Part shown: positions 1-38,078 of the stretch, one piece after another | How the letters are laid out: each line of letters opens with the position of its first letter | Position numbering within the stretch: position 1 is the stretch's first letter | IMG/VR virus record: IMGVR_UViG_3300044802_000094 | Coordinates: 1 to 38,078 of that record | Origin: a virus | Strand: one strand, 5' to 3' | DNA: 38,078 bases | Made by a program: the position numbers and the translations under genes | Notes under the pieces: generated by a model | Databases searched by the model: none | What the model saw: only the letters and a program-made list of their open reading frames with translations | Told to the model about the DNA's origin: nothing

Positions 1-482
1 TAAGCCATAACGGTGGTAGTACGTGGGCAACAATTATAGCTGATACCCCGAACACTGGGTCTTACCTATGGACCGTCACAGGGCCAGCGGTAGCAAACGC
101 CAGGATACGATACTCAGGAGTGCAGAATACCGGGGTAACGGCGCAAACCACTAATTTTGCCATTGTAGCTCAAGCTACGACGATTATTACGGTAACTCCG
201 CTTGTAGCGATAGTTCCACCAGGCATGACACGACAGTTTTCAGCAGTTGCCTACGACCAAGAGGGCGATCCAATGTTAGTGCAGCCGACCCTTGTGTGGA
301 GTGTTACCGGTGGGGGGTCTATTAGCGCAGCAGGGCTATTCACGGCAGGAGCAACTGAGGGTGGGCCTTATGGCGCACATGCTACCGTAGGGGCTATTGT
401 TGGTAGTGCAAGCGTTTCGGTAAAGAGATTTCGTAATCGTGGGGATGCGAAGTGCTATATCGGCGATGCTTGCGGAATTTAA
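1..482 (+). CDS. 3' end of a Big-domain virion protein (5' partial)
   Basis: The reading frame is open from position 3 and ends at the TAA at 480-482; the true start lies left of the window. The GTG at 120 is not a convincing start, because the coding sequence before it reads as a continuous beta-sandwich (ADTPNTGSYLWTV), like the Kre9/KNH-type repeat found in secreted and virion proteins. This is followed by a bacterial Ig-like Big_2 domain (GMTRQFSAVAYDQEGD ... WSVTGGGSISAAGLFTAG). Such domains usually decorate phage tails or capsids and bind surface glycans. The short C-terminal tail has two cysteines. A terminator follows 65 bp downstream, so this is probably the last gene of the late operon. 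Domain assignment is by motif; the role on the virion is inferred. Confidence 0.75.
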   Translation, partial: SHNGGSTWATIIADTPNTGSYLWTVTGPAVANARIRYSGVQNTGVTAQTTNFAIVAQATTIITVTPLVAIVPPGMTRQFSAVAYDQEGDPMLVQPTLVWSVTGGGSISAAGLFTAGATEGGPYGAHATVGAIVGSASVSVKRFRNRGDAKCYIGDACGI

Positions 483-546
483 TGGTATTGACGAAGTTTT
501 TCTATTATATTAGTATCTGATTGACTCCTTTCAGTGTCTCTCCTTC

Positions 547-585
547 AAAGGCTTTCGGCCTGACCAACCGGAGGCCTTTTTTTTT
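547..585 (+). terminator. Rho-independent terminator after the late operon
   Basis: A 12-bp stem (AAAGGCTTTCGG at 547-558 with CCGGAGGCCTTT at 568-579, including two G-U wobbles) with a 9-nt loop is followed directly by a run of T to 585. It separates the late virion gene ending at 482 from the early promoter at 615. Confidence 0.85.
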
Positions 586-614
586 GATTAAATGCGAATT
601 AAATAATAAAATAT

Positions 615-643
615 TTGATTTTTCTTGTAAAATATGTTATATT
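615..643 (+). promoter_or_regulatory. Early promoter P1 (TTGATT-17-TATATT)
   Basis: A sigma70-type promoter: TTGATT at 615-620, 17-bp spacer, TATATT at 638-643. The expected start point, near 650, leaves a leader of about 14 nt with the Shine-Dalgarno GGAGG just before the ATG at 664. It probably drives the early operon. Confidence 0.75.
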
Positions 644-663
644 AGATTTGAGGAGGAAAGATT

Positions 664-879
664 ATGGCAACGAAAGCTAAGAAGACACATACGCAAATCA
701 CTACCAGGGTTGATGTGGCTGTAAGGTTTCACGAGCTTCACAAGCGGTTGGCGAAAAACTTTAGCGGTAGTGGTTTTCTCGATGAGCTTCTCGACGTGTA
801 CGAAATGTCATTTTGCCCGGAATGCAGAAATACCTTAAAGTATCAACGTTGTAGTTGCAAAGCTCCGGAGTTAACCTAA
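664..879 (+). CDS. Small RHH-like / zinc-ribbon protein, first early gene
   Basis: 71 aa, ATG at 664 after a strong AGGAGG site. The N-terminal half (THTQITTRVDVAVRFHELH, then a second helix GSGFLDELLDVYE) has the strand-helix-helix spacing of a ribbon-helix-helix DNA-binding domain. The C-terminus holds four cysteines (CPEC and CSC with Leu-Lys-Tyr between) that could bind zinc. It is the first gene behind the early promoter, where phage regulators are common, so a transcription regulator is a reasonable guess. No specific family was recognised. The end abuts the GTG of the next gene. Confidence 0.65.
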   Translation: MATKAKKTHTQITTRVDVAVRFHELHKRLAKNFSGSGFLDELLDVYEMSFCPECRNTLKYQRCSCKAPELT

Positions 880-1065
880 GTGGTCATTTTCCGCGAAACC
901 GAGCTATGCTTTGTCTGTAGCGGATCGGGCGAGAGTCGGAGCGGTCACGGGTCTTGTTTTTACTGTGGTGGTCGAGGAGAGATACCAATTCAAAAGGAGG
1001 AGAGAGATGACGGATCATACACATGCAGCGAAGGCAGCGAGAAGTCACACGGTTTACAAGATTAA
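880..1065 (+). CDS. DnaJ-type zinc-finger small protein
   Basis: 61 aa with a GTG start directly after the upstream stop; a CGGAG lies about 8 nt before it. The first half has two CxxCxGxG-type knuckles (CFVCSGSGE and CFYCGGRGE), the signature of the DnaJ central zinc domain, which binds unfolded protein or nucleic acid. It overlaps the next gene, which starts at 1007, by 59 nt in another frame, so either its C-terminal third is unconstrained or translation is coupled. The overlap and GTG start lower confidence in the exact limits. Function in the phage is unknown. Confidence 0.5.
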   Translation: MVIFRETELCFVCSGSGESRSGHGSCFYCGGRGEIPIQKEERDDGSYTCSEGSEKSHGLQD

Positions 1066-1693
1066 GGACGGTTCAAGGGTTCCGGGAACAACTACCATTA
1101 CCGGCATGCTCGACAAACCGGCTCTTAAAAAATGGTATTGGGAGATGGGCCAGAAGGGGATCGAGCTCGACAAGTACGTTGACGAGCTTGCGGCAATCGG
1201 AACTCTTGCGCATTACCTCATTGAGTGCCACTGCAAAGGCGTGAAGCCGGACCTTAGTGATGCGACACCTAACCAGATCAGCCTTGCCGAAAATTCCGCC
1301 CTTAAGTGGATGTTCTGGCAGGAATCCGTTGGGTTCAAGCCCGAAGCCAATGAGCTTATCTTGGTGTCGGAAAAGTACCGGTTCGGCGGCACAATTGACA
1401 TCATCGGTACGATCAAAGATCGGCGAGTGCTTGTTGACATCAAAACGTCCAAAGGTATTTTCTCTGAGCACCGAACCCAGGTTGCAGGTGGATATAAGAT
1501 TCTCGCTGACGAGAACGGGTTGAAAATCGACGACGTGATCATTACGCGGGTTGGTCGGAATGAAACAGAGAGTTTTCAACAGGTTGATATACCCTCAGAC
1601 GAGGCTAAGGCCCATCAGAGGCTTTTTATTGCTCTACGAAAGGCTTATGATGCAAAACAAGCCGCAAGTAAGTTTGATAAATGGGGCAATTAA
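1007..1693 (+). CDS. PD-(D/E)XK nuclease, phage recombination exonuclease-like
   Basis: 228 aa. ATG 1007 is chosen because AAGGAGGAG lies just upstream, although the frame stays open further left. The core has the PD-(D/E)XK nuclease pattern: an acidic residue in GGTIDIIG (about residue 131), DIKTSK (about 144-149) and the following QVAGGY (about 158-163), the Q-xxx-Y motif of RecB/Cas4-like nucleases. In phages such nucleases resect DNA ends and feed a single-strand annealing protein; an ERF-family annealing protein is encoded two genes downstream, which supports that role. Family assignment is firm, polarity and substrate are inferred. Confidence 0.8.
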   Translation: MTDHTHAAKAARSHTVYKIKDGSRVPGTTTITGMLDKPALKKWYWEMGQKGIELDKYVDELAAIGTLAHYLIECHCKGVKPDLSDATPNQISLAENSALKWMFWQESVGFKPEANELILVSEKYRFGGTIDIIGTIKDRRVLVDIKTSKGIFSEHRTQVAGGYKILADENGLKIDDVIITRVGRNETESFQQVDIPSDEAKAHQRLFIALRKAYDAKQAASKFDKWGN

Positions 1694-1696
1694 ATT

Positions 1697-2170
1697 ATGC
1701 GCAAGGTTTGTCGTAAATGTAACACCGAAAAGGATATTTTAGAATTCTATCGTCATTCTATAGAAAAGGATGGGCACACTTCGGTATGTAAGGATTGTAT
1801 TAAGATTCAGGTAGTAAAATATGCAGCCAATAACAAAGAAAAGGTTAATTTAAGGGCAAGGAAATGGAGGCTGATAAACAAGGAGAGGGTTAGGTATTAT
1901 TGGGATAATTTTGAATTGAAAAATAAAGAGAAACTTGCGGAACGCCACAAGTTATGGAGAAGAAAGAACATAATTAAAGCAAGGGTACATTCTACGGTAG
2001 GAAATTATGTTAGGCGTGGTGACATAATTAAAAGGCCTTGTGTGGTTTGCGGCGAAATAAAACGGGTTCATGGGCACCATAATGATTATAGTAAACCATT
2101 AGATATTGTATGGTTATGCCCGAAGCATCATATTTTTTTCCATAAAGATCAAGTTAATTTAACTTTTTAA
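1697..2170 (+). CDS. HNH endonuclease (free-standing, homing-like)
   Basis: 157 aa. The N-terminus carries a zinc motif (CRKCNTEKDILEFY ... CKDC) typical of phage HNH proteins, then a basic helical middle, and a C-terminal HNH core with CVVC, HGHHNDYSKPLDIVWLC and CPKHHIFFH. The codons are clearly more AT-rich than in the nuclease before and the ERF gene after it, and it sits as an independent unit between two recombination genes. Both facts fit a mobile homing endonuclease gene. It could instead help DNA packaging, as some HNH proteins do beside terminase, but it is far from terminase here. Confidence 0.8.
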   Translation: MRKVCRKCNTEKDILEFYRHSIEKDGHTSVCKDCIKIQVVKYAANNKEKVNLRARKWRLINKERVRYYWDNFELKNKEKLAERHKLWRRKNIIKARVHSTVGNYVRRGDIIKRPCVVCGEIKRVHGHHNDYSKPLDIVWLCPKHHIFFHKDQVNLTF

Positions 2171-2183
2171 CAAGAAGGTGAAT

Positions 2184-3191
2184 ATGAATGAAGTTGACAC
2201 TGAGGTAGCCGTAAAAGAAGCGGAGCGCAATGGATATGAACGTGGATACGAAGAAGCTGCTGGGAAGTCGCAACCGATTCGACGTTCGGTGAGTACCAAG
2301 AATTTTGACATTATTATGCTCGCCATCATGCAGAAGATGGGTAGCGCATCGAAAGATTCAAAAAACCCATATTTCTCTTCAACCTACGCCGACCTGAATT
2401 CAGTCAGGGAGACAATTCGATTGGCTATGTTCGATGCAGTGGAGTTTCTCCTTGTTCAGCAGTTCCCGGTGACGGATTACAGTAAGTGTATGTCTAAGCG
2501 GCAGGTGATCAAGAATAAGCAGGGAGATTATATCAAGGACATTGAAATTTCCGTTCCTTGTCTTACCGTGACCACTCGTCTTACCGATCCGAAGTCCGGG
2601 GAATGGCAGGAGTCAGACCTTTCGTGTTATCCGGCTGAAGACACGCCCCAGTCCATTGGTTCAGCGATTACTTACCTTCGTCGGTATTCGTTGATGCCGT
2701 TGTTCAACATTGCGCCGGCAGATGACGACGGAAACGCCGGAAGTGGTCGTGATCCGATGAACCAAGACCCTCACGGACAGCCGCCCAAGGTCCAGGGAGC
2801 CCCGAGAACAACCAGACCAGCAGCGGCAATGCCAGTGACCACAGCCAAAGCTCCCGAAGCTCCCAAGCAGCTTGCGCCCCCGACCAAGCCCACGGGACCG
2901 CGGCCTCTAACCGACGCCGAAAGGAAGCATTTGGGCTTGATCGACGGACAGCAATTCGATTCTCTCAAGGAATTGTGTAAGAAAAAGGGGGTTGATCCTA
3001 AGAAGTGGAAGATCTGGCTTACTGTGACCTACGGAATCACCACCATGGTAGAAATTAAGGCCTCGGAGTATTCCGGGGTAGTCGATGTCGTGACAACTCA
3101 CCCGGAAAAAATCATGAACGTAAAAGAACCTACTCCGAGAGAGCCCGGAGCAGATCCCGAAGAGCCACTTCCTCAAGGCGGTGCGGTATGA
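2184..3191 (+). CDS. erf: ERF-family single-strand annealing protein
   Basis: 335 aa. The ATG at 2184 is preferred over GTG 2178 because AAGGTG sits at ribosome-binding distance. The N-terminal part matches the ERF superfamily of Rad52-like annealing recombinases: KNPYFSSTYADLNSVRETI, LTVTTRLTDPKSGEW, and the hallmark DTPQSIGSAITYLRRYSLMPLFNIAPADDDGN. A Pro/Ala-rich linker (about residues 190-240) leads to a C-terminal domain. The protein would anneal resected ends for recombination-dependent replication or circularisation. It overlaps ssb by ATGA, so the two are probably translated together. Confidence 0.88.
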   Translation: MNEVDTEVAVKEAERNGYERGYEEAAGKSQPIRRSVSTKNFDIIMLAIMQKMGSASKDSKNPYFSSTYADLNSVRETIRLAMFDAVEFLLVQQFPVTDYSKCMSKRQVIKNKQGDYIKDIEISVPCLTVTTRLTDPKSGEWQESDLSCYPAEDTPQSIGSAITYLRRYSLMPLFNIAPADDDGNAGSGRDPMNQDPHGQPPKVQGAPRTTRPAAAMPVTTAKAPEAPKQLAPPTKPTGPRPLTDAERKHLGLIDGQQFDSLKELCKKKGVDPKKWKIWLTVTYGITTMVEIKASEYSGVVDVVTTHPEKIMNVKEPTPREPGADPEEPLPQGGAV

Positions 3192-3553
3192 ATTCAATTT
3201 TTCTCATCGGGAGAGCAGGGAAAGACCCTGTTTGCAAGGAAGTCGGCCAGAATAACACCCTTATTGCGGAGTTCTCAGTAGCGACCTCAGAGCCCCCGCG
3301 TCAAAAGGGTGGTGAATGGACTACTACTTGGCATTCGGTGAAGTGCTTCAGCAAGACCGCCGAGAAGGTTAGGAATATGCTCAGGAAAGGAGATAACGTA
3401 GCCCTTGCTGGCAGGATCGAGGTTGAGTCTTGGGAAGACAAGGAAGGTAATAAAAAGTCACGTACCGTAGTTTTGGTGCGGTTTGACAGCGATATTGTTA
3501 TTGAGCCCAGGTCCGAGAGTCGGCCGCAAGGCGATAACAACGCGGCATGGTAA
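3188..3553 (+). CDS. ssb: Single-stranded DNA-binding protein
   Basis: 121 aa OB-fold SSB: starts MNSIFLIGRAGKDP, followed by AEFSVATSE, TTWHSVKCFSKTAEKV and GDNVALAGRIEVESWEDKEG, the usual order for phage and bacterial SSB. It lacks the long acidic tail of bacterial SSB, ending in NNAAW. It protects single strands during replication and works with the annealing protein encoded immediately upstream (ATGA overlap). The gap to the next gene is only 3 nt. Confidence 0.9.
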   Translation: MNSIFLIGRAGKDPVCKEVGQNNTLIAEFSVATSEPPRQKGGEWTTTWHSVKCFSKTAEKVRNMLRKGDNVALAGRIEVESWEDKEGNKKSRTVVLVRFDSDIVIEPRSESRPQGDNNAAW

Positions 3554-3556
3554 GCG

Positions 3557-3985
3557 ATGAGGGTAATTGTCAATAACGAGCAGGCCCGGAAGGAATTTGT
3601 TCGGAAGATCGAGCAGATTGACCTAAAAGGCCGGACTTTCACCGCTGAATTCAAGTTGTTTCGCCGACAGCGTTCTTTGAAGCAGAACCGTTTGATGTGG
3701 ATGTGGTTGCACTGTATTAGTGACGAAACCGGGAACGACCCCGAGGACCTTCATGAATACTTTGGGAAGAAATACCTTCCGTGGATTTCTAAACAGGTGT
3801 TCGATGAAGAAGTTACAAGGAGACTCTCAACGACTCAGCTTGACAGTAAACAGTTCACAGAGTATCTTGATAGGATAAAGGCTGAGATGTTGAATCAAGG
3901 TATTTTTCTACCAGAGCCAGGTGAGCAAGCTTTTGATGATTTCTACGCGAGGTATAAGGTACGAGATGGAGGAACTTTTTTATGA
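3557..3985 (+). CDS. ninB: NinB-like recombination protein
   Basis: 142 aa. It matches the NinB (lambda Orf) family, which acts as a recombination mediator on SSB-coated DNA: RSLKQNRLMWMWLHCIS near the N-terminus, TTQLDSKQFTEYLDRIKAEM in the middle, and GIFLPEPGE near the end. The location right after ssb agrees with that role. The stop TGA overlaps an ATG at 3982 that was the original start of the next gene before an insertion element entered at 3993. Confidence 0.82.
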   Translation: MRVIVNNEQARKEFVRKIEQIDLKGRTFTAEFKLFRRQRSLKQNRLMWMWLHCISDETGNDPEDLHEYFGKKYLPWISKQVFDEEVTRRLSTTQLDSKQFTEYLDRIKAEMLNQGIFLPEPGEQAFDDFYARYKVRDGGTFL

Positions 3986-3992
3986 GTCTTAT

Positions 3993-4194
3993 GAGAGAAA
4001 ACCACGGGCCTTGTGCCCGTGGATGAATCGAGTCATTAACCGTGATTCTTCTGATCCTCAATGTATCTTTTAACCATATCCTCTGAAATATGACCAACAG
4101 AATTATAATAAGTGCTATGACTCCACAACCCAGACCCCCAGTGGCCTTGCGGTGGCAGACTCAAGCCACGCCCCTTGTGGGCGTGGTAGTTGAC
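3993..4194. mobile_element. 202-bp IS200/IS605-derived relic (MITE-like) with tnpA tail
   Basis: Left end: flank CTTAT, then 9 nt and an 8-bp hairpin with CTTGT loop (4002-4022). Right end: 8-bp hairpin with CTTGT loop (4166-4186), then 8 nt TAGTTGAC ending at 4194. Distances and loops equal those of the intact TnpB element at 16196-17474 read on its coding strand, and bases around the hairpins also match (AAACCACGGG at the left; AAGCCACG and GTGGTAGTT at the right). Inside is only the 3' end of a Y1 transposase. The element cannot move itself but could be mobilised in trans. Boundaries come from the pairwise comparison and may be off by a few bases. Confidence 0.85.
4036..4146 (-). pseudogene. 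tnpA: Remnant of IS200/IS605 TnpA (Y1 transposase) C-terminus
   Basis: On the minus strand the last about 35 codons of an IS200-type transposase remain: LWSHSTYYNSVGHISEDMVKRYIEDQ, corresponding to the family's C-terminal LW...YF...TVG...RYIENQ block. The catalytic HUH motif and the tyrosine helix are missing, so it cannot be active. In the orientation of the element ends, tnpA reads toward the left end and tnpB (in the related element) reads toward the right end, which is the divergent IS605 order. Confidence 0.75.
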
Positions 4195-4204
4195 GAGGCG
4201 GCAC

Positions 4205-5098
4205 ATGAAACGAATCATCCGAGTATTTCCGCGCCAAACTAAAGCGAGTCCCACGGATGCGCTGGCGTTCTTCGGTGGCCCACCTGCGTGTATCGAAGCG
4301 GATGAGGTTCATGTCTCCGTTTGCTTTACGTGGGACATTGAGCGGGCCGAGCGCATGGCAGAACAGTGGGCGGGTGTTGCGCCTGTTCAAATCGGAGGCC
4401 CGGCGTTCAATCAACCAAGCGCAGCTTTCGTGCCCGGTCAATATGTCGGTGCTGGATACGTGATAACGTCTCGCGGGTGTCCGAATCGGTGCTGGTTCTG
4501 TTCGGTTCACAAGCGCGAACCCAGCCTCCGTGAATTGCCGATAGTACCGGGTCATAATTTACTAGATGATAATATACTGGCGTGTTCGGATCGGCACGTT
4601 TCAGCGGTCTTTGATATGTTGGAAGGGCAGCGCGGGCCAAGAGGAGGCCGAAGGGTGGAGTTTACAGGCGGCCTTGAAGCGAAAGTCTTAAAAGAGTGGC
4701 ATGTCGAACGGTTGGCGAAGATAAGGCCCGCTCAGATGTTTTTCGCGCTTGATACGCCTGATGACGAGGAGCCGCTCCGAAACGCCTCAAAATTATTACT
4801 GGCTTACGGATTCGAGCGCCATACTATGCGTTGTTATGTTTTAATTGGCTACCCGCGAGACACCTTTGATCAAGCGGAATCGCGGCTGCGCTTATGCGTA
4901 GCTCTCGGGTTTTTTCCTATGGCCATGCTTTGGCGCAACACCGAAGGCGTTACATCGCCAGAGTGGAGAGCATTTCAAAGATTATGGGCGCGGCCCGCAA
5001 TAATTCATGCGCGGTTAAGGAACGGGAATGTGCCGCAGAAGAATATTGAAGGTGTGCCGGTACAGACAGCCAACACACCAAGTATGCAAGCGGGATAA
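4205..5098 (+). CDS. Radical SAM protein with start region split by the IS relic
   Basis: 297 aa from ATG 4205, which has GAGG 6 nt upstream; TTG 4190 is an alternative. The radical-SAM iron-sulfur motif CPNRCWFC (C92, C96, C99) follows RG, as in the MiaB/B12-type group, and strands such as VEFTGGLEAKVL, MFFALDTPDDEE and RCYVLIGYPRDTFDQA fit the TIM-barrel. Phage homologues of this group are known but mostly uncharacterised; the substrate cannot be inferred. If the 202-bp relic is removed, an ATG at 3982 (overlapping the ninB stop) reads MSLMRRHMKR in frame into this gene, so the ancestral protein was about 7 residues longer. Base composition is GC-richer than the neighbours, suggesting acquisition. 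Confidence 0.82.
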   Translation: MKRIIRVFPRQTKASPTDALAFFGGPPACIEADEVHVSVCFTWDIERAERMAEQWAGVAPVQIGGPAFNQPSAAFVPGQYVGAGYVITSRGCPNRCWFCSVHKREPSLRELPIVPGHNLLDDNILACSDRHVSAVFDMLEGQRGPRGGRRVEFTGGLEAKVLKEWHVERLAKIRPAQMFFALDTPDDEEPLRNASKLLLAYGFERHTMRCYVLIGYPRDTFDQAESRLRLCVALGFFPMAMLWRNTEGVTSPEWRAFQRLWARPAIIHARLRNGNVPQKNIEGVPVQTANTPSMQAG

Positions 5099-5105
5099 AC
5101 AAAAA

Positions 5106-5144
5106 GTCCCGCCAGCATACGTTGGTGGGACGTTGCACGCAATA
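5106..5144. repeat. Foldback followed by 16-bp repeat, copy 1
   Basis: A 9-bp stem with one G-U (GTCCCGCCA 5106-5114 with TGGTGGGAC 5123-5131) runs into the repeat GACGTTGCACGCAATA (5129-5144). The same 16 bases occur at 5458-5473, also after a foldback. No T-run follows, so a simple terminator is unlikely. Confidence 0.7.
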
Positions 5145-5168
5145 AAAATTTAAAAAAGGTTTGATATT

Positions 5169-5354
5169 ATGCCCGCTGAAACAAAATATTTTGAATGTCC
5201 GTTTTGCAAAGAACCAGACTTTGATCTTATTGGCCTAAAAAATCACTTTGAAAAAGGTTATTGCGATGTCTACAACGAAACGGACTTATTGATAATTCCG
5301 AGTTCCAGCGGGCAAGAATTAAGGAGTAAATTTTTACATGCTCCTAACAAATAA
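5169..5354 (+). CDS. Small C2HC zinc-finger protein
   Basis: 61 aa, ATG 5169 with AAAGG upstream. The N-terminal half has CPFC followed by HFEKGYC, spaced like a classical C2H2/C2HC zinc finger (Cys-x2-Cys-x12-His-x5-Cys). The rest is unstructured. It is enclosed between the two copies of the 16-bp direct repeat, and its stop codon lies inside the left arm of a large foldback (5351-5455). A nucleic-acid binding role is likely, target unknown. Confidence 0.6.
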   Translation: MPAETKYFECPFCKEPDFDLIGLKNHFEKGYCDVYNETDLLIIPSSSGQELRSKFLHAPNK

Positions 5355-5455
5355 AGTATGCCACGCTGTGCCGTGCTGTTGCAACTCGAAGGAGCGACGG
5401 GTTCTATACCGGTTAGCGATCCCCGTCAGCAAACAGGCGGCACGGCATACTTTAT
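5351..5455. other. Long imperfect foldback (structured RNA or DNA element)
   Basis: A perfect 12-bp outer stem (ATAAAGTATGCC 5351-5362 with GGCATACTTTAT 5444-5455), then GTGCCG 5368-5373 with CGGCAC 5438-5443, and an inner GACGGG 5396-5401 with CCCGTC 5422-5427. It contains no start-to-stop frame of note and no downstream T-run. It could be a structured RNA, a processing site, or a recombination-type hairpin. Confidence 0.6.
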
Positions 5456-5457
5456 CA

Positions 5458-5473
5458 GACGTTGCACGCAATA
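5458..5473 (+). repeat. 16-bp direct repeat, copy 2
   Basis: GACGTTGCACGCAATA, identical to 5129-5144. It lies immediately after the large foldback and before the methylase fragment. Confidence 0.75.
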
Positions 5474-5513
5474 CCGGGGCAACCAATTTATAGGCGCGCG
5501 CGGGAAAAGACAA

Positions 5514-5713
5514 TGAAGACAGAAAAACTATCAGACACCATCACCATCATCAACGCGGACTGTTACACGTTGCTGGATGCGTGGCCGTCTGATGCGGCGA
5601 TTGTCACCGATCCGCCGTATGGCATTTCATTGCCGACTAACTATGCTGCAACGCGGCGGGCGGCAGAGGCAAGGGATACGCGCCGCCATGCGTGGCCGTG
5701 CCAAGGAGAATAA
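5514..5713 (+). pseudogene. Truncated DNA adenine/cytosine-N4 methylase
   Basis: From ATG 5514 the frame encodes 66 aa starting as a typical beta-class DNA methyltransferase: ITIINADCYTLLDAWPSDAAIVTDPPYGISLPTNYAATRR, with the catalytic motif IV DPPY at about residues 34-37. After this the homologous pattern is lost and the frame stops at 5713; intact enzymes are 200 aa or more and also need the FxGxG SAM motif. It is best read as the 5' fragment of a deleted gene. The region is GC-rich compared with the replication genes that follow. Confidence 0.65.
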
Positions 5714-5714
5714 A

Positions 5715-5765
5715 ATGTATAAGGGTGATAGCCGGTACGCTGAAAACAAAATAGCTTGCTTTTAG
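5715..5765 (+). CDS. Possible 16-aa leader peptide
   Basis: A 16-codon frame (MYKGDSRYAENKIACF) starts at 5715 behind a good AAGGAG (5703-5708) and ends just where the P2 promoter begins. Only the strong ribosome-binding site argues for translation; it may be what remains at the edge of the deletion that removed the methylase. Confidence 0.25.
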   Translation: MYKGDSRYAENKIACF

Positions 5766-5783
5766 TTTTCCGTTAATTATATT
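5756..5783 (+). promoter_or_regulatory. Promoter P2a (TTGCTT-16-TATATT)
   Basis: TTGCTT 5756-5761, 16-bp spacer, TATATT 5778-5783 followed by ATTA. A second candidate, P2b, is TTGCAA 5816-5821, 18-bp spacer, TATATT 5840-5845. Both lie upstream of the replication genes and of the terminator at 5869-5923. Confidence 0.55.
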
Positions 5784-5845
5784 ATTAGATGTACCCTTGT
5801 CGCGGGGGTACAGAATTGCAAAAAAGGTATAGAATGAATTATATT

Positions 5846-5868
5846 ATCATCGACAACTGTTCGATCAT
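5846..5868. promoter_or_regulatory. Inverted repeat, operator candidate
   Basis: ATCATCGA (5846-5853) and TCGATCAT (5861-5868) form arms with 7 of 8 matching positions around a 7-bp centre. It starts at the base after the -10 of P2b (5840-5845), a usual operator position. Confidence 0.35.
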
Positions 5869-5923
5869 AACCCCTGAAGGATGGGCTACTATACCAGCCC
5901 GAGCGACCCTTCAGGGGTTTTTC
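5869..5923 (+). terminator. Branched Rho-independent terminator
   Basis: A 12-bp perfect stem (AACCCCTGAAGG 5869-5880 with CCTTCAGGGGTT 5908-5919) encloses a second small hairpin (GGGCT 5883-5887 with AGCCC 5896-5900) and is followed by T residues to 5922. Confidence 0.85.
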
Positions 5924-5941
5924 TATTTGTAGGGGGATAAG

Positions 5942-7087
5942 ATGAAGCATTCTATTTGTGGGTTTAACCATGCGGCTCTCTTATTGAACTTTAAATGTGA
6001 TTACGATGACGCTCAAATATTAAGCTGTATTGTTGGGTTTAGAGATACCGGAAAGATGAAAGAAATTACTGTTAATGAGAAAAAATATTTTTGGGTTTAT
6101 TACCAATGGATTATTGAGCAGTTACCAGGATTACGGTGTAGGGATAAGCGTTCTTTAGCTCGCAGGATGGATAGATATGTTAATAACGGATTAATGGAAA
6201 AGCACGTTGAGCAGGGTAATAGTACTTATTATAGATTCATTGAAAAACAGCTAGAAATCCTTCAATCCTACCCCTGTGAAAAATTTGTTACCCCTGGACG
6301 TGAAAGTACAACCCCCCTGGACGTGAAAGTACAACCCCCTGGACGTGAAAGTACAACCCCCCTGGACGTGAAAGTACAACCCCCTGGACGTGAAAGTACA
6401 ACCATAGATTCTTCTTTAATTATTAAAAGAAAGAAAGAAGATAAGAAGAAGGTATCTCCTCTTTTAAATGAATCAAACAACAAATACCTGCCACTATCAG
6501 AGTATCTCCTTAAAAAGATAAAAGATTCAGGCACAGATGCAGTTTTCAAAGAAAGTGACATTGGTAAGTGGAATAACCACTTCAGGCTCATAATCGAGCA
6601 GGATGGCCGATCTGAAGGTAGAATAAGGGCAAAAATTGATGAGGTTTTCGAAGATCAGTTTTGGAGCAAACAGATACGCAGCGCTGGAACTTTGCGTGAG
6701 AAGTGGAAATTAGGACGTTTGGATCGACTTGGAGAGAATAAGAAAACCGAAAACGATGATGAAGAAACCGCACCAGAAGCCCCTAAAACACCTTTTCAGC
6801 GATTCAAAGGCAACACGACCCTAACCGACTCCGAAGTGGTTCTGAGCTATCTGTATCGACAATGGGAGGCTATTTACGGGGATAAGGGATGGCGGGAGTA
6901 CAATTTTCCTAGCGCGGATTCAACCACAGAAGCGCTTTACCGTGAAATTTGGGAAGTTTATCGAGGTATAAAGGACAAGAAGCAAGCTTTTGATGAGATT
7001 TTTAAGCGGTTTAAGATTACGCCAGATCAAACCGAAAGACATATTAATCACGTGGTAGGATCGAGCGTTGAAAATGAGGAATGGTGA
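5942..7087 (+). CDS. Replication initiator with internal origin iterons (lambda O-like role)
   Basis: 381 aa, ATG 5942 after GGGGGATAAG. The N-terminal about 100 residues look like a winged-helix DNA-binding domain of phage initiators (MKEITVNEKKYFWVYYQWI, then SLARRMDRYVNNGLMEKH). Residues about 118-154 are encoded by five tandem DNA iterons and give an alternating PGRESTT / PLDVKVQP pattern. A Lys/Glu-rich linker and a C-terminal helical domain follow, possibly for helicase loading. The gene directly overlaps dnaB. Initiator next to helicase with the origin inside the initiator gene is the lambda/P22 plan. Sequence family not recognised beyond this; the role rests on architecture. Confidence 0.72.
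   Translation: MKHSICGFNHAALLLNFKCDYDDAQILSCIVGFRDTGKMKEITVNEKKYFWVYYQWIIEQLPGLRCRDKRSLARRMDRYVNNGLMEKHVEQGNSTYYRFIEKQLEILQSYPCEKFVTPGRESTTPLDVKVQPPGRESTTPLDVKVQPPGRESTTIDSSLIIKRKKEDKKKVSPLLNESNNKYLPLSEYLLKKIKDSGTDAVFKESDIGKWNNHFRLIIEQDGRSEGRIRAKIDEVFEDQFWSKQIRSAGTLREKWKLGRLDRLGENKKTENDDEETAPEAPKTPFQRFKGNTTLTDSEVVLSYLYRQWEAIYGDKGWREYNFPSADSTTEALYREIWEVYRGIKDKKQAFDEIFKRFKITPDQTERHINHVVGSSVENEEW
6293..6402 (+). repeat. Five origin iterons inside the initiator gene
   Basis: Five copies of CCTGGACGTGAAAGTACAAC start at 6293, 6316, 6338, 6361 and 6383. Spacing alternates 23, 22, 23, 22 bp (about two helical turns), joined by C-runs. A weak possible sixth copy lies just upstream near 6273. An AT-rich, purine-rich stretch follows (6403-6475), a candidate unwinding element. 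This is the expected layout of a lambda-type origin. Confidence 0.85.
6403..6475. other. Probable DNA-unwinding element of the origin
   Basis: This stretch right of the iterons is very AT-rich and strongly purine-biased on the plus strand in its middle (AAAAGAAAGAAAGAAGATAA), like the AT-rich part of lambda ori. It remains coding (a Lys-rich linker of the initiator). Confidence 0.5.
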
Positions 7088-8405
7088 ACGAATACCACCC
7101 CAGGCGCTTGATGTAGAGCGCACGGTTTTAGGTTCAATTATGGCGGATCGAGCAGCGGCAGAGATTGCTTTTGGTATTCTATCGGAGAATTGCTTTTATC
7201 ACGGAGCGAATCGGAAGATTTTTTTATGCATGCTTTCCCTTTTCGAGAAAAACGAACCTATTGACGTAGTATCGGTATCAAATAATCTGAAAATGAAATC
7301 TTGGTTGGATGAGGTAGGGAGTGATGGTTATTTAGCCGAAATAGTTGAGGCTATTGCGACTTCGGGAAATATTGAATACTATGCGAAAATCTTAAAGAAT
7401 AAGGCTATTTTAAGGCATCTAATAGCTATAGCCGGAGAAATACATACTGAGTGCTTTGATGAGGAAACTGACCCTGAGAAGGCCTTAGAATGCGCGTCAA
7501 ATAAGATTTTTGAAGTTGCTAATTCTCATGGGATAGCTTGCCCGATTTTTACCGCAACGGATATGGTGAGGAAGACCTATGATGAGATGGAAAGGGTTCA
7601 TAGGGGCGGAAGAATTGGTGTTACGACGGGGTATCAAAGTTTAGACGATGTTATACTTGGGTTCTGTAGGCCGGATTTGATTATAATAGCCGGTAGACCC
7701 AGCTCAGGAAAGACGGCCGCGGCAATGAATATCATAACGCGCCAAACAGTCGTGCATAAAATTCCAATTTTGATTTTTACAATTGAAATGAGTCAAATAG
7801 GTCTTGGTCAGCGTGCGTTGTCGATCGAATCAGGCGTAGGTCTTTACAATATACGAAAAATGGATATGGGTAAAGAGAAACAGACCTTAGTGGCGGAAGC
7901 AGCGGGAAGGATAGCTGAAGCTCCGATATATGGTTGTGATGCTTCAGGGATAACTTTGAATCAAATACGGACAGTTTCAAGGCGAGCGATCAGGCAGTTT
8001 GGAATAGAGGTTATCTATATCGACCATACGAGGCTAATGGGGTCGAGACAACATAATCCGATCGACCGTATGACGGAAATTAGCCATGGGTTAAAAAACC
8101 TTGCGAAAGAATTAGATCGACCGATCGTTGCCTTGCATCAGATTTCACGGCCCCAGAAAGGTAAGAAGGTGGTTCCAAGGCCTCAGTTATCGGATTTACG
8201 CGATTCTGGGGCGGTTGAGGAAGACGCGGATATTGTTCTGTTTGTTCACCGGGATTTTATTTATTCAAAAAAAGAGGAAGACCGCCACAAGGCCGAAATA
8301 ATTATCGGAAAACAGAGGAATGGTCCTTTGGGAGAAGTTGTGTTTAATTGGAATGCTGAATATACGAGATTCAGCGAATTGAAAACCCAACAAGAGGAGT
8401 GGTAA
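7074..8405 (+). CDS. dnaB: Replicative DNA helicase DnaB
   Basis: 443 aa from ATG 7074 (TTG 7068 is possible). The N-terminal domain begins in the standard way (ERIPPQALDVERTVLGSIM). The RecA-type core has TTGYQSLDDVILGF, Walker A GRPSSGKT (about 206-213), IFTIEMSQ, Walker B region VIYIDHTRLM, and the DnaB motif RPQLSDLRDSGAVEEDADIVLFVHR with the end IIIGKQRNGPLG. It unwinds DNA at the phage fork. Its start overlaps the end of the initiator gene, so the two are coupled; an encoded initiator plus helicase implies partial independence from host loading. Confidence 0.93.
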   Translation: MRNGERIPPQALDVERTVLGSIMADRAAAEIAFGILSENCFYHGANRKIFLCMLSLFEKNEPIDVVSVSNNLKMKSWLDEVGSDGYLAEIVEAIATSGNIEYYAKILKNKAILRHLIAIAGEIHTECFDEETDPEKALECASNKIFEVANSHGIACPIFTATDMVRKTYDEMERVHRGGRIGVTTGYQSLDDVILGFCRPDLIIIAGRPSSGKTAAAMNIITRQTVVHKIPILIFTIEMSQIGLGQRALSIESGVGLYNIRKMDMGKEKQTLVAEAAGRIAEAPIYGCDASGITLNQIRTVSRRAIRQFGIEVIYIDHTRLMGSRQHNPIDRMTEISHGLKNLAKELDRPIVALHQISRPQKGKKVVPRPQLSDLRDSGAVEEDADIVLFVHRDFIYSKKEEDRHKAEIIIGKQRNGPLGEVVFNWNAEYTRFSELKTQQEEW

Positions 8406-8467
8406 TGGAACTACCTTGTATTTCTTTATGGCAACCCTGGTGCAGCGAAAAAGAAATACCGGGCTAA
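8405..8467 (+). CDS. 20-aa frame, possible remnant of an ASCH-domain gene
   Basis: ATG 8405 overlaps the dnaB stop as TAATG. The peptide contains ISLWQPWCSE, reminiscent of the N-terminal ISLWQPWA of ASCH-domain proteins, then stops after 20 codons. It could be a degraded gene or chance. No other feature is seen up to 8488. Confidence 0.25.
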   Translation: MELPCISLWQPWCSEKEIPG

Positions 8468-8488
8468 CTTAGCTAAGGATGGCACATA

Positions 8489-8704
8489 ATGCCGGTTTTT
8501 AAATCCTGCCATTTTTACATTAACCGAAGTCCTAAGAACTCCAAGTTTATTAACGAAATAATGCCGCTTAGGGATCTTCAGGTGAGTAAAATAATGTTCG
8601 ATTCATTCGAGGATATGACGGTTGATAACGTGTATATTGATGATCGAAAAGAGCATAGGAATGTTATGAGGGATGTCTTGAAATCAACAGGGGCGCTGCA
8701 ATGA
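8489..8704 (+). CDS. Hypothetical 71-aa protein
   Basis: ATG 8489 with AAGGATGG upstream; the stop overlaps the next ATG (ATGA). A mixed alpha/beta small protein with an acidic middle (SFEDMTVDNVYIDDRKEH). No family recognised. Position between dnaB and ninG suggests a replication/recombination accessory. Confidence 0.55.
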   Translation: MPVFKSCHFYINRSPKNSKFINEIMPLRDLQVSKIMFDSFEDMTVDNVYIDDRKEHRNVMRDVLKSTGALQ

Positions 8705-9156
8705 TACCGAAAAATCAGGTAGCATTTCCTAAGCCGTCACGAAAACCCAAGCCAATGCCGAAGTTGATAGCTCGGTTAGATATGATATTTTCTCAATTTA
8801 TTCGGCTGAGGGATTCTGATAGTAGAGGGATGTGCCGATGTATCACATGCGGACGTTTTGGGAACTGGCAGGAAATGGATGCGGGTCATTTCGTTCAGCG
8901 GGACCGGAAGGCTACTCGCTTTAATGAGCAGAATGTCCATACTCAGTGTACCTGTTGTAATCGTTATCGGTCAGGGGAGCAATTTCTACATTCGCAGGCT
9001 ATTGATCGTCTTTACGGACAAGGGGCTGCGGAGCTATTAAAGAACATTAGTATGGCGCGTGGGTCGAAAATAAATGCATGGTGGTTAGAGATAAAAATTG
9101 AAGAGTATAAGAAAAAAGTGAAAGAATTAAAGAAAAAGCTTGACTTGCCAATATGA
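8701..9156 (+). CDS. ninG: NinG/Rap-like Holliday junction nuclease
   Basis: 151 aa. It carries the NinG (Rap) pattern: basic N-terminus (KPSRKPKPMPKLIARLDMIFSQFIRLRD), CRCITCGR, MDAGHFVQRDRKATRFNEQNVHTQC, CCNRYRSGE, then a coiled Lys-rich end. Rap resolves recombination junctions with structure selectivity; with ERF, SSB and NinB it completes a lambda-like recombination set. ATGA overlaps on both sides imply coupling. Confidence 0.88.
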   Translation: MIPKNQVAFPKPSRKPKPMPKLIARLDMIFSQFIRLRDSDSRGMCRCITCGRFGNWQEMDAGHFVQRDRKATRFNEQNVHTQCTCCNRYRSGEQFLHSQAIDRLYGQGAAELLKNISMARGSKINAWWLEIKIEEYKKKVKELKKKLDLPI

Positions 9157-9359
9157 TTGGATATATAATTAAGATTATGGAATCAAGACACATTTTAATT
9201 CTAATGGCAGGAGCAACAGAAGGGCAGAGTAGGGGTATTGTGACGAGCGGATATTATCACGGAGTATTAGTGGCACTTTGGAACCAAGGAGTGACAAATG
9301 GCAACTTCGATCTTTGGTCTAGGCGAGTTGTTGATAATGGCGAAGCTCGCGGAGAGTGA
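9153..9359 (+). CDS. Hypothetical 68-aa protein, uncertain
   Basis: Starts in an ATGA overlap with ninG; an internal ATG at 9177 is also possible. The first part is hydrophobic (MIGYIIKIMESRHILILMAGATEG). It overlaps the next gene, which has a better ribosome-binding site, by 62 nt. No family recognised; it may not be real. Confidence 0.4.
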   Translation: MIGYIIKIMESRHILILMAGATEGQSRGIVTSGYYHGVLVALWNQGVTNGNFDLWSRRVVDNGEARGE

Positions 9360-9543
9360 TCAAAAAGACGTTCTGAAGTACGAATACTTCAGCGGCTACG
9401 AAGGCAGGCAGAGAGTTCAATGGTCCTACGTTGATAAGCGAGGAAATTTCCATACCTCAATAAGTAGTGATTTGGAGACAGTCCGAGAGCAGGCGGAGCG
9501 GTACGGGTATTCTCGTGATATTTCAGCAGAGTACCAGCTATGA
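9298..9543 (+). CDS. Hypothetical 81-aa protein
   Basis: ATG 9298 is preceded by AAGGAG (9286-9291). The second half (KYEYFSGYEGRQRVQWSYVDKRGNFHTSISSDLETVREQAERYG) looks like a compact beta-beta-alpha fold. The stop overlaps the SNF2 gene start (ATGA), so it belongs to the same operon. Function unknown. Confidence 0.55.
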   Translation: MATSIFGLGELLIMAKLAESDQKDVLKYEYFSGYEGRQRVQWSYVDKRGNFHTSISSDLETVREQAERYGYSRDISAEYQL

Positions 9544-9944
9544 AGCTATTCCAAACTATTGCAAATGACGATTCGTGGGCTTATTGGGTTAAGCTTGGTG
9601 ATCCTGTTTGGTATTGCCAGAGTGATTTTAGCGAGAAGGATATTCCCAAGGCGGCGGGGTTTTCTTTTCATGGAAAGAAAGATGATAGTGGGAAGTGGGT
9701 AGGAAAAAGGATTTGGTGGACAAGCGATAAAGACAAAGCCGCAAAATTAGTTGATTACGCGGCAGACCCGCAGGCAGGGTGGGCGAAAGAACTAAGTGCA
9801 AGAAAAATCCATGCCGCGACAAGTCTTGTAGGTTCTCGTCAGAGTGTTTCTTACAATGATCATCCGCACCCGGAGGGGCTTAATTATTTGCCATTTCAGA
9901 AAGCGGCAATAGATTATTGTTTAAGGTGTTTTGGGGAGATATAA
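9540..9944 (+). CDS. SNF2-type helicase, N-terminal part (split gene)
   Basis: 134 aa. It ends with YLPFQKAAIDYCLRCFGE, which is the entry to helicase motif Q/I of SMARCAL1-like SNF2 ATPases, preceded by the typical small N-terminal domain (WTSDKDKAAKLVDYA). The frame stops at TAA 9942-9944 overlapping an ATG (TAATG). The rest of the helicase continues in a different frame, so the protein is interrupted before its P-loop. See 9944-10072. Confidence 0.7.
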   Translation: MKLFQTIANDDSWAYWVKLGDPVWYCQSDFSEKDIPKAAGFSFHGKKDDSGKWVGKRIWWTSDKDKAAKLVDYAADPQAGWAKELSARKIHAATSLVGSRQSVSYNDHPHPEGLNYLPFQKAAIDYCLRCFGEI

Positions 9945-10072
9945 TGAAATTCATGGACACTAATTTGAAAGGAGGCCAAACCCCATGTTGTCGCGGTGTA
10001 TTAATCGCTGACGACATGGGCTAAGGCCTCGGGAAAACAGTAGAAGCGATAGGTGTAATTAATAGTATTGGC
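9944..10072 (+). other. Disrupted SNF2 joint: frame change plus stop in the P-loop
   Basis: From ATG 9944 the frame gives 26 residues ending GVLIADDMG, the start of SNF2 motif I, followed by TAA (10022-10024) and then GLGKTVEAIG in the same frame. The consensus is DDMGLGKT, so six nucleotides (TAAGGC) are extra inside the ATP-binding motif. Upstream, the N-terminal part is in another frame. Together a frameshift and an in-frame stop separate the two halves. Either the gene is decaying, or it uses unusual decoding, or the assembly has errors. Confidence 0.8.
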
Positions 10073-12883
10073 TTGATTAAAACGGTTCTTGTAATTTGCC
10101 CTGCTACCCTGAAATTAAATTGGCTGAGAGAAATGGAGAAATGGTTGGTTCGGCCAATGAAAATAGGGATAGCGGACACAAAGACGGTTCCTATGCCGGA
10201 GAATGGGTACGATGTGGTGATTACAAATTACGAAGCAGTGGGAAAAACGAACAAGAGATTATCGTCGATTCAATGGGATATGATGATAATTGACGAAGCA
10301 CACTATCTAAAAAATCAAAAAACCATTCGATATCAGTCTATTATGGGCACGGTGGTAGCGAAGAATGAAAGAGCAGTTTGCTATAATAGGATTCAGGCGC
10401 GAAGGAGAATTTTTACCACCGGTACACCAATAGTGAATTGTCCTTCGGAATTGTGGCCCTTAATTAGTGCAGTGGACCCGGAGAAATGGAACCAAAAAAC
10501 GTTCTGGTATTTCCACAAAAGATATTGCAATGTGCAAGCTGGAAGATATGGAACTGATTTTAAAGGTGCGGCAAGCCCGGAACGCCTTGAGGAATTACAG
10601 GTAATCTTAAGGGAACGCTGCATGATTCGCCGGATGAAGAGTGAAGTTTTGACCGAGTTGCCGCCTAAGATTCGGCAGGTGGTGGAGTTAGAGTACGACG
10701 AAAATGATGGAGCAGTTAAGACCGCATTAGCGCATGAGAAAGAATATCAGGACAAAATAAACGACGACGAGGGCATGGCGGAGATGGCCGCTCAGGCCGA
10801 GCTTGCTAAGGCTACAGATAACGACGACGAATACAAAGCCGCGATAGAGCGCATGAGCAAGGCTAATTCGTACCGGTTCGAGGAAATGGCGAGAATACGG
10901 CATGAAACAGCGGTTGCGAAGATGCCTTATGCTATAGAGTACCTAAAAGAACAGCTCGAAGTGGTTCCGAAGGCTGTTGTTTTTTTTCATCACCATGAAG
11001 TAGGGTTGGCTTTTCAAAAAGCATGGCCACTGGAATCGGTTTTGATTTACGGCGAAGTGAGCCTGGAAGATCGACAGGCAGCAGTGGATCGGTTTCAAAG
11101 TGATCCTACATGCAGGCTCGCTATTGTATCCATAAAGGCCGGAGGATTAGGCATTACCCTCACGGCGGCTTCGCATGAGTATGTTATAGAGCTACCGTGG
11201 ACGCCGGGGGATTTGAGTCAAGCCGAGGATCGATGTATATTAAAAGATTCTCTTGTTTTCTGTCTTCGCTCTGGTTATGTTAATAACATGAGCATGATAA
11301 AAATTCAAGACGTAAAGATTGGCGATAGTGTTTTAACGCATGAAGGACGCTATAAAGACGTGTCTGATGTAAGTAAGCACGAACACCGTGGAATGGTTAC
11401 AAGAATAGAATACGTTGGGTGGCATGAACCACTGGCTTGTACTTTCGATCATAAAGTTTTTGTAAAAAGGAATGGTATCCCTCAGTGGTTGTGGGCATGT
11501 AATGTATTACCTTCTGACTCTATGGCGTTTCCAAAACATGCTTTTTATCATACCCTTGATTCTGTTAAAATCAAAGATGAGTGGAGGATATATAAAGAAG
11601 CAAAGAAGGAAGCAGTGTGTAGTATTAATGGTTGCTTAAATCCTATTGAAGCGCGTGGTATGTGCAGAATACATTACCGAGAGGTTTTAAATAAAAAAGA
11701 AAGGCCAATCGCTCCACCACAAATAAATAGCCGGTATGTAAGATTGCCTGACAATATCAAGATAACCGAAGACTGGCTGTATTTATTCGGATGGTTTGTC
11801 GCCGAAGGATTTTCTTCTATTGCCTCTGGAAAATCTAAGTTTGTATCTTTTTCAGGTCATGAGAAGGAAGAAAATGTTTTGTTAAAAATATCAAAAACAC
11901 TTTTAACTTTAGGAATAAAATCTACAATTTATAGAAAAAAGAATTCTCATGGTGTTGAGATGAGGTCTTATTCTGGAGAGCTTGCATTATGGTTTCGTGA
12001 TTGGTTTGGTCACATGGCTAAAAACAAAACGCTACCAACCGAAATTACAAGGCTTTGCCCTGAACAAGCTGCTATTTTCCTCAAAGGCTATACGGATGGA
12101 GATGGGTACCAAAGGGGAAATCAAGTAGAATGGGTAAGTGCAAGCCCTGTTCTTTGCTATCAAATATGTGAGTTGGCTATACGGGCAGGGTTTATTCCTA
12201 CAATGAGAAGGGGTAGTTTAAAAAGCGGGAATCATTGGGTTGGTGGGTATACAAAATTTGGTAAGGGTAGCAATAAGAGGTTGAATGATCAGGATGAAAA
12301 TTACATTTATCGTCCAATAAGAAGGGTCGAAACCAAAAATGAGAACGTAATGGTTTATGATTTAACTGTTGAAGAAGACCATTCTTTTACGGTTGGTTTT
12401 GCAACGGTTCATAATTGTCACAGAATAGGCCAGAAGGATGTAGTGAATGTATATCATCTTGTCTTAAGAGATTCTATTGATGTTAAGATGGCTAATACGA
12501 TTATTTCTAAGCAGAAAATTATTGAGTCTGCTTTGGATAAAATAGCGGATCGGGAACCAGTGCTTCCGATGCGAGATTATGCAGCTTCTCATAACAGTAG
12601 CCGGAAGCAAATATTCGAAGTGGCGGCGAAATTAACCCAGGAGCAAATTGAGGTTATTCACGAAGGGCTTAAATATTTGGCCGGTAATGATATTGATTGG
12701 GCGCACGCAGTGAATGGAGTTGGATTTAGTAAGATCGATGCGAAGATAGGGCACTCATTGGCTGAATGTGATTATTTGAGTCCTAAGCAAGCCGCTATAG
12801 GTTCGAAGCTGATAAGAAAGTATCGTGGGCAAATACCCGAATTTTACGAAAAGATGTCTTGCAAAAAAGATGAGGAATGGTAA
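10073..12883 (+). CDS. SNF2-type helicase, main part with intein
   Basis: 936 aa from TTG 10073 (the frame is open from 10025). Helicase motifs: VLVICPATLKLNW (Ia), MIIDEAHYLKN (II, DEAH), FTTGTPIVNCPSELW (III), VVFFHHHEVGLAF and VSIKAGGLGITLTAASHEYVIELPW (V), and motif VI SQAEDR-CHRIGQKD split by a 394-aa intein. A C-terminal extension of about 130 aa follows. SMARCAL1-type SNF2 proteins remodel or anneal DNA; in phages they are found in replication modules. No ATG with a good ribosome site lies between 10025 and 10073, so expression of this part alone is doubtful. Confidence 0.78.
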   Translation: MIKTVLVICPATLKLNWLREMEKWLVRPMKIGIADTKTVPMPENGYDVVITNYEAVGKTNKRLSSIQWDMMIIDEAHYLKNQKTIRYQSIMGTVVAKNERAVCYNRIQARRRIFTTGTPIVNCPSELWPLISAVDPEKWNQKTFWYFHKRYCNVQAGRYGTDFKGAASPERLEELQVILRERCMIRRMKSEVLTELPPKIRQVVELEYDENDGAVKTALAHEKEYQDKINDDEGMAEMAAQAELAKATDNDDEYKAAIERMSKANSYRFEEMARIRHETAVAKMPYAIEYLKEQLEVVPKAVVFFHHHEVGLAFQKAWPLESVLIYGEVSLEDRQAAVDRFQSDPTCRLAIVSIKAGGLGITLTAASHEYVIELPWTPGDLSQAEDRCILKDSLVFCLRSGYVNNMSMIKIQDVKIGDSVLTHEGRYKDVSDVSKHEHRGMVTRIEYVGWHEPLACTFDHKVFVKRNGIPQWLWACNVLPSDSMAFPKHAFYHTLDSVKIKDEWRIYKEAKKEAVCSINGCLNPIEARGMCRIHYREVLNKKERPIAPPQINSRYVRLPDNIKITEDWLYLFGWFVAEGFSSIASGKSKFVSFSGHEKEENVLLKISKTLLTLGIKSTIYRKKNSHGVEMRSYSGELALWFRDWFGHMAKNKTLPTEITRLCPEQAAIFLKGYTDGDGYQRGNQVEWVSASPVLCYQICELAIRAGFIPTMRRGSLKSGNHWVGGYTKFGKGSNKRLNDQDENYIYRPIRRVETKNENVMVYDLTVEEDHSFTVGFATVHNCHRIGQKDVVNVYHLVLRDSIDVKMANTIISKQKIIESALDKIADREPVLPMRDYAASHNSSRKQIFEVAAKLTQEQIEVIHEGLKYLAGNDIDWAHAVNGVGFSKIDAKIGHSLAECDYLSPKQAAIGSKLIRKYRGQIPEFYEKMSCKKDEEW
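11234..12415 (+). other. Intein with LAGLIDADG homing endonuclease
   Basis: 394 codons inserted in helicase motif VI, between R (AEDR) and C (CHRIGQ). Cys1 starts block A (CILKDSLVFCLRSG); block B has ACTFDHKVFV; block F is VYDLTVEEDHSFTV; the end is FATVHN with Cys as +1 residue, so all splicing residues are present. The two endonuclease motifs are LFGWFVAEG and LKGYTDGDG. A cysteine-rich insert (CSINGCLNPIEARGMCRIHY) lies between the splicing and endonuclease parts. The intein is more AT-rich than the host gene. It should splice if translated. Confidence 0.92.
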
Positions 12884-12891
12884 AATAAATG

Positions 12892-12920
12892 TAGACAACA
12901 AAGCTTATTTGATATATATT
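12892..12920 (+). promoter_or_regulatory. Promoter P3 (TAGACA-17-TATATT)
   Basis: TAGACA 12892-12897, 17-bp spacer, TATATT 12915-12920 followed by AGTA. The predicted start near 12927 leaves a short leader with AAAGGAGG before ATG 12949. Confidence 0.65.
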
Positions 12921-12948
12921 AGTATTTACACTATTTAAAGGAGGTTTT

Positions 12949-13260
12949 ATGTTGTTTCAGCAGGGAGATGTTTTGATCGAATCTGCGGTTATCCCGGCAT
13001 CGGCAAAGAAAAGTGCTGTTAATAAGTGCGGCGTTGTTTTAGCTGAAGGCGAAACCACAGGTCACGCGCACGTTATTACCGATGGTTCGGCAGCAATTCT
13101 TTTGGAGGATAACGATACCATGTATTTGCGCGTGATCAAGGAAACGACACTTACGCATGAGGAGCACAAAAAGATAACTATTCCGCCGGGAGAGTATTCT
13201 GTACGGAAGGTGCAGGAGTACGATCATTTTATGGAGGAGAGCCGTGAGGTGGTAGACTAA
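12949..13260 (+). CDS. Hypothetical phage protein often paired with DUF6745 genes
   Basis: 103 aa, strong AAAGGAGG site. It begins QQGDVLIES and contains VVLAEGETTGHAHVI, YLRVI, LTHEEHKKITIPPGEYSVRKVQEYD, a pattern familiar from many small phage and actinobacterial proteins of unknown function with a beta-rich fold. In my recollection these frequently stand beside DUF6745 genes, as here, which suggests the two act together. First gene of the P3 unit. Confidence 0.7.
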   Translation: MLFQQGDVLIESAVIPASAKKSAVNKCGVVLAEGETTGHAHVITDGSAAILLEDNDTMYLRVIKETTLTHEEHKKITIPPGEYSVRKVQEYDHFMEESREVVD

Positions 13261-13288
13261 TAATTTGCCGACTTAAAAGGGGTCAGTT

Positions 13289-14728
13289 GTGAATAAAATT
13301 AAAAGAACAGGGTCATTTGCCGGTGGTGGAATTACTGGCGCAGAAAAGGCGAGAATGTTGGATATTTCTGAAAAATGGAATAGGGTTGCATTGCAAACAG
13401 GAAAAACCGATAGGAAGAAATTAAAGGAGGCTATTTTAAAATTGTATAGGGTAGGTGGCTTGCCTGAGCCTAATGTAGTAATTGTTGATTCTCCGATAAT
13501 TATGACTATGGCATATGGGTTATCTGCGGCGATTTGGTATTTAAGGAAGTATTTGATACAGGCGACCGACCAGGCGACCAGACAGGCGACCTATCAGGCG
13601 ACCTATCAGGCGACCAGACAGGCGACCGACCAGGCGACCAGACAGGCGACCGACCAGGCGACCGACCAGGCGACCAGACAGGCGACCGACCAGGCGACCG
13701 ACCAGGCGACCAGACAGGCGACCGACCAGGCGACCGACCAGGCGACCGACCAGGCGACCAGACAGGCGACCGACCAGGCGACCGACCAGGCGACCAGACA
13801 GGCGACCTATCAGGCGACCGACCAGGCGACCAGACAGGCGACCTATCAGGCGACCAGACAGGCGACCGACCAGGCGACCAGACAGGCGACCGACCAGGCG
13901 ACCGACCAGGCGACCGACCAGGCGACCGACCAGGCGACCTATCAGGCGACCAGACAGGCGACCAGACAGGCGACCGACCAGGCGACCGACCAGGCGACCG
14001 ACCAGGCGACCGATTTTATTAAGGTAATTTTGAATTTTTTACCAAGGAGGAATATTAATTTTGTTTTTGAATGTTGCAAAAGATGGTATAGTAATTATCA
14101 GGGCGGAAACTTGTGGGCTGCGTTTCCAGCTTGGGTAGAAGCTTGTAGAGACGTACTGTGTTTGAGTGATTTAAAATGTTGGGACGCTTGGCAGGCTTGG
14201 GAAGAATGTGCTTTGTACGGAGGGTTTAGGGTAATGCATGAAAAATTTTGTATCGTATGTGATTTCCCTGAAGTTAACAACACAAAGAAAGTCAATAATA
14301 AATATATTTTGCATTGTGAAAATGGTCCAGCTCAAAGGTGGAGAGACGGCCTTGAAACATACTTTTTGAACGGTGTTCAGGTAACAAAAGAAATAGTTAT
14401 GACCCCGCCTGAAAAGATAGATTGTAATGTGCTTCTGACTGAAAAAAATGCAGAAGTGCGGCGAGAAATAGTGCGTAAGGTGGGAGTTGAAATTGTTTGT
14501 AATCGGCTTGGTGCAAAGAAAATAGACGAGGGTATTGACGATAGAGGGCAACCATGCGAATTGTTGAACCTGGATTTAGGGGAGGGTAGATTTCGACCTT
14601 ACATAAAACTATTAAATCCTTCAATAGGAACATATCACATTGAGGGCGTACATCCTACTTGTAGAACAGTAAAAGAGGCGCTTGCGTGGAGGAACCAAAG
14701 CACAGAAAAACCAGTAGCACTAACATGA
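13289..14728 (+). CDS. DUF6745-like protein with 38 QAT(D/R/Y) repeats
   Basis: 479 aa with a GTG start after AAAAGGGG. Residues 1-90: a helical N-terminal domain with LKEAILKLYRVGGLPEPNVVIVDSP. Residues about 91-242: 38 perfect four-residue repeats QATX with X = D, R or Y. Then a Trp-rich segment (NLWAAFPAWVEACRD, CWDAWQAWEEC) and a C-terminal DUF6745-type region: HCENGPAQRWRDGLETYFLNGVQV, NAEVRREIVRKVG, DDRGQPCELLNL, PTCRTVKEALAWRN. Members commonly have AT-rich-in-alanine-threonine repeats here. Biochemical function is unknown. The stop overlaps the next ATG (ATGA). Confidence 0.82.
   Translation: MNKIKRTGSFAGGGITGAEKARMLDISEKWNRVALQTGKTDRKKLKEAILKLYRVGGLPEPNVVIVDSPIIMTMAYGLSAAIWYLRKYLIQATDQATRQATYQATYQATRQATDQATRQATDQATDQATRQATDQATDQATRQATDQATDQATDQATRQATDQATDQATRQATYQATDQATRQATYQATRQATDQATRQATDQATDQATDQATDQATYQATRQATRQATDQATDQATDQATDFIKVILNFLPRRNINFVFECCKRWYSNYQGGNLWAAFPAWVEACRDVLCLSDLKCWDAWQAWEECALYGGFRVMHEKFCIVCDFPEVNNTKKVNNKYILHCENGPAQRWRDGLETYFLNGVQVTKEIVMTPPEKIDCNVLLTEKNAEVRREIVRKVGVEIVCNRLGAKKIDEGIDDRGQPCELLNLDLGEGRFRPYIKLLNPSIGTYHIEGVHPTCRTVKEALAWRNQSTEKPVALT
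13559..14014 (+). repeat. 12-bp coding minisatellite, 38 units
   Basis: 38 tandem units CAGGCGACC followed by one variable codon: GAC/GAT (Asp), AGA (Arg) or TAT (Tyr). The first nine bases are invariant throughout. All three forward frames are open across the array. The array therefore tolerates unit gain or loss without frameshift. Confidence 0.95.
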
Positions 14729-14892
14729 AATGTTTGAATCCAAGAGAATGTGAAGTTAAGAAGGGTAAGCTTTGTGAGGCGAGTATTAAAGGTTATTGTC
14801 CTTATCAGGAGATAAAGAAAGAAGATGTCCCGGAGAAAACAAGTCCCGATATCCGAAGCGAAGATGGTGTTTCTGACTATTCTCGCTGGTGA
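14725..14892 (+). CDS. Small cysteine-rich protein
   Basis: 55 aa from ATG 14725, which overlaps the upstream stop (ATGA); an earlier GTG 14686 is less likely. Four cysteines (CLNPREC, LCEASIKGYCPY) suggest zinc binding. The second half is charged and overlaps the next gene by 68 nt. Function unknown. Confidence 0.55.
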   Translation: MKCLNPRECEVKKGKLCEASIKGYCPYQEIKKEDVPEKTSPDIRSEDGVSDYSRW

Positions 14893-15085
14893 TATTGAAC
14901 CCCTACGATTCTACGAAAATTATTTGGCGGTGAAATCAGGGAACGGGAGATTAGAAGTCCCGGATTCTGAGATTGTTCGCTATGCTCTCCATAGGGCGTT
15001 TGAAGCCGACCGCAAGTCGTTATCAAAGCGAGATTATGATATTATGGCAGAGGCGAATGTTCCACTCACAAGGGGTAAGAAATGA
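14825..15085 (+). CDS. Hypothetical 86-aa protein
   Basis: ATG 14825 behind AAGAAAGAAG. Helical, with EVPDSEIVRYALHRAFEADRKSLSKRDYDIM; resembles small phage DNA-binding or terminase-proximal proteins in composition only. Overlaps both neighbours (68 nt left, ATGA right). No family recognised. Confidence 0.55.
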   Translation: MSRRKQVPISEAKMVFLTILAGDIEPLRFYENYLAVKSGNGRLEVPDSEIVRYALHRAFEADRKSLSKRDYDIMAEANVPLTRGKK

Positions 15086-15510
15086 ATATTGAAGAGAAAA
15101 CCAAGGTGATGCGGAAGTTTGGTAAGGCTTTGGGGAATGTGGTTTTTGTGGTGCATGTGAAATCGGGGGTTGCACGGGTGAAACTCGGGAAGAAAATCGT
15201 AGTCGTGAATTGTCCAGATCTGCCGGCAGCGGAGAGACTTGCCGATGGATTGAACCACGTTCTTAGAAGTAACCAGGAACAAACGGATTTGATTCTGGAC
15301 CTGCTCGATAAGAAATGCGAACAGCTTACGCTGGAAACGATACTTTTTCCGAAGGAGGAGAAGGATGAGGCTACAGGACTTGGCGACCAGCCGGAAGGAC
15401 CAATACTTGATACCGTTGGAGATGTTGGAGGAGGATGTGACACAACCGAGGCAGGACTTCAGCAACATACCGGACCTGGCGATATCGCTGTTCAACGCGA
15501 ATCAGCTTGA
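15082..15510 (+). CDS. Hypothetical protein overlapping parB
   Basis: 142 aa from an ATGA start. The first about 95 residues form a normal-looking alpha/beta domain (KVMRKFGKALGNVVFVVHVKSG, LPAAERLADGLNHVLRSNQEQTDLILDLLDKKCEQLTLETILF). The last about 48 residues are Gly/Thr-rich (GDQPEGPILDTVGDVGGGCDTT) and overlap the ParB-like gene by 146 nt in another frame. The tail is probably a read-on past the functional domain. Function unknown. Confidence 0.55.
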   Translation: MNIEEKTKVMRKFGKALGNVVFVVHVKSGVARVKLGKKIVVVNCPDLPAAERLADGLNHVLRSNQEQTDLILDLLDKKCEQLTLETILFPKEEKDEATGLGDQPEGPILDTVGDVGGGCDTTEAGLQQHTGPGDIAVQRESA

Positions 15511-16165
15511 GGCCTTAGAAGTTCGGTTAGTCGGCGATAAAGCGGTTATAACAAACGGAGCCCGTAGGTTCAGGGCGGCGAAGTACGTTAATGAGCACTT
15601 CGACGAGTGGTCGAAGCAGGGTGCTTATGGATACCGTTTCGACGCTCTTTTGTGCAAGGCAGAGCCGAAGAATCTGACCGCTGACGAAAGGCTTATGCAC
15701 CAGATTCAGCAAGGAGGCGAGAACCTTGCGATACCCCTCAATGCAATTGAACTTGCCAAGGCCTACAAGAGGCTCATGGATGTAGGTTGGACCTTTGCCA
15801 AGATAGCTCAGAGGGTAGGTAAGAGCGCTCAGCAGGTATCTAACACCATGAGCCTTATCGAAGCCCCGAAAGAGCTGCAAGAAGCCGTTGAGAGTGGTCA
15901 GATGAGCGCGACGGCAGCGAGCAAGGCAACGAAATCTACGCCTGAGAAGCGGCAGAAGGCCGTGGACAAGGTTAAAGCCGGAGAGAAGGTCCAGGTCAAG
16001 GACGTATCTGAGTACGTTCCTTTGGGCTTGGATAAGGCCCGGAGGGTTATTCAGAAGGCGGACAACTTCAGGGCGGCGGCGAAGTCCAAGCTTGAAGAGG
16101 CCCGATGGAGTGGAATCGTTTATGGAATTCAGGTAGCCGTAGGGCTTCGTCCTGTTGAGTTTTAA
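15365..16165 (+). CDS. parB: ParB-like partition/nuclease-domain protein
   Basis: 266 aa with ATG 15365 behind AAGGAGGAG. The N-terminal ParB/Srx-type domain includes PLEMLEEDVTQPRQDF, NQLEALEVRLVGDKAVITNGARRFRAAKY and a long helix to NLTADERLMHQIQQGGENLAIPLNAIELAKAYKRL. It is followed by the ParB helix-turn-helix (WTFAKIAQRVGKSAQQVSNTMSLIEAPKELQEAVESGQMSATAASKAT). In phages such proteins stand near terminase and may regulate, nick or segregate DNA. No parA is seen here. A TnpB element has inserted 31 bp downstream. Confidence 0.85.
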   Translation: MRLQDLATSRKDQYLIPLEMLEEDVTQPRQDFSNIPDLAISLFNANQLEALEVRLVGDKAVITNGARRFRAAKYVNEHFDEWSKQGAYGYRFDALLCKAEPKNLTADERLMHQIQQGGENLAIPLNAIELAKAYKRLMDVGWTFAKIAQRVGKSAQQVSNTMSLIEAPKELQEAVESGQMSATAASKATKSTPEKRQKAVDKVKAGEKVQVKDVSEYVPLGLDKARRVIQKADNFRAAAKSKLEEARWSGIVYGIQVAVGLRPVEF

Positions 16166-16226
16166 GTATGGCAAAACGTCGGGTAACTTGCCACTGTAAA
16201 CTACCACGGGCACAAGGCCCGTGGCT

Positions 16227-17381
16227 TTAAACAACAGGCATCGAGCAGGTATCGCAAGTATGCAACACCATCTCAATAGTACCCGGTTTTCTGGGGGATT
16301 TACTTCTCCCCGTATCTATCGAGTTCAACCCGATAGACATAGAACGTCCTGCAATGTTCTTGCTGGCGTTCCAATCCGCGTCTGCGGTGTAACCGCAGCT
16401 AATACATTTGAACAAAAAGCCGTCCCTGTTGGATTTGTCTATATGACCACATTTACTGCACATACGAGAAGTATTTTTGGGAGAAACAACCTCCACAGAA
16501 ATACCTTTGGAAGCAGCCTTATAAGTCACACAAAATGTAAATTTTCCATAAGGCCACCGGTTAATTTTACTTCTAAGAGTTTTACCTTTGTTTTTAGATG
16601 CTTCTCGTATGTTAGACAAATCCTCAAGAACAATTTTTCTTGCACCAACAGAATCAGCCCAATTTATAAGTCTTTTAGAAGCAACATGCACCGCATGTTC
16701 AGTTACGGAAGCCTCGTGTCCCGACATCCTCTTCATGAGTTGTCGAGACGATCTGGTTCCAACTGCTTGTACTTTGGCTCTGGTTTTTCTGATGTTAGAA
16801 AGTTTATTGTTCAGATGATCAGCTTTATAAAACAGTTTATTGCCATTAGAGTCAGTCGCTACAAAAAGTCTTTTGATACCTTGATCCACCCCAACAATAA
16901 CGCCTTGCGTTTTAGGTTCTGGTACATCAATCTCATAGGAGAGGTTAAAAAACCATTGCTTACCACGAAGAGATATTTTAGAATCTTTCCATTTCTCTGG
17001 AAGAGGTCTGGGATCATTAAATGTTATTTTATCCGCCCAAAGGGTGATTCCTTTTTGTTTGGATCGAGCAAAATCTCTTTTCCAAATGACAGGGATGGAA
17101 GATTTATTAAAAACAGCAAGACTCCATTTTTTATGCTTGGTTTTTTGAGCCATATAAGATGCAGTAACGGTTCTGAAAAGAGTACAGGTGAGCTGGGAAG
17201 GAAGGCTAAATTTTTCTCTTACCGTTCCATAATAGATTTTTGCAAGACGATTAGAATTAGTATCTTTTTGCTCATAGATTATTTTAGAGAGCCAATTACA
17301 CGCATCAAGCCAATTTGGAAGGATTTGATCGGCCTTATGATTTCCGGTGAATTTAAGCTTAATGACTCTTATGACTTTCAT
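16227..17381 (-). CDS. tnpB: TnpB RNA-guided endonuclease
   Basis: 384 aa, within the usual TnpB range (350-450). ATG 17381 (MKVIRVIKLKF) is chosen because the in-element promoter lies just upstream; further in-frame codons to 17486 would read through the promoter and left-end hairpin. RuvC-like catalytic residues are all present: D166 in GVDQGIKR, E253 in VLEDLSNI, D336 in ADADWNASKNI. The zinc ribbon C308/C311 and C326/C329 sits between. Known TnpBs cut DNA using an omega RNA made from the right end of the element; the guide here would come from the flank beyond 16196. It appears intact. Confidence 0.92.
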   Translation of the reverse strand: MKVIRVIKLKFTGNHKADQILPNWLDACNWLSKIIYEQKDTNSNRLAKIYYGTVREKFSLPSQLTCTLFRTVTASYMAQKTKHKKWSLAVFNKSSIPVIWKRDFARSKQKGITLWADKITFNDPRPLPEKWKDSKISLRGKQWFFNLSYEIDVPEPKTQGVIVGVDQGIKRLFVATDSNGNKLFYKADHLNNKLSNIRKTRAKVQAVGTRSSRQLMKRMSGHEASVTEHAVHVASKRLINWADSVGARKIVLEDLSNIREASKNKGKTLRSKINRWPYGKFTFCVTYKAASKGISVEVVSPKNTSRMCSKCGHIDKSNRDGFLFKCISCGYTADADWNASKNIAGRSMSIGLNSIDTGRSKSPRKPGTIEMVLHTCDTCSMPVV

Positions 17382-17388
17382 ACTATTA

Positions 17389-17417
17389 ATTATACTCTGT
17401 TTTCCTTGAAAAGTCAA
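17389..17417 (-). promoter_or_regulatory. tnpB promoter (TTGACT-17-TATAAT)
   Basis: On the minus strand TTGACT (17417-17412), 17-bp spacer and TATAAT (17394-17389), nearly consensus. The predicted start coincides with the ATG at 17381, which would make a leaderless message. The promoter is inside the element. Confidence 0.8.
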
Positions 17418-17501
17418 CCTATTTAATTGGAGGACGCAATTCCTCCACGGGGACAAGCCCCGTGGTTTCCTTGCGTAAAAGATCATGAAAGGAAATGGGA
17501 T

Positions 17502-17696
17502 ATGGCAGGAGAATCTTTAGGGGTAATGGTGCAGGACCGTTGTAGTTGCGGAAAGCGGTTGATGAAGAACAAGAAGGGAAATGTTTGGTGCTCTGATTTG
17601 GAGTGTAATTTTCATATCCGGGACGGGAAGAGGGTAACACCGAAGGTGATCGATGATTTGAGTCGGGAATCGCAGGGCGGCAAAGAAATAGTTTGA
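17502..17696 (+). CDS. Small zinc-ribbon protein
   Basis: 64 aa. ATG 17502 with AAAGG upstream is preferred, because earlier in-frame codons lie inside the TnpB element's left end. CSCGKRLMKNKKGNVWCSDLECNF resembles the zinc ribbons at the C-terminus of topoisomerase I. It is the last gene before the late promoter, whose -35 overlaps its stop codon. Possibly a nucleic-acid binding accessory. Confidence 0.6.
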   Translation: MAGESLGVMVQDRCSCGKRLMKNKKGNVWCSDLECNFHIRDGKRVTPKVIDDLSRESQGGKEIV

Positions 17697-17721
17697 CTTA
17701 ATCGATAAACTTGTATATATT
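17693..17721 (+). promoter_or_regulatory. Promoter P4 for the terminase genes (TTGACT-17-TATATT)
   Basis: TTGACT 17693-17698, 17-bp spacer, TATATT 17716-17721 followed by ATTAAG. The expected start near 17728 lies 24 nt before the GTG of terS, with AAGGTGG between. It probably opens the packaging/structural operon. Confidence 0.78.
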
Positions 17722-17751
17722 ATTAAGGTACTTTTGCCGTAAGGTGGAAAT

Positions 17752-18342
17752 GTGAACCAAGCAGGCCACAAAAGAGACCCCGCAGACGGACTTACCGTAT
17801 CTGAAAGAAATTTTTGCTATGCTTATTTGTTAAGTGGAGATCAGAGGAAGTCAGCAAAGCTTTCATTTAAGTGTAAAACAAATAAATATGCGGACCAAAA
17901 AGGATGGGAGATTTTAAAGCGACCCCAGGTTACTCAGTTTATTGCTAAATGCCGCCAGGAGATGATGGGCGGAACCGCAGCGGTTAATGAGCAAGGCAGA
18001 AAAATTATTGCAGAGCTTGCCCTTCTTTGTTTTTCCGATCCGAGGAATTACGTTGATGCTCTTGATCTTCCCGATGAAACCAAAAAGGCAATTAAGAAGC
18101 TTGGCCCCGAGGCTAAGGCTATTTCTGAAATAGAGGTAGAGGAGAGGACTGTAGGGGAGGGTAAGGAAGTTCAAAAGGTGCGGAAGGTAAGGTTTAGGTT
18201 TCATTCAAAGGTAACTGCCTTGCAATTACTTGGAAAGCACCACAGGTTGTATTCTGAGGATGCAGCGAAGCTGGTTAATCCTGTTGGTCCAGGAGTCTAT
18301 GAGCTACCTGATAATGGTATGGGTCCAAAGATAGATGAATGA
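17752..18342 (+). CDS. terS: Terminase small subunit
   Basis: 196 aa with GTG start after AAGGTGG. The N-terminal part is the Terminase_2-like DNA-binding domain (GLTVSERNFCYAYLLSGDQRKSAKLSFKCKTNKYADQKGWEILKRPQVTQFIAK), followed by AELALLCFSDPRNYVD and a C-terminal segment FRFHSKVTALQLLGKHHRLY, all typical of the family. It recognises the packaging site and hands DNA to the large subunit, whose start overlaps the end of this gene by 8 nt. Confidence 0.88.
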   Translation: MNQAGHKRDPADGLTVSERNFCYAYLLSGDQRKSAKLSFKCKTNKYADQKGWEILKRPQVTQFIAKCRQEMMGGTAAVNEQGRKIIAELALLCFSDPRNYVDALDLPDETKKAIKKLGPEAKAISEIEVEERTVGEGKEVQKVRKVRFRFHSKVTALQLLGKHHRLYSEDAAKLVNPVGPGVYELPDNGMGPKIDE

Positions 18343-20314
18343 GCTTGTAATAGAGCGCCCTCAGGTTGGCCCGCAGGAGTGGTTTTGCGCCACAAGGGCG
18401 ACGATAGCTATAGCGGGGGGTACTTTCTTCGGCGGGAAGTCTATTAGCCTACTCATGGAGGCAGGAAGAGGCGTAAAGCACCCCAAATATCGGGGTTCAA
18501 TATTTCGAAGAACATATCCTCAAATTACCGATGCCGGTGGGCTTGCAGACATAGCCTCAAATATCTATCCTCAGATGGGTGCGGTTCCAACAAAGGATAG
18601 GTGCCTATGGACCTTTCCGAGCGGGGCTTTTATTAAGTTCAATCATATGCAGCACGACTCGGATATGGTGAATTACCGATCGTCTCAGTTCTGTTTTCTT
18701 GGGATAGATCAGGTGGAGGAGTTCCCCGAAGAGGCGTTTTTTTATCTTCGCGCCAGGAATAGGCCGACCCCAGGGTACACAGGGCCAGCATATTGTCGTT
18801 GCACATGCAATGCAGAGCCGGGTTGGCTTGCTGATCTAATTCAATGGTGGTGGAACCCCGATACAGGGTATCCAATCAAAGAGCGATCGGGGGTTATTAG
18901 GCACTTCATTCGAAAGGATGGAAGGATAATCTGGATTGATGAAAATTACGAAGAGGATGGGATAAAACCTATTTCATTTACCTTTATTCCTTCAACCGCA
19001 AAGGACAACCCAAAGGGCCTTAAGGCTGACCCGAATTACGAAAGCAACGTTGCTACTATGGATGCGGTGTCTGTTGAAAGGTATCTAAAAAACAACTGGA
19101 AAGTAAGCTATTCAGGTGGGATGTTTGAAGCATGGTGGTTTAAGAAGATCAAGATGTCTGATCTCCCGAAGGGAATTCGGAGGATGCGCTATTGGGATTT
19201 TGCCGCGACCGAGGGTAAGGATGGAAAAGACCCCGCATGGACCGCAGGTGTTAAATGTGGGGAATTCGCGGGAGACTTTTATATCATCGATGTGAAAAGA
19301 TTTCGAGAGGCACCAGGCACCACCGAGAAGAGAGTAATTGAAACCGCAAAAGAAGACGGCCCCGATGTTGCCATTCGATGGGAAGAAGAGAAGGGGAGTG
19401 CGGGAAAGTTTACGGCTCATTTTTTAAGCGGAAAGCTTCTTGGCTTTGATGCCCAATCTGATCCGGTGTCAGGGGATAAGATTCTAAGAGCAAGGCCTTT
19501 GTCGGCAGCAGCTTCAAACGGAAGAGTATTTATCGTTGAAGGCCCATGGAATGACGCTTACACGAATGAAGCTACTGCATTTCGTGCTGAAGCCAGGTAT
19601 AAGGACCAGATAGACGCAACTACAGGATGTATGAAGTGTCTTTGCACTGAGCGCAGAGTATGGCCTACCTTTTCGATTTCAAAGGCAATTCCTTTTGCGA
19701 TAAACTGGGATCAGACCTCAACCTCAACATTTGTTTATGGCTGTTATTTTCAGAACCGAAGCAACACTGTTTATTTCTTAGCAGCCCTATGGGATACCAT
19801 TGAAGGTAAGCTTTGGGTATACAAGGAGAAAAGGTATGAAGTCGTAATCCCTGAAGTAGTTTGTTATGATGCTATTAAGTCTATGAGATTAGATAAGATA
19901 GCCAATGTAAAAATTTTGGGCAATGAAGCCTTTATTTCTGAGTCAGGGAACAAGAGTACAAGTAGGGTAATAGGTAAGTGTTTCAAGGATAATGACTTAC
20001 AGTGGAATCCAAGCATTCCGGTACTCTATGAGATGTATGGAGCCATTAATTATGCGAACGCTTTGTTTTCAACTGAGCCATCGAGTATAGAAGTTCATAA
20101 GACTCTTATTGAGGCAGTAGCCCATTTTGGGGGATGGGGATACAAGGATAGTGATAAAGCCCCTACCGATGGGTTTGAGTATGCTCAGTGTCTTTGCTTG
20201 ATTGTAAGCGACCTTAGAAGGCAGATGGTGGCGAAGAAGAAGGAGTTTAAGATTCAGGATTACCATGAGAAGGAAGAACCAAAGAAGGAACGTGCGGTAT
20301 GGCAGACGGCGTAG
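18335..20314 (+). CDS. terL: Terminase large subunit with apparent second nuclease domain
   Basis: 659 aa, longer than the usual 450-550. ATPase: Walker A GGTFFGGKS (28-36), Walker B FLGIDQVEEF (121-130) with acidic catalytic pair. First RNase H-like nuclease of the Terminase_6C type: RYWDFAATEGKDGKD (about 284-298), IRWEEEKGSAGK, DKILRARPLSAAASNGRVFIVEGPW, KDQIDATTG. A second stretch from about 455 again looks like a TerL nuclease: FAINWDQTSTSTFVYGC, CYDAIKSMRLDKIANV, SIEVHKTLIEAVAHFGGWGYKD and PTDGFEYAQCLCL. The protein packages DNA using ATP and cuts concatemers. Packaging role is firm; the tandem nuclease reading is inferred from pattern. Confidence 0.9.
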   Translation: MNELVIERPQVGPQEWFCATRATIAIAGGTFFGGKSISLLMEAGRGVKHPKYRGSIFRRTYPQITDAGGLADIASNIYPQMGAVPTKDRCLWTFPSGAFIKFNHMQHDSDMVNYRSSQFCFLGIDQVEEFPEEAFFYLRARNRPTPGYTGPAYCRCTCNAEPGWLADLIQWWWNPDTGYPIKERSGVIRHFIRKDGRIIWIDENYEEDGIKPISFTFIPSTAKDNPKGLKADPNYESNVATMDAVSVERYLKNNWKVSYSGGMFEAWWFKKIKMSDLPKGIRRMRYWDFAATEGKDGKDPAWTAGVKCGEFAGDFYIIDVKRFREAPGTTEKRVIETAKEDGPDVAIRWEEEKGSAGKFTAHFLSGKLLGFDAQSDPVSGDKILRARPLSAAASNGRVFIVEGPWNDAYTNEATAFRAEARYKDQIDATTGCMKCLCTERRVWPTFSISKAIPFAINWDQTSTSTFVYGCYFQNRSNTVYFLAALWDTIEGKLWVYKEKRYEVVIPEVVCYDAIKSMRLDKIANVKILGNEAFISESGNKSTSRVIGKCFKDNDLQWNPSIPVLYEMYGAINYANALFSTEPSSIEVHKTLIEAVAHFGGWGYKDSDKAPTDGFEYAQCLCLIVSDLRRQMVAKKKEFKIQDYHEKEEPKKERAVWQTA

Positions 20315-20352
20315 GTAGAAGAGTAGCCCTATGGATAGTGTGTTTTATGCAT

Positions 20353-20392
20353 AAAGTGTCAAAAAATACGAAAGAAACACTTTTATTTTATA
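20353..20392 (+). terminator. Weak terminator after terL
   Basis: Stem AAAGTGT (20353-20359) with ACACTTT (20377-20383), 17-nt loop, then TATTTTATA. It lies in the 94-bp gap between terL and the moron-like cassette and would reduce read-through. Confidence 0.45.
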
Positions 20393-20408
20393 CATAAAGG
20401 GGTGATTT

Positions 20409-20648
20409 ATGGGAGGAATGCCTTCAGCATACGGGGGTGAGTGGAGGAAGCGGGCGGACGATGGCGCTTATGAGCGTTATCGCGAAAACCTTGATAAGGT
20501 TAATTGGAAGGACGATGCACCTATTCCTACGGAGTTGGCACCGATATCAAGGGCACCGGCAAGCTGTTCTATTTGCCTAAAGCGCGAAGGATGTCCCGAT
20601 CAATGCGCAAATGATTCTCAGGCCTGTAGAGATCGGTTAGGGATATGA
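20409..20648 (+). CDS. Small cysteine-rich protein
   Basis: 79 aa, ATG 20409 after AAGGGGTG. The C-terminus has five cysteines (CSICLKREGCPDQCANDSQAC), likely a zinc or disulfide cluster; the N-terminus is polar. It overlaps the next gene by ATGA. Function unknown. Confidence 0.6.
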   Translation: MGGMPSAYGGEWRKRADDGAYERYRENLDKVNWKDDAPIPTELAPISRAPASCSICLKREGCPDQCANDSQACRDRLGI

Positions 20649-21010
20649 ACCGACACATTGATATCGTACCGATAGCGCAGCCCCCGGTGCAGTACGTGAT
20701 ATTCAACGAGGAAGGCTGTCAAATGGCCGGTTACTGTCTCATAACAGCTAATATGAGGGAGTCTGCTTTAATCGGTTCTAAGCCGATTAGGGAAGCCGCT
20801 ATTTGGCACATCTACGTTGACCCGATGTATCGAAGACTTGGCTTTGCAAAGAACCTTATAGCGGCCCTGAAGGTGAATTTCGATACAATTTTTACTCAAG
20901 GTCTAACCGGAGAGAGTAAGAGGTTGCTGAAGAGCACGGGATTTGAGAAGTCTTATCACGAAGGTCCAAAGATGTGGCGGTGGAAGAGGAATGCAGAACC
21001 AGCCAAATAA
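20645..21010 (+). CDS. GNAT-family acetyltransferase
   Basis: 121 aa. The acetyl-CoA binding motif A is present: AIWHIYVDPMYRRLGFAKNLIAALK, with the R-x-x-G-x-A loop; motif B follows as GLTGESKRLLKSTGFEKS. It is a short GNAT lacking some N-terminal strands. Substrate not predictable; its position at the head of a sugar/surface-modification cassette suggests a metabolite or glycan substrate. Its end overlaps the next gene by 20 nt. Confidence 0.75.
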   Translation: MNRHIDIVPIAQPPVQYVIFNEEGCQMAGYCLITANMRESALIGSKPIREAAIWHIYVDPMYRRLGFAKNLIAALKVNFDTIFTQGLTGESKRLLKSTGFEKSYHEGPKMWRWKRNAEPAK

Positions 21011-21467
21011 GGTTGCGGTCTTTAGTGGAAGGTACGACCCACCGCACCTTGGGCACCTAATCACTATTTTGAGTATCGCAGCTTTGTTCGGTAGGGTTAT
21101 CGTTGTGATTCTGGATTACGAGGAACGCGAAGCATGTACCTCAGGGGAAGCGCAAAAGATATTTAATTCGGTATTCGACATGATTTTCCCCGGAGGTTTG
21201 AGAAGTAAGGTGGAGGTGGTGATTCATGATAAGCATTTTGGTAAAATTACTTTCGCTGAATATGACCTATTTCTTAGGAATATTGGGGTTTGTTACAACC
21301 ATTGCACTTATCTATCAGGGAATCCTGAAGTATTGGCGAATATGGAAAGGCAACAGATAAAACATTCTGCTTTCCCGAGGAGTTACGACAAGTTTTATAC
21401 TGGAACGGTTATTAGGGAGCGGTTGAGGTTTATTGATAAAGGTGACGTGAGTGTGTTGGAGGAATAG
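20991..21467 (+). CDS. HxGH nucleotidyltransferase (cytidylyl-/NMN-adenylyltransferase-like)
   Basis: 158 aa from ATG 20991 with GAAGAGGA upstream. The nucleotidyltransferase motif is VAVFSGRYDPPHLGHLITI (HxGH), and the C-terminal ISSxxx-type motif is replaced by FYTGTVIRERL (T-G-T-x-I-R), as in the family. Such enzymes make CDP-alcohols or NAD. Followed directly by a LicD-like gene, formation of an activated alcohol such as CDP-choline is an attractive but unproven idea. Confidence 0.78.
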   Translation: MQNQPNKVAVFSGRYDPPHLGHLITILSIAALFGRVIVVILDYEEREACTSGEAQKIFNSVFDMIFPGGLRSKVEVVIHDKHFGKITFAEYDLFLRNIGVCYNHCTYLSGNPEVLANMERQQIKHSAFPRSYDKFYTGTVIRERLRFIDKGDVSVLEE

Positions 21468-22475
21468 ATGGATAAGTTCTACACTGCATTGTCCTCTTTG
21501 TTTCGAAGGTCTTTTAAGCAGTGGGCTATCATTGATAGTACCCTGGCTTATTTCGTCGCTACGGGTACACTTAAGGGCTGCAAGGAGGTTCACATTGCAG
21601 TTACGGGGGATACTGAAGCTTACCACTTCATGCAGCAACTTCATGAGTTTATAGCGAACGAACAAGTAATAGTTCATCACGTTGATGATATGAGGACACC
21701 GATCGAGGAGATGCCGGTGGATTGGGACAGGGACACATTGAAGTTCCCGGCGAACCTTGGGGAAGTTCTCGATAATTATAGTCCCCATTGGGGTGGCAAG
21801 TACAAGAGAACCCGTGAGTACCCGAAGAATTGTTTCTTTGACGAGGAACGAAGAAAGGGTGGCCATGAGTTTATCGCAAAGATGCTTGAATGTGGAGACA
21901 AGGTAGGAATAGTGGATAAGATGTTCCTTGGGTTTGGAAATGTTCTTGGATACGCCTTGTATGGGGATTTCCTTCCGAACGATAACGACATTGATATGTG
22001 TTTCCTTGATGGAATACCCCAGGAGCAGCGTCAGGCCTATTTGGATGAGTGTAAGGACGCAGGGTTGACTGAGAACAGGGAATGCGGACCTACGACTGTA
22101 GAGGGTAAGTATTCGTGGTTTTCGTCAGGCCCAAAGTCTCCTATGATTGAACACGGGGTTAAAAGCTGTAAATGGTTTTGGTTTGAGCACGGAGGCTATT
22201 ATTGGCACTCAAAAGGCACGAACTGGATAGGCCACAGAGGGCTTAATAAGGAATTCCCAACAGCCAAGGGGATACCAACTACTATTTTCAATGGAGAGTT
22301 GAAGAAGGTGCAATTTGGCGATGTGGCGGTTCAGATACCAAAGAACATTGGCCAGTGTTTGGATTGGTGGTACCCTGGTTGGTTGATTAGGAAGAAGGAG
22401 CAGAGTGCAGAGAAGGCTATTTTGGTTATGCCAAAAGAGGAACGGCGGTATTGGTACATTGAGGTGAGGGAATGA
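21468..22475 (+). CDS. LicD-like phosphotransferase
   Basis: 335 aa, ATG directly after the previous stop, GGAGG upstream. The first about 130 residues are of unknown type. The middle carries the LicD/NTase signature KMFLGFGNVLGYALYGDFLPNDNDIDMCFL with the D-x-D metal site, and the end has KKVQFGDVAVQIPKNIGQCLDWWYPGWL. LicD proteins transfer phosphocholine or similar groups to surface glycans. Adjacent genes for a nucleotidyltransferase and glycosyltransferases support a glycan-decoration pathway. It overlaps the next gene by 4 nt. Confidence 0.78.
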   Translation: MDKFYTALSSLFRRSFKQWAIIDSTLAYFVATGTLKGCKEVHIAVTGDTEAYHFMQQLHEFIANEQVIVHHVDDMRTPIEEMPVDWDRDTLKFPANLGEVLDNYSPHWGGKYKRTREYPKNCFFDEERRKGGHEFIAKMLECGDKVGIVDKMFLGFGNVLGYALYGDFLPNDNDIDMCFLDGIPQEQRQAYLDECKDAGLTENRECGPTTVEGKYSWFSSGPKSPMIEHGVKSCKWFWFEHGGYYWHSKGTNWIGHRGLNKEFPTAKGIPTTIFNGELKKVQFGDVAVQIPKNIGQCLDWWYPGWLIRKKEQSAEKAILVMPKEERRYWYIEVRE

Positions 22476-23239
22476 GAACAGGAATTTGCGCAGTTATTAA
22501 GGATTGCCGAGAGATTTATTTAAGGGAGTGGGTTGAGTGGCACACTGCTCTTGGATTTGACAATTTTATTATCTACGACAACGGATCGGTAAAACCGATA
22601 AGAGAAACACTTTCTGAGTATAAAAATGTTCTTGTGTACAATTGGAATGAAAGGTACGCTCAGAAAGCTATCTATCGGGACTGCCTACAGAAACAGAAGG
22701 CCGGATGTTTACCGACATGCGATTGGCTTGCCTTCATCGATGACGACGAATTCATAATGGTGGAGAATAAAGAGAAATCGATAAAAGATATTATCGGGGG
22801 TTGCTACGGATCGGCACTTGCTCTGAATTGGTTGGTTTTCGGAGGGGCTAATGAGAAGAACGATACGCCCCAAGTAGATAAGCTGTTGAATCGGATTTCA
22901 GTAGGTCAGCAGCCGAACCACCATGTAAAATCAATAGTCCAGCCGAGAAGGGTAAAGGATTACCATACCCCCCATAATTTCTACGTGCAGGGAGGAAACA
23001 CCGTTGATGTTTTTAATGAACCGATAATTGGGCCATTTACTGAGCACCCGACAGATAGGATTGCGTGGATAAATCATTATTGGGGAAGAAGCCCGGAGGA
23101 ATTCAGAGAGAAATGTGCAAAGGGTAGAGTAGATATTCCGGGACTGCAGAGAGATTTTCAGGAGTATTTGGATATTCAGAGTTTAGCCTCGGTATTTGAT
23201 GATCGAGCAAAACAGAGGAAGTATGAAAAAAATACATAG
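22472..23239 (+). CDS. Glycosyltransferase (GT92/Glyco_tranf_2_4-like)
   Basis: 255 aa. The pattern fits GT-A enzymes of the GT92 type: CAVIKDCREIYLREWVEWHTALGFDNFIIYDNGS, QKAIYRDCL, CDWLAFIDDDEFI (D-x-D-E-F metal site), and later NHYWGRSPEEFREK. It transfers a sugar onto an unknown acceptor. ATGA overlap with the LicD-like gene; 17-nt overlap with the next gene. No membrane segment seen. Confidence 0.85.
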   Translation: MRTGICAVIKDCREIYLREWVEWHTALGFDNFIIYDNGSVKPIRETLSEYKNVLVYNWNERYAQKAIYRDCLQKQKAGCLPTCDWLAFIDDDEFIMVENKEKSIKDIIGGCYGSALALNWLVFGGANEKNDTPQVDKLLNRISVGQQPNHHVKSIVQPRRVKDYHTPHNFYVQGGNTVDVFNEPIIGPFTEHPTDRIAWINHYWGRSPEEFREKCAKGRVDIPGLQRDFQEYLDIQSLASVFDDRAKQRKYEKNT

Positions 23240-23684
23240 AGCAAACTATTGCCAGCAGAACGGGCTTATTGAAATCTTATTAAGGATGCCCTTTGAGTTT
23301 AGGGGGAGCGCGATGGCTGAGATAGGATCATTCTACGGTGAGTCGGCATGTATTTGGTCTTTATTCTTTAACCCTGTTTATTGTGTTGATGCATTTTTCC
23401 CTAATGAGGATGTTCACCAAACAGGGGATGAGGTCTATGATATCCCAGAGGATTTGAGCATGGTTTACGTTGATGCCGACCATAAATATAGTGCAGTGAA
23501 AGAAGACATTTTGGCGTATTGGCCAAAGGTCAAGATGAATGGGTTTATGTGCGGCCATGATTATGGTTTAAAAGACCCGAGAGGTGATGGGGTTAAACCA
23601 GCGGTTGATGAGATATTTGGAAGCCCGGATGTTGTTTTCGAAGATACAAGTTGGCTTGTGAAGAAAAGTCCAGGAAGGCTATAA
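23223..23684 (+). CDS. Compact class I methyltransferase (Methyltransf_24-like)
   Basis: 153 aa from ATG 23223 with AGAGGAAG upstream. The SAM-binding entry is MAEIGSFYGESACIWS followed by VYCVDAFFP; the C-terminal part has MVYVDADHKYSAVKEDILAYWPKVKMNGFMCGHDY and GVKPAVDEIFG. These are the ends of the family; about 50 residues normally between them (after VDAFFP) are missing, so the protein is either a compact variant or the product of an internal deletion. Likely substrate a sugar. The stop overlaps the next ATG (TAATG). Confidence 0.72.
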   Translation: MKKIHRANYCQQNGLIEILLRMPFEFRGSAMAEIGSFYGESACIWSLFFNPVYCVDAFFPNEDVHQTGDEVYDIPEDLSMVYVDADHKYSAVKEDILAYWPKVKMNGFMCGHDYGLKDPRGDGVKPAVDEIFGSPDVVFEDTSWLVKKSPGRL

Positions 23685-24454
23685 TGGAAAACCCCAAGGT
23701 TTCAGTTATCATCGTTACGTACGACAATTGGTTAATGTCTAAGCAGTGCTTTGATTTTTTGCAGTTTTGCACCGAGAAGGTTTCAAAAGAAATCGTGGTG
23801 GTCGATAATGGCTCTCCTCCTGAGATGATCGAGGAACTCAAGAAATATCCCGGTATCAGGTTTTTAAGGAACGATCACGGGAAGACTCATTTTGCTCAAG
23901 GGTGTAACAAGGGGGCTTTCTTCGCAGTTGGAAAGTATTTTTTATTTCTCAATAACGATACATTATTTACAGATGATTTTATTACCCCGATGATAGCTAA
24001 TATGGATGATCCAAAGGTGGGGATAGTAGGAGCTAAGTGTATTTATCTTAATGGGACTATTCAGCATGCAGGGGTAGGGTTTAAAAAGAACGGATCACCA
24101 AGGCATGTTTATAAAAATTGGCCGGAAGATGCACCGGACGTGAATTTTAAGAAAGAGTTTCAGTCGGTGACAGCCGCATGTATGCTGGTTCGCAGGGAAG
24201 CCTATTATCAGGTTAACGGATTCGACGAAATATTTAAGACCGGCAAGGAAGATGTAGATTTTTGTTTGAAGGTTGGACAAGCGGGATGGAAGATTATTTA
24301 TGAGCCCAAGGCTCGTATTATTCATTTTGAGCATAAGTCACCCGGAAGACATGACTTCGATGAATATAACAGGGCAATCTATTTGCAGCGTTGGGGCGGA
24401 AAAGTGAGAGAGGATATCAGTGTAATTAAGGCTTTGGGAAATGTAGTTAAGTAA
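23684..24454 (+). CDS. Family 2 glycosyltransferase
   Basis: 256 aa, starting in a TAATG overlap. Classic GT2: KVSVIIVTYDNWLMSKQCF, EIVVVDNGSPPEM, YFLFLNNDTLFTDDFI (DxD-like), VGIVGAKCIYLNGTIQHAGV, FQSVTAACMLVRREAYYQVNGFDEIF, KEDVDFCLKVGQAGWKIIYEPKARIIHFEH. It adds a sugar in a polysaccharide or rhamnan-type pathway. Last gene of the cassette. Confidence 0.92.
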   Translation: MENPKVSVIIVTYDNWLMSKQCFDFLQFCTEKVSKEIVVVDNGSPPEMIEELKKYPGIRFLRNDHGKTHFAQGCNKGAFFAVGKYFLFLNNDTLFTDDFITPMIANMDDPKVGIVGAKCIYLNGTIQHAGVGFKKNGSPRHVYKNWPEDAPDVNFKKEFQSVTAACMLVRREAYYQVNGFDEIFKTGKEDVDFCLKVGQAGWKIIYEPKARIIHFEHKSPGRHDFDEYNRAIYLQRWGGKVREDISVIKALGNVVK

Positions 24455-24493
24455 CCTCTTCAATATAAGATATTGTATTAAAAATAAAATAAA

Positions 24494-24522
24494 TTGATTT
24501 TTAATCGCTTGAATGTTATATT
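24494..24522 (+). promoter_or_regulatory. Promoter P5 (TTGATT-17-TATATT)
   Basis: TTGATT 24494-24499, 17-bp spacer, TATATT 24517-24522 followed by ATAG; same -35 and -10 as P1. Expected start near 24529. Confidence 0.75.
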
Positions 24523-24528
24523 ATAGTT

Positions 24529-24654
24529 GAAATCCGTTTTCGAGCTTGGGAAGGCGCAGGAAGCGGATATCCTTGAAACGACAACATTGCGTCTTCCCAA
24601 CGCTCTGGCCCTGTTAGGGCTGAAAATTAGTTCCTAACAGGGCTATTTTATTTT
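24529..24654 (+). ncRNA. Structured small RNA with own promoter and terminator
   Basis: The transcript from P5 would form a long hairpin: TTGGGAAGGCGCA (24546-24558) pairs with TGCGTCTTCCCAA (24588-24600) over 13 bp with one G-U, extended by GAGC (24542-24545) with GCTC (24602-24605) across a one-base bulge. Its loop contains the self-complementary GGATATCC. A terminator follows at once. No frame of note exists inside. It lies between the glycan cassette and the portal operon. It resembles no RNA family I recognise. Confidence 0.65.
24608..24654 (+). terminator. Terminator of the small RNA
   Basis: An 11-bp perfect stem (GCCCTGTTAGG 24608-24618 with CCTAACAGGGC 24633-24643) followed by TATTTTATTTTA. 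It ends where the next gene's ATG begins. Confidence 0.8.
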
Positions 24655-24909
24655 ATGCAACCTAAAAAAGTGATACGTTGTCAAAGTAAAATTCATACCG
24701 AGCACCAGGGGAATATCTTGGCGGCGGTAGACGGTAATTCTCTTTTTCTTAAGTGTCCTGATCGTGGATGTCGAAGGTGGACGCGCTTGACGATTATTAT
24801 ACCGGGAATAAAGTTCAATTTATCCGAAGCAGGAATTGTCCAAGACGTTATGCCGGAAGACTACCATCTGCACCTCGAGCCCGCAACGGTTGTGGTAGGG
24901 AAGCGATGA
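24655..24909 (+). CDS. Com-like zinc-knuckle protein
   Basis: 84 aa. ATG 24655 sits in the terminator's T-rich tail and has no clear Shine-Dalgarno; translation could be weak or depend on read-through. The pattern IRCQSKIHTEHQGNILAAVDGNSLFLKCPDRGCRRW resembles the small Mu Com-type zinc proteins, with Cys8, Cys33 and Cys38 and histidines as ligands. The stop overlaps the portal ATG (ATGA), so it may serve to couple portal translation. Confidence 0.55.
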   Translation: MQPKKVIRCQSKIHTEHQGNILAAVDGNSLFLKCPDRGCRRWTRLTIIIPGIKFNLSEAGIVQDVMPEDYHLHLEPATVVVGKR

Positions 24910-27005
24910 ATATTCTTAAGACATCATTGAAAGAACGCAGCAGTAATTCGGATGTCGGAATAACGACTATCACAGAGTTTGACAAGGCGTATTCGGTACA
25001 GAAGGCTGACTTTGATCGTGGTGCAAGAGCATGGCGAAGGTATTTTCCGATTGAATATGGGAAGTGGGACGCAGACGCCCTTAAGGTTCTTCAGGAGGAG
25101 TTTAGACATCCGGTTCAGTTTGATATTGTCGGCCCCAAAGTGGATACTCTTGCTGGTTCTCTTGTGTCTGATTTACCAGACCCTACGTGGAGTCCAGTTC
25201 AAGGACAGAAGGGGTTACTCACCGAAGCTATCGCGGAGTCATATTTTACCGACAAAGACCTTTACAATTTTGACGATGTTTTACTTAAGGTTTTTCGTGA
25301 TGGTTTGGTGCATTGCGGTGACTGTGAACTCATAGAAGATTATCAATTTCACACCCCAAGGATTTCTTTGGTTCGGATCATGTACGGGTTTTTGGTTTGG
25401 GAGCCTTATTGGCTCACCGATGATGACCGTGATGCTGAAGTTTGTTATCGAGTAGCGTATATGAACGCCGCCAAGCTGATTAAGAAGTATCAACACGCCA
25501 CAGATGAAATTCTTCGTGAGGCTAAGGCCTACAAGAAGGACATGAGCAACTACCAGCCTAACCCCACGGATAGACAGAAGCAGCTGGATGGTAGAGTCGG
25601 TGACGAATTCCAAGTAATCGAAAAGCATTTCCTTGAACATATAAGGACCACTAGGCTTCTTGGTCGTCAAGAAGGGGGAATGACGTGGATACCTTTTCCG
25701 ATCGGGAAGGACCGAGCGTACCTTGAGGCTTTCGCAGAGATAAATCAGATCGATTGGACTACGGTAATTGAAGACACTTACGATGATAGAATTCATTACG
25801 TTACTACTGTAGTTCGAGAGCTGAGTAACGCCGAAATCCAAGTAGAGAAAAAGTCGAAGATTCAGGTCAATGGTCTTCCGTACTATCATTTCACGACTAT
25901 GCGATACGGTGGAAAGAATCTTGGATACCCCGAGACAATGGAAGGTGTAGAAGACACGATCAATAAGCGGGAAAGCCTTGTGACTGAGCTTATTTCAAAG
26001 GCTAATGGTGGTTCGAGCTTGGTGAACGAAGAGCTTTTCCCGGACCCGAAAAAGCGCCAAGAGTGGACGAAGAAAAAGAACAAACCAGGGCATGCGGAAT
26101 TTGTAAATCTCGATGGTGTCAAGAATACCATACAGAATATCGCGAACAATCAATATCCGAACGCGGTTATTGATCAAATAAACCGGATGTACGACAAGGT
26201 TTTGCCGTTGGTCTCCAGAGTTTCGGATGCTATGAATTCAGTAAGTAGTAGTGATTCGGGGGTTCTCTTTGAACGAAAGTTTCAAACAAACATGATTGCC
26301 AATACCCTAATAAATAGGGGAATGCGGCAATTTATTAATAATATTGCTGAAGGTTATTTCTACCAGTGGCAGATTACCTATGCAAACCATGAGCATGAAG
26401 TGGTTTTCAGGGACGGTAAGACTAGCGTAATTTTGAACCAGCGTGTTGGAGACATGGTTTACAATGACGTTAAGAGCGTTCCCCGATGTAGAGTAGTAAT
26501 TGCCGAGAACACAAAGAGCCAGACGTACCAGATGCGGTGGAGAAGCGTTTGGAGTGAGATGTTGACCGCTATTCGGCCCGATGTAGCGCCGGCGCATTAC
26601 ATGCTCGCGCTCAAGAATTTCTTCGAAACTATTCAGGTAAACGATGAAGATAAGGCTCAAGTCAAAACCCTTAATGAATTGGTTATGATGATAGCTAGGC
26701 TGAATTTGATTTCTCAGGCTGCGAAGTTCCAGACAGACACTCAGAGCAGCACCTTGCAGGGTATGCAGGTTGATATGCAGATTCAGCAGATGATGAGCCA
26801 GCTTAACCAGCAGTTCGAGCAGCCGCAGCCGCAGGGCCACATGGAGCCCCAGGCAAGCCAGCAGATTCAGTACCCCCAACAAGGGGTTAATCCACAGCAA
26901 GAACCGGCTCCTCAGGGAGCCATTGAAAGTATGAATCCACCAACGGTTGAGGCGGTATCAGGTGGGATGCCAACAAATCCGGCAATGACCGGGGTATCTC
27001 AATGA
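24906..27005 (+). CDS. Portal protein (P22-type size)
   Basis: 699 aa from ATG 24906, overlapping the previous stop. Features of long podovirus portals: ADALKVLQEEFRHPVQFDIVGPKVDTLAGSLVSDLPD near the N-terminus, YGFLVWEPYWLTDDDRDAEVC, a central GGKNLGYPETMEGVEDTINKRESLVTELISKANGG, and a Gln/Pro-rich C-terminal tail (from about residue 600) like a flexible barrel/tail. It forms the dodecameric DNA gate at the capsid vertex and docks terminase. Position after the packaging genes and before scaffold and capsid is canonical. Confidence 0.87.
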   Translation: MNILKTSLKERSSNSDVGITTITEFDKAYSVQKADFDRGARAWRRYFPIEYGKWDADALKVLQEEFRHPVQFDIVGPKVDTLAGSLVSDLPDPTWSPVQGQKGLLTEAIAESYFTDKDLYNFDDVLLKVFRDGLVHCGDCELIEDYQFHTPRISLVRIMYGFLVWEPYWLTDDDRDAEVCYRVAYMNAAKLIKKYQHATDEILREAKAYKKDMSNYQPNPTDRQKQLDGRVGDEFQVIEKHFLEHIRTTRLLGRQEGGMTWIPFPIGKDRAYLEAFAEINQIDWTTVIEDTYDDRIHYVTTVVRELSNAEIQVEKKSKIQVNGLPYYHFTTMRYGGKNLGYPETMEGVEDTINKRESLVTELISKANGGSSLVNEELFPDPKKRQEWTKKKNKPGHAEFVNLDGVKNTIQNIANNQYPNAVIDQINRMYDKVLPLVSRVSDAMNSVSSSDSGVLFERKFQTNMIANTLINRGMRQFINNIAEGYFYQWQITYANHEHEVVFRDGKTSVILNQRVGDMVYNDVKSVPRCRVVIAENTKSQTYQMRWRSVWSEMLTAIRPDVAPAHYMLALKNFFETIQVNDEDKAQVKTLNELVMMIARLNLISQAAKFQTDTQSSTLQGMQVDMQIQQMMSQLNQQFEQPQPQGHMEPQASQQIQYPQQGVNPQQEPAPQGAIESMNPPTVEAVSGGMPTNPAMTGVSQ

Positions 27006-27042
27006 TAACAAACCCGCAAGACCAAAAGAAAGGATTTGAAAA

Positions 27043-28440
27043 ATGAACTTTGCAACGGAGCAAGACAGGGTGAAAGCCTTAGAAGGGCTTGAAGAAACCC
27101 CCTCTAATTTATCGAAGTTGGAGGAGATTAGATCAGCGTCAATCGGTGCCGAACCGGCAAAAACAACCCCGGAAGGTACTGAGGCGGCGAAGCCTGTTGA
27201 AGAGAAGAAACCCGAAGGTGTTTCCGATGAAGTCTTTACGATTTCAAAGAAAGACTTACCCGAGGGCTACGATTCGATAGGTAAGGTTTTCAAGTCTTTA
27301 AAGGAATCACAAGAACTGATTGCTCGACAGCAGGGTTTTATTCGAGAAAAGCTTGGCGAATCAACGGCGCATACTCCCCAGGTTACCGAGGCGATTGCGC
27401 GCGCGGAGAAAGCTGAAGCTGAACTCGCAGCACTCAAAGGCAGTGCGACCCCACAGCAAGGGACATCGGTTAATATCGCGACGGTACAGGCTGAAATAGC
27501 CCGTATTGAGCAGAGACAGACCGAGCTTGATGCTCAGGCGGACAAAGACCCGGATATCGCTTTCACAAGTGATTACCAGAAGAAAATCCGGGAACTTTCG
27601 CGCATGCAGACCAAGAATCTTAATCTTTTGACGGCCCTCTACAATAAGGCTCAGACGGAGATTAGGGAAACGCGGACTGTTGCCGATGGGTACGTGCAGA
27701 GTTTCAAACAAAGCGAAGAAGAAGAAGTTGGAAAGAAGGCTCGTCAGGCGCTTTACGACGAGATTACTTCCGTGGACGTTCCTGAACTGAAGCTTTCAAA
27801 AAAAGCCGAAGAGGTGGAAGGTGAATACGTTAAGTGGCGTGCAGATATCGCCCTTGCGTACTTCGGAAGACCGGCGCAGACGAATGCGGAGTTGTTTACC
27901 GCTCTCGGACAGCTTCAACTTAAAAACCCTGACCTTTTGGCGAAATGCCAAATTGCCGGTATTAAGGCAGACCCAACGGAGGATGTCAAGAGATACATTT
28001 CATTATGTGAAATGCTTGATTTTCAACTTGGGTATCGGAAAGACCCGGTAACGGGCCAGACAATGCGGCTTATGAAGCAAGACCCGGTAACGGGCCAGCA
28101 GATTCCGCTTGTTCTTCCGAGTCTTAAGGCTGCGATTCAGCAGAAACGCCTTGAGGAAGGGCATTACGAAAAGCAACGCGATGGCGCGTTTCAACAGGGT
28201 GCTCAATCGGTAGCCGAGGCAGCGGCCAGACGCGACCAAGGGGCACTTGAACTTGATACCCATGGCGATCAAGGGCAAGTTGTAAATGACGGTAAGTGGG
28301 CGGTTGACGTTCTTACCGACACCGATGCCGAAGAGCAGGCCATGAGGGCATACCGTAAGGGTGACAAAGCTCCTATGGAAAAGATTCAAAAAGCAAGAAA
28401 GCTTTTGAATATGCCGCCAATTAGCTTCGATGAAGCCTAA
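27043..28440 (+). CDS. Scaffolding protein
   Basis: 465 aa, ATG 27043 with AAAGGA. Highly charged, Glu/Lys/Ala/Gln-rich, with long predicted coiled coil (residues about 105-240: TEAIARAEKAEAELAALKG ... RTVADGYVQSFKQSEEEEVGKKARQAL) and no globular enzyme motif. Between portal and capsid genes this composition marks a scaffold that directs procapsid assembly and is then released. Residues about 334-355 hold a DPVTGQ repeat. Identity rests on position and composition. Confidence 0.8.
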   Translation: MNFATEQDRVKALEGLEETPSNLSKLEEIRSASIGAEPAKTTPEGTEAAKPVEEKKPEGVSDEVFTISKKDLPEGYDSIGKVFKSLKESQELIARQQGFIREKLGESTAHTPQVTEAIARAEKAEAELAALKGSATPQQGTSVNIATVQAEIARIEQRQTELDAQADKDPDIAFTSDYQKKIRELSRMQTKNLNLLTALYNKAQTEIRETRTVADGYVQSFKQSEEEEVGKKARQALYDEITSVDVPELKLSKKAEEVEGEYVKWRADIALAYFGRPAQTNAELFTALGQLQLKNPDLLAKCQIAGIKADPTEDVKRYISLCEMLDFQLGYRKDPVTGQTMRLMKQDPVTGQQIPLVLPSLKAAIQQKRLEEGHYEKQRDGAFQQGAQSVAEAAARRDQGALELDTHGDQGQVVNDGKWAVDVLTDTDAEEQAMRAYRKGDKAPMEKIQKARKLLNMPPISFDEA

Positions 28441-28490
28441 ACGCACATTGGATGCGTAGGAAACGAAAATTCACATTATTTGGAGGAACT

Positions 28491-29825
28491 ATGATTTTTA
28501 AAATTCGTTTTCTACTCGCATACGTTTTTACGAGTTTGTTTGAGTCGGCCAAGGTTATACTTGGAAACCAGATCGGCGGTGTTGGGGTCACGGCCCCCAC
28601 GGCGCTCCCCGCACAGAGCCAGAAGCTTGGGTTTGATTCCGAACTCAGGATGAAGTCTCTGTTGGAGGATATTTACACTGATTTGAAGGGCCTTTACAAC
28701 ACCGAAACCAAGAAGATGTCGAATGGAATTTACATGGAGATCAACGATGCGGCTTTGAGTAATTCGCATACCGCGACGATTACCATGAAGCTTCATTTGA
28801 TGGGAGCCGGTGTGTTCGGTAACGCTGTTGCGATCGGGCATGAAGAGCTGCCCGTGACCAAAGCCGGGCTCATCTATCGGAACAACTGTAGGAAGGTTAT
28901 TGCCAATCCCGAGTACGGTGTTCGCCAGTTGGACCAAGAGTATTTGAAGCTTCGCCAGGCCCACGTCGATGACCTTGGAACGTGGAACAAGGAAGAGGAG
29001 GGGCTTGAGATTCGACAGGCGCTCGTTGAGCAGTTCGGCGAGACCCTGAGACACGGCGACACGATTGCGCAGTGTATTCCTAACTTCAACGCGAACATTT
29101 TCGTTGCCGGTCTTACGCTCAGGGATTGCGTACCGGCCTTCAGCTCCAACCCGGCTACGTACACTTCGCGTATCGTTCAGAAGATTCTTCAGAGCGGCGG
29201 CGGGCACCTGGACCCGATTACCGCACAGACACTCAACCAGCCTAACCTTTCGAATCTGAGCAATCTGGCGATGGCAAAACGCATCAACACGCTCAAGATT
29301 CCCGGACTTCCGAGCGGGAAAGGGTACATTCTCACGATTTCTGAGCTTCAGGCGACGTACCTTGGCGACCCTGTTTGGTCCGCCAGGAACCTCGGAAGTC
29401 TATATATCGCCTTCAATCGTCTGAACGAAAAAGTTCAGAATTGGACCGGAGTTATCGGGGCGTACAAGGACATGGTCATCGTTGTTGACCCCCGGATGCC
29501 CACGCTTCTTCCCGCGGGTTCGAGCGCACCGTATTCCCTCGCCGCTGGGTACATGTATTGGGGTGACACGGACGGACGGAATCGTTCGCATGAGCACGTT
29601 CGGGATTGTTGCATTCTCCACGGTCAGGGCGCAGTTTGGAAGTGGTATCCGCAGAAGATCCATTTCATAGAGCAGTTGGACGACTACGATGCCATTAAGG
29701 GTATCGGCACCGCATGCGTCCGTGGGGTGGGTGCGATGATGTACGATCAGCAGACGCCGGGCACCGCGACTCAGGAGCAGTTCAGCTCCATTCTCGGGCT
29801 GTGTTCGCTGCCGGATTACGTTTAG
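28491..29825 (+). CDS. Major capsid protein (N4-gp56/DUF4043-like)
   Basis: 444 aa from ATG 28491 behind GGAGG. The middle (TATITMKLHLMGAGVFGNAVAIGHEELPVTKAGLIYRNN ... YGVRQLDQEYLKLRQAHVDDLGTW) follows the pattern of the N4-gp56/DUF4043 capsid group, which has the HK97 fold, and the C-terminal half has GTACVRGVGAMMYDQQ. The gene is GC-richer and more codon-biased than its neighbours, as expected for the most abundant protein. Unusual: the first about 22 residues are hydrophobic (MIFKIRFLLAYVFTSLF). Confidence 0.85.
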   Translation: MIFKIRFLLAYVFTSLFESAKVILGNQIGGVGVTAPTALPAQSQKLGFDSELRMKSLLEDIYTDLKGLYNTETKKMSNGIYMEINDAALSNSHTATITMKLHLMGAGVFGNAVAIGHEELPVTKAGLIYRNNCRKVIANPEYGVRQLDQEYLKLRQAHVDDLGTWNKEEEGLEIRQALVEQFGETLRHGDTIAQCIPNFNANIFVAGLTLRDCVPAFSSNPATYTSRIVQKILQSGGGHLDPITAQTLNQPNLSNLSNLAMAKRINTLKIPGLPSGKGYILTISELQATYLGDPVWSARNLGSLYIAFNRLNEKVQNWTGVIGAYKDMVIVVDPRMPTLLPAGSSAPYSLAAGYMYWGDTDGRNRSHEHVRDCCILHGQGAVWKWYPQKIHFIEQLDDYDAIKGIGTACVRGVGAMMYDQQTPGTATQEQFSSILGLCSLPDYV

Positions 29826-29861
29826 CTAACGGCGAGCAAAACCGCCATATCTATTCACCAT

Positions 29862-29887
29862 TGTCGGGGGAGACTAAAACCTCTCCC
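29862..29887 (+). other. Small hairpin between capsid and next gene
   Basis: CGGGGGAG and CTCTCCCG pair over 8 bp (one G-U) around a short loop in the 84-bp gap. No T-run follows, so it is more likely an RNA-stability or processing hairpin that protects the capsid message than a terminator. Confidence 0.4.
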
Positions 29888-29909
29888 GGTGTAAATAAGG
29901 AGAAATAGT

Positions 29910-30575
29910 ATGATTCGTGGTGGAATTAGTATCGACAAAGACCAGAGACAGCTTGAAATCGCACAGGAAAATGCGATCATGAAGGCGGGTAAGAAGTTTA
30001 TTTCCCTCAGGCTGAAGGACTACACGAAAAACCGCATTCAAGGTGCGATAATTCTTCAGGGCATGCCGTATATCGATGCCATCACGAACATGCGGGCGTT
30101 TCAATTCGTCGAACGCGGGGGGCCGCTGGATTTTACTTTGGACGAGTTTAAAGGCGGGATGTACTGCAAGATGTACGACTGCGAACACAATCGGAAGTTT
30201 CTAGCTTCGGTGCTTTCTTACGATTTTTGGGAGATCGAAGATGAAGGGGTTTTGGCGGCGGTGAAAGACATGGCCGCTCAAATCGCAGCGCGGGTGATTG
30301 ATAAACCCGCAGAGCAACCAAAGGAAGCGAAGTTGAGCGACGATGACCTTGAGATCGAGCTTGCGCGTCTTCAGTCGATTAAGGCCGGTAGGACGATAGC
30401 TAAGGGCGAATTGAACAAGAGGCCCTTACGTCCTCTTAAGCCCGAAGAGAAGCCCGAGGAAGTAGAGCAGCCCGGAGAACCTGGAACCGAGGAGAGTGCG
30501 GCCCCGGAGGTTCAGGACACGAAGAGTGAGGCAAAAGGACGGAAGAAGCGCGGATTAGTAACCATCGAAGATTAA
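29910..30575 (+). CDS. Hypothetical head protein with acidic/Pro-rich tail
   Basis: 221 aa, ATG 29910 with AAGGAG. The N-terminal about 120 residues form an alpha/beta domain (KKFISLRLKDYTKNRIQGAIILQGMPYIDAIT, FKGGMYCKMYDCEHNRKFLASVLSYDFWEI). The rest is Pro/Glu/Lys-rich and low in complexity. Position right after the capsid gene suggests a head-completion, minor head or assembly factor. No family recognised. Confidence 0.65.
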   Translation: MIRGGISIDKDQRQLEIAQENAIMKAGKKFISLRLKDYTKNRIQGAIILQGMPYIDAITNMRAFQFVERGGPLDFTLDEFKGGMYCKMYDCEHNRKFLASVLSYDFWEIEDEGVLAAVKDMAAQIAARVIDKPAEQPKEAKLSDDDLEIELARLQSIKAGRTIAKGELNKRPLRPLKPEEKPEEVEQPGEPGTEESAAPEVQDTKSEAKGRKKRGLVTIED

Positions 30576-30589
30576 GCGGATAGGACATC

Positions 30590-31315
30590 ATGACCACAGA
30601 AGAACTTGTTGATGAGCTGGTTTCCAGGTTTAACGGGTGGAATCGCGGTGGTGATCATGGTGTCCTTAAATATCTGAATACCGCTCATGAAATCTTGATG
30701 GCTGCGGAGATGCAGCAGAATGTTATCTTCGATTCAACCACAGGAAATTTTCCACTTCTCAATACCACCCAGGGAGTTTTCAATTACTCAATGCCGGATG
30801 ATGTTTGGCGGGTAGTTGGAATTCTTATTTCTATCGACCTTTGGAATCAACCACTTTTTGATTATGATTTGTTCGGCGGCGTTTACGATTACGGTATGTT
30901 TGGTTCGGGACTGAACAGACATATCGGGACTTCGTATAAGAATTCCATAGCTATAGGCGGAGCGCTTTATGCAAAGATTCCGTTTATTCGAACATGGGAC
31001 AGAGTAAATGCTTTGACACCGGCAAGGTTGATGTGGACCAAAGACCCGTTGACGAGATCGGGTATATACTATCGCTACAGTTATAAAAGACCTACACAGA
31101 TTATTAGTGAGAGTATTCAACCCGATATTCCTACACCGTGGGATTTTGATATTCTGATTCCTGCGACAGCTAAATTAATTGAGGGTGTACAGAGTGGAAA
31201 TTATGATGAGGCTCGTCAGATATTGAGGAACGAGCTTAAACCGCTTTTGTGGAAGCAGATGAACTCAGGAGATCAGGGAGATATCGATATAGAACCAGTT
31301 GATCGAGGTTTTTAA
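30590..31315 (+). CDS. Head-tail adaptor / connector-like protein
   Basis: 241 aa. TTEELVDELVSRFNGWNRGGDHGVLKYLNTAHEILMAAEMQ at the N-terminus, then a beta-rich middle with many Tyr/Asp and a C-terminal helix with NYDEARQILRNELKPLLW, reminiscent of podovirus tail accessory (gp4-like) and phage head-tail adaptors, which often begin with such a helical pair. Located after capsid and before virion surface genes. The assignment is by position and shape. Confidence 0.6.
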   Translation: MTTEELVDELVSRFNGWNRGGDHGVLKYLNTAHEILMAAEMQQNVIFDSTTGNFPLLNTTQGVFNYSMPDDVWRVVGILISIDLWNQPLFDYDLFGGVYDYGMFGSGLNRHIGTSYKNSIAIGGALYAKIPFIRTWDRVNALTPARLMWTKDPLTRSGIYYRYSYKRPTQIISESIQPDIPTPWDFDILIPATAKLIEGVQSGNYDEARQILRNELKPLLWKQMNSGDQGDIDIEPVDRGF

Positions 31316-31329
31316 ATTAGGGGGTTATA

Positions 31330-33096
31330 ATGGCAGGAACGTTAAGGCGTAGACAATCAAGAGCATGTACCGGGCGGTCATTTTCCATGTTAGGCACAGA
31401 TGGCTACATGGCGCATTTGATGGACTTTGTGACGCGCCCTAATATTCATGGAGACACAAAGGCCATAACGAGCATAAATTTTGAAATAGGAAGCTTTTAT
31501 CTTCCTAGTCATGGATATGTGACGGGACAAGCAGTGGTATTGACTGGAACTACTGCGCCTACGGGATTAGCGTTAACAACCAATATGGGATTTCCGTTAA
31601 ATTGGACGGCGATTACCGAATACTGGATCATTAGAACAGATGGGGATAATTTTCAACTAGCGGCTTCGCATTATTTGTCGATGGTTGGGACAGCGCTTGT
31701 TTTTTCGAGCAATGGAACTAGCGTGAGCGTAACAGCGCTTGGAGGAGGGGCTAATTGGCACTTAATCGATGATTACTCGCGCCAGACCCCACAAACTGTA
31801 GCGTATACTGCCGTTGACGCTGGAACAGATAAGATAAACGCTGTTGCACACGGTTTTTCTCACATGCAAAGGGTTACTATAGCCTCTTCAGGGTCGCTTC
31901 CCTCCCCACTTGTCGCTGGAACCGCATATTGGATTATAAGGGTTGATGCAGATCATGTGCGGCTTGCACAAACCGAGGACTATGCCTTCTCCTTGACTGC
32001 AATTGATCTTACTACCCAGGGAAGCGGAAATCACACGATAACGACGAGTGAACATTTTATCATAGTTTCCGACACAGCGGCTCCCACGTGCAATGGGTAC
32101 GACACCGCTGGTAGTGCATGGGAAAGTCCCACGGGAATGGCACCGAAATTTCTGAAGCTTGGATACCAAACCACCGAGAGCGGTTATGTTAGGATGCAGG
32201 GGTTGATTTGGTGGAACTCTACTACTCATGCTCCGTGGGGGTATTGGGTTGGCAGGAGAATGAATAGTTATGATAGTTCGGTTTTTGCTTACCAGTTTAT
32301 TGGCGGGGATGAATTTCTTATGCAGGCGACGCAGCTAGGGGCTACATGGTATAGGATGTTTATCGACACATTTACGGCTATCTCTTCAAAACTTGAACCA
32401 ATTAGCAATGTAGGTGTATTACAATCAGGGGTTACGGCGATAACAAGTACGGTTCTTCCGCTTGCCGCTGGACAAGAACTAGGTTTTACCGTCAATAAAT
32501 TTTATTACCTCTATGACTTTGCGTCGCATTGCTGGATTAATTATGTTAAGGTTACCAATGTTGATACGTCGGCACATACGGTAACGGTGTTAGGGTGTAC
32601 AAATAATTTTCCTTCCGGTGCGATTTTGACTCCTTATGCCCATAGGTATTATTTGTTTGGGCAAAGTTCCGACAATGGGATAAATATGTCAAGCTACAAT
32701 CCGTATAGCTTTGGAGATACTTATTGTACGATACCGTACTATTCTTCGTACGATAATCAGGGGTATGTTTTTCATAATCAACAAGGCGCAATTTACGGAC
32801 AAGCCGCATATACACAGACTACCGAATTAATCGACGCGGGTATACCTGACGATGAGGGTAATTACGATTGTGTTCGACATGCTATTAAAGAGGCATCATT
32901 TCCCAACATTAATAATCTTCCAAGTGGTATTAACAGGCTTTATGGTAAATCAAGTAATACATTAGAAACCCGTGTTGGGGCAATGGGCCTTATGGTTAAT
33001 TATCGGACAATGCTTGGGGTTGATTATTTGTATTTTTTTGACATTGCCGCAGGTACTTACGCTGATATGATAACTTATTCCGAATCAGAGACGTAG
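31330..33096 (+). CDS. Virion protein with tandem beta domains
   Basis: 588 aa, ATG 31330. Two similar beta-sandwich repeats are visible, about residues 45-135 (LPSHGYVTGQAVVL, EYWIIRTDGDNFQLAAS) and 160-240 (AVAHGFSHMQRVTI, AYWIIRVDADHVRLAQT), a domain seen in many phage surface proteins. The C-terminal half (WGYWVGRRMNSYDSSVFAYQF onward) is Tyr/Trp/Asn-rich and aromatic. Likely a capsid decoration, fibre base or tail needle component. No enzyme motif. Confidence 0.7.
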   Translation: MAGTLRRRQSRACTGRSFSMLGTDGYMAHLMDFVTRPNIHGDTKAITSINFEIGSFYLPSHGYVTGQAVVLTGTTAPTGLALTTNMGFPLNWTAITEYWIIRTDGDNFQLAASHYLSMVGTALVFSSNGTSVSVTALGGGANWHLIDDYSRQTPQTVAYTAVDAGTDKINAVAHGFSHMQRVTIASSGSLPSPLVAGTAYWIIRVDADHVRLAQTEDYAFSLTAIDLTTQGSGNHTITTSEHFIIVSDTAAPTCNGYDTAGSAWESPTGMAPKFLKLGYQTTESGYVRMQGLIWWNSTTHAPWGYWVGRRMNSYDSSVFAYQFIGGDEFLMQATQLGATWYRMFIDTFTAISSKLEPISNVGVLQSGVTAITSTVLPLAAGQELGFTVNKFYYLYDFASHCWINYVKVTNVDTSAHTVTVLGCTNNFPSGAILTPYAHRYYLFGQSSDNGINMSSYNPYSFGDTYCTIPYYSSYDNQGYVFHNQQGAIYGQAAYTQTTELIDAGIPDDEGNYDCVRHAIKEASFPNINNLPSGINRLYGKSSNTLETRVGAMGLMVNYRTMLGVDYLYFFDIAAGTYADMITYSESET

Positions 33097-33111
33097 GGGT
33101 TTATTATTTGT

Positions 33112-33786
33112 ATGGGCTTAATGGCTGAAATCAGTATTGACGAAGTATATGGCGGAGAACTTGCGTTTGAGTCTCCCGTACTTCGTGAGCCATATTCGGC
33201 AGGGCAGATGTCTCAGGATATTGATTTCGAGGTACTGATAGGTAGCTTTACTTTTACCGGATATATCGAACGTTTAACCTATCGCTTAGGAGGTCTTGAG
33301 GAAACAGGTATTGGTGATGTGTTTCTTGCTGGTTTGTCGGGGGATACGCCGGTTTTGAGGGCTTCATATTTCATGGGAACAATAGCGGAGATATTTATTT
33401 CCGGTACGGAACCTAGGCCCGGCGATACTATGCATCTTATCGATTTTGTCGAAGACCTTAAGCCGGTGGCTAATTTTTCTGGATCACCAAGATGGGGATT
33501 GCGGCATGTTTCTGTTAAATTCACCAATTTAAGCGTAGGTAATATCTTAAGATATCTTTGGGCTTTTGGCGACGGATCAAACAGCAACGAGAAAAATCCT
33601 GTTCATAGTTATGTTCCCGGAATATATTCGGTTTTATTAAAAGCATGGTCATATACTCAAAACGATTGGGTATACAAGCAGAATTACATAGTAGTTCAAG
33701 ATGCTACCATCGATTTTGTTGGCGATAACCTTTCGGGTCCTATTCCGTTAAGGGTTAGGTTCACACCGACCCTGAGTATTGTATGA
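33112..33786 (+). CDS. PKD-domain virion protein
   Basis: 224 aa, ATG 33112. The N-terminal half is a beta-rich domain of unknown family. Residues about 122-200 form a PKD-type Ig domain: VANFSGSPRWGLRHVSVKFTNLS ... RYLWAFGDGSNSNEKNPVHSYVPGIYSVLLKAW. A beginning of a second PKD repeat (DATIDFVGDNLSGPIPLRVRFTP) is cut off at the stop. PKD domains on virions are thought to bind glycans or act as spacers. The stop overlaps the next start (ATGA). Confidence 0.75.
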   Translation: MGLMAEISIDEVYGGELAFESPVLREPYSAGQMSQDIDFEVLIGSFTFTGYIERLTYRLGGLEETGIGDVFLAGLSGDTPVLRASYFMGTIAEIFISGTEPRPGDTMHLIDFVEDLKPVANFSGSPRWGLRHVSVKFTNLSVGNILRYLWAFGDGSNSNEKNPVHSYVPGIYSVLLKAWSYTQNDWVYKQNYIVVQDATIDFVGDNLSGPIPLRVRFTPTLSIV

Positions 33787-35918
33787 GAAAAAATGTTGTA
33801 CCAAGTACAGGGCAGAAGGATGTAAAGAACACTGAAGGGAAGATGAAGCCCGTTCAGTTTCAGAATTTTTCCCGTGGTACAATTCAAGACCCGCCGGCAT
33901 CTGAAGTAGAAGAAGGTTTTGCTGATAGTCTCAACATTACGGCATTCCCTGGATTTTACGAAGGCAGACTTGGCAATAGGCTTTATACGAGCACTAGATT
34001 TCCGAGCATTTCAGGGAGGACCGGGTATTCGGCGTATAAGGTTGATGATACCGTTATTTCTCAAAGTGGAGACATTTTTTTGCCGACTGATCCCGGGAAC
34101 TACTTTTGTTGGGGGGATGTTTACGAGCTTATTCTTGAGTATATTGACCCCCAGCATATAAGAGTAGAATCAAAGGATTTTTTTAGCACTAACATTTGCT
34201 CTATTATGGGTGCTCCTAATGTTTTTTTCTTTCATAAGAGCCTAAAGATATGGGTGCTAGTCCTTGGTAATGAAATTTATTTTGCCGACGAGGGGATTCC
34301 GTCTTGGAATAAGGTTTTAATTGTTTCCAAAGATCAATTATTTAATACCATTTCCGATTATTCTGAATATCTCGATAAAACCATTATTTTTAATGGCAAC
34401 GGGATATTTAAAGCCGACATTTTACAATTCCCGATTGCGTATAGGGCAAATATTGACCCACCAAATGTAAGAATACTTTCGGTTCCTAATTTTGTTGGGG
34501 CTGCATCGAGGTATCGGTATCTTTATTCAGCCCAGAGAATTGCAAATGAGGGTGGAATTGTTAACCGGCAGACACCAAGTATAATCGATCTCGAAACAGG
34601 GACTAACGCGGTCGATGAAAACAATATTGATTACGGTGAGGTCTATACAAAGCATGTTATTTCTCCTCAGCACCCTTTTCCGGTGAGAACCCTATGGGTC
34701 CCTGAAGTACCGAATTCAAATCCAAAAGAATACCAGTGGCATTTTAGTCATTTTCCAGTATGGAGGACGCTTGATCTTGAGGCTTTGAATGTTTCGGATG
34801 TTACCCGAACCAAATATAATGATCCGAGTGTCTTTGTCTGGGTTGATGACGTTCGGATGTGCGCGGCCTTTTGGATATCGATTAGTGGGAATAAGGTTAC
34901 CGCACTTAGGGGAACGTTTGAGGTGGCGGACGTTCATTCGGTACTTGAGCTTGACGATGGGCAGAGGTTCGAAATTGTAAAGTTTATTAGTTCGGTCGAG
35001 GTTGAGATTATTTCCGAGTATTATTATGGAAATCTTTCAATTGGTCTATGTGCGGCGGCAATAGGTAATGGGAGGGTTATTCGTGGGAGTGTAACAGGTG
35101 ATGTTTTGACGGCAACACCGGGATACGCGGGTAGCTACTTTAATTCGAGTGACCTCCGGAAGACTATTTGGAACTCTGACGGGTACAGGCTTTATATTAT
35201 CGAGATCATTAACCCTACTCAGGTGCGGGTTCATGTGAATAACGACCTTCCCTTACAGGGTTTTACGATGGGCCCGACGCATCGTAATTTCTATGATACG
35301 GTAACTGACGATATTTTGTTTGCAAGACTGGATTTTTATTCGTGCTATGCGCGATACCGGAAGGCTATACCTAATTGCAATGTAGGAAAGGTCATTCCGG
35401 GTTTTGTAATCGCTGCCATAAGGGGGCAAAAGGATATTTATTATCAGGATTTACAAGCCGAAACCGATTATTTGATAGGACAATATGTGCCTATTCAACT
35501 GAATAATGATGTCCAGGACGCAATAACCCTTTTTTGGGTTTTTTCCAATGTCTTGTCGGTGATTTGCGCAACGAGTACGTGGGGAGCGCAGCTTGGGGTT
35601 TCGAATTTTACCACACTCCCCGGTAGTGGTGAGTCTATAGCTCTTTTAACGGGCTTAACGACAGTGGACAAGAGTACCGGATGTCTTGATCCTGGAAGCG
35701 TGCAGGACATTGGAAGGGATACAATAGAGCTGATTACTAACGAGCCCGGAGGAGAGGCTTTGAGGCAGTTTAGCGGGATGACTTACAGTAGCGAGGATGT
35801 ATTGACGGATTCCGGTATTGGTGGAAGGATCATAAAAGCCTTGAGAAAGACCAAAAGGCTTAGTGCGGCGATTTATGACGGAATAATTGGTTATGTTCTT
35901 TGGAGGAAAAATGCATGA
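33783..35918 (+). CDS. Large virion/tail protein
   Basis: 711 aa. N-terminal SRGTIQDPPASEVEEGFADSLNITAFPGFYEGRLGNRLYTS, followed by a long series of beta-rich segments (VDDVRMCAAFWISISGNKVTALRGTFEVADVHSVLELDDGQRF and similar). This layout is typical of tail hub, tail-tube or stabilisation proteins of podoviruses, which start with an N-terminal peptide that contacts the neighbour. No enzymatic motif. It lies between two PKD-containing genes with ATGA overlaps on both sides. Confidence 0.6.
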   Translation: MRKNVVPSTGQKDVKNTEGKMKPVQFQNFSRGTIQDPPASEVEEGFADSLNITAFPGFYEGRLGNRLYTSTRFPSISGRTGYSAYKVDDTVISQSGDIFLPTDPGNYFCWGDVYELILEYIDPQHIRVESKDFFSTNICSIMGAPNVFFFHKSLKIWVLVLGNEIYFADEGIPSWNKVLIVSKDQLFNTISDYSEYLDKTIIFNGNGIFKADILQFPIAYRANIDPPNVRILSVPNFVGAASRYRYLYSAQRIANEGGIVNRQTPSIIDLETGTNAVDENNIDYGEVYTKHVISPQHPFPVRTLWVPEVPNSNPKEYQWHFSHFPVWRTLDLEALNVSDVTRTKYNDPSVFVWVDDVRMCAAFWISISGNKVTALRGTFEVADVHSVLELDDGQRFEIVKFISSVEVEIISEYYYGNLSIGLCAAAIGNGRVIRGSVTGDVLTATPGYAGSYFNSSDLRKTIWNSDGYRLYIIEIINPTQVRVHVNNDLPLQGFTMGPTHRNFYDTVTDDILFARLDFYSCYARYRKAIPNCNVGKVIPGFVIAAIRGQKDIYYQDLQAETDYLIGQYVPIQLNNDVQDAITLFWVFSNVLSVICATSTWGAQLGVSNFTTLPGSGESIALLTGLTTVDKSTGCLDPGSVQDIGRDTIELITNEPGGEALRQFSGMTYSSEDVLTDSGIGGRIIKALRKTKRLSAAIYDGIIGYVLWRKNA

Positions 35919-37366
35919 ATATCCAAGGAACCTTAACCAAGGGGATAGCTCCTGTAGAAATTGTTTTTTCGATCGTAGGGTCTATGGTAAAGCTTACTAA
36001 GTGGCTTTGGAATTTCGGTGACGGCTCTATTAGCTCAGAATTTGAGCCAAGGCATACCTATAGGGCACCGGGAATATATACCGTATCCTTGACGGCTTGG
36101 GATGAATACGGGAATGAATATTCGGCAATTAAGATAGATTATATCTACGTTTATGATTTTCCTCTAGGAAGTCTTCTCTCCGGGTACACTGATTTTTGTT
36201 TTAGGCATGCCGTAAAGCCTGCTCAGGGCCAAGGCATAGCCCCGGTTGGGGGTAAGTGGGTATGGCCCATGGTAGTAGCGGCTACGGCAAAGGGATACAG
36301 TAGAAATTATGAACATTTATCGCTTATAGTTGATGGTAGGGAAATGAGAATTTATCAGATCGGAATACCTGAATTGTGGACCGATAGAAATGGAACTTAC
36401 GAGGAATCAGAGATACCGTGTGAGGTCATGTTACCGGAAATAGTTCCAAGGTTTGGGGAACAAGAGAATGTCAGGCACGTAGAAACGCATTCTTCCATGA
36501 GGTCGTGGGATGAAAAAAATTACAGAGGGAAAACAGGGTATACCGCTGACGGTTTTAGAAATTCTCAAGTGTTTAGCATTGAAGCTTACCAGGGCGGCGA
36601 ACAGATTGTACCAACTACGAAACTTCAAAAAGTTGATAAGGATGGGGATTATGCTTTTTTGAAGGACGTTGAGGCAAAAAGATTTCAGCTAAAGTTAAAA
36701 TATGCAACTTCGGCCTTTAGGACAACGAGGATAACGACGCATTTACAAGAGATTGATCATCGGACTCCGCCTCAATTTAATGATGTCCCGGAAAAACAGT
36801 GGCAAAAAGAACTCGCGATACCCGATATTTGGTTTTCAAGAAACAAGCCGTCGATGCTTACAAATCGAGCGGATGGTAAGACATGGGTTGGAGCGGGAAC
36901 AGTCGTGGCGGGCCCAGATGGAAAAGCAACAACCGCTTTTAACTCTACCGGGATTTCGGGGATTACGGCTTATGCGATAGCGGATTTTATGGTTTCGGGT
37001 TGGCTTATTGGCGACGGAGGAATATATAGGGCGCAAGTAAATGGCGGCGGTACGGTAGTATTCGGCGTAACCGGTGATACTTTGTATTTTATTGACGGGA
37101 CAGACACAATCAATGTAATACTTTCACCGGATGTTGGGTGGAGGCATGTTACCGTTATTCGTAGGGGAATTAATCTTGATGTTTACCAAAATGGGAAACT
37201 AAAAAGTACAACCCTATTAAGTGGAGTTAGGCCTTACGGCGGGAACACGGTTATTGGGAATGGTGGAATGTTTGATATTCGAAGAATACCAAGTGTGGTC
37301 AGTGCGGAAGCATTATATTATTATTATCAGAGTGTTTTAGATGGCGGTGGAGGGGTGCTACCATGA
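35915..37366 (+). CDS. PKD and lectin-domain virion protein
   Basis: 483 aa from ATG 35915 behind TTGGAGG. Residues about 1-80 form a PKD domain (KWLWNFGDGSISSEFEPRHTYRAPGIYTVSLTAWD). The middle is beta-rich (EHLSLIVDGREMRIYQIGIPELW). The C-terminal 160 residues are a concanavalin A/LamG-type lectin fold: ATTAFNSTGISGITAYAIADFMVSGWLI, VGWRHVTVIRRGINLDVYQNGKLKS. This is the likely receptor-binding or adhesion protein of the particle. The stop overlaps the start of a small gene. Confidence 0.75.
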   Translation: MNIQGTLTKGIAPVEIVFSIVGSMVKLTKWLWNFGDGSISSEFEPRHTYRAPGIYTVSLTAWDEYGNEYSAIKIDYIYVYDFPLGSLLSGYTDFCFRHAVKPAQGQGIAPVGGKWVWPMVVAATAKGYSRNYEHLSLIVDGREMRIYQIGIPELWTDRNGTYEESEIPCEVMLPEIVPRFGEQENVRHVETHSSMRSWDEKNYRGKTGYTADGFRNSQVFSIEAYQGGEQIVPTTKLQKVDKDGDYAFLKDVEAKRFQLKLKYATSAFRTTRITTHLQEIDHRTPPQFNDVPEKQWQKELAIPDIWFSRNKPSMLTNRADGKTWVGAGTVVAGPDGKATTAFNSTGISGITAYAIADFMVSGWLIGDGGIYRAQVNGGGTVVFGVTGDTLYFIDGTDTINVILSPDVGWRHVTVIRRGINLDVYQNGKLKSTTLLSGVRPYGGNTVIGNGGMFDIRRIPSVVSAEALYYYYQSVLDGGGGVLP

Positions 37367-37521
37367 GCCATCGCAGAATGACAAGCTTGCCCTACCCGGA
37401 CCCCGGCGAAAAAGACCAATCAAAGGTCAACCAGCAGTTGATGGATTGTATTAAGATTCTACAGACGTGGGATTCTGAAAAAGAAAAAAGAATTCAAGAA
37501 CTTGAAAGAAAGGTAGGATAA
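37363..37521 (+). CDS. Small 52-aa virion-region protein
   Basis: ATG 37363 overlaps the stop of the previous gene (ATGA). The peptide MSHRRMTSLPYPDPGEKD is followed by a helical, charged C-terminal half (QQLMDCIKILQTWDSEKEKRIQELERK), probably a coiled coil. Small coiled-coil proteins in this place sometimes serve as tail-fibre chaperones or trimerisation partners; this is a guess. No family recognised. Confidence 0.55.
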   Translation: MSHRRMTSLPYPDPGEKDQSKVNQQLMDCIKILQTWDSEKEKRIQELERKVG

Positions 37522-37522
37522 T

Positions 37523-37846
37523 ATGCCTAGAGGAGCATTTCAGGCGGCAAAACACGTAAGCTTTGAAGATTCTTGGCTTGCGGCTCAAGGTAGTGACCAC
37601 AAGGATTTCAAGGATTTGCGTAATGGTCAGGATTTTCGCCCGCAGGGTATTTACATTAACCAAAGTTCCGACCAGACCGAGGACGCGAATGGATATGCGA
37701 CGGTTTACGGTTGGTTGTTTGGTGAGAATCACGGGTATATCGATGTTTGGAAGGTTCCCGTGAGGACTCCGGTTGCGTTGGCATTCAGGGCGATAAGGGC
37801 GTCAGGCACGACCGCACGGGGAATTCGTTTTATCAGTGAGGTATAG
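37523..37846 (+). CDS. Hypothetical 107-aa virion-region protein
   Basis: ATG 37523, 1 nt after the previous stop, with AAAGGTAGG upstream. Beta-rich: MPRGAFQAAKHVSFEDSW, NQSSDQTEDANGYATVYGWLFGEN, DVWKVPVRTPVALAFRAIR. Could be a small capping or head-fibre protein. No match recognised. Confidence 0.55.
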   Translation: MPRGAFQAAKHVSFEDSWLAAQGSDHKDFKDLRNGQDFRPQGIYINQSSDQTEDANGYATVYGWLFGENHGYIDVWKVPVRTPVALAFRAIRASGTTARGIRFISEV

Positions 37847-37848
37847 GC

Positions 37849-38078
37849 ATGGGCCAATACGATTGGGTTGCCGATAAAAAGAAGGAAGCTATGGCAAAGA
37901 AACTTGCACAGCGAGGCTTGCCGAATTACCGGCAGCTTCCAATAAGCGAGCGGTACGGGGTTTCCTTTACCGGGTACGGATCTGACGGGAAGCTTAATCC
38001 AAAAGCGCCGGCAGGTATTGATATGGCCGGACAACCGCATGTATTCCATGAGGGAGAATTAAAGGCTGATATTCCCGA
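37849..38078 (+). CDS. Virion-region protein, 3' partial
   Basis: ATG 37849 follows the previous stop by 2 nt; the frame is open to the window end (76 complete codons). It begins MGQYDWVADKKKEAMAKKLAQRG and continues SERYGVSFTGYGSDGKLNPKAPAGIDMAGQ, an unremarkable structural-type sequence. Function unknown. Confidence 0.6.
   Translation, partial: MGQYDWVADKKKEAMAKKLAQRGLPNYRQLPISERYGVSFTGYGSDGKLNPKAPAGIDMAGQPHVFHEGELKADIP

What the first reader, a model, noticed from the sequence alone, without database searches (positions are those of the whole stretch)
16196..17474. TnpB element and the relic share both ends and could be mobilised by one TnpA
Read on the tnpB strand, both elements have a target-like flank (TTTAC or CTTAT), 9 nt, an 8-bp hairpin with CTTGT loop at the left, and an 8-bp hairpin with CTTGT loop plus TAGTTKAC at the right. 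Spacing is identical. The relic keeps tnpA in the divergent position. One phage thus holds two non-autonomous members of one family, one with an intact RNA-guided nuclease. The guide should be the sequence beyond 16196 on the minus strand (AGTGGCAAGTTACCCGACGT).
Basis: partly seen in the sequence, partly recalled or inferred. Interest (0 to 1): 0.72.

Follow-up and report, generated by a model that had tools for sequence, protein, structure and literature searches.

The report
Two transposase-less IS605 elements in a phage

Summary
Four 8-bp hairpins with CTTGT loops bound a 1289-bp TnpB-only element (16196-17484, minus strand) and a 211-bp relic (3984-4194, plus strand) that keeps the last ~40 codons of an IS200-type tnpA.

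The left boundaries were misread. TTTAC and CTTAT lie inside the elements. The true left cleavage sites are TCAT (17485-17488, minus strand) and TTAT (3980-3983), 19 and 18 nt from the hairpin foot, against 19 nt in IS608.

This rests on three results. The leaders recur at unrelated insertion sites. A related phage lacking the element carries TCAT|AATGGCAAGTTA at the same spot.

No complete tnpA with these ends was found. Related phages carry full IS605 copies with the same left-end architecture but different loops, beside TnpB-only copies. Mobilisation by one TnpA is plausible but unshown.

Kind: TnpB-only (IS1341-type) element plus a PATE-like deletion derivative. New members of a known kind.

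The parts
16196..17484 (-). whole TnpB-only (IS1341-type) element, 1289 bp; left end at 17484, right end at 16196
   Evidence: Left: leader GA..TTACGCAAGGAAA recurs in L012 and L014 at other sites, guide/cleavage pairing. Right: flank changes after TTTAC in L012 and L014; homology with related phage L015/L064 ends here.
16227..17381 (-). tnpB, 384 aa, RuvC and zinc-finger motifs intact
   Evidence: PF07282 4.2e-21, PF01385 1.7e-12; NF040570 guided_TnpB 1.8e-44; conserved D166, C308/C311/C326/C329, D336; dN/dS 0.13-0.22.
17485..17488 (-). left cleavage/target site TCAT kept in the flank; predicted TAM of this TnpB
   Evidence: Pairs with left guide GAAA by the IS608 code; 20/20 left ends agree.
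17466..17469 (-). left guide G_L, GAAA
   Evidence: 4 nt directly 5' of the hairpin foot.
17445..17465 (-). left hairpin CCACGGGG-CTTGT-CCCCGTGG
16225..16228 (-). right guide G_R, AAAG (overlaps the tnpB stop)
16204..16224 (-). right hairpin CCACGGGC-CTTGT-GCCCGTGG, predicted 3' hairpin of the omega RNA scaffold
   Evidence: compensatory changes in L012 and L013 with loop constant
16196..16199 (-). right cleavage site C_R, TTAC
   Evidence: pairs with AAAG by the IS608 code, 26/26 right ends
16176..16195 (-). predicted omega RNA guide, AGTGGCAAGTTACCCGACGT
   Evidence: sequence directly beyond the right end; the related phage without the element has TCAT|AATGGCAAGTTATTC here
3984..4194 (+). 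relic, 211 bp, both ends kept, core deleted (PATE-like)
   Evidence: leader GAGTCTTAYGAGAGAAAA recurs, with small changes, in L028/L037, L030 and L041 at other sites; right end CAAG/TGAC as in L002 and L003
3980..3983 (+). left cleavage/target site TTAT of the relic
   Evidence: pairs with AAAA by the IS608 code
3998..4001 (+). left guide AAAA of the relic
4002..4022 (+). left hairpin of the relic
4036..4161 (-). C-terminal remnant of an IS200-type tnpA (about 40 codons, keeps ...VKRYIEDQ, lacks the HUH part)
   Evidence: PF01797 positions 91-121, NF033573, place 4051-4143
4162..4165 (+). right guide CAAG of the relic
4166..4186 (+). right hairpin of the relic
4191..4194 (+). right cleavage site TGAC of the relic

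Best explanation
Both features are members of the IS200/IS605 single-strand ('peel and paste') family that lack their own transposase. The TnpB element (16196-17484) is a TnpB-only element. A Y1 transposase supplied in trans would bind its two CTTGT hairpins and cut at TCAT (left) and TTAC (right), chosen by pairing with guides GAAA and AAAG. TnpB would use an RNA from the 3' part of its gene and the right end, carrying the flank AGTGGCAAGTTACC... as guide, to cut copies that lack the element next to a TCAT TAM, so the element is restored by repair. The relic (3984-4194) is an internal-deletion product of a tnpA-bearing IS605 copy. It keeps both hairpins, guides AAAA and CAAG, cleavage sites TTAT and TGAC, and a tnpA tail, so it could still move in trans. 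Shown by sequence: anatomy, boundaries, guide/cleavage pairing, purifying selection on tnpB, absence of a complete tnpA in the record. Inferred: trans mobilisation, TAM, omega RNA activity, homing.
For: Hairpins beyond chance. TnpB and Y1 families. IS608 code (G1-C2, G2-C1, G4-C4, after PMC5934647) met at 17-19 nt from the foot in 20/20 left ends of three guide types; permuting guides gives mean 9.0, max 17, none of 10,000 reaches 20; shuffling flanks gives mean 3.1, max 9. Right ends 26/26 with pairs AAAG/TTAC, AAAA/TTAT, CAAG/TGAC, GAAG/TCAC, GAAT/TCAA; L059-L061 add AAAA/TTAT left and GAAC/TCAG, GAAT/TCAA right. Leaders recur at unrelated insertion sites. Related phage without the element: homology reaches the right junction and TCAT lies on its other side. 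dN/dS 0.13-0.22. Full IS605 copies with the same left-end architecture in phages G015 and G017, which also hold TnpB-only copies. TAM equals the TnpA target in ISDra2 (PMC8612924).
Against: No complete tnpA with CTTGT hairpins was found anywhere. The related phage's sequence beyond TCAT does not align with the window's other flank (about 440 bp more in L015), so the empty site is proved on one side only. The elements come from few subfamilies, so the 20 and 26 ends are not fully independent. At the right end, part of the pairing could also reflect an extended stem, although the covariation at guide position 4 cannot.
Confidence: 0.85

Rival explanations
1. One reading: the elements start after TTTAC (TnpB) and CTTAT (relic), 9 nt from the hairpin, and the TAM is TTTAC.
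For: TTAC/TTAT do stand 9 nt from the hairpin in the window elements, and TTAC is the IS608 target (PMC5934647).
Against: The sequence upstream of it (GA..TTACGCAAGG; GAGTCTTAYGAGAG) is conserved between copies at unrelated sites. The pairing code is met at 9 nt in 2/20 left ends against 20/20 at 17-19 nt. A 9-nt leader does not fit the IS608 geometry (guide at +16 to +19).
Confidence: 0.04
2. TnpB has been taken over by the phage (for example against competing phages) and the ends are leftovers without transposition.
For: Purifying selection on tnpB without a resident tnpA; the guide nearly matches a related phage that lacks the element.
Against: Ends, guides and cleavage sites stay matched in all copies, and copies sit at unrelated sites in different phages, which points to recent movement. 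No sign of a fixed locus.
Confidence: 0.08
3. The two elements belong to different TnpA partners: the TnpB element (type A ends) and the relic (type B-like left end, IscB-like right end) are not mobilised by the same enzyme. This differs from the best explanation only in the identity of the partner.
For: Leaders and guide/cleavage pairs differ between them. The relic's left end resembles another TnpB subfamily (L030, L041) and its right end that of an IscB element (L003) and of L002.
Against: All four hairpins share stem pattern and CTTGT loop. G001 holds type A and type B together with no tnpA of its own. In IS608 the cleavage site is read by the guide and not by the protein (PMC5934647).
Confidence: 0.3

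Closest known systems
IS608 / ISDra2 (IS200/IS605 family)
   Same: subterminal hairpins, 4-nt guides 5' of each foot, cleavage sites read by the same pairing rule, leader length 19 nt, TnpB with right-end-derived guide (PMC5934647, PMC8612924)
   Different: no complete tnpA in either window element; left sites TCAT and TTAT instead of TTAC or TTGAT
IS1341-type TnpB-only elements
   Same: LE, tnpB, RE without transposase (PMC9956272)
   Different: nothing important; found in a phage, with CTTGT-loop ends
PATEs / terminal-only IS605 remnants of Haloquadratum
   Same: core-deleted IS605 copies with near-terminal palindromes, including remnants that keep only C-terminal pieces of divergent transposase genes (PMC3119063)
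   Different: the relic keeps only the tnpA tail; here in a phage
IscB elements
   Same: L003, an IscB element (NF040563), has the same hairpin type, right end CAAG/TAGTTGAC and left pair AAAA/TTAT
   Different: carries IscB, not TnpB or tnpA

Membership tests
IS200/IS605 family (element ends) | subterminal hairpins near both ends, single-strand foldable | tested here: met
IS200/IS605 family (element ends) | guide tetranucleotide 5' of each hairpin pairs with the cleavage site (G1-C2, G2-C1, G4-C4) | tested here: met
   20/20 left and 26/26 right ends, all four ends in the window (controls)
IS200/IS605 family (element ends) | insertion 3' to a short target kept in the left flank, no target duplication | tested here: inconclusive
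   the related phage shows TCAT and a homologous right junction, but its other flank does not align
IS200/IS605 family, autonomous IS605 | complete Y1 transposase TnpA | tested here: not met
   only a 31-position C-terminal match in the window
TnpB-only (IS1341-type) element | intact TnpB between IS605-type ends without transposase | tested here: met
TnpB RNA-guided nuclease | RuvC catalytic residues and zinc finger present | tested here: met
TnpB RNA-guided nuclease | omega RNA ending at the right end and TAM-dependent cleavage | not testable with these tools
   needs RNA sequencing and cleavage assay
PATE (terminal-only IS605 derivative) | both near-terminal palindromes kept, core deleted, no complete transposase | tested here: met
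   relic 3984-4194

The most novel reading that the evidence does not exclude
In this phage group TnpB-only elements spread between phage genomes mainly by nuclease-driven homing: TnpB cuts related phages that lack the element at TCAT plus the flank, and repair copies it across. Rare excision would be supplied by any TnpA that recognises the shared CTTGT hairpins, which also serve TnpB, IscB and deletion relics.
Probability: 0.25. Interest if true: 0.6.

Novelty: new member of a known kind. Interest (0 to 1): 0.32.

Why it matters
It corrects the predicted TAM of this phage TnpB from TTTAC to TCAT, so a cleavage test would be set up correctly. It also shows, in uncultured phages, that the IS608 guide/cleavage pairing rule holds across TnpB, IscB, full IS605 and relic elements, and that it can be used to find the true ends of elements with no transposase. 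The co-residence of several transposase-less elements in one phage makes trans-mobilisation and homing between phages testable.

Tried and rejected
Search for the parent tnpA: the relic's tnpA tail against viral contigs gave no relative. The left-end pattern in viral contigs gave only TnpB elements, relics or unresolved ends. The right-end pattern in 84,980 cellular species gave 4 hits: Herpetosiphon loci beside TnpB genes and a Sporomusa right end with no transposase gene noticed beside it. The left-end pattern in 398 genomes of the phylum of G028 gave one match with a poor stem that was not followed up, and none in 400 of the phylum of G027.

Relatives of gene 3557-3985, to find an empty relic site: none. 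The only phage similar at the TnpB site (L015) has no DNA similar to the relic region.

Rfam gives no known RNA. Host: not settled; the terminase is at most 38% identical to named phages.

Considered and rejected: right-end guide/cleavage match as a mere longer stem. It cannot explain AAAG/TTAC against AAAA/TTAT, or GAAG/TCAC against GAAT/TCAA and GAAC/TCAG.

L036 first looked like one small element that broke the code; it is a left end followed by a separate 46-nt terminal-only element.

Full report
What is there. The window is a whole virus record of 38,078 bases as held, which may itself be a fragment of the virus. Four hairpins with an 8-bp stem and a CTTGT loop occur in it and no control hits do. 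Two bound tnpB on the minus strand, two bound a short stretch at about 4 kb on the plus strand. TnpB (384 aa, start at 17381) matches guided_TnpB at 1.8e-44, keeps its RuvC residues and zinc-finger cysteines, and shows dN/dS of 0.13, 0.22 and 0.15 against three relatives. The short stretch holds the last ~40 codons of an IS200-type transposase on the opposite strand.

Relatives. A right-end pattern and the TnpB protein each retrieve copies in other phages: L001/L012 (92%), L014 (81-82%) and L013 (67%). The same hairpins bound a second TnpB subfamily ('type B', L030, L041, L042), a type B deletion relic (L028/L037), and an IscB element (L003, NF040563 7.7e-91). Phage G001 carries types A and B together; phage G002 carries a type B copy, the L028 relic and a further right end.

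Where the elements begin. Comparing copies at unrelated insertion sites, the sequence GA..TTACGCAAGGAAA (window, L012, L014) and GAGTCTTAYGAGAGAAAA (relic, L030, and with small changes L028/L037, L041, L042) stays, while sequence further upstream changes. Directly outside stands TCAT (type A) or TTAT (relic, CTTGT-loop type B, IscB).

Guide/cleavage pairing. In IS608 the tetranucleotide 5' of each hairpin pairs with the cleavage site: A+16 with T-3, A+17 with T-4, and by the same reading position 4 with position 4; GL AAAG/CL TTAC and GR GAAT/CR TCAA (PMC5934647). I applied this rule without adjustment. Shuffled guides reach at most 17 in 10,000 trials (mean 9.0) and shuffled flanks at most 9. 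Right ends: 26 of 26. Three full IS605 copies (L059-L061) add further agreeing ends, including GAAC/TCAG. The leader of 19 nt in the TnpB element equals that of IS608. Caveat: the ends come from a handful of subfamilies.

The site without the element. Only one related phage (L015/L064, 82% identical nearby) has the site. It reads, on the minus strand, CTCAT|AATGGCAAGTTATTC where the window has TTTCAT|element|AGTGGCAAGTTACCC. In the window the element truncates a small gene (MAKRRVTCH..., MTKRITCHYELV... in L015). On the other side the two phages differ by about 440 bp, so the left side is supported only by TCAT itself.

What follows for TnpB. In ISDra2 the TAM equals the TnpA target kept in the left flank (PMC8612924). 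Here that is TCAT, with T-rich sequence before it. It differs from the related phage's sequence at position 2 and again from position 13, so that phage is an imperfect target.

One TnpA for both? The window has no complete Y1 transposase. Y1 transposases occur in a minority of related phage records. In G015 and G017 a full IS605 copy (tnpA and tnpB, left end TTAC/AAAG, loops other than CTTGT) sits in the same record as a TnpB-only copy with the same left-end architecture. That makes help in trans likely in this group. No tnpA with CTTGT hairpins was found, so the specific claim for this phage is open.

Placement. The TnpB element is a TnpB-only (IS1341-type) member of the IS200/IS605 family (PMC9956272). 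The relic fits PATEs: core-deleted IS605 copies, including ones that keep only C-terminal pieces of divergent transposase genes, were described in Haloquadratum (PMC3119063). TnpB retention and gene-drive behaviour are published (PMC8612924, PMC11870625). The finding is sound after correction but ordinary in kind.

Noticed in passing
window 10073-12883: SNF2-like helicase with an intein (splicing domain and LAGLIDADG). Related phage L015 aligns on both sides (10075-11220 and 12437-12921) and lacks the insert.
   Followed up: partly
window 13558-14010: 12-bp tandem repeats (ATDQATRQ...) inside ORF 13289-14728; L015 has a different repeat gene (SIGDGSRIGN...) in the corresponding region.
   Followed up: no
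L036, about 3510-3570: 46-nt terminal-only element, TTAT|CCAATAGCCCGTAAAA-CCTCGTCCTTCAGGGCGGGG-AGGATGTCAA|, matching the ends of the full IS605 copy L059 in the same record.
   Followed up: partly
L015, about 6170-6260: proline tRNA-like sequence between parB and the next gene, absent from the window.
   Followed up: no
L003 3230-4681: IscB element whose ends share hairpin type, guides and right-end sequence with TnpB elements and the relic, which suggests one transposase pool for TnpB and IscB elements.
   Followed up: partly
L062/L063 (G022/G021): truncated Y1 transposase ending just upstream of a tnpB in phage records.
   Followed up: no
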